From NCBI GenBank assembly GCA_013415665.1, contig JAAEEQ010000010.1, positions 1-42,659 on the forward strand: a DNA stretch of 42,659 bases, given 5' to 3'. Position numbers and translations under genes: made by a program. The notes beneath the pieces are model-generated. The model was not told where the DNA came from, did not search any database, and was given only the letters and a program-made list of their open reading frames with translations. Source of the DNA: Methanomicrobiales archaeon (lineage in GTDB: Archaea > Halobacteriota > Methanomicrobia > Methanomicrobiales > Methanomicrobiaceae). Below are positions 1-42,659 of this stretch, one piece after another. Every line of letters starts with the position of its first letter. Position 1 is the stretch's first letter.

Positions 1-2408
1 TAGCAGTAGTCCCCGCCGCAGTCGACCCCGGTTTCCTGCCCGTTCATCTTCCCGTCCCGGCAAAGATTCCTGACGGTGTTTTGCAGGCCCCTTTCTTCGC
101 TCTCGCGGACCAGATTTCCGGGATCGATGTGAATACCGATCGTGTTCGTTGCCGCATCGGGTGTCCAGTTTCTCGTTTCAATCGTCACCGTCTCGCCCGG
201 AACAAGGGAGGGAACCGGGTTCGTGTCGAAGAGCACGCCATTAATAAAGACCTCGGACGTCGTTGCATTGGCCGCGACCGTGCCGATGTTCTTTATTGAA
301 TAGGTGATGACGAGCACGCTCGGATCTTCAAAGTAATAACCGGGGTTGATCCACTGCTTGTAAGGGGCATAGGTTGTCTCCGACCACAGCAGGTGCAGAT
401 CGGGGAGACCCGCCGGCGTCGGGGTGACCAGCACCGTCACCGGCGGCTGCGTCAGGTTTTCCGCAACCGCCGTCGCGGTCGGGAGGGGACTGTCGCTGCC
501 GGTGTCGGTGACGGTCGGCGCATCGGTTCTCGTCGTGCAGTTTACCCACGACGTGTTCACGTTGCCCGAGGCATCCACCGTCCGGGTCCCGATGGTGTAT
601 GATGTGAGGGGGTGCAGGTTCCTGGCCACGTAGGTCTCGGTGGCTTTCGTTATGTTGCCGGCAAAGGCCCCGTTGACATACACCAGCACCCTCGCGAAGT
701 CGGCATCCGGCGGATCAAGCCACGCCCATGCAATCGACGAACCTCCTGCCGACGCGGCATGCAGCGCCGAGACCGACTGCGGCGGGTCGGGATCGAACGG
801 GCTCGTCCGGGCGGTTGCGTTCACCCACGACGCATTAGCGTTGCCGCTGGCATCCACCGTACGGGTGCCAATCGTATGCAGCGTATCCGGCGTAAAGCCG
901 GACGCCGTAACCGTCTGCACCCCTGCCGTCACGTTCCCGGAAAACGCCCCGTCGAAGTAGACCATGACCCGGGCAAAGTCGCCGTCACCCGGATCGGTCC
1001 AGGTCCACGTTATCGATGTCGGAAGGTACGTCGAGTTGGCAAGGCCCGTGACACTCGCGGGGGGGGTGAGGTCGACTGCCGCCGTCGTCGCGGTGTCGTT
1101 GACCCACGTTAGGTTGACGTTGTCATGCGTGTCGACCGTCCGCGTCGAAATGGTATACGATGTCGACGGCGTAAGACCGGATGCCGTAAAGGACTGCGTG
1201 CCGGCGGTGACATTCGAACGGAAGGCATTGTCGAGGCACACCATCACCTTCGCAAAGTCACCGTCGCCGGGATCGGTCCACGTCCAGGTGATCGACGTCG
1301 GCAGGTACGTCGTGTTGGCAAGGCCGGTGACGTATCCCGGCGGAGTACTGTCCGGCGGCGGCGTGCCGAGGGTGTAGGACGCCCATCCCTCGATCAGCGG
1401 GTAGAGGTCGGAATTTCCTGAGGGCAGCGGGAAGGCAGCTTCCCCGACGCCGTCGCCGTTGGTGTCCGCGCCGCCGTAGGTGTCCCAGTAGTTGCCGAGG
1501 AAGCTGGTATACGGTGCGCCGTGGTAGGTATACGCAAGCTGGGAGGGGCTGTTCCACGAGGTGGTGGACGCGGATATGTCGACGTCGGCGTGGGCATGGT
1601 TGAGGAATGAATTGAGGTACACGACATTGGCCGTGGTCCCGCCGGCACTGTCGAGATACAGGTTGTCGTAGTTGCCGTCGATGGTGTTCTGCTTGACGGT
1701 GGTGTTTTGGGCCGAGTCGAGCCAGAAGCCCATGCCGGAAAAGCCAAGGCCGTTTGCCCGGACGGTATTCTGGGAAAACACGTTGTCCGCCGACGAAGCG
1801 ACCTTTATCCCGACGCTCGGGTTGTCCAGCACCGTATTGCCCGTGATAGTGTTGCCATCCGACGTCAGCAGGTAGATGCCGTACCCGCTCACGCCGGGAT
1901 CTTCATTGCTGCTGACGTTGTTTCCCGAGATGAGGTTGTTGTCGGAATTCTTGATGTACATGCCGTACCAATGGTTCGAGGTGACCTCGTTGCCCGAGAT
2001 GGTCGCACCGGTTGCGCCGTTCAGGTTGATGCCGCTCGCATCGTTTCCCGAGATCCGGTTGTTGACGATCTCCGCGTTTGCAGCAGTTAGGTAGATCCCG
2101 GAGAGGCTGTTCGAGTTCCGGACATCAAACCCTTCGAAATGCACGTTATCGGCGGAAATAGAGACGACGTAATGCATGCCGAGCCCCGTCTCATCGATCA
2201 CCGGCCAGCCGCTGCCGCTCATTGTCAGTGCCTTGCCGACGGTGATGTACTCGTTGTACGTGCCGCTGTTGACGGCGATGGTGTCGCCGGCAGTCGCGGC
2301 ATCAATCGCTGCCTGTATGCTGTCGCCGGGATTGACGGTAATGGTCGCTGCCTGTACGCCGCAGGAAAGAAAAAGAACGCTTAAAAAAATTGAAAATATT
2401 CGGTACAT
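1..2408 (-). CDS. NosD-like parallel beta-helix surface protein with FnIII-like repeats and CARDB domain (partial, C-terminus outside window)
   Basis: The frame is open from an ATG at 2408 to the window edge (802 codons, no stop), so the C-terminus is missing. The start follows a GAGG-containing stretch. Residues 1-20 form a signal peptide ending in VQA. Residues ~21-340 are rich in short N-x-I-S-G-N type coils, as in the NosD/PbH1 right-handed beta-helix family. Three fibronectin-III-like repeats of ~90 residues follow (starting near 350, 448 and 540), each with the core ITWTWTDPGDGDF or a close variant. A CARDB-like adhesion domain lies at ~670-770, and the visible part ends in a Cys-rich NGQETGVDCGG motif. 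The protein is probably exported and attached to the cell surface, where it would bind sugar or neighbouring cells. This role is inferred from architecture; the substrate is unknown. Confidence 0.85.
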   Translation of the reverse strand, partial: MYRIFSIFLSVLFLSCGVQAATITVNPGDSIQAAIDAATAGDTIAVNSGTYNEYITVGKALTMSGSGWPVIDETGLGMHYVVSISADNVHFEGFDVRNSNSLSGIYLTAANAEIVNNRISGNDASGINLNGATGATISGNEVTSNHWYGMYIKNSDNNLISGNNVSSNEDPGVSGYGIYLLTSDGNTITGNTVLDNPSVGIKVASSADNVFSQNTVRANGLGFSGMGFWLDSAQNTTVKQNTIDGNYDNLYLDSAGGTTANVVYLNSFLNHAHADVDISASTTSWNSPSQLAYTYHGAPYTSFLGNYWDTYGGADTNGDGVGEAAFPLPSGNSDLYPLIEGWASYTLGTPPPDSTPPGYVTGLANTTYLPTSITWTWTDPGDGDFAKVMVCLDNAFRSNVTAGTQSFTASGLTPSTSYTISTRTVDTHDNVNLTWVNDTATTAAVDLTPPASVTGLANSTYLPTSITWTWTDPGDGDFARVMVYFDGAFSGNVTAGVQTVTASGFTPDTLHTIGTRTVDASGNANASWVNATARTSPFDPDPPQSVSALHAASAGGSSIAWAWLDPPDADFARVLVYVNGAFAGNITKATETYVARNLHPLTSYTIGTRTVDASGNVNTSWVNCTTRTDAPTVTDTGSDSPLPTATAVAENLTQPPVTVLVTPTPAGLPDLHLLWSETTYAPYKQWINPGYYFEDPSVLVITYSIKNIGTVAANATTSEVFINGVLFDTNPVPSLVPGETVTIETRNWTPDAATNTIGIHIDPGNLVRESEERGLQNTVRNLCRDGKMNGQETGVDCGGDYC

Positions 2409-2550
2409 CCTCAAAACAATCACGCCTTTTATCGGATTTCACGGGCCGCAGAATCCATCGGGAAAAAAGATGCCAGGTAGCGCCCGCCATGCATACCGAT
2501 ACATGAACCATATGCAAAAAAGCATTCGATCTTACGAATTATTTAATTGA

Positions 2551-2562
2551 CTTTTATACATA
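2551..2562 (+). promoter_or_regulatory. Candidate TATA element for the LVIVD propeller gene
   Basis: An AT-rich block reading CTTTTATACATA lies in the 238-bp divergent region between the NosD-like gene and the LVIVD gene. It predicts a transcript start near 2585 and a leader of about 60 nt. The call rests on position and composition only. Confidence 0.35.
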
Positions 2563-2646
2563 CGCCACTATTTTTTCTGGCAGACAGCCGGCGGATTCGG
2601 GCGCCAATTCGTGCTTCATGATTTCCGGCCGTAAAAAGGAAGTTTT

Positions 2647-5382
2647 TTGCAGGGTCATGGTGCAAAGGTTCATGTCAGAGTTGATCGCGTGAATCCTGCC
2701 AGCCTCCACCTGAATGCCGCTGCCGTCGCCATCGTCATGCTCGCGGCCATGCTTATCGTCCCCGCAACCGCAGATACGCAAACCCCGCAGCTGCTTTCGT
2801 TTTCCTCACCGACCGCGAACGGCACCTACGGGATCGGTTCCGCCATTACCATCAACGCATCGTACAACGAGCTCCTCAAAAGCACCAGCCAGATCGTGGT
2901 CCGGCTCAATACCACGACGGACGTGACGCTTTCAGCCGTCACGGACACGATCGCGCCGGTGCATGCCGGCAGCCTCACGGACGGCGGTGCGATCCAGCTG
3001 GACGCCGCCTCGGCAGTCGTTGTTTCCGGAAATTACGCCTATATTACATCGTTTAACAACCACGCGCTGGAGATCGTCGATATCAGCGATCCCTTCCACC
3101 CGGCTCACGCAGGAAGCCTGACGAACGGCACCGGTGGAGCACTGCTCCTGACACCGCGGGGCGTGCAGGTCTCCGGCAATTATGCCTATGTTGCTTCTTC
3201 CGGCAGCGATGCGCTCGAGATCGTCGACATTTCCGATCCCGCAAATCCCGCCCACGCCGGATTCCTCGTGCACGGTACCGGAGGGGCCCGCCTCGACGAT
3301 CCCCGCGGCGTTTTTGTTTCGGGAAATTACGCCTATGTCGCATCCTATGGGAGCAGTGCGCTTGAAATCGTCGATATTTCCGATCCCGCAAATCCCGCCC
3401 ACGCCGGGTTCATCGTGAACGGGGCGGGAGGAGCGCTGCTTGCAAATGCCTCCGCAGTGTACGCCGCCGGCAGTTATGCCTATGTCGCAGCGTACGGGAG
3501 CAACGCGCTTGAGATCATCGATATATCGACACCCGCAAGCCCTGCTCACGCGGGTAGCCTTACCCACGGCAGCGGCGGAGCGCTGCTCGCAAATCCCGCC
3601 GCCGTGCAGGTTGCCGGACTGTACGCCTATGTTGCAGCCTCCGGCAGCAATGCCCTTGAGATCGTCGATGTCGGCAATCCCGCAAGCCCCACGCACGCAG
3701 GCAGCCTTACCCATGGCACCGGCGGAGCACTGCTCTCCGGCCCCCGGGACCTTGCCGTCTCCGGCACATACGCTTACGTTGCCTCCTACAGCAGCAACGC
3801 CCTTGAAATCGTCGATGTCAACAATCCTGCAAGCCCCGTGCACGCCGCCAGCATCATCAGCGGGGCAGGCGGTGCACTGCTCAACGGGCCGGAGGGCGTC
3901 GCCCTCTCCGGCGGCTATGCAGTTGTCCCATCCTGGGTGCAGGACAGCCTTGAAATTGTGAAAATCGGCACCAGCACGATTTCCGGCACGTATACGGTCG
4001 CCGCCGGGCATGCCGTCCCGCAGCTCGACGTGCAGTCCATCACCTCGCAGGCGGCCGAGGATATTGCCGGCGTTACCAACGCTTCGACGACGATGCCCGC
4101 CACCACCATCGTCCCTGCACGGCTGCTTGCGATCGACGGCATACGCCCCGTGATCACCATCACCGCGCCCACGAAAACCTCGACCGGCGCCATTGCCGAC
4201 ACGACTGTGCGCGTCACCGATAACCGGGGGATCAACACCGCGTCCGTCCTGGTCAACGCATCAACGAGTGCTGGGTATTCGGGATTCACGGCCACCCAGA
4301 CGAGCGCAACACAGGTTGACTGTACGATCGTCGTCACCTCGTCCGGCGACCTGATCATCAATGCCACCGACACTACCGGCAACACGCAGGTTGCCGCGGA
4401 ACACGGGTATGCCATCAGCTATCCCCCGTCCGTGACGTCCATCACCCCCGCAACCGGTTCGAACAACGGGATCGTCACGATCACGAATCTTACCGGAACG
4501 CACTTTGCCCCGGGAGCGTCGGTCAAGCTGATGAAAACCGGCGAGACGAACATTACCGCCGGAAACGTCGTTGTCGCCTCGCCGACCGCCATGAGCTGCA
4601 CCGTTACGGTCAATTACGTCACGCCCGGGGCCTGGACGGTCGTCGTCGTCAATCCCGACGGACAGGAAGGCGTGCTGGTTGATGGCTTTACCTTTGTCTA
4701 TGTCGCTCCCGCCGATACCGGCGGCGGTGGCGGCGGGTCCTCCATCAGCACGGGAGCGGCACAGAACATTCCCGCGGGAACACAGGCTGACTTCGGGTTC
4801 ACGGCGTCCCGTGTGGCAAAGGTCAGCGTGACGGCGGGAGAGGGAGGGATTGCCGACATCATCGTCACCGTCGAAAAGGTCGGCGGACTCCCCCGGAATG
4901 TCGATGCCCCGGGTACCGAGATCCTCGAATACAATGAAATCAGCCCGTACAGGGCTGCAGAAGATGCCATTGCCGGCGCATGCATTGAATTTTTTGTCAC
5001 GCGCTCCGATCTTGCCGCCCGCGGCTGGAATCCCGGCGATATCGTCATGCTCCGGTGGCATGACGGCGCCTGGCAGCAGCTCGAAACGCACGTGACGGGA
5101 AGTGACGGCACTGCCTGGCATTATCGCGCAGTCACTCCCGGGCTTTCATACTTCGCAATAGGGTACGCCGAGGGGCAGGCCATTGACGACACCGCCGGGG
5201 AAGAGCCCGCACCCGCAGAGACGGCAACGCCTGCAGCAACGCCCCTGCTAACCGCGGCCGTGACCCCCGAAGCAACCCGGACACCCGCACCGGGGCCGAC
5301 GGCATCGCCGGCAGGGCTCCCGGCCCTGTTCGCAGCCCTTGCCATCGGCACCATCGCATGTTCACGGCTCCGCAGAAGGTAA
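2647..5382 (+). CDS. Secreted LVIVD-repeat beta-propeller protein with TIG and PGF-pre-PGF domains
   Basis: This is a 911-residue surface protein. The chosen TTG start has GGAAG 4 nt upstream. A GTG at 2689 would give a more typical ~29-residue signal peptide and is a real alternative. After the signal peptide, seven repeats of exactly 49 residues (~101-440) carry the YAYVAS and ALEIVDISDP signatures of the LVIVD family and should close into one seven-bladed propeller. An Ig-like stretch (~495-590), an IPT/TIG-like domain (~593-688) and a PGF-pre-PGF domain (~698-842) follow. The C-terminus is a Thr/Pro/Ala linker, a hydrophobic helix and RLRRR, the layout of archaeosortase-processed proteins, although the helix starts with PAGLP rather than a canonical PGF. 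Location at the cell surface is inferred; the ligand is unknown. Confidence 0.9.
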   Translation: MQGHGAKVHVRVDRVNPASLHLNAAAVAIVMLAAMLIVPATADTQTPQLLSFSSPTANGTYGIGSAITINASYNELLKSTSQIVVRLNTTTDVTLSAVTDTIAPVHAGSLTDGGAIQLDAASAVVVSGNYAYITSFNNHALEIVDISDPFHPAHAGSLTNGTGGALLLTPRGVQVSGNYAYVASSGSDALEIVDISDPANPAHAGFLVHGTGGARLDDPRGVFVSGNYAYVASYGSSALEIVDISDPANPAHAGFIVNGAGGALLANASAVYAAGSYAYVAAYGSNALEIIDISTPASPAHAGSLTHGSGGALLANPAAVQVAGLYAYVAASGSNALEIVDVGNPASPTHAGSLTHGTGGALLSGPRDLAVSGTYAYVASYSSNALEIVDVNNPASPVHAASIISGAGGALLNGPEGVALSGGYAVVPSWVQDSLEIVKIGTSTISGTYTVAAGHAVPQLDVQSITSQAAEDIAGVTNASTTMPATTIVPARLLAIDGIRPVITITAPTKTSTGAIADTTVRVTDNRGINTASVLVNASTSAGYSGFTATQTSATQVDCTIVVTSSGDLIINATDTTGNTQVAAEHGYAISYPPSVTSITPATGSNNGIVTITNLTGTHFAPGASVKLMKTGETNITAGNVVVASPTAMSCTVTVNYVTPGAWTVVVVNPDGQEGVLVDGFTFVYVAPADTGGGGGGSSISTGAAQNIPAGTQADFGFTASRVAKVSVTAGEGGIADIIVTVEKVGGLPRNVDAPGTEILEYNEISPYRAAEDAIAGACIEFFVTRSDLAARGWNPGDIVMLRWHDGAWQQLETHVTGSDGTAWHYRAVTPGLSYFAIGYAEGQAIDDTAGEEPAPAETATPAATPLLTAAVTPEATRTPAPGPTASPAGLPALFAALAIGTIACSRLRRR
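2951..3979 (+). repeat. Seven tandem 147-bp repeats encoding LVIVD propeller blades
   Basis: The Tyr-Ala-Tyr block recurs at 3031, 3178, 3325, 3472, 3619, 3766 and 3913, an exact spacing of 147 bp with no indels. Neighbouring units keep long near-identical stretches around the codons for EIVDISDPANPAHAG. The repeat lies within the coding sequence. Confidence 0.85.
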
Positions 5383-5407
5383 GCGGCTGCGCTGCCCTCC
5401 CCCATTT

Positions 5408-6331
5408 TTAACGCTTTTCCGGCCCGTTCAGGGCACGATGCGATTTTACAAAGAAGAAGCCGACGACCCCGAACGTGATGACCGGGGACACCCAGACCGG
5501 TATTTCATGCCCGAAACTGTCAAGCAGCATGACGCACCCGAGAACCGCTATCGAGTACATCGCACCGTTTTTGACGTAGATGTATTTTTTTATGTTCTCG
5601 ATGTTCCGGATCGTGATCTCCCGGACCACGAACGCCCCGACCCCGTTGCCGATCAGGATCAGGGGCACGGACAGCGTAAACGCGAACGCCCCGATAACCC
5701 CGTCGATGGAGAATGTCGCATCGATCACCTCGAGATAGAAGATCTTGCTGATATCCGACATCCGGCCCGAGAGCATCCGCCGTTCCTGCTCTTCCGCATT
5801 CTGCCGGAAACCGTGGACGATAAAGAATGCCGTCGAACCCGCGACCGCCCCGAACGCCATTATCGGATCCCGGGCAAGCGCAAACCAGACGAGCGCAGCA
5901 AGCAGGACGGACACGGTTGCGAAGAACCAGACGCCCTGGGACGCGATGAACCGCTCTCCGCGGAGCCCGTAGTGTTTCTCCTCGAGAAACAGCCAGTGGC
6001 AAAAGAGAAAGACGAGAAACGTCCCGCCTGCAATGAGCAGGAGGGGCGAGGCCTCCTCGATCGCCGCCGGGATCGCCGGGTCACCGGAAAAGGTTGCCGT
6101 AAAGGCCTCCACCGGCCCGACGCCGGGCGTGGCGAGCCAGACTATCAGCCAGGGCAGCAGCCCGCGGATGACGAAAACGGCAAAAAACAGGCCATAGATG
6201 AGGAACCAGCGCCGTGCCCGTTCCTGCATGGTCGCAAGCACTTCGGCATTGATGATGGCATTGTCTATGCTCGTAATCGTCTCAAAGAGGCAGAGGCCGG
6301 CAATGATGATGAGAGCAGCGCCGATATCCAT
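5408..6331 (-). CDS. DUF475 family (TerC-like) integral membrane protein
   Basis: This 307-residue polytopic membrane protein has about eight hydrophobic segments. Two acidic motifs mark the TerC/DUF475 superfamily: ETITSIDNAIINAEVL near residues 17-32, and a second EVIDATFSIDGVIGAFAF near 200-217. They place paired Asp/Glu/Asn side chains inside the membrane. TerC-type proteins are linked to metal ion export and tellurite resistance, and DUF475 itself has no established substrate. The length is normal for the family. The gene converges with the LVIVD gene and is divergent from the repeat protein at 6443. Family membership is secure; a role in metal handling is only an inference. Confidence 0.85.
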   Translation of the reverse strand: MDIGAALIIIAGLCLFETITSIDNAIINAEVLATMQERARRWFLIYGLFFAVFVIRGLLPWLIVWLATPGVGPVEAFTATFSGDPAIPAAIEEASPLLLIAGGTFLVFLFCHWLFLEEKHYGLRGERFIASQGVWFFATVSVLLAALVWFALARDPIMAFGAVAGSTAFFIVHGFRQNAEEQERRMLSGRMSDISKIFYLEVIDATFSIDGVIGAFAFTLSVPLILIGNGVGAFVVREITIRNIENIKKYIYVKNGAMYSIAVLGCVMLLDSFGHEIPVWVSPVITFGVVGFFFVKSHRALNGPEKR

Positions 6332-6411
6332 GCGTGTAACGGTGATTGCCTGCCCGGGTATTTGAAGCCGGCGGGTTCCGGCCGACCCGGTCGTGGCAGT
6401 CGACCAATGGA

Positions 6412-6418
6412 TTTATGG
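6412..6418 (+). promoter_or_regulatory. TATA box for the gene at 6443
   Basis: TTTATGG is centred about 28 nt before the ATG at 6443. With no Shine-Dalgarno between them, this predicts a leaderless or nearly leaderless transcript. Confidence 0.45.
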
Positions 6419-6442
6419 ACTGTGCCCCATTAGTATACTCCC

Positions 6443-7834
6443 ATGAATATACTCCGAATCCTATGCACAATAGTGATTCTGAGCTTTCTTTGCTGCACGG
6501 TCGAGGCGGTCACCCTCGATATCACCGTGCGTGATGACGACGATAACTCCCGTATTGCCTATGCGTACATCTATATCGATGACGAATACGTGGGAAAAAC
6601 CGATGATGTCGGAGAGTTTTCCTACAGCCATTCGTATGACGAGCCGTTTCTTCTCGAGGTGGTAAAATCCGGATACGGTGACTGGAGCGAGACTATCGAT
6701 GAGGACGATACGTCGGTGAACGTCTACCTCACCTATGAAACGGCAACGCTGCTCGTCTCCGTGCTTGACGCCGACACGATCGAACCGGTCAGCGATGCCC
6801 GGGTGAAGGTGACCGCGGAGGGCACCGGCGAGAGCGAATCTGAATGGGTCGGCAGCAGCGGCGAGGCAGAATTTGAGCTCACCCCCGACGAGACCTATAC
6901 CCTTGAGATCACCTCGACCGGATACGAGACCGTGACACGGACGATCGAGGCGGACGAACGCGAAATCACGCTCCGCTGCTGGCTCATGAAATCCGACAGG
7001 TTCTCCTTTAAAGTCCTTGATGCGGATGACAAAACCCCGCTTTCCGACGCGTCCGTGTCTGTCGACGGGTCGCTGGCAGGGGTGACCGGGACCACGGGCA
7101 TCCTTACCGCGGCTCTGGCAACGGGCAGGTATCACGATATCAGGGTTGTGTGCCCCGGGTACAGCTCCTTTCAGCAGAATGCCTACTTCGAAGAGGACGA
7201 GATCCTCATGGAGATCAGCCTTGCATGGTCGGGCTGTACCGTAACCGTCTCCGTCACCGACGGCGCGGGCGAACCGTTGGCGAATGCGGCGGTTTCCGTC
7301 GACGGGGCGGCAGCCGGCATGACGGACAGCTCCGGAAGGTGCACCCTCACGGAACTGGGAGAAGGGAGCCGCACGATTGAGGTGGCAAAGGACGGGTACG
7401 ATACCTGGAAAGAGACCCGCACGATCGGGACGGAACTCACCGATATCGCCGTCAGCCTGGCGCCGGCCACCACGGCCGTCACCGTTCTCGTCGAGGAGCC
7501 TGATCACCGGGTCGTCTCCGGGGCTCTTATTGCCCTCAACGGTGAAAAAATCGGTGTTACCGACGACAACGGTCAGGTGCAGGATACCATTGAGACGTCG
7601 GGGGCCTGCAATTTCACCGCTTCCCTCCGGGGATACCTCCCCGCTTCGGTCGAAAAAACCATTATTCCGGGCACCGGTGCGCTGTCCGTCACCATCACCC
7701 TGCACAGGGAGAACGACCTCGTGCCGGTGTTCATCGCCGCGGCAATCGCCGCTGTGATGATCCTCGTGCTCGGTATCCGGTGGCGTACCGCCGGCCAGTA
7801 CCTTCCCCGGCAGCGGCGGGGGAAAAACCTGTAG
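6443..7834 (+). CDS. Membrane-anchored surface protein with five carboxypeptidase-regulatory-like (PEGA-like) repeats
   Basis: This is a 463-residue protein. Residues 1-22 form a signal peptide. Five beta-sandwich repeats of ~80 residues start near 24, 105, 187, 264 and 345. Each has the pattern 'V(T/S)V..DG.PL.DA.V.V.G...G.T...G', then a Gly-Tyr turn, as in carboxypeptidase regulatory-like and PEGA domains. Residues ~425-445 form a transmembrane helix followed by a basic tail. The first two repeats are strongly acidic. The protein probably stands on the outer face of the membrane as a stalk or binding scaffold. No catalytic motif is visible. Transcription is probably leaderless, and a T8 run follows the stop. 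The domain class is fairly sure; the function is unknown. Confidence 0.8.
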   Translation: MNILRILCTIVILSFLCCTVEAVTLDITVRDDDDNSRIAYAYIYIDDEYVGKTDDVGEFSYSHSYDEPFLLEVVKSGYGDWSETIDEDDTSVNVYLTYETATLLVSVLDADTIEPVSDARVKVTAEGTGESESEWVGSSGEAEFELTPDETYTLEITSTGYETVTRTIEADEREITLRCWLMKSDRFSFKVLDADDKTPLSDASVSVDGSLAGVTGTTGILTAALATGRYHDIRVVCPGYSSFQQNAYFEEDEILMEISLAWSGCTVTVSVTDGAGEPLANAAVSVDGAAAGMTDSSGRCTLTELGEGSRTIEVAKDGYDTWKETRTIGTELTDIAVSLAPATTAVTVLVEEPDHRVVSGALIALNGEKIGVTDDNGQVQDTIETSGACNFTASLRGYLPASVEKTIIPGTGALSVTITLHRENDLVPVFIAAAIAAVMILVLGIRWRTAGQYLPRQRRGKNL

Positions 7835-7855
7835 GCATCACAACGCCCCACAACG

Positions 7856-7863
7856 TTTTTTTT
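7856..7863 (+). terminator. Oligo-T terminator after the five-repeat surface protein
   Basis: Eight consecutive T residues start 21 nt after the stop at 7834. Archaeal RNA polymerase ends transcription at such non-template T runs. No strong hairpin precedes it. Confidence 0.5.
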
Positions 7864-7967
7864 ACGGTTCTGGTGCCAGCCACCCGTGAACCGAAATCAC
7901 GCTCCAGCGTACAAACCACAACATTATTCCTTCGTGTTACAAAAACGGTGAGATACTTTCCCGCCAT

Positions 7968-9059
7968 ATGACATCCGCACGCCGCATATACGTCTGTTAC
8001 GGGCTTTTCGCCGCCCTCCTCTTCGGGGCGGGATCGCAGTTCTCCAAGCTTATGCTCACGACCGTTCCGCCGGTCACGATGGCGGGCCTCCTGTATACGG
8101 GAAGCGGTGTGGGGCTGCTGCTGATGACGGCTGCAGGATTTGCCGCCGGAAAACGGAGAAACACGTACGAGGCCCGGCCGACCCGGCGGGATCTGCCGTG
8201 GCTGGCTGCCACGATGTTCTTCGGCACGTTTCTCGGCCCCGTCGCCCTTATGTTCAGCCTGCCGCACACGCCGGCGGCCACGGCGGCGCTGCTCTTAAGC
8301 TTCGAGGCGGTCGCGACGACCGTGATCGCCGTCCTCTGGAAGAATGAGCCTGTCGGCAGGAGGATGGGCACGGCGCTGTTGCTGATCACGCTCTCCTGCA
8401 TCATGCTCTCCTATACGCCCGATGCGGCCTACGGGATATCGCTCGGCGCACTCGGCGTCCTGCTCGCCTGCAGCTTCTGGGGGCTCGACAACAACATCAT
8501 CCAGAACATCTCGGGGAAAGACCCGGTGCTCACCATCATGGCAAAGGCGCTCATCGTCGGACCGGCGATGATCCTTGCCGGCTACGCTGTAGCGGAGGTG
8601 ATGCCCGCACCGGCTACGGCGCTCGCGTGCATGGCGATCGGGTTTATGGGCTTCGGGGGGATCATGAGCGTCTCGCTCCTGCTTGCCATCCGGGGCCTCG
8701 GTTCGGGCCGGGCTGCATCGCTCTTTGCGCTCTCCCCCTTCTTCGGGGTCGTCTTTGCATTCCTGCTCTTTGCGGAGATGCCGGGGGGCCTCTTTTTCAT
8801 CGCCCTTGCCGTCATGCTCGCGGGCACGTTCCTGCTGGCCACCGAACGGCATGCTCACGAACATGCCCACCCGGCACTGGAGCACGAACACCGGCACCGG
8901 CACGACGACCTGCACCACGACCATGCCCATGTACCGGGCATGCCGCCGGTCAACGGCAGCGGCTTTCATTCCCATCCCCATGGCCACGACGGGATCGTGC
9001 ACACCCACGCCCACAGCCCTGACATCCACCACCGGCACCGGCATGACGGGCGGAAATGA
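7968..9059 (+). CDS. EamA/DMT-family transporter with a C-terminal histidine-rich tail
   Basis: This is a 363-residue protein. Residues ~5-285 hold about ten hydrophobic helices in two EamA halves (~5-140 and ~155-285), the drug/metabolite transporter fold. Residues 293-363 are a soluble tail with 23 histidines in 71 positions, in HxH, HH and HxHxH clusters mixed with Asp and Glu. Such tails bind Zn, Ni or Co in other transporter families, so metal export or metal-gated transport is a reasonable guess. EamA proteins more often move metabolites. A GGTGAG sits 14 nt before the ATG, rather far for a Shine-Dalgarno. The gene is single, between a terminator and the tRNA region. Family confidence is high; substrate confidence is low. 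Confidence 0.85.
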   Translation: MTSARRIYVCYGLFAALLFGAGSQFSKLMLTTVPPVTMAGLLYTGSGVGLLLMTAAGFAAGKRRNTYEARPTRRDLPWLAATMFFGTFLGPVALMFSLPHTPAATAALLLSFEAVATTVIAVLWKNEPVGRRMGTALLLITLSCIMLSYTPDAAYGISLGALGVLLACSFWGLDNNIIQNISGKDPVLTIMAKALIVGPAMILAGYAVAEVMPAPATALACMAIGFMGFGGIMSVSLLLAIRGLGSGRAASLFALSPFFGVVFAFLLFAEMPGGLFFIALAVMLAGTFLLATERHAHEHAHPALEHEHRHRHDDLHHDHAHVPGMPPVNGSGFHSHPHGHDGIVHTHAHSPDIHHRHRHDGRK

Positions 9060-9272
9060 CGCCCCAATCAGGTTCCCCGGATGCGGCAGGGATGGTATCG
9101 ACGGCGGCGGGAGCAATTCTCCCCCCGCCTCTTCTGGCGCGCCTCCCGGCAGCTCTTTTCTAAAGCCCCAAAATGCCGCAGGGAGCGCTCCGGTGCACGC
9201 CCCGGCAATGTTTTTTAAGATCCCCCGTACAAACAGATCTGGCACCGGGGCAGCAGATCTTCCCGTTCCATA

Positions 9273-9344
9273 GGGCCCGTAGCTTAGTGGTGGAGCGTCC
9301 GGCTCATAACCGGACGGTCATGCGTTCGAATCGCATCGGGCCCA
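9273..9344 (+). tRNA. tRNA with CAU anticodon (elongator Met or Ile2)
   Basis: All four arms fold: acceptor GGGCCCG/CGGGCCC (9273-9279 with 9337-9343), D arm from 9282, anticodon stem TCCGG/CCGGA with loop CTCATAA (9303-9309, CAU at 9305-9307), and T stem ATGCG/CGCAT around TTCGAAT. The discriminator is A9344, CCA is not encoded, and there is no intron. It is not the initiator, which has a different acceptor end and G-C pairs in the anticodon stem. The GGGCCCG acceptor with A73 resembles archaeal isoleucine tRNAs. It may therefore be tRNA-Ile2, whose C34 is modified to agmatidine to read AUA, rather than elongator tRNA-Met. Confidence 0.93.
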
Positions 9345-9413
9345 TATCCCTCCCTTTTCCGGCGGTTCGGGGCAGAGGCCGCGTATCGGAGCCGTTACAT
9401 CGAATCCGAACCC

Positions 9414-9422
9414 GTATATAGA
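9414..9422 (+). promoter_or_regulatory. TATA box for the gene at 9444
   Basis: GTATATAGA is centred about 26 nt before the ATG at 9444, a spacing that puts the transcript start at or next to the start codon. There is no Shine-Dalgarno. Confidence 0.6.
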
Positions 9423-9443
9423 GGTTCGGCACCACTCCCTCCT

Positions 9444-10475
9444 ATGAAATGTCCGGTATGCGGCGACGACTGCGTGCAGGATGCGCATGAGCTTATCGAG
9501 CAGCAGGCCACCATCTTCGCACCCTGTCCGCGATGCAAAGGCCGCACGCTCAACAAACAGAAACCTCCTGCCGATATGGCGATCGCCAGGCCCTGCGAAT
9601 GCAACAAGCGGTTCATCGATGACGTCTTTTCGCACATGTACGCGATCATGGTGGAGGAGGGGGTGCTCTCCAGCGCCGATCCGCTGCACGCCGTGGGGAT
9701 GCCGCTGGTGCATCCGGGCTTCGCCATGATGCAGCCGCCCTACCTCCCGCCCCGGTCCCTGGTGCTCCTCTCCCCGAATGTCACGAAGCCCTGTGCGAAT
9801 CGTCTTTTTGCCGAGGTCCCCGAGGTCAGGGGCGTTATCAAGAGCAACGAAGCGGTGCCCGGCCTCTCCGACATCGATTTCGACGGCATCCCCGATACCT
9901 ATACGCTGCTTGCGGGCTGCGACGTGCGGGCGAACATTTTCGCGACCCAGAACGAAAAAGTGGTGATTTACAAGCAGCAGTCCGTGATGCATATCGAGTT
10001 TCCCCGCGGCTACGACCCGAAAATTATCTGGGTGGGCACCCGGGTGCGGCAGGTCAGGCCGAAGATCTTCGTGGACGCATGTGCCGGGCCCGGGACGCTC
10101 GGCATCATTGCCGGGCTCTACGATATCCCGCACGTCATCCTCAATGACGCGTGGTACGCCGCTGCATTCTGGTCGGCGTTCAACCTCAGGGTCAACCGGG
10201 AACATCTCAACTTCGAGGAGCTGCGCATGCATGCAACCTACGACGAGATGCGGGCACGGCCGGTCCTGAAAACACCGGAAAAAATCGCCGAGACCCAAGG
10301 AGGAACGCAGTATTTCGAGGTATACCAGGGCGACTGCCACGAGCTCTACACCGTGCTCCCCAAAGACGTCGATCTCTCGGTCATCGATCTCTTCGAAAAG
10401 AAGGATACGGAAAAAGTCAACGCATTCATGGAAGCATGGAAGGCCCGCGTCGGCGGGGAGGTTTTTATCCCTTAA
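9444..10475 (+). CDS. Cys-rich N-terminus fused to a SAM-methyltransferase-like domain
   Basis: This is a 343-residue soluble protein. The N-terminus carries CxxC pairs (C3/C6, C28/C31) plus C10, C51 and C53, which suggests one or two zinc sites. A middle region of ~100 residues is not recognised. The C-terminal part has DACAGPGTLGI at 211-221, a class I methyltransferase motif I like that of Trm5-type RNA methyltransferases, followed by a possible motif II (HVILND) and a late strand SVIDLFEKK. No (D/N)PP(F/Y) catalytic motif is evident, so the nucleotide-binding fold may serve another role. A strong TATA box predicts a leaderless transcript. Its end overlaps the SRP RNA promoter. A methanogen-restricted family is likely; the substrate cannot be named. 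Confidence 0.75.
   Translation: MKCPVCGDDCVQDAHELIEQQATIFAPCPRCKGRTLNKQKPPADMAIARPCECNKRFIDDVFSHMYAIMVEEGVLSSADPLHAVGMPLVHPGFAMMQPPYLPPRSLVLLSPNVTKPCANRLFAEVPEVRGVIKSNEAVPGLSDIDFDGIPDTYTLLAGCDVRANIFATQNEKVVIYKQQSVMHIEFPRGYDPKIIWVGTRVRQVRPKIFVDACAGPGTLGIIAGLYDIPHVILNDAWYAAAFWSAFNLRVNREHLNFEELRMHATYDEMRARPVLKTPEKIAETQGGTQYFEVYQGDCHELYTVLPKDVDLSVIDLFEKKDTEKVNAFMEAWKARVGGEVFIP
10463..10470 (+). promoter_or_regulatory. Candidate TATA box for the SRP RNA
   Basis: TTTTTATC, at the very end of the upstream coding region, is centred about 26 nt before the predicted 5' end of the SRP RNA at 10492. Confidence 0.4.
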
Positions 10476-10491
10476 GCAACGATATATACCG

Positions 10492-10799
10492 GGGACTAGC
10501 CCGGGTGGCTCGGCGTCACCTGTGACCTGAAACCGCCGGTACGCGGGGGGCGAAGTCCGAGGACGGCTTTGGCGATCTGGTTCAAGCCGGCATATCCCGC
10601 CTGAGAAACCTCGTCCCATGAGGTCGGCGGACAGGGATCAACACTCCGGAGGGAGTGGCGACCTGTTGCCGCGGAGACTGGTTCAGGCCCGGAAGGGAGC
10701 AGACTTACCGTGGACGTTCGGCGCCCATGGGGGTGCGGGGCGGAGAACGGATTGCCGGTGGCGATCAGGCACGCACTGTCAACCAAAGGACGTGTCCCC
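10492..10799 (+). ncRNA. ffs: Signal recognition particle RNA (archaeal 7S RNA)
   Basis: The ~308-nt non-coding stretch carries the SRP54-binding domain (helix 8), recognisable in GTTCAGGCCCGG-AAGGGAGCAG near 10681-10704, with the GGAAG-type loop and asymmetric internal loop. An Alu-like 5' part precedes it (GCCCGGGTGGCTCGG). The ends pair perfectly: GGGGAC at 10492-10497 with GTCCCC at 10794-10799, giving the archaeal helix 1 that closes the RNA. It forms the scaffold for SRP19 and SRP54 in co-translational targeting of membrane and secreted proteins. Ends are inferred from pairing. The malate dehydrogenase ATG follows 14 nt later, so any longer reading frame starting inside this RNA is artefactual. 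Confidence 0.9.
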
Positions 10800-10813
10800 A
10801 TTTTCCGATTCCT

Positions 10814-11770
10814 ATGGCAAAAGTCGCGATTATCGGTGCTACAGGCAATGTCGGGCAGTTTGCAGCCCACGCTATTACGGAGATCCCGCATCTTTCAAAC
10901 CTGCTGTTATTCGGCCGGGAAGGGCGCGAAGAGCTCCTTGAAGGGATTGCTTCGGATTTTATGGATTCATTTGCCGCAAAAGGCAGGGATCTGTCGTTAT
11001 CATGGAGCACCAGCCCGCAGGATCTCGCAGGATCCGATATCGTCATCGTGACGGCGGGCGTTCCCCGGCACTCCGGACAGAACCGCAACGATCTCGCATT
11101 TGCCAATGCCCGTCTCGTCGCCGAAACAGCAGCGATGGTGGGAGAAATCGCCCCCGAATCGCTGATGCTCATGGTCACCAATCCCGTCGACGTGATGACC
11201 GCCGTCGCGCTGGAGTATTCCGGCATGGAGCCACGCCGGGTCTTCGGCCTGGGGACGCATCTCGACTCGATGCGACTGAAGGCGCTTATCTCACGCCATT
11301 TCAACGTGCACGTCAGCGAAGTGCATACCCGCATCATCGGTGAACACGGCGACAGCATGGTCCCGCTCTGGTCGGCTACCACGATCGGCGGTATCGCGAT
11401 ATCCAACCTGCCCGCATTCTCGAACCTGCCCATGGAGGAGCTCATGGTCAATGTCAGGCAGGCAGGGGAGAACATCATCAGGAAGAAGGGATCGACCGTT
11501 TACGGCCCCGGCGAGGCCATCGCGACCCTTGTCAGAACCGTTCTCGGCAATGAAAACCGCATTCTCACCGTGTCAAGCTATATCAAAAGCGAGATTCACG
11601 ACATCGGCAACGTATGCATCGGCGTGCCCGCCCGGGTGAACCGCAGCGGCGTCTATCCCGTCCCGATACGCATCGAGCCCAACGAAGTCGTGGCATTCCA
11701 GTCATCGACGGAAAAGATACGCGCTATCACCACCTCTATTCTCGAGAGACTCAAAGAGCCCGATCGTTAG
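10814..11770 (+). CDS. mdh: Malate/lactate-type dehydrogenase (archaeal malate dehydrogenase)
   Basis: This 318-residue protein oxidises malate to oxaloacetate with NAD(P), or the reverse in the incomplete reductive TCA pathway of methanogens. The Rossmann motif GATGNVG is at residues 8-14, the substrate-loop arginines lie in VPRHSGQNRNDL, and the catalytic histidine is in GEHGDSMVPLW, with a matching Asp/Arg in HLDSMRLK. The ATG at 10814 gives the normal family length and starts with a clean beta strand (MAKVAIIGATG). Upstream in-frame codons fall inside SRP RNA. No promoter of its own is visible in the 14-nt gap, so it may be transcribed with the SRP RNA. Malate rather than lactate specificity is inferred from the arginine-containing loop. 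Confidence 0.9.
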   Translation: MAKVAIIGATGNVGQFAAHAITEIPHLSNLLLFGREGREELLEGIASDFMDSFAAKGRDLSLSWSTSPQDLAGSDIVIVTAGVPRHSGQNRNDLAFANARLVAETAAMVGEIAPESLMLMVTNPVDVMTAVALEYSGMEPRRVFGLGTHLDSMRLKALISRHFNVHVSEVHTRIIGEHGDSMVPLWSATTIGGIAISNLPAFSNLPMEELMVNVRQAGENIIRKKGSTVYGPGEAIATLVRTVLGNENRILTVSSYIKSEIHDIGNVCIGVPARVNRSGVYPVPIRIEPNEVVAFQSSTEKIRAITTSILERLKEPDR

Positions 11771-11781
11771 GGGCATTTTCA

Positions 11782-11798
11782 CTGCCGTTCTGCGGCAG
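11782..11798 (+). terminator. Hairpin between mdh and the convergent aEF1-beta gene
   Basis: CTGCCG and CGGCAG form a perfect 6-bp stem with a TTCTG loop, 12 nt after the mdh stop, in the short space between convergent genes. There is no strong T run directly after it, so terminator function is tentative. Confidence 0.3.
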
Positions 11799-11854
11799 AA
11801 TAATGGTGCTTTAACGGCTTAAAAAGCGAAAAAAAAGATATCTGTCTGATATCA

Positions 11855-12109
11855 TCACGTCAGGGTCAGCGACACGATCTCCGCGCTGGCCACGCCGGAA
11901 AGATCGCGAAGCGTTTCCTCAACTTTGTCGGGTGCACCCTCGCTGTCCGGCACGACGACTGCTACTTTCAGCGCTGAAAGGCCAAAGCCGATCGGCTCCT
12001 CGACCAGATCCTGCACCGGAACGGCACCGCGGATGACCGCCTTGAGCGCTTCGAGATCAATCTCGGGAGATTCAGGCATTATTTTCAAAATAATCGCTAC
12101 GTCGCCCAT
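11855..12109 (-). CDS. ef1b: Translation elongation factor aEF1-beta
   Basis: This is an 84-residue protein matching the whole length of archaeal EF-1beta, the guanine-nucleotide exchange factor for aEF1-alpha. The start MGDVAIILKIMPESPEIDLE and the end SLTLT are typical, with the alpha-beta ferredoxin-like pattern between. The ATG at 12109 is chosen because longer readings run back into the upstream zinc-ribbon gene and add ~20 unrelated residues. It lies 2 nt after the stop of that gene, so the two are translationally coupled. The pairing is a conserved archaeal arrangement. Confidence 0.92.
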   Translation of the reverse strand: MGDVAIILKIMPESPEIDLEALKAVIRGAVPVQDLVEEPIGFGLSALKVAVVVPDSEGAPDKVEETLRDLSGVASAEIVSLTLT

Positions 12110-12111
12110 AG

Positions 12112-12273
12112 TTATGGCCCCCGGAATCCGCATTTCCTGCATTCGTACGAGAGGCTCTGCTCCCTGCACCGGTGACAGCGGTAGATCATTTCACCGCATT
12201 CGGGACACGGAAAACCGGTCCAGCCTTCATCGGCGAGGGGAGCATTGCATGAAGTGCACTTTTTAAACGTCAT
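12112..12273 (-). CDS. Small zinc-ribbon protein preceding aEF1-beta
   Basis: This 53-residue protein has four CxxC pairs (C6/C9, C23/C26, C33/C36, C45/C48), enough for two zinc ribbons, and ends CGFRGP. The same kind of protein sits directly before aEF1-beta in many archaea and is annotated as a zinc-finger or DUF1610-type protein. The ATG at 12273 has GAGGAGA about 10 nt upstream. The stop (TAA) is 2 nt before the aEF1-beta ATG. A role in translation is suggested by this partnership; nothing in the protein shows a specific activity. Confidence 0.85.
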   Translation of the reverse strand: MTFKKCTSCNAPLADEGWTGFPCPECGEMIYRCHRCREQSLSYECRKCGFRGP

Positions 12274-12320
12274 GATGCTGTCTCCTCAGGAATTATCCTA
12301 TAATGTCTTCATGACGCATA

Positions 12321-12917
12321 TTAAAGTCTTGGATGGACGACCGTGCCCGTCACCGGGAGGCCCGCAAGCGCCCGTGCCACGCGTTCTTCATGCCTGCCGT
12401 TGATAATGGCAGCTGATATACCGTGGCGGAAAAGAAAGGGAAGAAATGCGGGGTCCACTTCCGGGCAGTCCCGCGGGGCGTCCACACGGGAAAGAAGGGT
12501 TGCCGCGTCGGAGAGGCCGTCGACGGATTTCAGCACCAGCAGATCGCACCCGAGCGAACCGGCAACCCAGGCCGCGATCGTATCCGAGGTTATCTCCCAG
12601 CTATGAGGGAGGGGGTCATGTCTGCGCAGATCGCAGTAGGGCAGGTACACCTCGGCCCCCCGGGGGGGCCTGAGCGTTGCAGCCGGCGGGAGCCCTGCCG
12701 ATACCAGCAGCCACCCCGTCTGCTCCATCGCGGCAACCGCCATCCAGTGCGATGCCTCGTCGTCCGCCTTCACCGCCCGGACGGCATCCGCAAAGCCTCC
12801 GCCGCCGGGACCGACCAGGAGGTCCCGTCCGCTGCGGAGAAAAATCCCGGCAAGAGCCGGTATCCGGTCGGAGAGGCTCCCCCCGACCTTAACGACCAGC
12901 GGCTGCGGCACAGTCAT
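12321..12917 (-). CDS. mfnE: Amino-acid-kinase fold protein, MfnE-like (methanofuran biosynthesis)
   Basis: This 198-residue protein resembles COG2054, the archaeal kinase related to aspartokinase. MfnE phosphorylates 5-(aminomethyl)-3-furanmethanol phosphate to the diphosphate during methanofuran assembly. The phosphate-binding VVKVGGSL opens the protein, VGPGGGGFADAVR follows, then HWMAVAAMEQ, and a nucleotide-binding EITSDTIAAWVAGSLGCDLLVLKSVDG. The end, HGISAAIINGRH, fits the family. The length is slightly short for MfnE (usually 210-220 residues). It points the same way as the zinc ribbon/aEF1-beta pair but lies 47 nt upstream of it. Fold assignment is firm; the specific substrate rests on family and on the methanogen setting. 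Confidence 0.75.
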   Translation of the reverse strand: MTVPQPLVVKVGGSLSDRIPALAGIFLRSGRDLLVGPGGGGFADAVRAVKADDEASHWMAVAAMEQTGWLLVSAGLPPAATLRPPRGAEVYLPYCDLRRHDPLPHSWEITSDTIAAWVAGSLGCDLLVLKSVDGLSDAATLLSRVDAPRDCPEVDPAFLPFLFRHGISAAIINGRHEERVARALAGLPVTGTVVHPRL

Positions 12918-12927
12918 GACTGGCAGA

Positions 12928-12935
12928 ATATAAAC
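12928..12935 (+). promoter_or_regulatory. TATA box for the PLD-family gene
   Basis: ATATAAAC is centred 30 nt before the ATG at 12962, with no Shine-Dalgarno between. A short or absent leader is predicted. Confidence 0.5.
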
Positions 12936-12961
12936 CGGAAAACCTCATAATCCTGTTTGTC

Positions 12962-14626
12962 ATGCGCCTCCTCGCCGCCCTTCTCCTGATCGCCTGTGCC
13001 GCCGCCCCCGCATCGGGTATCCTGATCACCGAATTCTGCCCTGATACCTGGCAGAAAGGAGAACAGGACGAATACCTGGTGATCACCGGGGAGGGAAGCC
13101 TTGATGCTGTCCGCATCGGTGACGGGGAGGGAAGCATTGCATTCCCCGCCGGCAGCAGGATTGCCGGTTCCGCAACCATCGCCCGGTATGCCACCGCGTA
13201 CCGGACGACGCACGGGATCCTTCCCGACTGGGAGATGTACGACACGGACCCGGAGGTGCCGGATATCCGCCGCACCGGGGATCTGCGGATGGGCAACGAG
13301 GGCGACGAGCTCTACCTGACCGCCGGCAACGCCCTGGTCCAGAGCGTGGCATGGCCCGGTGACGTGCACCCGAGGGAGGGGCAGGTCCATGTCCTCGAGG
13401 GCGGGGCATGGGATCTGCGGCCGTACTTCATCGGCCAGTCGCGCTTTGCCCCGCAAACCTTCACCGGGGTTGCCCTGACGGCATTTGTCGCTCCCGACTG
13501 CGCGGGCAGCGTCATGGCATCAACCCTTGCCGGTGCCGACGAGTACGTGCTGGTCAGCGTCTACGAAATGACCAGTCCGGATATCACCGGCTGGCTTTCG
13601 GCTGCCGCGTGCAGCGGTGTTGACGTCAGCATCATTCTCGAGGGGGGGCCCGTCGGCGGCATACCGGCAGGCGAGGGGTCTGCAGCGGCGCAGCTTTCAG
13701 AGAGCGGGGCGATGGTCCTGCAGATGGGGACGACCGAAGCGGCGCATGCCCGGTACCGCTACACCCATGCAAAGTATGCCGTCGTCGACGGGGATGCGGT
13801 GCTGCTCACCAGTGAAAACTTCAAGCCCTCCGGGTTTCCGGAGACGGGTAAAAGCGGCAACCGGGGCTGGGGCGTTGTTATCGAGGATGCGGCCGTTGCC
13901 GGGTACTTCGAGCAGGTATGGCAGCATGACGTTGCCGGCGGGGACATCAGCCCCGCACACTCCTCCGGTCCTCCGGCAGAAGAGGCAGCCGCGGCGCCGT
14001 ATGACCCGGAATTCCTCCCTGCAACCTTCACCGGCGCCACGGTGACCCCCGTTCTGTCGCCGGACTCCAGCCATCTCATCATCGGTCTTATCGACAGCGC
14101 AACCCGCACCCTCGATATCGAACAGGCATATATCACGCCGTGGCCCGCCAGCGGCGAGAACCCGTACCTCGAGGCGGCGATTGATGCCGCCCGGCGGGGC
14201 GTTGCCGTGCGCATCATGCTCGACGGCTCGTGGTTCAACACCGAGGCGGAAAACGACAACGACGAACGCGTACGGGAGATCAACGCCCTCGCCGCACGGG
14301 AAGGGATCCCGCTGCAGGCACGCACGGCAGCGCTCGCTTCACTCGGGCTCGAAAAAATCCACACCAAGGGGGTCATTGCCGACGGGGAGCGGGTGCTGGT
14401 CTCCAGCATCAACTGGAACGAGAATTCCCCGTGCTTCAACCGGGAGGCGGGCGTCATCATCGACCATCCCGGCGCCGGCGCGTATTTTGCGGCCGTTTTT
14501 GAAAGCGACTGGGAGGGATCGCCCCCGCAAACGGCCGGGGAAGGCGTGCCGCTGGACAAGCGGCTGTGCGCAGTTGGCATCCTCGCCCTGCTTGCTGTGC
14601 TTGGCTACCGGAGGCACCGGCGCTGA
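12962..14626 (+). CDS. Exported phospholipase D superfamily protein, membrane anchored
   Basis: This is a 554-residue protein. Residues 1-19 form a signal peptide (MRLLAALLLIACAAAPASG). Residues ~20-160 resemble a lamin-tail/LTD-like domain (ITEFCPDTWQKGEQDEYLVI). Two PLD catalytic HxKx4D motifs follow, HAKYAVVDGD at H269/K271 and HTKGVIADGE at H467/K469, each with the downstream Ser-Asn/Glu element (TSENF, SSINWNE). A C-terminal helix with RRHRR anchors it. Both active-site halves are intact, so it should hydrolyse phosphodiesters through a phosphohistidine, outside the cytoplasm. LTD-PLD combinations occur in archaeal and bacterial extracellular nucleases or lipases. Nuclease versus phospholipase cannot be decided here. 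Confidence 0.85.
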   Translation: MRLLAALLLIACAAAPASGILITEFCPDTWQKGEQDEYLVITGEGSLDAVRIGDGEGSIAFPAGSRIAGSATIARYATAYRTTHGILPDWEMYDTDPEVPDIRRTGDLRMGNEGDELYLTAGNALVQSVAWPGDVHPREGQVHVLEGGAWDLRPYFIGQSRFAPQTFTGVALTAFVAPDCAGSVMASTLAGADEYVLVSVYEMTSPDITGWLSAAACSGVDVSIILEGGPVGGIPAGEGSAAAQLSESGAMVLQMGTTEAAHARYRYTHAKYAVVDGDAVLLTSENFKPSGFPETGKSGNRGWGVVIEDAAVAGYFEQVWQHDVAGGDISPAHSSGPPAEEAAAAPYDPEFLPATFTGATVTPVLSPDSSHLIIGLIDSATRTLDIEQAYITPWPASGENPYLEAAIDAARRGVAVRIMLDGSWFNTEAENDNDERVREINALAAREGIPLQARTAALASLGLEKIHTKGVIADGERVLVSSINWNENSPCFNREAGVIIDHPGAGAYFAAVFESDWEGSPPQTAGEGVPLDKRLCAVGILALLAVLGYRRHRR

Positions 14627-14700
14627 AGGCCGGCAGTACCGGCATGGCGAATCCCGGGCCCGGAGCGGGAGCGGGAAACACAAAATGCGTAAAAAAAGAT

Positions 14701-15021
14701 TTAATCGTATTTCATCCGGCACTTCATCGCGCACCGGCAGACATCGCACAGGGTAATCGAAATGTCGTCCCTGATCACGGCCTCGGCCCAGAGATCCACC
14801 ATCGCATTGAGATCATTGGGCAGGGTATCGCGACTTCCGCCCCGCTTTCTGCTCATGTACTGCGAGACAGCCGCTCTGCTCACCCCAAGACGTTTTGCAA
14901 CCTCGCTCTGGGAATACCCCTGGTTATGAACCAGGCGGTAGACCATCTCCGCCCGCATTCTTGGCAGGAGGGTTCTTGCGAGGGAGTCGCAGACCATGAT
15001 GTCGCACGGCGTTGAACTCAT
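14701..15021 (-). CDS. XRE-type HTH transcriptional regulator with C-terminal cysteine cluster
   Basis: This 106-residue protein has a helix-turn-helix around residues 35-60 (YSQSEVAKRLGVSRAAVSQYMSRKRGG), typical of XRE/Cro regulators. The end carries C91, C94, C96 and C100 in CDVCRCAMKC, a spacing that could hold a metal or Fe-S cluster and so sense redox or metal. An additional pair of cysteines is near the N-terminus (TPCDIMVCDS). It overlaps the upstream winged-helix gene by 4 nt (ATGA), so the two are one translationally coupled operon. DNA binding is well supported; the signal is inferred from the cysteines. Confidence 0.8.
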   Translation of the reverse strand: MSSTPCDIMVCDSLARTLLPRMRAEMVYRLVHNQGYSQSEVAKRLGVSRAAVSQYMSRKRGGSRDTLPNDLNAMVDLWAEAVIRDDISITLCDVCRCAMKCRMKYD

Positions 15022-15251
15022 GTTGTCGCCATACAGGTATCTGGCTTGAACTGATAAATAATCTGCCGTGCATCCCTGAAGTTGAACTTCTCGATGATGA
15101 GTCTGTTTTCCTTGAGTTTCTTGAGCGCATACCGCACCGTACGGGGTGCAAGCCGGCTCTGCGATACGAGATCCTTGTGGGTCATCTCTCCTCCTTCCAC
15201 AAGCAGGGAAAGAATGGTCTGAGATGACGGCGGAAGCTTTGCCTCACGCAT
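15018..15251 (-). CDS. Small winged-helix (MarR/ArsR-like) transcriptional regulator
   Basis: This 77-residue protein is almost entirely one winged helix: a first helix LPPSSQTILSLLVEGG, then THKDLVSQSRLAPRTVRYALKKLKENRLI as helix-turn-helix and recognition helix, and a beta wing up to YQFKP. This matches archaeal single-domain wHTH regulators. It is the first gene of the operon with the XRE-type regulator. Its TATA box (15274-15281, minus strand) is followed at once by a perfect inverted repeat at 15261-15273, a good place for autorepression. No ligand domain is present. Confidence 0.82.
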   Translation of the reverse strand: MREAKLPPSSQTILSLLVEGGEMTHKDLVSQSRLAPRTVRYALKKLKENRLIIEKFNFRDARQIIYQFKPDTCMATT

Positions 15252-15260
15252 ACAGATATG

Positions 15261-15273
15261 TTAACAGTGTTAA
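15261..15273. promoter_or_regulatory. Inverted repeat, candidate operator of the wHTH/XRE operon
   Basis: TTAAC-AGT-GTTAA is a perfect 5-bp inverted repeat with a 3-bp spacer. It lies between the minus-strand TATA box (TTTTTAAA, 15274-15281) and the wHTH start at 15251, and about 20 bp from the plus-strand TATA of the OB-fold gene. A protein bound here could control both directions. Confidence 0.45.
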
Positions 15274-15290
15274 TTTAAAAACCTATCGAC

Positions 15291-15300
15291 TAATATAATA
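15291..15300 (+). promoter_or_regulatory. TATA box for the OB-fold membrane protein
   Basis: TAATATAATA is centred ~25 nt before the ATG at 15320, with no Shine-Dalgarno. This is leaderless spacing. Confidence 0.5.
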
Positions 15301-15319
15301 TCCCGTCAATTATTGTGCC

Positions 15320-15694
15320 ATGCTGGATCCGAGAGAGCGCAACGCCGCAATGCTCCTTGCGGGGGCGCTCCTCGTCATGCTGATAGTCCATGGCATAGTC
15401 ACGGTGCTCGGCCCCGCCGCCTTCGCCGCGCAGTACTCGCCGGCATCGCCGGCAGGCAGTTACGTCTCCGTGACGGGGACGATACTCGCCCGTACGCCCA
15501 CGGCAACAGGGGGGCACCTCCTGCTGACGCTTGCGGATGCCGACGTCTTTGTGCCTGCCGATGTCGCAGGCTCGGTCCCGGCACAAGCCGGGGATGTTGT
15601 CGTGGTCACCGGAACAGTGGAACTGTACCGGGGCAAAAAGGAGATTGTCGTCGCTTCCCCGGATGATATCCGGGTAATCACGACCATCGATTAG
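15320..15694 (+). CDS. Membrane-anchored OB-fold protein
   Basis: This is a 124-residue protein. Residues ~11-35 form a single transmembrane helix or uncleaved signal (NAAMLLAGALLVMLIVHGIVTVL). Residues ~46-124 form a five-strand beta pattern of the OB-fold/tRNA-anti class (GSYVSVTGTILARTPTATGG ... GDVVVVTGTVELYRGKKEIVV), like NfeD-tail or YhcR-type OB domains. The OB domain would face the outside if the N-terminus is inside. Nucleic-acid binding is possible but not shown. It is divergent from the wHTH operon and may be under its control. The function is unknown. Confidence 0.75.
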   Translation: MLDPRERNAAMLLAGALLVMLIVHGIVTVLGPAAFAAQYSPASPAGSYVSVTGTILARTPTATGGHLLLTLADADVFVPADVAGSVPAQAGDVVVVTGTVELYRGKKEIVVASPDDIRVITTID

Positions 15695-15912
15695 GGTTTC
15701 GAGGTATCGAAGATATCCGCATCGCTGTGGTCTTTGAATGCGGGTTTCCTGAAATCTTTCTTTCCGGAAGGCTGTTTTTTCTTCTCCTCCTTTTTCCTGT
15801 CGCCGGCATCCGGTTCGCCCTCCTGCTCACGCACTCCCGTTCCGGCTTTTTTCCTGCCTTCGACACCGGTCCCCGCGTCGAGATCTCCCGCGATAATACG
15901 CTCGCGTGGCAT
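15691..15912 (-). CDS. Short Lys/Glu-rich hypothetical protein downstream of the DASS symporter (possibly the frameshifted tail of a small membrane protein)
   Basis: This 73-residue reading starts at ATG 15912. It is hydrophilic and strongly charged (a KKEEKKKQ run) and ends FDTSKP. Codon use looks coding. It has no Shine-Dalgarno, and its first residues (RERIIAGDLDAGTGVEG) would join naturally to an upstream reading in the neighbouring frame that starts at ATG 15952 (MGILITFYTQTFDYA). The two may be one ~85-residue protein with an N-terminal hydrophobic segment, split by a one-base change near 15895-15905. It follows the symporter on the same strand and may be a small companion of it. No family is recognised. 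Confidence 0.4.
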   Translation of the reverse strand: MPRERIIAGDLDAGTGVEGRKKAGTGVREQEGEPDAGDRKKEEKKKQPSGKKDFRKPAFKDHSDADIFDTSKP

Positions 15913-15966
15913 AGTCAAACGTCTGGGTGTAGAACGTGATAAGGATGCCCATAAAAAAGAAGGAGA

Positions 15967-17493
15967 TCAGGTGGCGGTGATCGGCGTTACCGCCCATGCC
16001 GGGATCTCGGCGGTGAACCCGAGCACCCACATGATGAGCGTGAACATAAAAATCGTCAGGATCCCGACCCCGATAAGGTTGATCACCCAGCCCGATCGGA
16101 TCATGTCATGCATGCTGATGTAGCCGCTGCCGTATGCCACGGCATTCGGGGGGGTTGCAACCGGCAGCATGAACGCCATCGATGTGGCGATGGCGGCGGT
16201 CAGCATCAGGACGTAGGGATGAATCGCCATGGAAACGGCGGTTATCGCCATGATCGGCATCATCACCGAGGCTATCGCGGTGTTGGACGTCACCTCGGTC
16301 AACAGCGAGATGATCAGGCCGACGATGACGACCACGAGGACGATAGGCATGGCGTGGAATGCGGAAAAGTAGCCCACGATGACGCCCGCAAGGCCGCTTT
16401 TTATGAAGGCCGTTGAAAGGCAGATGCCGCCCCCGAAAAGGACGAGAATTCCCCACGGGATCTTCTTTGCCCATTCCCAGTTCATCGTGTACACGCCCTC
16501 CTTTGCGTCGACCGGGAGCAGGAAGAGAAGGATGGCACCGAATATCGCGATGGTCGAGTCGTCAATCCCCGGGAAAATCGTCACCAGGCCGGGGATCATG
16601 ATGTCCCCGATGGCCTTCTCCGTCCGGAGGATCCACGCGAGCGCGGTCAGCGCAAATACCATGAGCGTCCATTTTTCCCCGCGGGACATCGGGCCCATCT
16701 CCGCGAGGCGCTCGTCGATGATCTCCTTGCCGTGCGCAAGGACTTTGGGCATGTGGCGGTAGGGGCCGTACACGAGCCACAGCCACGAGAACGGAATGAA
16801 GACGCAGGCAAGCGGCAGCGCGAACTTCATCCAGGTGAAGAAGTCAATCGTCGGTGCGCCGGGAAAGATCGTCGCAAGCTGGGCGATAAAGATGCCGTTC
16901 GGGGGCGTCCCGATGACAGTGGCGATGCCCCCGATCGTTGCCGCGTGGGCGATCGAGATGACGAGGCATTCGGAGAAATCGCGCTGCTCTTCGGTCATAT
17001 CCTCAAGCAGAACCTCGGCATCGGGGAGGATGGTGGCGATGATCGCTATCGCGATGGGGATCATCATCATTGCCGTTGCCGTATTGGAGATCCACATCGA
17101 AAGGAAGGCCGTGGCGATCATGAATCCCAGGACCATGCGACGGGGACTCGTTCCTACCCGCCTGATGATATGCAGCGCGATACGCTTGTGCAGCCCCCAG
17201 CGCTGCATGGACATGGCGATAATGAATCCGCCCATGAAGAGGAAGATAATCTTGTCTGCATAGGGCGCCGCCGCCTCCGAGGCCTTTAAAACGCCGAGAA
17301 GCGGGAATAGGACGATTGGAAGAAGAGCCGTTGCCTGAATGGGGATCGCTTCGGTAACCCACCAGACTACCATGAGAGTCGTTGCTGCAGCGACGTACTG
17401 CGCGGAAACAGGAAAGACAGTGGGATCAACCGGAATCAGAATGACGGCAAAAAATAAAATAATCCCAAGAAACTTCCCGATTGTTTTTTTCAT
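15967..17493 (-). CDS. DASS (SLC13) family anion:sodium symporter
   Basis: This 508-residue protein has 11-13 hydrophobic helices. It belongs to the divalent anion:Na+ symporters (CitT/SdcS/NaDC type). The duplicated Ser-Asn-Thr motifs that form the sodium and carboxylate sites are present: ISNTATAMMMIPI near residue 134 and TSNTAIASVMMPI near 401, each followed by a Pro-rich helix turn; GTPPNGIFIA and ATPPNAVAYG are also typical. Likely substrates are C4-dicarboxylates, citrate or sulfate. ATG 17493 (MKKTIGKFLG) is preferred because the longer reading adds 65 non-hydrophobic residues with no signal. An AT-rich promoter (around 17514-17530) precedes it. Confidence 0.9.
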   Translation of the reverse strand: MKKTIGKFLGIILFFAVILIPVDPTVFPVSAQYVAAATTLMVVWWVTEAIPIQATALLPIVLFPLLGVLKASEAAAPYADKIIFLFMGGFIIAMSMQRWGLHKRIALHIIRRVGTSPRRMVLGFMIATAFLSMWISNTATAMMMIPIAIAIIATILPDAEVLLEDMTEEQRDFSECLVISIAHAATIGGIATVIGTPPNGIFIAQLATIFPGAPTIDFFTWMKFALPLACVFIPFSWLWLVYGPYRHMPKVLAHGKEIIDERLAEMGPMSRGEKWTLMVFALTALAWILRTEKAIGDIMIPGLVTIFPGIDDSTIAIFGAILLFLLPVDAKEGVYTMNWEWAKKIPWGILVLFGGGICLSTAFIKSGLAGVIVGYFSAFHAMPIVLVVVIVGLIISLLTEVTSNTAIASVMMPIMAITAVSMAIHPYVLMLTAAIATSMAFMLPVATPPNAVAYGSGYISMHDMIRSGWVINLIGVGILTIFMFTLIMWVLGFTAEIPAWAVTPITAT

Positions 17494-17757
17494 CAGTTCT
17501 AATTTAGGAATTTGAAATATAATAATATTCCATTTCATTCCGGCAGAATCATCGCCATGCACCGGAAAACAGCACGGCTGGCCAGTCGCGGGACAGATCC
17601 GGCTGCAGGCCCCTTGTGCGGCGACTCCGGAGTGCGGCAGCATGGGCAGGGCAGACGAACGGGCAGCAGCGCGGATCCGGCACTGCACTCCCTGCCATGC
17701 GGTGGTGCGGCTGAGAGGGACGTTTCCCGTCCCCCCGGTGAAAAGAGCGTTTGGTAT

Positions 17758-17952
17758 TCAGGCTTCGTAAGCCACCAGGATCGATCCCGTGTCCTTTTCC
17801 AGGGACTGGATCTTCGAGAGTGTCTCGGGCGTCAGTTTCTTGTACCCCGCAATCCGGTCGTAGGCGACAAGGAGGACTCCGAGTTTTTCTTCAAGCGTCC
17901 GGATCTCCCTGAGCTGGTTCTCGGAGAGGCGGGCTGGTGTCGGGCATTCCAT
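17758..17952 (-). CDS. Small hypothetical protein with internal duplication
   Basis: This is a 64-residue soluble protein. The start at ATG 17952 is preferred over GTG 17964 because GGTGAT lies just before it. The two halves are related: LSENQLREIRTLEEKLGVLL-VAYD aligns with LTPETLSKIQSLEKDTGSIL-VAYE, so the protein is a tandem repeat of a ~27-residue helix-strand unit and ends VAYEA. No known domain is recognised. A very AT-rich promoter region (17985-18016) and the cupin terminator precede it. It is transcribed towards the symporter gene 264 bp away, which has its own promoter. Confidence 0.65.
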   Translation of the reverse strand: MECPTPARLSENQLREIRTLEEKLGVLLVAYDRIAGYKKLTPETLSKIQSLEKDTGSILVAYEA

Positions 17953-18020
17953 AACGATCACCACCCGGATCTGCTACAACCATATTTTATTTTTTTTATA
18001 AAATATATTTTATTTTAATC

Positions 18021-18028
18021 AAAAAAAA
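18021..18028 (-). terminator. Oligo-T terminator after the cupin gene
   Basis: Eight T residues on the minus strand lie ~54 nt after the cupin stop and lead into the AT-rich promoter region of the 64-residue protein. Confidence 0.4.
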
Positions 18029-18081
18029 GTTGATTCCGGCAGAGCACCTCCCGATTGCCTCCTGCCATCGCATCATCCGTT

Positions 18082-18450
18082 TTACCCGATCAGCTCCTCG
18101 TCCGCCGGTTGCCACGACGGATCCACGATGCAGAGAAAGACCAGATCCCCTGTGCCGGTATTCTCGATCCACTGGACCGTACCGGGGGGGATATAGACCA
18201 GCATATCTGCCCGGACAGCGGCGGACGCGCTCCCGAGGTGCATGATGCCGGCCCCCGCAAGAATATAATATACTTCTGCGGATTTCCGGAGGCGGTGGGG
18301 GAGGGTCGCCTCTCCCTCCCGGACGATCGCCCGGGCAATGCTGCAGCCGAAAGCAGGCATTCCCGCCCGTTCGGGATGCAGCACCTCGGCAAGGAGCGAG
18401 CCGTCCATCACCCGCCCGTACCTGCCTTGCCTGCAGTCCGTAATGTGCAT
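18082..18450 (-). CDS. Cupin-domain protein
   Basis: This is a 122-residue single cupin. Strands ~20-115 carry EVLHPERA, the HRLRKSAEVYYILAGAG core (cupin motif 1; canonical GxHxH is only partly kept, with H, E and Y in place) and VYIPPGTVQWIENTGTGDLVFLCIVDP (motif 2, with GTVQW in place of GxxH). Loss of some metal-ligand histidines suggests a binding rather than catalytic role. The ATG at 18450 (MHITDCRQG) is chosen; an upstream TTG would add nine basic residues. It is divergent from the methyltransferase at 18614. Small cupins of this type often bind sugars or act as stress sensors; no substrate can be given. Confidence 0.82.
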   Translation of the reverse strand: MHITDCRQGRYGRVMDGSLLAEVLHPERAGMPAFGCSIARAIVREGEATLPHRLRKSAEVYYILAGAGIMHLGSASAAVRADMLVYIPPGTVQWIENTGTGDLVFLCIVDPSWQPADEELIG

Positions 18451-18571
18451 GCATCGTACTCGCGCCCGAAAGGGCAAGAATCATGCGGCGGGCGTGCCCG
18501 TTCCGGCGTCCCGGAGTCTGCCGCGAAAAATGCTTAATCCGGTTGAGAGCCCATGCTTCAGGCACACGAAC

Positions 18572-18596
18572 GGCGTCCCTCCCGCGGGGGGACGCC
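18572..18596 (+). promoter_or_regulatory. Strong hairpin directly before the Shine-Dalgarno of the methyltransferase gene
   Basis: GGCGTCCC (18572-18579) pairs perfectly with GGGACGCC (18589-18596). The next bases are GGGAGG, the likely ribosome site for the ATG at 18614. The stem could control access of ribosomes to the operon, or simply be GC-rich chance structure. Confidence 0.35.
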
Positions 18597-18613
18597 GGGA
18601 GGCGACAGCAGCC

Positions 18614-19360
18614 ATGGAATACCAGGATATTGAAGAAATCGCACAGGGATCGCTGGCCATCATGAATCCCACCACCATCGGGGATGTCTGCGCCGCCGCC
18701 GGTCCGGCAGCGCTCTCTGCAGGCGACCATGTGCTGGATATGGGTGCCGGCAACGGAACCGTGCTCGCCGCACTTGGACGGCAGTACGGTATTTGCGGGA
18801 CCGGCATCGAACGCCGCCGCTCGTCGTGCCGGCTGGCGGAGGCGGCCTTCCTCGACCAGGGCCTTTCGGAGAGGCTGCGCATCATCTGCGCCGATGCGGC
18901 GGCCATGGCACCGGGCACCCCTGCGGACATGGTCGTCTGCCTCGGGGCGAGCAGCATCTGGGGAGGGATCCCCCATACCCTTGCGGCGTGCGCCCCGCTG
19001 CTGCGCACCGGCGGGCACCTGCTCCTCGGCGACCGGTACTGGCGCCATGAACGGGTGCAGCCCGAGTTCGCCCGCGAATGGCCCGACGTGCTGACCGAAT
19101 ACGAGCTCCTCTCCGTCTTTGGGGAGACGGGATACGAACTGTGCGGCATTACGCGGTCCTCGGAACGTGACTGGGACCGGTACGAATCCTCCATCTGGCA
19201 GTCCTGCCGTGCATGGATTGCCGCTCATCCCGGCGATCCGCGCACGCAGGAAGTGGAACACTATCTCCGCGACATTCAGGCGGAATATCTGGGATACGGG
19301 CGGGAGCACGTCGGCTGGGCCATGTATCTCCTCTCGTACGAGGCAGGGGCGGCGCCATGA
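18614..19360 (+). CDS. Class I SAM-dependent methyltransferase
   Basis: This is a 248-residue protein. Motif I VLDMGAGNGTVLAAL is at ~41-55. An acidic end of strand 2 (GTGIERR), ICADAAAM for motif III and VVCLGASSIWGG for motif IV follow, as in small-molecule methyltransferases (UbiE/methyltransf_25 group). The phrase LRTGGHLLLGDRYW is the usual motif after the substrate helix. ATG 18614 follows GGGAGG with a strong hairpin in front. Its stop overlaps the ATG of the next gene (ATGA), so it is translationally coupled to the ACT-ACT-MBL protein, which suggests a joint pathway. The substrate is not known. Confidence 0.85.
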   Translation: MEYQDIEEIAQGSLAIMNPTTIGDVCAAAGPAALSAGDHVLDMGAGNGTVLAALGRQYGICGTGIERRRSSCRLAEAAFLDQGLSERLRIICADAAAMAPGTPADMVVCLGASSIWGGIPHTLAACAPLLRTGGHLLLGDRYWRHERVQPEFAREWPDVLTEYELLSVFGETGYELCGITRSSERDWDRYESSIWQSCRAWIAAHPGDPRTQEVEHYLRDIQAEYLGYGREHVGWAMYLLSYEAGAAP

Positions 19361-20871
19361 AGCGATACGCCTTCGTGGCACGGATGCCTGACCGCCCGGG
19401 CGCACTGCACCGGGCAGCGGAGATCATCACCCGTTATGAGGGGAACATCAACCGGATTCACTTCGATCGCCGCATCGATCCCCGGACCGTTTTTTTCGAG
19501 GTGACGGTGCCCGAAGAAGGGTACGCCGCCATCCGCGACCAGCTCGCCCTGATCGGGTACCTCCAGACGTCGCTTTCGACCCCCAGTTTCTTAAAATTCC
19601 AGGTCTGGCTCCCTCACCGCACGGGTTCGCTCGACGAATTCCTCACCTACACAACCGCTGCGGGGGCAAACATCTCCGCGATTGATTTCGACGAGGCGGG
19701 CAGGCACCCCGATCGCGTCATGATCAGCTTAAACCTTGCCGAGAGTGAAGCAGCCAAAAACCTCCTCGACCGGCTGAAATCCCAGTACCGGCTTGAGATT
19801 ATCGAATACGACACGACCGGAGAACAGCTCGACGACACGGTCTTCTACGTGCGTTTCGCCCAGAAACTCAGGCCGCTGATGGAGAGCCCCGACGAGCCGT
19901 TCCTGCTGGCGTTTCTGCACGATATCAACCATATCGTCCAGGAACTCGCAAACCGCGGTGAGGACCCGAAACAGGTCTTCGACAGCATCCTTGCAACCGG
20001 AACGACGCTCACCGCGACAACCGGCGCCTCATTCTATGCCGATGTCCAGCTCCTGCCCATCGGCAGCAGAGGATCGCTGTACTGCTTTCAGTTTCCCTGC
20101 GGCGGCAACACCTTCGTTATCGACACGCCTGCCGAGCGGGTGATGATCGACACGGGATATGGGATTTACTTTAGCGACGTAACGGCGATGCTGCGTTCGT
20201 ACGGTTTCGGGGACAGCGACCGGATCAGCCGGATCGTCATCACCCACGCCGATGCGGATCACTGCGGCGGCGGCGGCTTTTTCAGGATTCCCGCCCTGAT
20301 GCACCCGGGAACCTGCGAGATTATCCGGCAGGCGAACCGGGCCTACGGATCGCGGAGCCAGAATTCGGTGCTGGAAGAGGTCTATACTACCATGATAGGC
20401 CTTTTTTCCCGGTTTACCCCCCCACGCGATGCGAACCTGCTGCCGGCAGAAACGAAACGCATGCGGGGGATCTTTCCCGTCCTTGACACCATGACGGTCG
20501 GCGATCTCGAGTTTGAGGTGCTGGAAAGCCTTGGAGGCCACCTTTACGGCCAGATCTTTCTTTTCTGTCCGGCAGAGGGGGTCCTTTTTACCGGGGACAG
20601 CCTGATTAATTTCGCGAGCCTGACGGATGAACGCAGGAAATACAACAGTCTTGCGGACTTTCTGGTCACGTCGGTCAATGTCGACAGCGACCTGGCCCGC
20701 AAGGAGCGGCGTGCACTTTTGGATCTTGTCGCGGCCACGAACGAGCGGCTGAACGGTACGGGACGCGAGTGCCTCGTATGCTGCGGGCACGGCGCAGTGT
20801 CGGTGCTCCGCGACGGGAAACTGCAGAGCGCCCTCGATCCCGTCCGGTACACCCCTTCAACCGGTCTTTGA
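19357..20871 (+). CDS. Two ACT domains fused to a metallo-beta-lactamase-fold domain
   Basis: This is a 504-residue protein. Residues ~3-75 (YAFVARMPDRPGALHRAAEI) and ~80-150 (FQVWLPHRTGSLDEFLTYTT) are two ACT-type regulatory domains, the first with the classic 'DRPGAL...I...GNI' core. Residues ~225-500 are a metallo-beta-lactamase domain with the full ligand set: HADADH (H297, D299, D301, H302), GGH at H395, the bridging Asp in TGDSL (D414) and a last His in CGHG (H478). ACT domains usually bind amino acids, so an amino-acid-controlled hydrolase or oxidoreductase is a fair guess. The start overlaps the methyltransferase stop. This domain order is not one I know from characterised enzymes. 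Confidence 0.85.
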   Translation: MKRYAFVARMPDRPGALHRAAEIITRYEGNINRIHFDRRIDPRTVFFEVTVPEEGYAAIRDQLALIGYLQTSLSTPSFLKFQVWLPHRTGSLDEFLTYTTAAGANISAIDFDEAGRHPDRVMISLNLAESEAAKNLLDRLKSQYRLEIIEYDTTGEQLDDTVFYVRFAQKLRPLMESPDEPFLLAFLHDINHIVQELANRGEDPKQVFDSILATGTTLTATTGASFYADVQLLPIGSRGSLYCFQFPCGGNTFVIDTPAERVMIDTGYGIYFSDVTAMLRSYGFGDSDRISRIVITHADADHCGGGGFFRIPALMHPGTCEIIRQANRAYGSRSQNSVLEEVYTTMIGLFSRFTPPRDANLLPAETKRMRGIFPVLDTMTVGDLEFEVLESLGGHLYGQIFLFCPAEGVLFTGDSLINFASLTDERRKYNSLADFLVTSVNVDSDLARKERRALLDLVAATNERLNGTGRECLVCCGHGAVSVLRDGKLQSALDPVRYTPSTGL

Positions 20872-22638
20872 ATGCCGTTCTTCACCGCAAAGGCGGGTAA
20901 TGTCGCGTCCCGTGATGTCTTCGCCGGAGGCGACCATGCCCGTTATCCGCCCGCCGGGCTCCTGCAGGAGGGTGTTGTGCCAGAAAATGGTCTTTTCCTC
21001 GCCTTCCCGGGACAGAACCGCACTGACGTCATAGGAGGGAAACGATAGCTGGCCCTGCATGCAAAAGGCGAAATTCGCCCGCATGCGTTCCCGTACACCG
21101 CCCGGAACAAAGGTATCGAACCAGTCCCGTCCCAAAAGGTCCTCCTCAGCATACCCGAGCAGTGCGCATCCGGCCTTGTTCATGCGGACCACCCGGCCAT
21201 CCGCGTCCACGACAGCCAGCATGACACCGGCGAGATCGAGGTACCCCTGGGCACGGTCACGTTCACGGCGCAGGGATTCCTGCGCCTGCAGCCGTGCGAT
21301 GAAACTGCTCATCTGGCCGGCAACCGACTCGAGTGCATGCAGGCTCCAGACGGGGACGTCGCCCCATGCAGAGGAGGCCGCAACGATGACGCCGCCCAGG
21401 GCCCCATCGTGCAGAACCGGAACGAATGCAACCGACCTCGCTTCCGGCACCATGCCGGGGCATTCGGCTGCGGGCAGCGATCGGGGGGCGGTGCCCGACA
21501 CCGATTGCTCGTCCCCGCCAGCGGCACGGCAGCGTTCCAGAGCCATGCGGCAGGTATCCCGGGATACCAGCCCCGAGCCGGAAAACAGGGGCGTCTCCCC
21601 GCCCTCCATGACCAAAATACCGGCATCCATCTCCGATACCTCGCGAATCGTGGCAGCAATAGCCGGCAATGCATCCGCAACCGTTGCAGCTTTGCAGAGC
21701 GATGCCGCAAGATCGCGCTGTGCACGGGCAAGCATGCCGGATCTGCGCCGTTCGCTGACATCTTCGGCGATGGCGAGCAGGTATTTCGGCAGGCCCCGGG
21801 AATCGGCTATCGGGACAATGCGGAAATCCAGGATCCGGCTGCCGCCATTCCCGCCGGGGAGGCGCACATCCGGCAGTACCGCTGCTGCCCCCGTAGCCAG
21901 CGCCTGGCGATCGCAGTCGGCGATGCGTGCGGCCAGGCCGGCATCGAAGAGATCGCCCGGCCGCATCCCGGCAAGTTCCTCGGACGGGCGGCCAAAAAAC
22001 TCCTCTGCTGCATGGTTGAAGAAGATGAACGTCCCGGTTTTAAGCTCACGCACCATGACCATGCCGGGGATATTCTGGACGATGGAATGGAGAAAGGACT
22101 TCCACTGCGCCATTCTTCTCCGGGCGGCGTGCCGCTCGGTCACGTCCCGGCATGCCATCCGGTACCCGGCCAGGTCCTCGATCTCGTCGAATATCGGGCG
22201 CCCGCTGATTTCAAGAACGATGTCCCGGCCGTCGCATGCGTGCATCCTGCATTCGATACAGGAAAACGGAACCGCCCTGCCATCGCTGAGAATCTGCTGC
22301 CCGAGCTTTTCAGATTCGCCGGGAGCCATATAGTCCGAGAAGCAGCGCCCCGCCATCTGCTCCGGCTCATAGCCGAGCACCTCCCTGGCGCGGGGGCTGA
22401 CGTAGGAAATGATCCCGTTTTCGTCGATATTGAGAATAACATCGTTAATCTCCTCGACCAGGGTGCGGTAGGTGATCTCGCGCCGGCGTATCTCCTCTTC
22501 CGCGTGTTTCTGCTCCGTGATATCCTCAAGGATGACCGTCACGCCGGGGGCCCCGTCATTGAATACCGTCGGGATGCTCTTGAACCGGAAAAAAAGCTCT
22601 TCATTCAGTTTCAGGATGCGAAGCTCCTCGGGTATCAT
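20857..22638 (-). pseudogene. PAS-PAS-GAF-PAS sensor part of a frameshifted HTH-PAS regulator
   Basis: The coding frame is clear from ATG 22638 to the stop, 593 residues. It begins inside a PAS domain (PEELRILKLNEELFFRFKS), then PAS ~55-175 (VILNIDENGIISYVSPRARE), PAS ~185-300 (MVMVRELKTGTFIFFNHAAE), GAF ~310-460 and PAS ~475-590. No kinase or other output domain follows, which fits Methanomicrobiales regulators whose output is an N-terminal HTH. That HTH is present upstream but in another frame, and roughly 35-40 residues of the first PAS domain are missing at the joint. The frame stays open to 22752, but residues before 22638 are out-of-frame sequence. The gene is probably broken; the remaining domains look intact. 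Its end overlaps the MBL gene end by 15 nt. Confidence 0.75.
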
Positions 22639-22915
22639 TGGCCTGAACAACCCGGAGATCGCGATCGAGGACCACGACCATATCCGATGAAAAATCGAGC
22701 ATTGCAGCGATCGGGACGCGCTGCGAGAGATAGTAGACTTTGGCCTTTCCATACGCCTTCATTTCGGCCTGCCCCGATACCAGGAGCATATCGAGGTACC
22801 GTGCAACCGTATTCCGGTTCATGCCGAGCATCGCCGAGATGTCGGAGACCGACATCCCGCGAGGATTATCCTTGAGCACATCAGTAATCCGTGAGATTTC
22901 TTCCGGAACAGGCAT
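22601..22915 (-). pseudogene. HTH plus start of PAS: N-terminal fragment of the broken regulator
   Basis: This frame encodes MPVPEEISRITDVLKDNPRG..., a helix-turn-helix (MSVSDISAMLGMNRNTVARYLDMLLVSG), a beta wing (KAKVYYLSQRVPIAAML), then the first PAS strands DFSSDMVVVLDRDLRVVQAN. After Asn it should run on through a PAS domain, but it leaves the correct frame at about 22640 and stops at 22601. The same DNA read one frame over resumes the PAS domain at PEELRILKL. The start at ATG 22915 touches a GGGAGGG; spacing is unusually tight. This type of HTH-PAS protein is common in Methanomicrobiales and is thought to control transcription. Confidence 0.75.
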
Positions 22916-23015
22916 CCCTCCCGTACAACATACGACAACGGTGGCACTTATTGATTTCGTTATCGCACGTGACAATGCCCGGCTTCATTGCACGATGTAA
23001 TGCCATGCATTAGAA

Positions 23016-23035
23016 GAAACTTTTATATAAGTTTC
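23016..23035. promoter_or_regulatory. Perfect palindrome enclosing a TATA box upstream of the HTH-PAS gene
   Basis: GAAACTT-TTATAT-AAGTTTC is a perfect 7-bp inverted repeat whose 6-bp spacer is a TATA-like sequence. A dimeric protein binding the arms would block TBP. It serves either the minus-strand HTH-PAS gene (start ~100 bp away) or a plus-strand transcript into the gene-free region. Confidence 0.5.
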
Positions 23036-23381
23036 CTTGCAACATATGATCACCAGTTCAGCAACCTGTTCTGGCAACACACGTCGTTCGCCTGGTACAG
23101 AGAACACAGGGCGTGCCGGCACCCCGTTTTTGGGGAGCGGGGAGTCGTGCACCAATTCCATGATGGCACAGATCCGGGAGCGGCGGACAGTAACGCTCCC
23201 ATAAACCTCCGACAGGGAACACACACCAGAGATCACCTCTCTACCAACCCTCAACCAGACACCCGGGCATGACACCAGGCGGACTAACCCCCGGGCAACC
23301 GCAGACACCTCTTCTTTCGCACCCGATATTCCCCGCAGACCCTCCCGGACCTGATGGCAACATTTATATCATTGTAAGTAG

Positions 23382-23401
23382 GATTATCCGTATCGATAAT
23401 C
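23382..23401. promoter_or_regulatory. GATAATC-type palindrome upstream of the PAS-GAF histidine kinase
   Basis: GATTATC-CGTATC-GATAATC is a perfect 7-6-7 inverted repeat. It lies ~26 nt downstream of the TATA-like ATTTATATC, so it would cover the transcript start of a kinase mRNA with a ~160-nt leader. The right half continues AATA, as in the palindrome before the ABC operon. Confidence 0.45.
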
Positions 23402-23550
23402 AATAACCATAATCACATTCGTTACCGCAGTAAATTTCGGGTTAAATTAACAATCCCGTCTACAGAATGCGTTAACGCTGGAAAACAACAAGCAAACCCT
23501 GAAATATCGAAGCTCCACATAGATCGTACATCCCCCTCCGGAGATAACCC

Positions 23551-26082
23551 ATGGCACCCTCCAGCACCCCTGTCGAATATCGCGATCTCCCGCTCTTTTT
23601 TGCCGTTCACGACACGATGGATATTCCGCTGCTTATCAGCGACGGTGACCGGAAAGTGCGCTGGATGAACCGTGCCATGGAGGAGTGGGCGGATATCTCC
23701 CGCGAACAGGCTGCGGGGATGGACTATGCGGCATTGCTGCGGGAGCGCATCGGGCCGAAACTCCGGAAGGGAGCGGCCTTTGTTCGCGACGTCGAGGCCG
23801 CAATAGAGCAAAAAGAGAATATACGGCAGCGGGTGTGCCGCGAAGAGGAGGGCGGCCGCGAACGCTGGTTCGAATTTACCAGCAGGATCGTCGAAAACGG
23901 CGCCTATCTTCCCGGGAGGATCGATCTTTTCCAGGACATCACCGCCGCCGTTGCCCTCAAAGAGTCGGAGGAACGGCAGAACGTACTGCAGGGGCTCGTT
24001 GCGGAAATATCGTCCCTGCTCACCGACACGCCCCTCGATGGCATCGACGCCACGGTGCGTAACGCTCTGGCCCGCCTCGGTTCGGGCATGGGCGTCGCAC
24101 GGTGCCACGTGTTCCTCATGCGGGCGGACGGGACCGGCAAGGCATTCGAGTACGAATGGAATGCGGCAGCGTCAGCCCCGTGCGACGGCCTGGCGGGGGT
24201 CACCATCTATTCGTTCCCCCAAAAGGACGGCGTCCCGGACAGCGGTGGCATCCTGCAGGCAATCAGGATCAACGGCCGCCTTCGCAGCCATGCCGTTCCG
24301 CTCCGGGGAAGGAGCCTGCACGGATTTCTCTGCATCGACGCCACGGCAACGGATATCCCGTTCCTTGCTTCCAACCATCACCTCCTCCGGATGGTGGGCG
24401 ACACCGTCACGACGGCACTGGAGAGCCGTGAGGTGGACCAGGGCCTCCGCCGCCACGACTCCCTCTGCGAATCCGTCATGAACGCTTCGGGCACGCTCCT
24501 TCGCTCGGGGGGGTGGGACGAGAACATGACGGAGATCCTCGCAACCCTTGCCGGGGGTTCGGGCGCAGAGCGCGTATACCTTATCGATACCTCGGACGCC
24601 GCCGAGGGGATGAACCTCTTCGAGTGGCACGCTCCCACCGTCACACCGGGATTTGCCGACGGCACCCGGGAGATACCGTGGCATGCCGAAGGGATGGAGC
24701 CCTGGTCGGCCGCCCTTTCCCTCGGGCATGTCATCACCGCACGCACGACCGACCTTCCGCCCCGGATTCGCAGCCTTTTCAACGCACGCAATGTCGCATC
24801 GTTCGCAATCCTTCCCATTCTGGCGGGAGACGTCTGCTCGGGGTACCTGGGCCTCGAAAACTGTACTGCCCCGCATCTCTGGACAAAAGCGGAGATCGAA
24901 GCACTCAAAACCGCAGCCGACTCGCTGGGGCTGATGATCTACCGCAGGATGAAAGAGCGGGAAGCAGAACGGTACAATACCCAGCTGACCATCATCAACG
25001 GGATCGTCGGTGCCGCCTCCCTCCCGGGCAGCCTCGATGGAATCATCCGCGAAACGCTCAAAAAAACCCTTGATCTTCTTTCAGTGCCTGCTGCTGCCGT
25101 TTACCTGCTCGATCCGCGCGGGCGCGAAGCGCAGCTGCACACGGCCGAGGGGCGAGAGAGCCACCGGCTGTTTCCGGAAAAAATCGCCCGTGAGATGCCG
25201 GCGCTCGCCCCTGTATTCGCGGCAAAGCCGGTGTACGGGATCGCACTCGATGGGCAGGAGGGCCGCTCCGCCTGGATTCCGCTCGCCGGCGGGGGCGCTC
25301 CCGTCGGCATTATGGCCGTCGCGCTACCCGGCGGCCGCACCTTCGCCACATTCGAACAGCAGGCGCTTGACGCTGCCGCCCGCGAGTTCGGTGCGGCGAT
25401 CACCCGCGGACTGCTGCAGGGGCAGCTCAAGGACTCCATCGACAAGGCGAATCTCTATCTCGACATCATGGCGCATGACATTAAAAACGCGACCACCGTT
25501 TCGATCATGTATGCGGATATGCTGCGCGAAATCGTCACGGGGGAAGCACGCGACTTTTCAGAGAAACTGATGGACAGCGTCCGGCGGACGGTTGAGATCA
25601 CCGATCACGTCTCCACCATCCGCCGCCTGCACGAGGAGACGCCCCTTTTAAAGCCCGTGAACCTGGACACGATTATCAAAACGGAGATTGCCCGGTTCCC
25701 GAAGACGACGATCCGCTACTCGCCGTCAAGCTTCTCCGTCTGCGCCGACGACCTGGTCAGCGAAATATTCTACAATCTCATCGGCAACAGTGTCAAATTC
25801 GGCGGCGACGGCGTCGAGGTCTTTATCAGGGTGCAGGAACGCCAAAAGGAACTGGAGATCACCGTTGAGGACAGCGGGCCCGGCATTCCCGATACGATGA
25901 AGAATGTCATCTTCGATCGGTTCCAGCGGGGATCGAAGAAGGCCACCGGCAGGGGACTCGGGCTCTATATCGTCAGGACGCTGATCGAACGCTACGGCGG
26001 CACGGTTTCGGTGCACGACCGCGTCCCCGACCACCCGGGACAGGGCGCCTCCATCAGGTTTACGCTTAAAAAAGCGGTATAA
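23551..26082 (+). CDS. Cytoplasmic sensor histidine kinase, PAS-GAF-GAF-GAF-HisKA-HATPase
   Basis: This is an 843-residue protein without membrane segments. It has a PAS domain ~15-135 (MDIPLLISDGDRKVRWMNRA), GAF-like domains ~145-290, ~305-470 and ~480-625, and a phospho-acceptor box LDIMAHDIKNATTV with His642. The HATPase domain has N box FYNLIGNSVKFG (N746), G1 EDSGPGIP (D774), F box FDRFQRG and G2 GRGLGLYIV, so all ATP-binding elements are present. It should autophosphorylate on His642 in response to a small ligand or redox signal sensed by PAS/GAF. No response regulator is adjacent, as is usual for orphan methanogen kinases. It is divergent from the broken HTH-PAS gene and 115 bp upstream of a second kinase. 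Confidence 0.88.
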   Translation: MAPSSTPVEYRDLPLFFAVHDTMDIPLLISDGDRKVRWMNRAMEEWADISREQAAGMDYAALLRERIGPKLRKGAAFVRDVEAAIEQKENIRQRVCREEEGGRERWFEFTSRIVENGAYLPGRIDLFQDITAAVALKESEERQNVLQGLVAEISSLLTDTPLDGIDATVRNALARLGSGMGVARCHVFLMRADGTGKAFEYEWNAAASAPCDGLAGVTIYSFPQKDGVPDSGGILQAIRINGRLRSHAVPLRGRSLHGFLCIDATATDIPFLASNHHLLRMVGDTVTTALESREVDQGLRRHDSLCESVMNASGTLLRSGGWDENMTEILATLAGGSGAERVYLIDTSDAAEGMNLFEWHAPTVTPGFADGTREIPWHAEGMEPWSAALSLGHVITARTTDLPPRIRSLFNARNVASFAILPILAGDVCSGYLGLENCTAPHLWTKAEIEALKTAADSLGLMIYRRMKEREAERYNTQLTIINGIVGAASLPGSLDGIIRETLKKTLDLLSVPAAAVYLLDPRGREAQLHTAEGRESHRLFPEKIAREMPALAPVFAAKPVYGIALDGQEGRSAWIPLAGGGAPVGIMAVALPGGRTFATFEQQALDAAAREFGAAITRGLLQGQLKDSIDKANLYLDIMAHDIKNATTVSIMYADMLREIVTGEARDFSEKLMDSVRRTVEITDHVSTIRRLHEETPLLKPVNLDTIIKTEIARFPKTTIRYSPSSFSVCADDLVSEIFYNLIGNSVKFGGDGVEVFIRVQERQKELEITVEDSGPGIPDTMKNVIFDRFQRGSKKATGRGLGLYIVRTLIERYGGTVSVHDRVPDHPGQGASIRFTLKKAV

Positions 26083-26103
26083 CGCGGAAACGTAATAACA
26101 CAT

Positions 26104-26145
26104 GATTATCAACTCGCCTGACCAAACGTATAGCCAGAGATAATC
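26104..26145. promoter_or_regulatory. Pair of GATAATC-type half-sites between the two histidine kinases
   Basis: GATTATC at 26104-26110 and GATAATC at 26139-26145 form an inverted pair separated by 28 bp. The left copy extends to GATTATCA, identical to a half-site upstream of the ABC operon. The spacing is unlike the other two sites, so this may be two separate half-sites or chance. Confidence 0.3.
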
Positions 26146-26197
26146 GTCCGCAGGGCAGCCGCGCGGATAAAGTACACCCCTCGGATGGCAATGTACC

Positions 26198-28642
26198 ATG
26201 GAACTCCGGAAAAAGACGCTTCTGTACCTGAATGCCACGTTCATCATCATCATTATCCTGACCCTTGTCTTTTCCTCAAACCTGCTTCTTTCGAGTTATT
26301 CCGAGCTGGAGGAGCGGGAGGTCAGGGGGGATCTCGTCCGCGTCACCAACCTGCTGCGGATTCAGGTCGACGGCATCAGCAGGACAGCCGGCGATTACGC
26401 TGCATGGGACGATACGTATGAGTTTGTCGAAAGAGGAAAAGAGGACTCCATCGAAGAGGACTACATCGAAGCGAATTTTATCGAGGAAACATTTCAAAAT
26501 CTCAATATTAACCTCGTAATCATCACCGATGCGGACGCCGGCGTCCTCTACGCGGTCGTGTACGACCCCGTGCAGGAAGCCTTGATTCCGCTTCCCGCGA
26601 GCTGGTCCGCATATTTTGACCGGAACAGCGCGCTGTACGGGAACGCCCTTCCGGAGAGTCCGGTTGCCGGCATCATCCGGTTTCCCGAAGGGCCGATGAT
26701 CATCGCGTCCCGGGCAGTCCAGAAAAGCGACCATTCGGGGCCGCCGAATGGCTTTCTCGTCATGGGCGCGTACCTGGACAATGAACGGATCGACGCGCTG
26801 GGAGAAGCGATCGGCCTTCCCGTGGAAATACGTGAAAATAACCCGAACCTGGCATCTGCCGAAGTGGTGCCGGTCAGCGATGCAATCATAGATGGATTCG
26901 TTCCGGTCAGGGATATTCTGGGGAACGAGCCGTATCTTATTCACATATCCGAATCCCGGGATATTTACCAGCAGGGGAAGGCAACCCTCCTTGCCTTTAC
27001 CGCGGTCCTTCTCGTGATCGGGCTGACATTCGGCCTCCTCAGCATCATGCTCATCGACCGCGCCCTCCTCTCCCGCCTCAGCCTCCTCGCCGTCAATGTC
27101 GCCGCCATCGGCGGGGAAGGGGATGTGAGCAGGCGTGTCGGTACCGCAGGCGACGACGAGATATCCCACCTTGGAGATGCCATCAACCGGATGCTTGCAA
27201 AGATCCAGCAGATCCAGACGAACCTGCAGGAAAGCGAGACGCGGTACCGTGGGATCGTCAACGATCAGACCGATTTCATCTGCCGTTTCAGGAGCGACGG
27301 CGTCGTTACCTTTGCAAACGAAATCTTTTGCGACTATATCGGCCGTCCGGCAGAGGATATCTTCGGTGCCGTGTTTTCACAGGATATCCTGCCCGAAGAC
27401 TTGCCGCTGGTCAAAAAAGCCATGCAAACGGTCACCGCCGATCTGCCTGCGGAGACCACGGAATTCCGCGTCGTTCGGCCGGACGGATCAATCCGGTGGC
27501 AGCACTGGACGATACGGGGGATCTTTGACGAGACCGGCAAAGTCACCGAGTACCTGATGGTCGGCCAGGACATCACGGACCTGAAAGTCACCCAGGAGGC
27601 GCTCCTCGAGAGCCAGCGGATGCAGGCGGCCCTGATGGGCAACCTGCCCGGCATGGTGTTCCGCGGCGCGAATGACGCCAACTGGACCATGGAATTCGTC
27701 AGCGACGGTTCCCATAGCCTGACCGGCTACACGCCCGACGAACTGGTCGGCGGCGAAGGCACCGGCTATGAAGACCTCGTCGCCAAAGAGGATGTGCCGC
27801 TCGTCTGGAATACCATCCGGGAGGCGCTTTCAGAAAATAAGCCATATCGCGTCAGGTACCGGATCCACACCCGTTCCGGTGACGAAAAATGGGTGTGGGA
27901 ACTCGGCAACGGAGTCTACCGAGACGGTACCTGTATCGGGCTCGAAGGATTCATCATGGATATAACGGCCGTGAAGCGCTCGCAGGACGCTATCGCGGAA
28001 GCCAACCGGAAACTCAATCTCCTCAACAGCATCACCCGCCACGACATTCTCAACCAGCTCACCGCCCTGATCGGATACATCGAACTGGCAGGCGAGGATA
28101 CGGCCGATGCACACCAGAAACGCTACCTGCAGAAGATGGACGGGATCACCGAGACCATCAGGGGGCAGATCGAGTTCACCCGCGACTACCAGCAGCTCGG
28201 GGTTACGGGAGCGCAGTGGTATGAAGTCGATGCGACGATACGGCAGGGGATCGCTCCTCTGGACCTCGGAAAGGTGCAGCTCTCCGTCGGCGTCGGCCGC
28301 ATGGAGATCTATGCCGATCCCCTCCTCGGCCGGGTGTTCTACAACCTTGTAGACAACAGCCTCAACCACGGCGGGCCGGCACTCTCGAGGATCGACATAT
28401 CGGGACGCAAAACCGCGGAGGGCTGCCTGTTGATCTACGAAGACGACGGGGAAGGGATCTCGACGGAGGACAAAAAGAGGATTTTTTCGGCGGGATTCGG
28501 AAAAATCAATGGCTACGGCCTGTTCCTCATCAGGGAGGTTCTGCAGATCACCGGCATTTCCATTACGGAAACCGGCGAGCCGGGAAAAGGGGCACGCTTT
28601 GAGATGTTCATCCCCCGCAGCCGGTTCCGGAACGACGGGTAA
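26198..28642 (+). CDS. Membrane sensor histidine kinase, CHASE4-HAMP-PAS-PAS-HisKA-HATPase
   Basis: This is an 814-residue protein. TM1 at ~9-31, an outer CHASE4-type domain ~45-250 with the mark DYAAWDDTYEF, TM2 at ~268-292, HAMP ~292-345, PAS ~350-470 (FICRFRSDGVVTFANE) and PAS ~480-600 (WELGNGVYRDGTCIGLEGFI, PAC-like end). The phospho-acceptor box is NSITRHDILNQLTALIGY with His615. The HATPase has N box FYNLVDNSLNHGG, EDDGEGIS and a shortened G2 (GYGLFLIREV). It senses an extracellular ligand and passes the signal across the membrane. It follows the PAS-GAF kinase on the same strand. GATAAAG about 30 nt before the ATG may be its own TATA box. Confidence 0.9.
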   Translation: MELRKKTLLYLNATFIIIIILTLVFSSNLLLSSYSELEEREVRGDLVRVTNLLRIQVDGISRTAGDYAAWDDTYEFVERGKEDSIEEDYIEANFIEETFQNLNINLVIITDADAGVLYAVVYDPVQEALIPLPASWSAYFDRNSALYGNALPESPVAGIIRFPEGPMIIASRAVQKSDHSGPPNGFLVMGAYLDNERIDALGEAIGLPVEIRENNPNLASAEVVPVSDAIIDGFVPVRDILGNEPYLIHISESRDIYQQGKATLLAFTAVLLVIGLTFGLLSIMLIDRALLSRLSLLAVNVAAIGGEGDVSRRVGTAGDDEISHLGDAINRMLAKIQQIQTNLQESETRYRGIVNDQTDFICRFRSDGVVTFANEIFCDYIGRPAEDIFGAVFSQDILPEDLPLVKKAMQTVTADLPAETTEFRVVRPDGSIRWQHWTIRGIFDETGKVTEYLMVGQDITDLKVTQEALLESQRMQAALMGNLPGMVFRGANDANWTMEFVSDGSHSLTGYTPDELVGGEGTGYEDLVAKEDVPLVWNTIREALSENKPYRVRYRIHTRSGDEKWVWELGNGVYRDGTCIGLEGFIMDITAVKRSQDAIAEANRKLNLLNSITRHDILNQLTALIGYIELAGEDTADAHQKRYLQKMDGITETIRGQIEFTRDYQQLGVTGAQWYEVDATIRQGIAPLDLGKVQLSVGVGRMEIYADPLLGRVFYNLVDNSLNHGGPALSRIDISGRKTAEGCLLIYEDDGEGISTEDKKRIFSAGFGKINGYGLFLIREVLQITGISITETGEPGKGARFEMFIPRSRFRNDG

Positions 28643-28686
28643 TATATCGCTGCCTTTTTTACACTCTTTTCGCATACATCCCTTTC

Positions 28687-29322
28687 ATGCGAATACCTAT
28701 CGTTCTCATCCTGCTGGCAGCACTCCTGGTAACCGCCGGGTGTACCGGTGTGCCGCCCGCCGCACCCGCCACGCCCACGCCGGCGCCGGAAGCCACCACC
28801 GTCGCCCCGACGCCAACGGCCGAACCGACGCCCGAACCCGAACCGTTCCCGGATGCCCTTCCCATCGGGGGCGAGTTCCGGTACGGCAGTGAAGAAGACC
28901 TCCGTGAGATCGAAGTCTACCGGGCCTTCACGGTCGCGACCTACTGGTGGCATTCCGACCAGACCGGCTCCAACTGGGAGACCAAACCGCAGGATGCCGC
29001 GAACAACCAGTTCCTCTTCGTGCAGCTGAAAGTAAAGCACCTCGGCACCAAAAAGGAGATCGGCGCCCCGCATCCAACGGGCTGCATCGTATGGTACGAA
29101 GGAAGGCAGTACCCCGTCTGGACGGGGCGCGACAACGATTCGCCGCCCATCATCGATCTCGGCCTTCCCATCGACGACTATTACGGAGGAATCCTGAGAA
29201 AATATGAAACCAGAGACGGTTTCCTGATCTTCGAGGTCCCCAAAACCCTCACCCCCGGCGACGCGCACCTTGCCATCGCACTGGGCAACCAGTACGACGT
29301 GCCGGTATGGAAACTCGGCTAA
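28687..29322 (+). CDS. Lipoprotein, DUF4352-like
   Basis: This is a 211-residue exported protein. The signal ends in a lipobox (VTAGC, Cys19), so it is probably lipid-anchored to the outer face of the membrane. A Thr/Pro/Ala/Glu linker (~20-58) follows, as is usual for methanogen surface lipoproteins. The C-terminal ~130 residues have the beta-sandwich pattern of DUF4352/telokin-like domains (NNQFLFVQLKVKHLGTKKEI, DGFLIFEVPKTLTPGDAHLA). It lies 44 nt after the CHASE4 kinase and may share its transcript, so a role as a ligand-binding partner of that sensor is conceivable. No enzymatic residue is visible. Confidence 0.8.
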   Translation: MRIPIVLILLAALLVTAGCTGVPPAAPATPTPAPEATTVAPTPTAEPTPEPEPFPDALPIGGEFRYGSEEDLREIEVYRAFTVATYWWHSDQTGSNWETKPQDAANNQFLFVQLKVKHLGTKKEIGAPHPTGCIVWYEGRQYPVWTGRDNDSPPIIDLGLPIDDYYGGILRKYETRDGFLIFEVPKTLTPGDAHLAIALGNQYDVPVWKLG

Positions 29323-30146
29323 CAGAACGGCGAGTGCAGGGCCCCAACAAGATCCTCTTTTCTCCCCACAACGACCGACGACTCTTCGAGCATGAGGTTC
29401 ACGCGTTCCGCGTGGCCCGTCCGCCGGAAATCGGTCCTGAGCGCGATGACCGGAATGCCCCTGGCATAGGCGTACCCCATCTCCCACGAGGTCCCCGAAT
29501 CGGCATCCGCACCGTCGATGACGGCGACGACCATGTCGGTACGGTCAAGCTCCTCGCGGTGGCGGGTAAATATGGCTGCATGCTCGTCCCGCCCGCGGGT
29601 GTGGCTGGTATCGCCGACTTCCTGCGGGAGATAGACCTCGAAGGCGTGCGCCGTCAGGAGCGAAAAGAGTTCGCGGTTGTACGCCTGCTCCGCCTCCGAA
29701 AAGAGCGGGCCTGCAAGATAGATATGGTACGAGGCGAAGGTTTTCACATCGATTGCCCGCACCTCGGGGAACCGCGCAAAAAATGCCCCCCTTCCTGCCT
29801 CTGCGGTCTCCGTCCGGTGCGTCCGGTTCACCCCGCATGCCGGCGAGGCATCGACGCCCACCATCGCGACCGGCGCCCCGCGCTCCGCGATGATCGTTCT
29901 GACCTGCCGCTCCTGTTCGTCGAGGATCTTTTCGAACGCCGGTGTATCGAGCCTTGATTCGTAACTTCCCGGTTCCCTGCCCTTTCCGAGATACGCGGTC
30001 TCCGGGCAGGGCAGCATGACGGTGTCGATGTGAAATTTCCGGCAGCGCTCGATGCAACCCCGAAATGCCGCGATATCCTCCTGCCGGGTGATGCCGGCGG
30101 CGCGAAGGGAGGGATCCTGCACACAGGGGCAGACCAGTACGTACAT
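29319..30146 (-). CDS. Fusion of a DUF523/TudS-like cysteine domain with nucleoside 2-deoxyribosyltransferase
   Basis: This is a 275-residue protein. Residues ~1-125 carry C6-P-C8, LPCPE (C47) and ASPACG (C104). This order resembles the three cysteines of DUF523/TudS (2-thiouracil desulfurase) proteins, where they bind an Fe-S cluster; the resemblance is by eye only. Residues ~141-275 match the nucleoside 2-deoxyribosyltransferase family: HIYLAGPLFS, the D/E-rich core DADSGTSWEMGYAYARGIPV with the presumed nucleophile E222, and a late ERVNLMLEESS. That family swaps or removes bases on deoxynucleosides. ATG 30146 is chosen because earlier codons read antisense to tsr3. The ATG is 30 bp from the divergent tsr3. 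A thiobase-salvage role is inference. Confidence 0.75.
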   Translation of the reverse strand: MYVLVCPCVQDPSLRAAGITRQEDIAAFRGCIERCRKFHIDTVMLPCPETAYLGKGREPGSYESRLDTPAFEKILDEQERQVRTIIAERGAPVAMVGVDASPACGVNRTHRTETAEAGRGAFFARFPEVRAIDVKTFASYHIYLAGPLFSEAEQAYNRELFSLLTAHAFEVYLPQEVGDTSHTRGRDEHAAIFTRHREELDRTDMVVAVIDGADADSGTSWEMGYAYARGIPVIALRTDFRRTGHAERVNLMLEESSVVVGRKEDLVGALHSPFC

Positions 30147-30176
30147 TGAAATGAGATTCGCGCTCAACCGTCTTAG

Positions 30177-30674
30177 ATGATACCGCTCTTTGCGTATCGC
30201 GACAACTCCTGCAACCCGAAAAAATGCACCGTCAAAAAACTGGAGCGGGCGGGAATGGTCACCATCGTGACGCATCCTGCAAAAATACCGAAAAACTCCC
30301 TCATTCTTGACCCGACCGCCGAGCAGGCGCTCTCTCCCGCCGATCGCGGCGTTGCATCCGTAACGGCGCTTGACTGCTCGTGGGAGGTGCTGGACGCCGT
30401 GCTCGGGCACCGTTTCCGGATCCGGCGTGCACTCCCGTTTCTCGTGGCGGCGAACCCCGTCAATTTCGGGCGGCCGTTCCGGCTGACCTCCGTCGAGGCG
30501 CTTGCTGCGGCACTCTGGATCCTCGGCGAACCCGCACAGGCGGCAGCGATCCTTCACCGTGTTTCCTGGGGCGAACGATTTTTAGAGGTCAATGCCGAAC
30601 CGCTTGCCGAGTATGCGAAAGCCCGGGACAGCACGGAGATTATCAGGATACAGGCAGAGTATATCGAAACATGA
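30177..30674 (+). CDS. tsr3: Archaeal Tsr3 (DUF367), rRNA aminocarboxypropyltransferase
   Basis: This 165-residue protein is full length for archaeal Tsr3, which transfers the 3-amino-3-carboxypropyl group of SAM to a hypermodified uridine (m1acp3Psi region) of small-subunit rRNA. Family signatures are all visible: RDNSCNPKKCTVKKL near the start, LILDPTAEQALSPADR, SVTALDCSWE, RALPFLVAANPVNFGRPFRL and the end SWGERFLEVNAEPLAEY. The fold is SPOUT-like with SAM bound in the knot. It is divergent from the deoxyribosyltransferase fusion with 30 bp between starts, leaving room only for overlapping promoters. Confidence 0.93.
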   Translation: MIPLFAYRDNSCNPKKCTVKKLERAGMVTIVTHPAKIPKNSLILDPTAEQALSPADRGVASVTALDCSWEVLDAVLGHRFRIRRALPFLVAANPVNFGRPFRLTSVEALAAALWILGEPAQAAAILHRVSWGERFLEVNAEPLAEYAKARDSTEIIRIQAEYIET

Positions 30675-30686
30675 CCCCGGGCGGTT

Positions 30687-32552
30687 TTATTCGCCTTTTT
30701 TCGTGTCGCCGGCCGTTTCCGGCAGGCTCACGCCCTGTTCCGCGAGGATAGAGAGGAACATCAGCACACCGACGGCATTCGCCAGCATCATCGGGAAGAG
30801 GGTCGTCCTGACGAGGCCGATATACGCCGGAAACGATGCATCCGTCAGCAGCGGGACGAGAACAAGGATATGGAGGCACTCGGCTGCCATCGCGAGCAGC
30901 ACACCGGCGATATAGGTCACTTTTCCGCGCCGGAGGCGCCGGAACGCCCCGCCGAGAAGCCCTGCGATGACGGGGGCGAGAGAACAGGGAAGGACCGTCC
31001 ACCCCCCGAGGGTGTACCGGTACGCCCCGCCGATAAAGCCGCTCGCTATCCCGGCGGCAGGCCCGCCGACGAGCCCGGCAATGAGGGGGGCGAGATCGCG
31101 GAAGTTGACGATGAACCCGCCGGCATCGATGCCCCGCATCGTGCCGTAGACCGACAGCGCCCCGAAGATCAGTGCGATCCAGCAGACGTCGGGCCAGGTC
31201 GTCCTGCCGCAGATCGCATCGGAAAAGAGCCGGCTCCGGGAGAAGAGGTAGAGGGCAAGGACGACCAGCGCAATCCGCTCCAGCAGCGGAAGCCCGAATG
31301 CCAGGATTGACTCCTCCTGCAGGAGTGCGATAAGGAGGAATGCAACGCTCCCGGAGGCCATCACGAGCAGCCAGAGGCGCGAGCCGCGGGCATACGGGGG
31401 CAGGCTGAGGTCCACGTAGATGAGCATGAACCCGAGAACGGCGAACATGATCGATGCAAAGGCGGAGATATACCGTATGATTGCCTCAGGGCTTCCTATG
31501 AGCGCTGCGATGAGGATGATGGCACAGAATGCAAGAATGATGATCCGGTAGAGTGTCCGGGCGTCCAGGTCAGTGCTTTGGGTCGATTGGAGAAACGACG
31601 CTATTGCGCGGGCTCGCCCGTCCATCCCGCTGATGACCGCCCCGAAGAGGATGGCGGATCCCGTCAGGAGAAAGACGGGCATGCCGAAGGGGAGAGCCAG
31701 GAGAACCAGCGAAACATCCTCGGTGATATCCGCAATAGTCGTGCCGTGCTCCTCCCCGCCGGCATTGGCCGCGTTCCCGAGAGAGCAGAAGACCACGGCA
31801 ATGAAGGCGATGAGCAGAAACGCCATTGCCAGGGTGGAGGTGACGTTTCCCATCGACGCACGGAAGTGGGATTCGCCGTGGCTCCCGCCCTGCGCCTCGT
31901 GCAGCCAGACAGAATAGAGCAGCAGGTTCAGCCCCGATCCGACCGCACCCATCAGGGCCATGATCGTCATCAGGGAGCCGTGGGGGATCAGGGCGAACGG
32001 TTCCGCCACCGGCACCGTTTCGGGCGAGAGCGGGATGGCAAGGAGGCTGTAGGCGACGCCTGCAACCAGCACCAGCACCAGCGCAGTCATGACCGCCTCC
32101 AGCCGTAAAAGCGATTCCCGCCAAAGCACCGCGATGATCACGGCAAGCGCCGCGAGGGTGATCGCAAGCGGAGGAACGGCGCCGCCCGTCACCACCGCCA
32201 GGAAGGTGCCTGCAAAGAGCGCGATGCCGCCGTACCCGATCATCTCGAGGATATAGATCCACATGATGAAGATCACCTCCCAGTTTTTCGGGCCGGGTAT
32301 GGCCCTTAAGCCGGTAAAGATTGGCTCCCCTGTTGCGAGGGTATAGCGGGCGATGCCGTGTGAAAGGGCGAACTTGAACAGAAGCGTGATGCCGAAGACC
32401 CAGAGGAGGGCGTACCCGTACTCATCGCCGGCGGCGAGCACTTCGGTCAGCCCGTGCTCGCCGCTCGCTTCGACGGCGAGCAGCAGGGCGGGTCCCGCAA
32501 ACGCGAGGCGATCGCGGAGCCGGACGGAGAGAAGGTTACGAATGCCGGGCAT
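30687..32552 (-). CDS. Nramp-like transporter core fused to a 5TM-LYT domain
   Basis: This is a 621-residue membrane protein. Residues ~10-450 have about 11-12 helices in the Nramp order, starting GPALLLAVEASGEHG and ...EYGYALLWVF, close to the start of manganese transporters. But the Nramp DPGN motif is replaced by SGEHG, and the TM6 MPH motif region reads GAVGSGLNLLLYSVW, so the usual metal site is lost. Residues ~475-600 match the 5TM-5TMR_LYT domain of LytS-type sensors (RDLAPLIAGLVGGPAAGIAS, GGAYRYTLGGWTVLPCSLAP). A transporter-like core joined to a sensor membrane domain is unusual. It is divergent from an ABC operon, with 100 bp and a palindrome between. Substrate and signal are unknown. 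Confidence 0.82.
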   Translation of the reverse strand: MPGIRNLLSVRLRDRLAFAGPALLLAVEASGEHGLTEVLAAGDEYGYALLWVFGITLLFKFALSHGIARYTLATGEPIFTGLRAIPGPKNWEVIFIMWIYILEMIGYGGIALFAGTFLAVVTGGAVPPLAITLAALAVIIAVLWRESLLRLEAVMTALVLVLVAGVAYSLLAIPLSPETVPVAEPFALIPHGSLMTIMALMGAVGSGLNLLLYSVWLHEAQGGSHGESHFRASMGNVTSTLAMAFLLIAFIAVVFCSLGNAANAGGEEHGTTIADITEDVSLVLLALPFGMPVFLLTGSAILFGAVISGMDGRARAIASFLQSTQSTDLDARTLYRIIILAFCAIILIAALIGSPEAIIRYISAFASIMFAVLGFMLIYVDLSLPPYARGSRLWLLVMASGSVAFLLIALLQEESILAFGLPLLERIALVVLALYLFSRSRLFSDAICGRTTWPDVCWIALIFGALSVYGTMRGIDAGGFIVNFRDLAPLIAGLVGGPAAGIASGFIGGAYRYTLGGWTVLPCSLAPVIAGLLGGAFRRLRRGKVTYIAGVLLAMAAECLHILVLVPLLTDASFPAYIGLVRTTLFPMMLANAVGVLMFLSILAEQGVSLPETAGDTKKGE

Positions 32553-32604
32553 GCCGGTGACCCCTGCAGTATCTTATCGGTGTCGTTGTCATGCGTAATA
32601 ATGT

Positions 32605-32636
32605 TTATCAATTGTGATAATCAATATAGATTATCA
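32605..32636. promoter_or_regulatory. Nested palindromes between the Nramp-LYT gene and the ABC operon
   Basis: GATAATC-AATATA-GATTATC (32616-32635), flanked by T and A, is a perfect inverted repeat around an AATATA that sits ~27 nt before the ABC ATPase ATG and is probably its TATA box. It overlaps a second perfect repeat TTATCA-ATTG-TGATAA (32605-32620). The half-site resembles the bacterial Fur-box half-site, although the spacing differs. A bound repressor could silence both directions. Confidence 0.55.
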
Positions 32637-32652
32637 TTAGGGTGTTTGCTCC

Positions 32653-33378
32653 ATGGCCGCCATCATCGAAACACAGGATCTGACCAAAACCTTCGGGGAT
32701 ACGACCGCCGTCGATCACGTGACACTTTCCATCGCCGCGGGGGAGCTCTTCGGCCTTCTCGGCCCGAACGGCTCGGGAAAGACCACGATGAACAAACTGC
32801 TGACCGGCCAGATACGTCCCGATGCCGGAACGGTCCGGGTTATGGGGCTCGATGTCCCGGCTGATCCGGTCCGCGTCCGGGCCGGCATCGGGATCATCCC
32901 CGAACAGGAGACGCCGCCGAGCTTTCTCACCGCGGAGGAGTACCTCCATTTCGTTGGAAGGGTCCGCGGGATTACCGCCATCGACGAGCAGGCTGAAAAA
33001 TGGTTCGACATCCTTGAATTCCGCGACAAACGGCAGGTACTCTGCAAGGATCTCTCCCGGGGCACCCGGCAGAAACTGATGGTCGCACAGGCGTTCCTGC
33101 ACGAACCGCCGCTGGCGTTCATCGACGAACCCCTCATCAACCTCGATCCCATCATGCAGCGCACGGTCAAGGATTTCCTGTCCGAGTACGTGGCCGGCGG
33201 CGGGACCGTCTTTTTCTCCACGCATATCCTCGGCATCGCGGAGGAGATCTGCACCTCCTTTGCCATTCTGCACAACGGTGTCGTCCTCCACCACGGCACC
33301 ATCGACGAACTCGTTACCGGCGATCGCCACCTCGAGGGATTCTTCCTCGAACGGGTGCGGGGGCATGCCCATGCGTGA
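32653..33378 (+). CDS. ABC transporter ATP-binding protein
   Basis: This 241-residue ATPase has Walker A GPNGSGKTT at ~38-46, a Q-loop near IIPEQE, signature LSRGTRQ (in place of LSGGQ, as in many ABC-2 exporters), Walker B LAFIDEP, and a switch His in FFSTHIL. It energises the permease encoded next. The ATG lies ~27 nt after the AATATA element that forms the palindrome spacer. The C-terminal GHAHA stretch overlaps the permease start by 14 nt, so the pair is translationally coupled. ABC-2 systems of this build often export lipids, drugs or polymers; the substrate is not evident. Confidence 0.92.
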   Translation: MAAIIETQDLTKTFGDTTAVDHVTLSIAAGELFGLLGPNGSGKTTMNKLLTGQIRPDAGTVRVMGLDVPADPVRVRAGIGIIPEQETPPSFLTAEEYLHFVGRVRGITAIDEQAEKWFDILEFRDKRQVLCKDLSRGTRQKLMVAQAFLHEPPLAFIDEPLINLDPIMQRTVKDFLSEYVAGGGTVFFSTHILGIAEEICTSFAILHNGVVLHHGTIDELVTGDRHLEGFFLERVRGHAHA

Positions 33379-34774
33379 CCTCTTTGTCGCCATGGTAAAA
33401 GAGGAGTGGCGTATCCACGCAACAATGGCGGGCAATCTCGGGTTCGGGCTCTTCCCCGTGATGATCGCCGCGTTTTCCTTCATGGGCGCGTGGATCCTGC
33501 CCTTATTTCTTGAAATCGTGCCCGCCTCCCTCCTTGCCTTCATCGTCCATGCGATGTTTGCCCTGATGGGCGTCATGGTCGGGAGCTTCGGGATCATGGG
33601 CCGCGAGTTCATGAACCGGCGGTTCGGGCAGGCGAGCCTGATCGCCTACTCCTCGAGAAGCCTGCCGCTTTCTGAGCGCACGATCTTTGCAACCTTCGTT
33701 GCCAAAGACGTCCTGTTTTACCTGTTTCTCTGGGTGATCCCGGCCGTTGCCGGTATTGCTGCGGCAGCACCCTTCATCGGCATGGAGCCGGCATTCCCGC
33801 TTCTGTTGCTGGTCACGTTTTCCCTTTCGTTTCTTGAAGGCCTGGCAGTGGTCTTCTTCCTTTCGACACTCTATGCCCGTTCCCCCCGCATCGCCGGCGC
33901 AATCCTCGCCGCCGGGGCAGTCGCCGTCGCGCTGGCGTCGCTCGCCGGCATCGGCCCTGCGATGCTGCTGCCCCCGTACGCCTTCCTCCTCGCCCCCGGA
34001 ATCCTGCCGCTCGCTGCGTCCCTTGCCCTGATCGGCATTCCGGCAGCCGTTTCGATCGCATGGGCGACTATCGAGTATCCCGACGCCGCACGCCGGTACC
34101 CGAACAGCTTCGACGGGCTGTCAGACCGGCTTTCCCTGTTTTCACGCCCCTGGCTGACGGCGAAGGACGCCCTCGACCTCCGGCGCAGCGAGGGAGGGAT
34201 CGCCAAGATCATTTTCTCGTTTCTCATGCCGCTCGGCCTCGTCTGGGTCTTTTTGTCCGTCCTCTTCCGGTTTATCCCGGGGCTTTCCCCGCTCATCGTC
34301 TTCGCGGTGCTGCTCGGGGTCATATCGTCGACAACCTATAACTGGCTGACGGAGTTCGATACCTTCTCTGCGTACGCCTTTCTCCCGGTGGATGTGCGGA
34401 CCGTGATTACCGGCAAACTGCAGAGTTATGGCGTTATCAATCTCGTTTCCCTTGCCGTGCTGATCCTTGCCGCGGCAGCAGCGGGTGATGCGGGTGCCGT
34501 TGTACCGGCGGTGCTCGCTTTTCTATCGGTATCGGCCTACTCACTTGCGGTCACGGTCCGGCTGACCGGTCTCTACCCGTCGGTAATGCTTTACCAGGTC
34601 CGTGTCTTTCTCCTCTACCTGGCAGCCATCAGCCCGGCGCTGCTCGTCCTTATCTTCGTCTCCATCCTTGATCCGTGGTATGCCGCCGGAAGCGTCGTGC
34701 TCCTGCCGGCCGCATGGTTCCTGCTGGACCGCGCCATGCTCAGGTGGACGGCGTTCGACATGCCGAGCTACTGA
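33365..34774 (+). CDS. ABC-2 type permease
   Basis: This is a 469-residue protein with about 12 hydrophobic helices and no other domain. The chosen start (MPMRDLFVAMVKEEWRIHA) has GGGTG 7 nt upstream and overlaps the ATPase end by 14 nt; a second ATG at 33371 is possible. The cytoplasmic N-terminal stretch before the first helix is typical of ABC-2 permeases. It is probably a half-transporter that dimerises or acts alone with two ATPase copies. It has no close neighbour of the same type. The substrate is unknown, and the divergent Nramp-LYT gene may be functionally linked through the shared operator region. Confidence 0.85.
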   Translation: MPMRDLFVAMVKEEWRIHATMAGNLGFGLFPVMIAAFSFMGAWILPLFLEIVPASLLAFIVHAMFALMGVMVGSFGIMGREFMNRRFGQASLIAYSSRSLPLSERTIFATFVAKDVLFYLFLWVIPAVAGIAAAAPFIGMEPAFPLLLLVTFSLSFLEGLAVVFFLSTLYARSPRIAGAILAAGAVAVALASLAGIGPAMLLPPYAFLLAPGILPLAASLALIGIPAAVSIAWATIEYPDAARRYPNSFDGLSDRLSLFSRPWLTAKDALDLRRSEGGIAKIIFSFLMPLGLVWVFLSVLFRFIPGLSPLIVFAVLLGVISSTTYNWLTEFDTFSAYAFLPVDVRTVITGKLQSYGVINLVSLAVLILAAAAAGDAGAVVPAVLAFLSVSAYSLAVTVRLTGLYPSVMLYQVRVFLLYLAAISPALLVLIFVSILDPWYAAGSVVLLPAAWFLLDRAMLRWTAFDMPSY

Positions 34775-34856
34775 TTCGTGTGCTATCCGGGGGGCCCTCC
34801 CCCGGCGGCGTTTTTTCGCAACTGTTGTTAGAGAGGTATACCAAACAGGAGGAGCG

Positions 34857-35284
34857 ATGGCGAGGTACCGGCACGATGACGGACGGATGGCATCCTGGGC
34901 AGCCCTGGCATTGGCATTGATTATTGCCCTCTCCGGCGCGGCCCTTGCCTGCGGGTGCGCAGCGATGGGAGAAGAGGGTGTCATACAGGGCAGCGTGGCC
35001 ATCGGGCCCCTCTGTCCGGTCGAGCCCTGCACGCTCACCGGAGAGCAGATCGAGGCGGCCTATGCGGCACGATCCGTCATTGTCATGGCAGCCGACGGAA
35101 AAACCGTCATCCGGACGCTTTCCGTCGACCCGATAACAGGGTACCGGACATGCCGCCGGGAACGTACGTCATCGATATCGCCCCGGCGGGCATCGACCGG
35201 AGCGACGACGTGCCTTGCCGGGTGATCCTGGCGGCGGGCGAAACCCGGACTGTCGATATTGCGATCGATACCGGCATCCGGTGA
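34857..35284 (+). pseudogene. Lipoprotein-like Cna-B/carboxypeptidase-regulatory type small protein, frameshifted
   Basis: The start ATG 34857 has a strong AGGAGG 4 nt upstream. The first frame gives a signal peptide and lipobox-like ALAC, then GVIQGSVAIGPLCPVEPCTL, TGEQIEAAYAARSVIVM and DPITGYRT. The natural continuation, PPGTYVIDIAPAGIDRSDDVPCR... ending VDIAIDTGIR, is in the next frame. Adding one base near 35149 (ACA-TG-CCG to ACA-NTG-CCG) would join the two halves into one ~142-residue protein of a small secreted family. The first frame otherwise runs to 35225 with unrelated residues. This is either a real frameshift mutation or a sequencing error. Confidence 0.7.
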
Positions 35285-35353
35285 CGGCAGGCTCCTGCGG
35301 CGGGATGCCCAACGCTTAAATCAGTGCATGCAGAGTATTCCGGCCGAGAGACC

Positions 35354-35515
35354 ATGACCAAATACGTCTGTGATGTCTGCAATGCATACGAGTATATCGT
35401 TGAAAAGGGCGATCCCGACCTGAACATTCCCGCGGGCACGCTTCCCGCCGATTTTCCCGACGACTGGGAGTGCCCGGTCTGCGGGGCCGACAAGAGCCAC
35501 CTCCAGAAAGCCTGA
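35354..35515 (+). CDS. Rubredoxin
   Basis: This 53-residue protein has the two rubredoxin knuckles C6-x2-C9 (YVCDVCNAYEY) and C40-x2-C43 (WECPVCGADK), plus the typical PDDW element, so it binds a single iron with four cysteines and transfers electrons, often in oxidative-stress defence or to rubrerythrin/FprA. Compared with classical rubredoxins (CPLCG knuckles), the first loop reads CDVCNAYE, a variant. The ATG at 35354 gives the usual length; an upstream in-frame ATG at 35324 would add ten residues. No partner oxidoreductase is next to it. Confidence 0.93.
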   Translation: MTKYVCDVCNAYEYIVEKGDPDLNIPAGTLPADFPDDWECPVCGADKSHLQKA

Positions 35516-35852
35516 TCGGGGCGAAACGAAGGAAGCACGCCTTTTTCGGGCGCTATGCGAGCTGACGGCACCGTTCGGGGGGTGCCGATCAGATCACCGC
35601 ATGGCGCCCTTCGCCCGTCACCAGTGTTCCCCGGGCCCTGCTGCCACCCCCCGCCGGAACACCCGGCGATGAGCGTGTCCCGGCAGGCATTCCCCGACCA
35701 CCCGGGGATCCACCATTCGTTCCTCCCGGCAGCAGCCGTGCCTGCAGAGAGGAGTGCCCGGGGGCGATACGCTTCAGGCGGCGTGGGGCGGACCGTGATC
35801 TTTTTCGTGCCGGAATGCCGATACCTCCTGCCAGAAGAACGGAATTTCGATC
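35516..35852. other. Gene-free 337-bp stretch after rubredoxin
   Basis: No reading frame here shows a recognisable protein pattern or Shine-Dalgarno, and no clear promoter or repeat was seen. The open frames on both strands are rich in Pro, Gly and Arg, as expected from GC-rich non-coding DNA. Confidence 0.35.
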
Positions 35853-36290
35853 ATGACGCCCCAAAAGACCCCGGCACTGGCAGCGATCGTCCTCTCCCGG
35901 CTGGCAGGTATCGGCGTGTTCCTTGTCATCGCGGGAGCCCTGAGCCTGCTCGCCACCGAAGGCGCACCACCGGCGTTACAGGCCGTATCGGCCTTTTTCA
36001 CCCGGAATATCGGCCTGGTGCTCCTCTTCTCGGTGCTGTTCCTGCTTGGAGAAGTGTTCCGCGCCCTGCCCTTTCCCGCATCGCTCCCGGGACCCTTTGC
36101 GGCCGCTGCCGGCAGCGTGCTCCTCGTCATGTTCCTGGTGCGACTGCTGCTCCTGACGGGAACCTTCTCCGGGATTTCGGTCTTTGAGGGGCTGCCGGAT
36201 TTCGCCCGGTTGCTCTATCCCGCCGTCTTCCTGCTGGTGCTGCTTGCCGGCCTTGCCGACTGCGTGCGGCAGGCATACGGGCACGATTGA
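35853..36290 (+). CDS. Small four-helix membrane protein
   Basis: This 145-residue protein has four hydrophobic helices at ~8-33, ~50-68, ~80-102 and ~120-138, short loops and a His-Asp end. The composition (Leu, Ala, Phe, Val) and helix spacing support a real integral membrane protein. No motif links it to a named family. It is on the same strand as rubredoxin but 337 bp away, so it is probably a separate unit. Confidence 0.65.
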   Translation: MTPQKTPALAAIVLSRLAGIGVFLVIAGALSLLATEGAPPALQAVSAFFTRNIGLVLLFSVLFLLGEVFRALPFPASLPGPFAAAAGSVLLVMFLVRLLLLTGTFSGISVFEGLPDFARLLYPAVFLLVLLAGLADCVRQAYGHD

Positions 36291-36396
36291 TACACCGGAT
36301 GCCGCCTTCTGCCGGGAGGAACAGTTTCACCCTCCGCCCGGCGCTGCCTTATGAGCGGAAGGAGCGGAATCTGCTGATCGGAGAGCAGTTACGATC

Positions 36397-36789
36397 ATGC
36401 TGAAGAAAGCCGGGTATCTTCACCTCAGCAGGGAGCGTGCGGAGGACGCCCATGGTATCCGCCACCGGATCGCTGAGGTGTGCATTCAGGGGCACCGCTA
36501 CGGCATCCGCGCCGGGGAACTCTCGGCAGTAATCCGCGGACCGGGAAGCGGAAGGGTAGAGTTTCTCTGCCGTGCCTGGACGGATCGCCTTTCGGGAACC
36601 GCAGGGTCCGTCCGGCGCTCCGGTACGGGAAAAGCGCTTGTCATCGACATCACGCCTGCCGGCAGGTTCAGCATCCCGGTCGCCGGCGTGAAGGCGGTGC
36701 TGGGTGGCGGCGGGCGGTACGCTACCGTTTCCCGGATCGAACCGGCAGGCATGCCCATGACCCCACCACAGGCGCTGCCGGCGGCCTAA
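36397..36789 (+). CDS. Hypothetical soluble protein
   Basis: This 130-residue protein has beta-rich segments (CIQGHRYGIRAGELSAVIRG, KALVIDITPAGRFSIPVAGV) and a Pro-rich tail. The repeated 'G.R..I' and 'V.G.K..L' pattern suggests a small beta-barrel, but no family is recognised. A GGAG lies ~11 nt before the ATG. Its stop overlaps the 3' end of the convergent ROK gene by 4 nt. Coding status rests on codon pattern and position. Confidence 0.6.
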   Translation: MLKKAGYLHLSRERAEDAHGIRHRIAEVCIQGHRYGIRAGELSAVIRGPGSGRVEFLCRAWTDRLSGTAGSVRRSGTGKALVIDITPAGRFSIPVAGVKAVLGGGGRYATVSRIEPAGMPMTPPQALPAA

Positions 36790-37739
36790 TGGCGGGATCG
36801 CTCCAGTGCGTACGCGGCAGCACCGAGCAGCGGCGCATCCCCGCACAAGGGACTGAGCGCTATGCAGGGAAGCGGGAGATACGCCTCATAATGCCGCCGG
36901 AGCGGCTCGATGACCGGCGCTGCATGGTTCCGGATGACCGGTCCGTCGAGGATGATCAGGGCAGGTTCGTATGCTACGACAACCCCCAGAATCCCCCGTG
37001 CATTGATTTTTCCCAGTTCTTCAAAAAATGCGGCGGTTTCAGGATCCCGCCCGGCCGCAGCGAAGACCTCCGCCGCCGTTGCCGGCAGCGCTCCCTTCGC
37101 AATCCCTTCCATGGCACACCAGCGCTCAAAAAATCGCGGAATCCCGGTTCCCGAGGCGTACGCCTCCCAGTGCCCTTCACCCCCGCACCCGCAGATCAGG
37201 CCGTACCGCGAATCCACGAACAGGTGGCCGATCTCACCGGCATTGCCGTTCTTCCCGGTGCAGAGAGTCCCGTTGACGAGCGCACCACCGCCGATGCCCG
37301 TCGAGAAAGTAATATACACCGCGTTGTCCACCCCGCGTGCCGCACCCAGCCACCGCTCCGCCAGCATTCCCGCACGGCAGTCGTTGAGGAGCACGACGGG
37401 CACGGCATGCCGCCGGGAGAGCGGACCGGCAAGATCGATACGCGCAAACGGCATGTTTGGCGGGGAGACCACGGCGCCACCGGCAACATCGAGCGGCCCT
37501 GCCGCGCTGATGCCGATGGCCCGGCAGGGGACGGTATCCCCACCCTGCTGCAGCATGCCGATAAGGCGGGAAACCTCAGCGGCGACCACACCGCCGGAAT
37601 CCCCGTTCCGTGGCGTTGGCGCCGCTATCCGGGAAAAGATCCGTCCATTGGGGGACACCTGCGCCGCCCGCACCCACGATGCACCGAGATCGACAGCGAT
37701 GACGCAGTCAGCTGATGGCGGTGAAGCCTGCATCGTCAT
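36786..37739 (-). CDS. ROK family sugar kinase
   Basis: This 317-residue protein belongs to ROK kinases (glucokinase, N-acetylmannosamine kinase group). ATP-binding DLGA is at 17-20, the sugar-binding catalytic Asp lies in LLNDCRAG (D120), and FSTGIGGG is at ~145-152. The zinc motif GHLFVDSRYGLICGCGGEGH supplies H172, C183 and C185; the last ligand, normally Cys, is His190 here. WEAYASG follows as in the family. It phosphorylates glucose or a similar hexose with ATP. No transporter or regulator is adjacent, and it has no N-terminal HTH, so it is an enzyme and not a ROK repressor. Confidence 0.88.
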   Translation of the reverse strand: MTMQASPPSADCVIAVDLGASWVRAAQVSPNGRIFSRIAAPTPRNGDSGGVVAAEVSRLIGMLQQGGDTVPCRAIGISAAGPLDVAGGAVVSPPNMPFARIDLAGPLSRRHAVPVVLLNDCRAGMLAERWLGAARGVDNAVYITFSTGIGGGALVNGTLCTGKNGNAGEIGHLFVDSRYGLICGCGGEGHWEAYASGTGIPRFFERWCAMEGIAKGALPATAAEVFAAAGRDPETAAFFEELGKINARGILGVVVAYEPALIILDGPVIRNHAAPVIEPLRRHYEAYLPLPCIALSPLCGDAPLLGAAAYALERSRH

Positions 37740-37848
37740 TCGTTTCTTCCCTCCTATCCGGCTCCGATCTCGACTGCCGCGATCCCGGTCCCCTGATCAG
37801 AACCCTTTTTTACGATACCGCCGATGAGGCTGGTACAGGAGAGAGATG

Positions 37849-38121
37849 ATGTCGGGCAAAAAAAGAATTTCTCCGGAGCAGGCGAAAACCATCGGCGAAC
37901 AACTCGGCATTGCCTGGGACCGGTTCGACCTTGAGCAGTTCCGGATCGGCATGGAAGTCGAACTCGAACACGGCACGCAGGACCCCCATACCAACGTGAC
38001 GAATGACGACCTCCTGATCACCGGGAAGATCGCCCTCGCCCATCTCAACGAGTTCCCCGATTACTACGACCGCCTCGAACAAATGGAAGAGGAAGCGAAA
38101 GAATACTGGAAAAGCCGGTAA
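37849..38121 (+). CDS. DUF5661 family protein
   Basis: This 90-residue protein has the DUF5661 signature almost end to end: AKTIGEQLGIAWDRFDLEQF, IGMEVELEHGTQDPHTNVTN, GKIALAHLNEFPDYYDRLEQ. Proteins of this family are small, acidic and common in archaea and bacteria; no activity is known. AGGAG lies 7 nt before ATG 37849 and 4 nt before the adjacent ATG at 37846, so the start may be either. It is a single gene between the convergent secreted propeller and the divergent ROK kinase. Confidence 0.85.
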   Translation: MSGKKRISPEQAKTIGEQLGIAWDRFDLEQFRIGMEVELEHGTQDPHTNVTNDDLLITGKIALAHLNEFPDYYDRLEQMEEEAKEYWKSR

Positions 38122-38157
38122 CGCGTCCTGCCGGCAGCCACTGCACCGGCAGCACGG

Positions 38158-39366
38158 TTACCTGCGGCGGCGCAATCCGGCAGCAAGCAGGGCAGCGCAT
38201 ATCCCGGCGGCAAGCACCACCCACGATCCCGCCGCTGCCGGCGTCGTACTGGTTTCTGGCTCGATTTTCAGGAGAAACGATGCGGCCCTGTCCCCGCCTT
38301 CGGCGGTGCTGATCCCGCCGATCACGTACCCGCCGTCCGGCGCCTGCTGGACGGAGGAGATGACGCCGCCGGGAACCGCACGCGACCAGAGGACGGTGCC
38401 GAGCGAATCCGTGCGCAGGAGGACGTCCCCTCCGCTCCTGCCGCCCGGCGCTACCGGCAACGCACCCGCAAGGAGATACCCGCCGTCCCGGTGGGGAACG
38501 ATGACGGAGCACGCGGAACAATACCCGGCAAGGGGACGCTGCCATTGGAGATCGCCGCCGGCGCCGACGGACGCCAGCACCGGCACATCGCCGATGGCAT
38601 CGCCGGAGGGTGCGTAGCCGCAGAATGCATAACCGCCGTCGCCGCGAACCGCGACAGCAGGGATAGCGGCAAGATCCGGATAGCGCCACTCGAAGAGGCG
38701 GTTGCCATCGCGATCGGTGCCGAGCAGCACGCCTTCGGTACCGGTTCCGACAACAGCATATCCCCCGGCAACAATGCCGCCCCCGGGTTGTGCCCGGATG
38801 CTCCTGAGCGCGAGGGTGGCGCCGTCGGCCGATCCCGCAAACTGCCGCGACCACCGTTCGCTTCCGTCGCCCGACACCGACGTTACCTGCGCCACGCCGT
38901 CATCGAATGCAAGCACCGCACCTTCTCCCCCCGCATCGATTGCCTGCAGGCGCAGGTTTTCGGGCGCCGGATACGACCACCGCGGTTTTCCGGCATTATC
39001 GGTTGCAATAAGCTCCTGCGTATCAGAAACCAGCAGCAATCCACCGTCCGCCGTCTCCCGGGCCCATATAATTGCGGCGGACCCCGTTGTGGCCCTGACG
39101 TATGCCACCCGTTCCGGATAGCCGCTGGCATTCAGAAACACGACCGCGGCTCCGAGCCCCGCTTCGCCGCCGGCGACATAGCTGCCGTCCGCGCGGGAAA
39201 TGACCGAGTAAAGCACAAACTCGCTGCCGTCGAAGATGCGGTGCCACGCGTCCGGCGGTGCGGTTCCGGCCGCGGCTGCCGGGGCGAGGCAGCACGCCGT
39301 GACAAGGATGACTGCCAGTATTTTCCCGTTTTTTTGCCAGAAGAAGCCAGCTGTGCGCATCATCAC
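38158..39366 (-). CDS. Secreted, membrane-anchored beta-propeller-like protein
   Basis: This 402-residue protein has a signal peptide at ~16-33 (ILAVILVTACCLAPAAAA), then repeated blades with DGGYxxxG cores (ADGSYVAGGEAG, DGGLLLVSDT, PGGGIVAGGYAV, DGGYAFCGYAPS, DGGYLLAGALPV, DGGYVIGGISTA), then a C-terminal helix and RRRR. The blade sequence resembles bacterial/archaeal 'kelch-like/PQQ' repeats whose text tracks values of events; the binding partner is unknown. Unlike the LVIVD protein at 2647 it lacks a PGF-pre-PGF domain. ATG 39366 is the first of three adjacent ATGs with AGGAAA upstream. Confidence 0.8.
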   Translation of the reverse strand: MMMRTAGFFWQKNGKILAVILVTACCLAPAAAAGTAPPDAWHRIFDGSEFVLYSVISRADGSYVAGGEAGLGAAVVFLNASGYPERVAYVRATTGSAAIIWARETADGGLLLVSDTQELIATDNAGKPRWSYPAPENLRLQAIDAGGEGAVLAFDDGVAQVTSVSGDGSERWSRQFAGSADGATLALRSIRAQPGGGIVAGGYAVVGTGTEGVLLGTDRDGNRLFEWRYPDLAAIPAVAVRGDGGYAFCGYAPSGDAIGDVPVLASVGAGGDLQWQRPLAGYCSACSVIVPHRDGGYLLAGALPVAPGGRSGGDVLLRTDSLGTVLWSRAVPGGVISSVQQAPDGGYVIGGISTAEGGDRAASFLLKIEPETSTTPAAAGSWVVLAAGICAALLAAGLRRRR

Positions 39367-39409
39367 TTTTCCTACGCATCCATCGGTAATGAGGGCTTTG
39401 CCTCACCCG

Positions 39410-40243
39410 TCAGCGCAGATAGGCAAGGCAGGAGACGATGATTCTCCGGGAGCAGGTTCTGCCGTCCGTGATGATCTCCCGGCGGCAGCTGACGACGGGG
39501 TAGAGCAGTAAAAAGAGCCCTGCTGTGACCAGTACGGGAAGCGGCGGCAGGCAGAGCGGAATGCAGAGGGCAAGCGCTGCGAAACTGCCGAGCACCGACA
39601 GGAACAGGAGTCCCCAGCCTCCCGCCTTCCCGAGAGCGACGACCGTTGTCTGCGCCGTGCCGCAGTCCTCGGCATAGTCGTTGATCTGGTGAATGATCAG
39701 CGCTTCGGCGCAGATTGCCGATGCCAGCAGCATGGCGGCAAGGGCGGGAGCGGACAGCAGGGTGCCGCCGGCAAGGGCGACGCCGGCAAGAAAGGGCAGG
39801 CCGCCGAACATCAGGGCATGGGTGGCGACATCCCACCACGAACGGTCCTTCAGCCGCAGGGGCGGCGCAGAGTACAGGGTCAGGGCGGCAGCACATGCCA
39901 TGACGGCAAGCCATGCCGTCCATCCCGCACAGAGGGCTGCAATCAAGGGAAACGCCAGGAGAACAGCCATCAGCAAACGGGTGCCGGCACGGCTTACCTG
40001 TCCGGCTGCAAGCGGATTGGTATTTTTCCGGGCCTTCTGCAGGTGGCGGCGATCGATGTCGACGTCGTAGTAGTTGTTGACCACAAAACCGTACGCGGTA
40101 AGAAAGAAGAAAATGCCCGCCGTTCCTGCGAGGACGGCCGGGACGGCCCCGGCGAAAAAGGCGCCGGCGAGAGGAAACAGCGGATAAAACCGGATCCAGT
40201 CCGCAATCCGCATCATACGGATATACCCCGATAGATTCGCCAT
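39410..40243 (-). CDS. UbiA family prenyltransferase
   Basis: This 277-residue protein has 8-9 helices and both Asp-rich motifs of the UbiA family: NNYYDVDID (N56-D64) and QINDYAEDCGT near 190. These bind Mg-diphosphate of the prenyl donor. Archaeal relatives make digeranylgeranylglyceryl phosphate (membrane lipid), quinones, or heme-O-type compounds. The second motif (DYAED) is closer to the menaquinone/other branch than to DGGGP synthase, so the product is left open. A minus-strand TATA box (40270-40277) lies ~30 nt before the ATG, a leaderless arrangement. It is divergent from gap. Confidence 0.85.
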   Translation of the reverse strand: MANLSGYIRMMRIADWIRFYPLFPLAGAFFAGAVPAVLAGTAGIFFFLTAYGFVVNNYYDVDIDRRHLQKARKNTNPLAAGQVSRAGTRLLMAVLLAFPLIAALCAGWTAWLAVMACAAALTLYSAPPLRLKDRSWWDVATHALMFGGLPFLAGVALAGGTLLSAPALAAMLLASAICAEALIIHQINDYAEDCGTAQTTVVALGKAGGWGLLFLSVLGSFAALALCIPLCLPPLPVLVTAGLFLLLYPVVSCRREIITDGRTCSRRIIVSCLAYLR

Positions 40244-40269
40244 GAACTATGAATATTTGCCGTGGATCC

Positions 40270-40277
40270 TTTTAAAA
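40270..40277 (-). promoter_or_regulatory. TATA box for the UbiA gene
   Basis: TTTTAAAA on the minus strand is centred ~30 nt before the ATG at 40243. No Shine-Dalgarno lies between. Confidence 0.45.
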
Positions 40278-40343
40278 CTGCAATATGCCTTCCGGCAGGG
40301 TGCGGGAAAATCCGGCACGCGGGGAGGCGAATGTTGTCATAAG

Positions 40344-40351
40344 CTTTATAG
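40344..40351 (+). promoter_or_regulatory. TATA box for gap
   Basis: CTTTATAG is centred 26 nt before the ATG at 40374, the expected distance to a transcript start at the A of ATG. A leaderless transcript is likely. Confidence 0.55.
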
Positions 40352-40373
40352 GAATGTATTCTTACTGATTCGT

Positions 40374-41396
40374 ATGATAAAGGTCGCAATCAATGGCTAC
40401 GGTACGATCGGCAAACGCGTCGCCGATGCCGTCGCCGCCCAGCCCGACATGGAAGTCGTCGGGGTCTCCAAGACCCGCCCCAGTGCCGAAGCGTACGTTG
40501 CCAACAAGCGCGGCTATCCGCTCTATATTGCGGATATCAAAAACCGGGAAAAATTCGAGAAAGTCGGGATTTCGGTCGCCGGGGATGTCGAGGAGATGCT
40601 CAAGCACGCCGATGTCGTCGTTGATGCGACTCCCGGTGGTGTCGGGGCGAAAAACAAGGCCCTCTACGAGCTTTTCAACGTCAAGGCGATCTGGCAGGGC
40701 GGCGAAGAGCATGAAGTCGCCGGGTTCTCATTCAACAGCTCCTGCAACTACGAGGCGGCGCTCGGCCGCGATGCGGTGCGGGTGGTTTCCTGCAATACGA
40801 CCGGCCTCTGCCGCATCATCAACGCTGTCGATTCGGTGTTCGGGGTTGGAAAGGTGCGGGCGACCATGGTGCGCCGCGGGTCCGATCCCGGCGGCATCAA
40901 GAAGGGGCCGGTGGACGCCATCGTGCTCAACCCGGTCACCATTCCCAGCCACCACGGCCCCGACGTGCAGACCGTGCTCCCCCATATCGATATCGTGACC
41001 CTTGCCATGATCGTGCCGACGACATTCTGCCACATGCATGTCGTGCAGATGGACCTCAGGGCCGACGCCACACGGGAGGAGATCCTGGAGATCATCGAAA
41101 AACACCCCCGCATGGGCCTGGTCCGGAAGGGTACCGGGATTACGAGCACCGCCGAACTGAAGGAATACGCCTGTGACCTCGGCAGGCCGCGTTCCGACTT
41201 ATGGGAGAGCTGCATTTACGAGGAGTCGGTCTCCGTCGTCGGCAAACGCGAACTCTACCTCTTCCAGGCGATCCACCAGGAGGCCGACGTCGTCGTGGAG
41301 AATGTTGATGCCATCCGCGCGATGATGAACGGCACCCCCGATCCGCTCGAGTCCATCAGCACCACCAACCGTTCGTTGGGCTTTACCCCCCTCTAG
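40374..41396 (+). CDS. gap: Archaeal (class II) glyceraldehyde-3-phosphate dehydrogenase
   Basis: This 340-residue enzyme oxidises D-glyceraldehyde-3-phosphate to 1,3-bisphosphoglycerate, or runs in the gluconeogenic direction, with NADP/NAD. It shows the Rossmann GYGTIGKRV at 8-16 and the catalytic Cys140 in VVSCNTTGLCR, the usual position in archaeal GAPDH. HHGPDVQTVLP and the HMHVVQMD stretch are also typical. An upstream extension to 40242 is open but carries no signal or family similarity; ATG 40374 has the TATA box at leaderless distance. It is followed after 37 bp by tyrS. Confidence 0.95.
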   Translation: MIKVAINGYGTIGKRVADAVAAQPDMEVVGVSKTRPSAEAYVANKRGYPLYIADIKNREKFEKVGISVAGDVEEMLKHADVVVDATPGGVGAKNKALYELFNVKAIWQGGEEHEVAGFSFNSSCNYEAALGRDAVRVVSCNTTGLCRIINAVDSVFGVGKVRATMVRRGSDPGGIKKGPVDAIVLNPVTIPSHHGPDVQTVLPHIDIVTLAMIVPTTFCHMHVVQMDLRADATREEILEIIEKHPRMGLVRKGTGITSTAELKEYACDLGRPRSDLWESCIYEESVSVVGKRELYLFQAIHQEADVVVENVDAIRAMMNGTPDPLESISTTNRSLGFTPL

Positions 41397-41433
41397 AATA
41401 ACCATTAACACCCCGCATCACCCATAATTTTTA

Positions 41434-42375
41434 ATGGATCCGTTCTCGCTGGTCACCCGAAACACCGTTGAAGTCGTTACCGAGGAGGAACTCACCGCTC
41501 TGCTTTCCCGGCCGGAAAGGCGCGTGTATGCCGGCTACGAACCCAGCGGCGAGATCCACCTCGGCCACCTCGTCACCGTCAACAAGCTCATCGATATGCG
41601 CGATGCAGGCTTCGAGGTAACCGTACTTCTCGCCGATCTCCATGCGTTCCTCAACCGGAAGGGCACGATGGAGGAGGTGCGGGATCTTGCCGACTACAAC
41701 CGCCGCTGTTTCGAGGCTGTCGGGCTGACCGGAGTCAATTTCGTGCTCGGATCCGATGTGCAGCTGAATCCCGAATACGAGCTCCGCGTGCTCGAGCTTT
41801 CCCAGCAGATCACGCTCAACCGGGCAAAGCGCAGCATGGACGAGGTCGGGCGCCAGATGGAGCACCCCACCGTGTCGCAGATGGTCTACCCCATCATGCA
41901 GATGGTCGATATCGAGACCCTCGGCGTCGATGCCGCGGTCGGGGGGATCGACCAGAGAAAGATTCACATGCTCGCCCGCGAACACCTCCCCTCCGTGGGG
42001 GGAACCGCGCCGGTCTGCATCCACACGCCGATCCTCAACGGGCTCGACGGCAAGAAGATGTCCTCGTCGTCCGGAAATTACATCTCTGTCGCCGATCCCG
42101 AGGAGGTCATCCGGAAAAAATGCAAAAAGGCCTTCTGCCCTCCCGAGACGGACAACAATCCGGTGCTCCAGATACTGCAGTTCCACGTCTTTCCCCGGCT
42201 CGGGAGCCTGACGGTCCGGCGCCCGGAGAAGTTCGGCGGCGATGCCGCCTTCGATTCGTACGGGGCGATCGAAGCGGCATACGCGAATGGAAAGGTGCAC
42301 CCGATGGATCTGAAACAGGCGGCGGCCGACGGGCTTGTGGACATCCTGGCAGCCGCACGGGACTATCTGACCTGA
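41434..42375 (+). CDS. tyrS: Tyrosyl-tRNA synthetase (archaeal type)
   Basis: This 313-residue class I enzyme charges tRNA-Tyr. HIGH is present as HLGH (42-45), the tyrosine pocket as YAGYEPSGE, and KMSKS as KMSSS near residue 208. The absence of the bacterial C-terminal S4 domain and the short length are normal for archaeal TyrRS. The first residues MDPFSLVTRNTVEVVTEEEL match the family start, so ATG 41434 is right. Only 12 nt separate it from the RIO kinase, so they are probably one operon. Confidence 0.95.
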   Translation: MDPFSLVTRNTVEVVTEEELTALLSRPERRVYAGYEPSGEIHLGHLVTVNKLIDMRDAGFEVTVLLADLHAFLNRKGTMEEVRDLADYNRRCFEAVGLTGVNFVLGSDVQLNPEYELRVLELSQQITLNRAKRSMDEVGRQMEHPTVSQMVYPIMQMVDIETLGVDAAVGGIDQRKIHMLAREHLPSVGGTAPVCIHTPILNGLDGKKMSSSSGNYISVADPEEVIRKKCKKAFCPPETDNNPVLQILQFHVFPRLGSLTVRRPEKFGGDAAFDSYGAIEAAYANGKVHPMDLKQAAADGLVDILAAARDYLT

Positions 42376-42387
42376 CAGGAGAACGCT

Positions 42388-42659
42388 GTGAGTCTGGACG
42401 GTATCACCGACCGGTTCGACCGGGAAGTGGAGAAGATGGGTGTCCGCATCAAGGACGCGGACCAGATGAAGGTCATGGAAAATGTCTTCGACGACGTGAC
42501 GCTCCTTGCCCTTTACCGCCTGGTGCACAAAAAACTGATAACGGCGATCGGGGGGTCGATCTCCACCGGCAAGGAGGCGAATGTCTTTTACGGCGAGACC
42601 GGCGGCCGTCCGGTTGCGATCAAAATCTACCGGATCCGCTCTGCGAACTTCAAGTCGAT
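42388..42659 (+). CDS. rio1: RIO1-type serine protein kinase (partial, runs off right edge)
   Basis: Ninety codons from a GTG start are visible. The GTG is preceded by AGGAG 7 nt upstream (ACAGGAGAACGCT). The RIO1-type phosphate loop is GGSISTGKEANVFYGE, and the catalytic lysine follows in PVAIKIYRI. RIO1 is an atypical kinase/ATPase needed for small-subunit ribosome maturation, in keeping with its neighbour tyrS and with tsr3 at 30 kb. The kinase body and C-terminus lie beyond the window. Confidence 0.9.
   Translation, partial: MSLDGITDRFDREVEKMGVRIKDADQMKVMENVFDDVTLLALYRLVHKKLITAIGGSISTGKEANVFYGETGGRPVAIKIYRIRSANFKS

Follow-up and report, generated by a model that had tools for sequence, protein, structure and literature searches.

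An open reading frame in a Methanomicrobiales contig encodes an Nramp-related carrier core fused to a complete C-terminal LYT sensor domain. The protein has an architecture that was reported in 2024 (PMC11109136). The core has lost the side-chain ligands of the metal site, and the sensor keeps most pocket residues of the receptor BtsS. The fusions form one clade, nearly all of it in Methanomicrobiales. Our favoured reading, held tentatively and at somewhat less than an even chance, is a sensor-gated carrier, in which the LYT part would sense an external small carboxylate and control the Nramp-related carrier. The window is the whole stretch of DNA analysed, i.e., 42,659 nucleotides of contig JAAEEQ010000010.1. 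The gene and its two parts were placed as follows (locus labels with L and genome labels with G are ours):

30687..32552, minus strand: whole fusion gene, 621 aa, by translation and profile matches; full-length relatives ~33-52% identical in Methanomicrobiales
31317..32501, minus strand: Nramp-related (LeuT-fold) core, residues ~18-412, 11 TM helices, by PF01566/NF037982 and AlphaFold with Foldseek (TMt ~0.8)
30738..31316, minus strand: 5TM-5TMR_LYT (S-component fold) sensor with H0 helix, residues 413-605, by PF07694 (E 5e-35) and alignment of H0-H6

The coordinates, strand, and frame of the initial annotation were correct. In the 621-aa protein, Pfam recognized Nramp (PF01566) at residues 38-379 (E 2.2e-12, 47.1 bits against a curated cut-off of 29.8) and 5TM-5TMR_LYT (PF07694) at residues 442-605 (E 5.1e-35, 121 bits against 24.6). 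NCBIfam Nramp_1 (NF037982) matched residues 20-380 (E 1e-23). The AlphaFold model of the full chain, from a 28-sequence input, had a mean pLDDT of 83.6 and a pTM of 0.75. In Foldseek against PDB, the top 29 fold matches were Nramp-family or Nramp-related, with target-normalised TM-scores of 0.83 for BfraNramp (10ky), 0.79 for EleNRMT (7qia), and 0.78 for DraNramp (8e6h); a YcsG model ranked 15th. PDB sequence search gave one Nramp match and chance sortilin matches. Because of the profile matches and the Nramp-like model, the initial annotation was right on the family of both halves. Their sizes had to be revised, i.e., the N-terminal ~450 residues assigned to Nramp are a core of ~18-412, and the C-terminal ~130 residues assigned to LYT extend over ~414-605 with the H0 helix. 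A chance or frame artefact at 30687-32552 was ruled out by the long conserved relatives. The chain ends 16 residues past its last helix in translation and model, and the LytS-type cytosolic kinase domains that could follow LYT are absent.

The core shares the LeuT fold of canonical Nramp proteins (SLC11, MntH), but not their DPGN and MPH motifs or TM3 acids. Two segments stand at the motif sites:

32442..32462, minus strand: TM1 unwound segment G31-E-H-G-L-T-E37 replacing DPGN, by alignment to E. coli MntH
31923..31949, minus strand: TM6 unwound segment G202-A-V-G-S-G-L-N-L210 replacing GATIMPHVI, by the same alignment

From MntH to the window protein, D34, P35, G36, and N37 of TM1 become G31, E32, H33, and G34, and A206, M209, and H211 of TM6 become A203, S206, and L208. 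The side-chain metal ligands are gone, since G31-E-H-G34 stands for DPGN and S-G-L for MPH; this alignment upholds the loss of metal motifs noticed initially. A one-residue register shift may put E32 in place of MntH D34. The acidic proton-path residues of MntH TM3, D109 and E112, are Gly, and E103 lies elsewhere in TM3. As a rule, the paraphyletic Nramp-related proteins have other residues at DPGN and MPH (PMC12873925), and the core agrees with this description of an Nramp fold with both motifs replaced. Other euryarchaeal Nramp-like groups in our alignment carry IGPGT, DNDAGG, GPATM or FGSGSV at these sites. The motif loss was therefore rejected as a special novelty, in agreement with the literature (PMC12873925). 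In the tree, the window core falls outside the DNDAGG-type group.

G31, E32, and G34 are invariant in 19/19 single fusions, and E37 and E103 nearly so. The mean majority in these proteins was 0.88 for the TM6 unwound segment, the best conserved stretch measured, 0.78 for TM2, and 0.77 for the TM1 unwound segment, whereas the core as a whole reached 0.62 and LYT 0.58. No part of the core is better conserved than these three, as would be expected for a working binding site.

Partipilo and Slotboom (2024) reported NRAMP-like proteins with a C-terminal 5TMR as prevalent in archaea, listed them as the only assembly using a membrane transporter as fused domain, and suggested a bridge from ion transport to sensing (PMC11109136). 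Following these authors, the window protein could be a carrier of divalent cations (Mg, Zn or Mn) that contains its own homeostasis sensor, a reading that we consider unlikely. Motif loss does not exclude metals, because EleNRMT moves Mg and Mn despite Asn to Gly and Met to Ala changes in its site (PMC8806188), and E32, E37, and E103 are possible ligands here. EleNRMT (SLC11) is also close to the window core in fold (TMt 0.79), in its altered DPGN and MPH, and in its absent proton-path residues. However, it keeps the TM1 Asp and the TM3 Glu and has no LYT domain. The TM1 Asp, universal in SLC11 according to the authors (PMC8806188), is Gly in the window core, so that the NRMT (Mg2+) trait, i.e., TM1 Asp kept with Asn to Gly, is absent; the TM3 acidic positions are likewise Gly.

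The LYT part aligned from H0 to H6 with LYT-SpoIIE proteins of Methanomicrobiales and with BtsS and PyrS of E. coli. H0 covers residues 414-438 of the model, and the LYT unit is complete. The pocket positions are:

31095..31106, minus strand: N483-F-R485-D, the NxR motif, with R485 equal to BtsS Arg72, by alignment; role of Arg72 from PMC10653868
31017..31019, minus strand: R512, equal to BtsS Arg99, by alignment
30984..30986, minus strand: C523, equal to BtsS Cys110, with A526 in place of Ser113, by alignment

BtsS Asn70 corresponds to N483. The part therefore resembles BtsS/LytS-type 7TM receptors in its H0 and six-helix LYT, its NxR, and its Arg99 and Cys110 equivalents, but it lies C-terminal to a carrier core, has no kinase, and has Ala for Ser113. 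The published BtsS model has both arginines hydrogen-bonded to pyruvate, and each tested change of Cys110 or Ser113, S113A included, abolishes the response; other LytS kinases have Ala or Thr at position 113 (PMC10653868). Because the N/R/R/C residues are kept and Ser113 is Ala, the pocket appears BtsS-like, but pyruvate is not certainly the ligand. The equivalents of N70, R72, R99, and C110 are all kept in 13 of the 19 sampled single fusions, including the window's. They are partly or wholly lost at L016, L033, L034, L036, L039, and L051 and in Methanospirillum, and therefore carboxylate sensing cannot be general in the family. The Methanomicrobiales LYT-SpoIIE partner-switching proteins have LYT sequences ~40% identical to that of the window protein; unlike it, they carry LYT at the N-terminus, with a cytosolic PP2C-type phosphatase and no carrier core.

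Known 11-TM Nramps have the N-terminus inside and the C-terminus outside, and H0 of LytS kinases runs from outside to inside. With the core and H0 so placed, the helices of the model give 21 K/R in inside loops vs 2 in outside loops. The arrangement fits a predicted NxR pocket and loop outside and a C-terminal tail inside, because of the core orientation, the direction of H0, and this charge count.

The wide scan covered 84,980 species genomes with peptide patterns drawn from Methanomicrobiales; bacteria were covered by this pattern scan only. It gave 35 loci, all in Methanomicrobiales. When 345 genomes of the phylum were searched by profile, one further case turned up outside the order, in a family-f8 genome. 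At L126 in family f8 (2828-6208, minus strand), a 1126-residue protein has one Nramp-like core and then three LYT domains, all of them with N/R/R/C. The survey of other Methanomicrobiales proposed in the initial annotation thus found the fusion widespread in the order, and the core was present in at least ~60 of 232 sampled genomes. Besides single fusions, a core-LYT-LYT form of ~877 residues (family f4) and a core-alone form of 417-441 residues (Methanoregulaceae and kin) were found. In the maximum-likelihood tree, fusions, tandem forms, and standalone cores form one clade with full support, apart from MntH and the remaining Nramp-related groups that were sampled, with long branches between groups. 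Frameshifted or split copies, from decay or assembly error, occur at L049, L050, and L057 and in genomes G029, G032, and G064.

The standalone Methanoregulaceae cores may have either lost LYT or never had it. Since they belong to the same clade and lack LYT, the core has a use of its own. They and the selectively conserved TM1 and TM6 segments speak for a core that continues to carry or bind something.

The window fusion is of a lone type. It adjoins two genes, as in Methanocalculus and some Methanogenium loci, and this is conserved synteny, from which we draw no link in function:

30177..30674, plus strand: Tsr3-like ribosome biogenesis protein (PF04034), convergent with the fusion, by Pfam and synteny
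29319..30150, minus strand: nucleoside deoxyribosyltransferase-like gene (PF05014), conserved next to tsr3, start estimated from relatives, by Pfam and synteny

Further off, at 23551-28642 (plus strand, ~2 kb from the fusion), lie two sensor-kinase-like genes side by side, and CHASE4 and PAS domains occur in the second; no conserved pairing of the fusion with such genes was seen in the loci read. Divergent from the fusion, an ABC ATPase and a 473-residue membrane protein without Pfam match are encoded at 32653-34774 (plus strand).

In 19 of the 35 loci, the direct neighbour of the fusion is a binding-protein gene, SBP1, and the two genes mostly overlap by 4 bases. It follows the fusion in most loci, by overlap or directly, and precedes it at L036. 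The SBP1 proteins are mostly 350-410 residues long. They carry a hydrophobic anchor at the N-terminus and a Peripla_BP_6/ANF_receptor domain; four examples matched Peripla_BP_6 at E 4e-31 to 9e-48. The SBP1-linked fusions are one clade in the tree (support 100/98). The best SBP1 relative in the window's own genome had E 1e-4, and none was comparable. At Methanocorpusculum-type loci (L037, L041-L043, L048, L051, L052, L056, and L058), a PnrA/Bmp-like binding-protein gene lies divergently upstream. Because it also adjoins these fusions, a fusion can have two binding-protein neighbours.

The partner genes bear on the divalent-cation reading from both sides. A Znu-type metal ABC importer lies convergent right after the fusion-SBP1 pair in eight genomes of one Methanomicrobiaceae subset (L148-L150, L153-L155, L030, and L033) and a few kb away in a ninth, which would suit a metal substrate. 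However, the proximity may be mere shared gene order, because the Znu genes are part of a longer conserved block with a PEGA protein and a radical-SAM gene and are not beside Methanoculleus, Methanogenium, Methanocorpusculum or lone-type fusions. As proof of a metal substrate, it was set aside. SBP1 itself is of a class that we take to be amino-acid/amide-binding, not metal-binding.

ECF S-components dock via an AXXXA motif in helix 1 and require an ECF module. By analogy, the LYT part could be a capture subunit and not a sensor, taking up solute (where present, from SBP1) and passing it on to the fused carrier. The shared fold of LYT and S-components (PMC11109136) would allow this, and tandem LYT copies with SBP1 pairing fit a binding cascade. 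Nevertheless, AXXXA was not seen by eye in helix 1 of the alignment, no ECF module was noticed in the neighbourhoods read, and the kinase-like output in one lineage points to sensing, so we hold this role to be very improbable.

That lineage is Methanospirillum. Its form has core, LYT, LYT, and a tail of ~290 residues, ~1150 residues in all (L047 2685-6140, plus strand; L044 1433-4873, plus strand). The tail (residues 861-1110) is ~33% identical to the C-terminal half of ~580-residue metallo-beta-lactamase-fold proteins, and the genes of these proteins that were read lie beside or few kb from STAS, RsbW-like ATPase, and LYT-SpoIIE phosphatase genes. One such cassette (L076 265-4255) encodes an RsbW-like ATPase, a LYT-SpoIIE phosphatase, a STAS protein, and a metallo-beta-lactamase-fold protein with a C-terminal domain outside Pfam. 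The Methanospirillum tail matched no Pfam domain. Its model matched histidine kinases by fold, i.e., AdeS (7cch, E 2.9e-4), HK853, and ZraS, at low confidence (pLDDT 66.5, mostly 55-80 along the tail). The tail may be a pseudokinase, because no phospho-acceptor His or N-box Asn was seen by eye. It is the strongest hint of signalling by this platform, in a relative rather than in the window protein. The kinase-like tail and the BtsS-type pocket together support signalling by the fusion family.

Signalling could go further, in that the protein would be a receptor only, a transceptor in the strict sense. The core would be a retired carrier that binds its ligand without moving it, and LYT or a partner kinase would report occupancy. 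This is possible but rather doubtful. It is consistent with the Methanospirillum tail, both in its kinase-like fold and in the region common to the metallo-beta-lactamase-fold proteins of the STAS/RsbW-like/LYT-SpoIIE neighbourhoods, and with the ~40% identity to LYT-SpoIIE sensors. Plant EIN2 is a precedent, having an Nramp-like part without detected metal transport (PMC7912600). However, in most members, as in the window protein, the last LYT helix is followed by 15-80 residues, and a conserved partner kinase is lacking. The substrate-site segments are the best conserved part of the core, and the tail model is of low confidence and, by eye, lacks the His and Asn mentioned above.

For the sensor-gated carrier, the following mechanism is what we infer. 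The 11-TM LeuT-fold core, its transition-metal site gone, would carry another solute. The seven-helix LYT would use its BtsS-type pocket to bind a small, pyruvate-like carboxylate from outside and, joined via H0 to the last helix of the carrier, would alter the carrier's activity. In some lineages, LYT would also relay a signal to a domain in the cytosol. In a subclade that excludes the window protein, the membrane-anchored Peripla_BP_6 protein would present the solute from outside. This reading is supported by the fold, the conserved sites, the standalone cores, the kept pocket, the topology, the SBP1 pairing, and the complete LYT. Against it, no mechanism by which LYT would act on the core can be read from the sequence, Ala stands at the position of Ser113, which BtsS cannot do without, the pocket is lost in several members, and no SBP1 relative in the window's genome scores better than E 1e-4. 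In E. coli, BtsS and BtsT are a linked sensor and carrier, via gene expression rather than fusion. We counted this too against a sensor-gated carrier.

The fusion is a putative transceptor, and this label of the initial annotation is plausible. A bolder version, in which a LeuT-fold Nramp-related carrier is under cis control of a BtsS-like receptor for a small carboxylate and is fed by a membrane-tethered SBP in one subclade, would make the family a single-chain prokaryotic transceptor; we think it improbable. We know of no solute-binding-protein-dependent carrier of the Nramp-related LeuT fold.

The initial annotation stated that no protein of this type had been described, which is wrong because Partipilo and Slotboom reported the fusion architecture in 2024 (PMC11109136). 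An older likeness is plant EIN2, by description an Nramp-like membrane part joined to a signalling part (PMC7912600). It differs in that the signalling part is a soluble cleaved tail, and it belongs to another kingdom. The NRAMP-5TMR fusions are mainly archaeal and have the same architecture as the window protein; they were read as metal transporter plus sensor, without family analysis in the main text (PMC11109136). We found no mention there of the metal-ligand loss, the SBP1 pairing, the tandem LYT, and the kinase-like tail of the family. Literature search with Nramp and Methanomicrobiales gave nothing relevant. As far as our searches and the main text of the 2024 paper go, no published description of the partner gene, the tandem forms or the kinase-like tail was found. 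New here are the single fusion clade, the complete LYT with pocket residues, the SBP1 subclade, and the multi-LYT and kinase-like-tail variants.

The architecture has so far been on record in one paragraph of the text of PMC11109136, as metal transport plus sensing. The present analysis turns a vague idea into testable questions, i.e., ligand binding at R485 and R512, uptake by the core, and the coupling of both. To our knowledge, the uptake systems of methanogens have been little studied. The coupling, if true, would be the control of a carrier by a receptor within a single chain.
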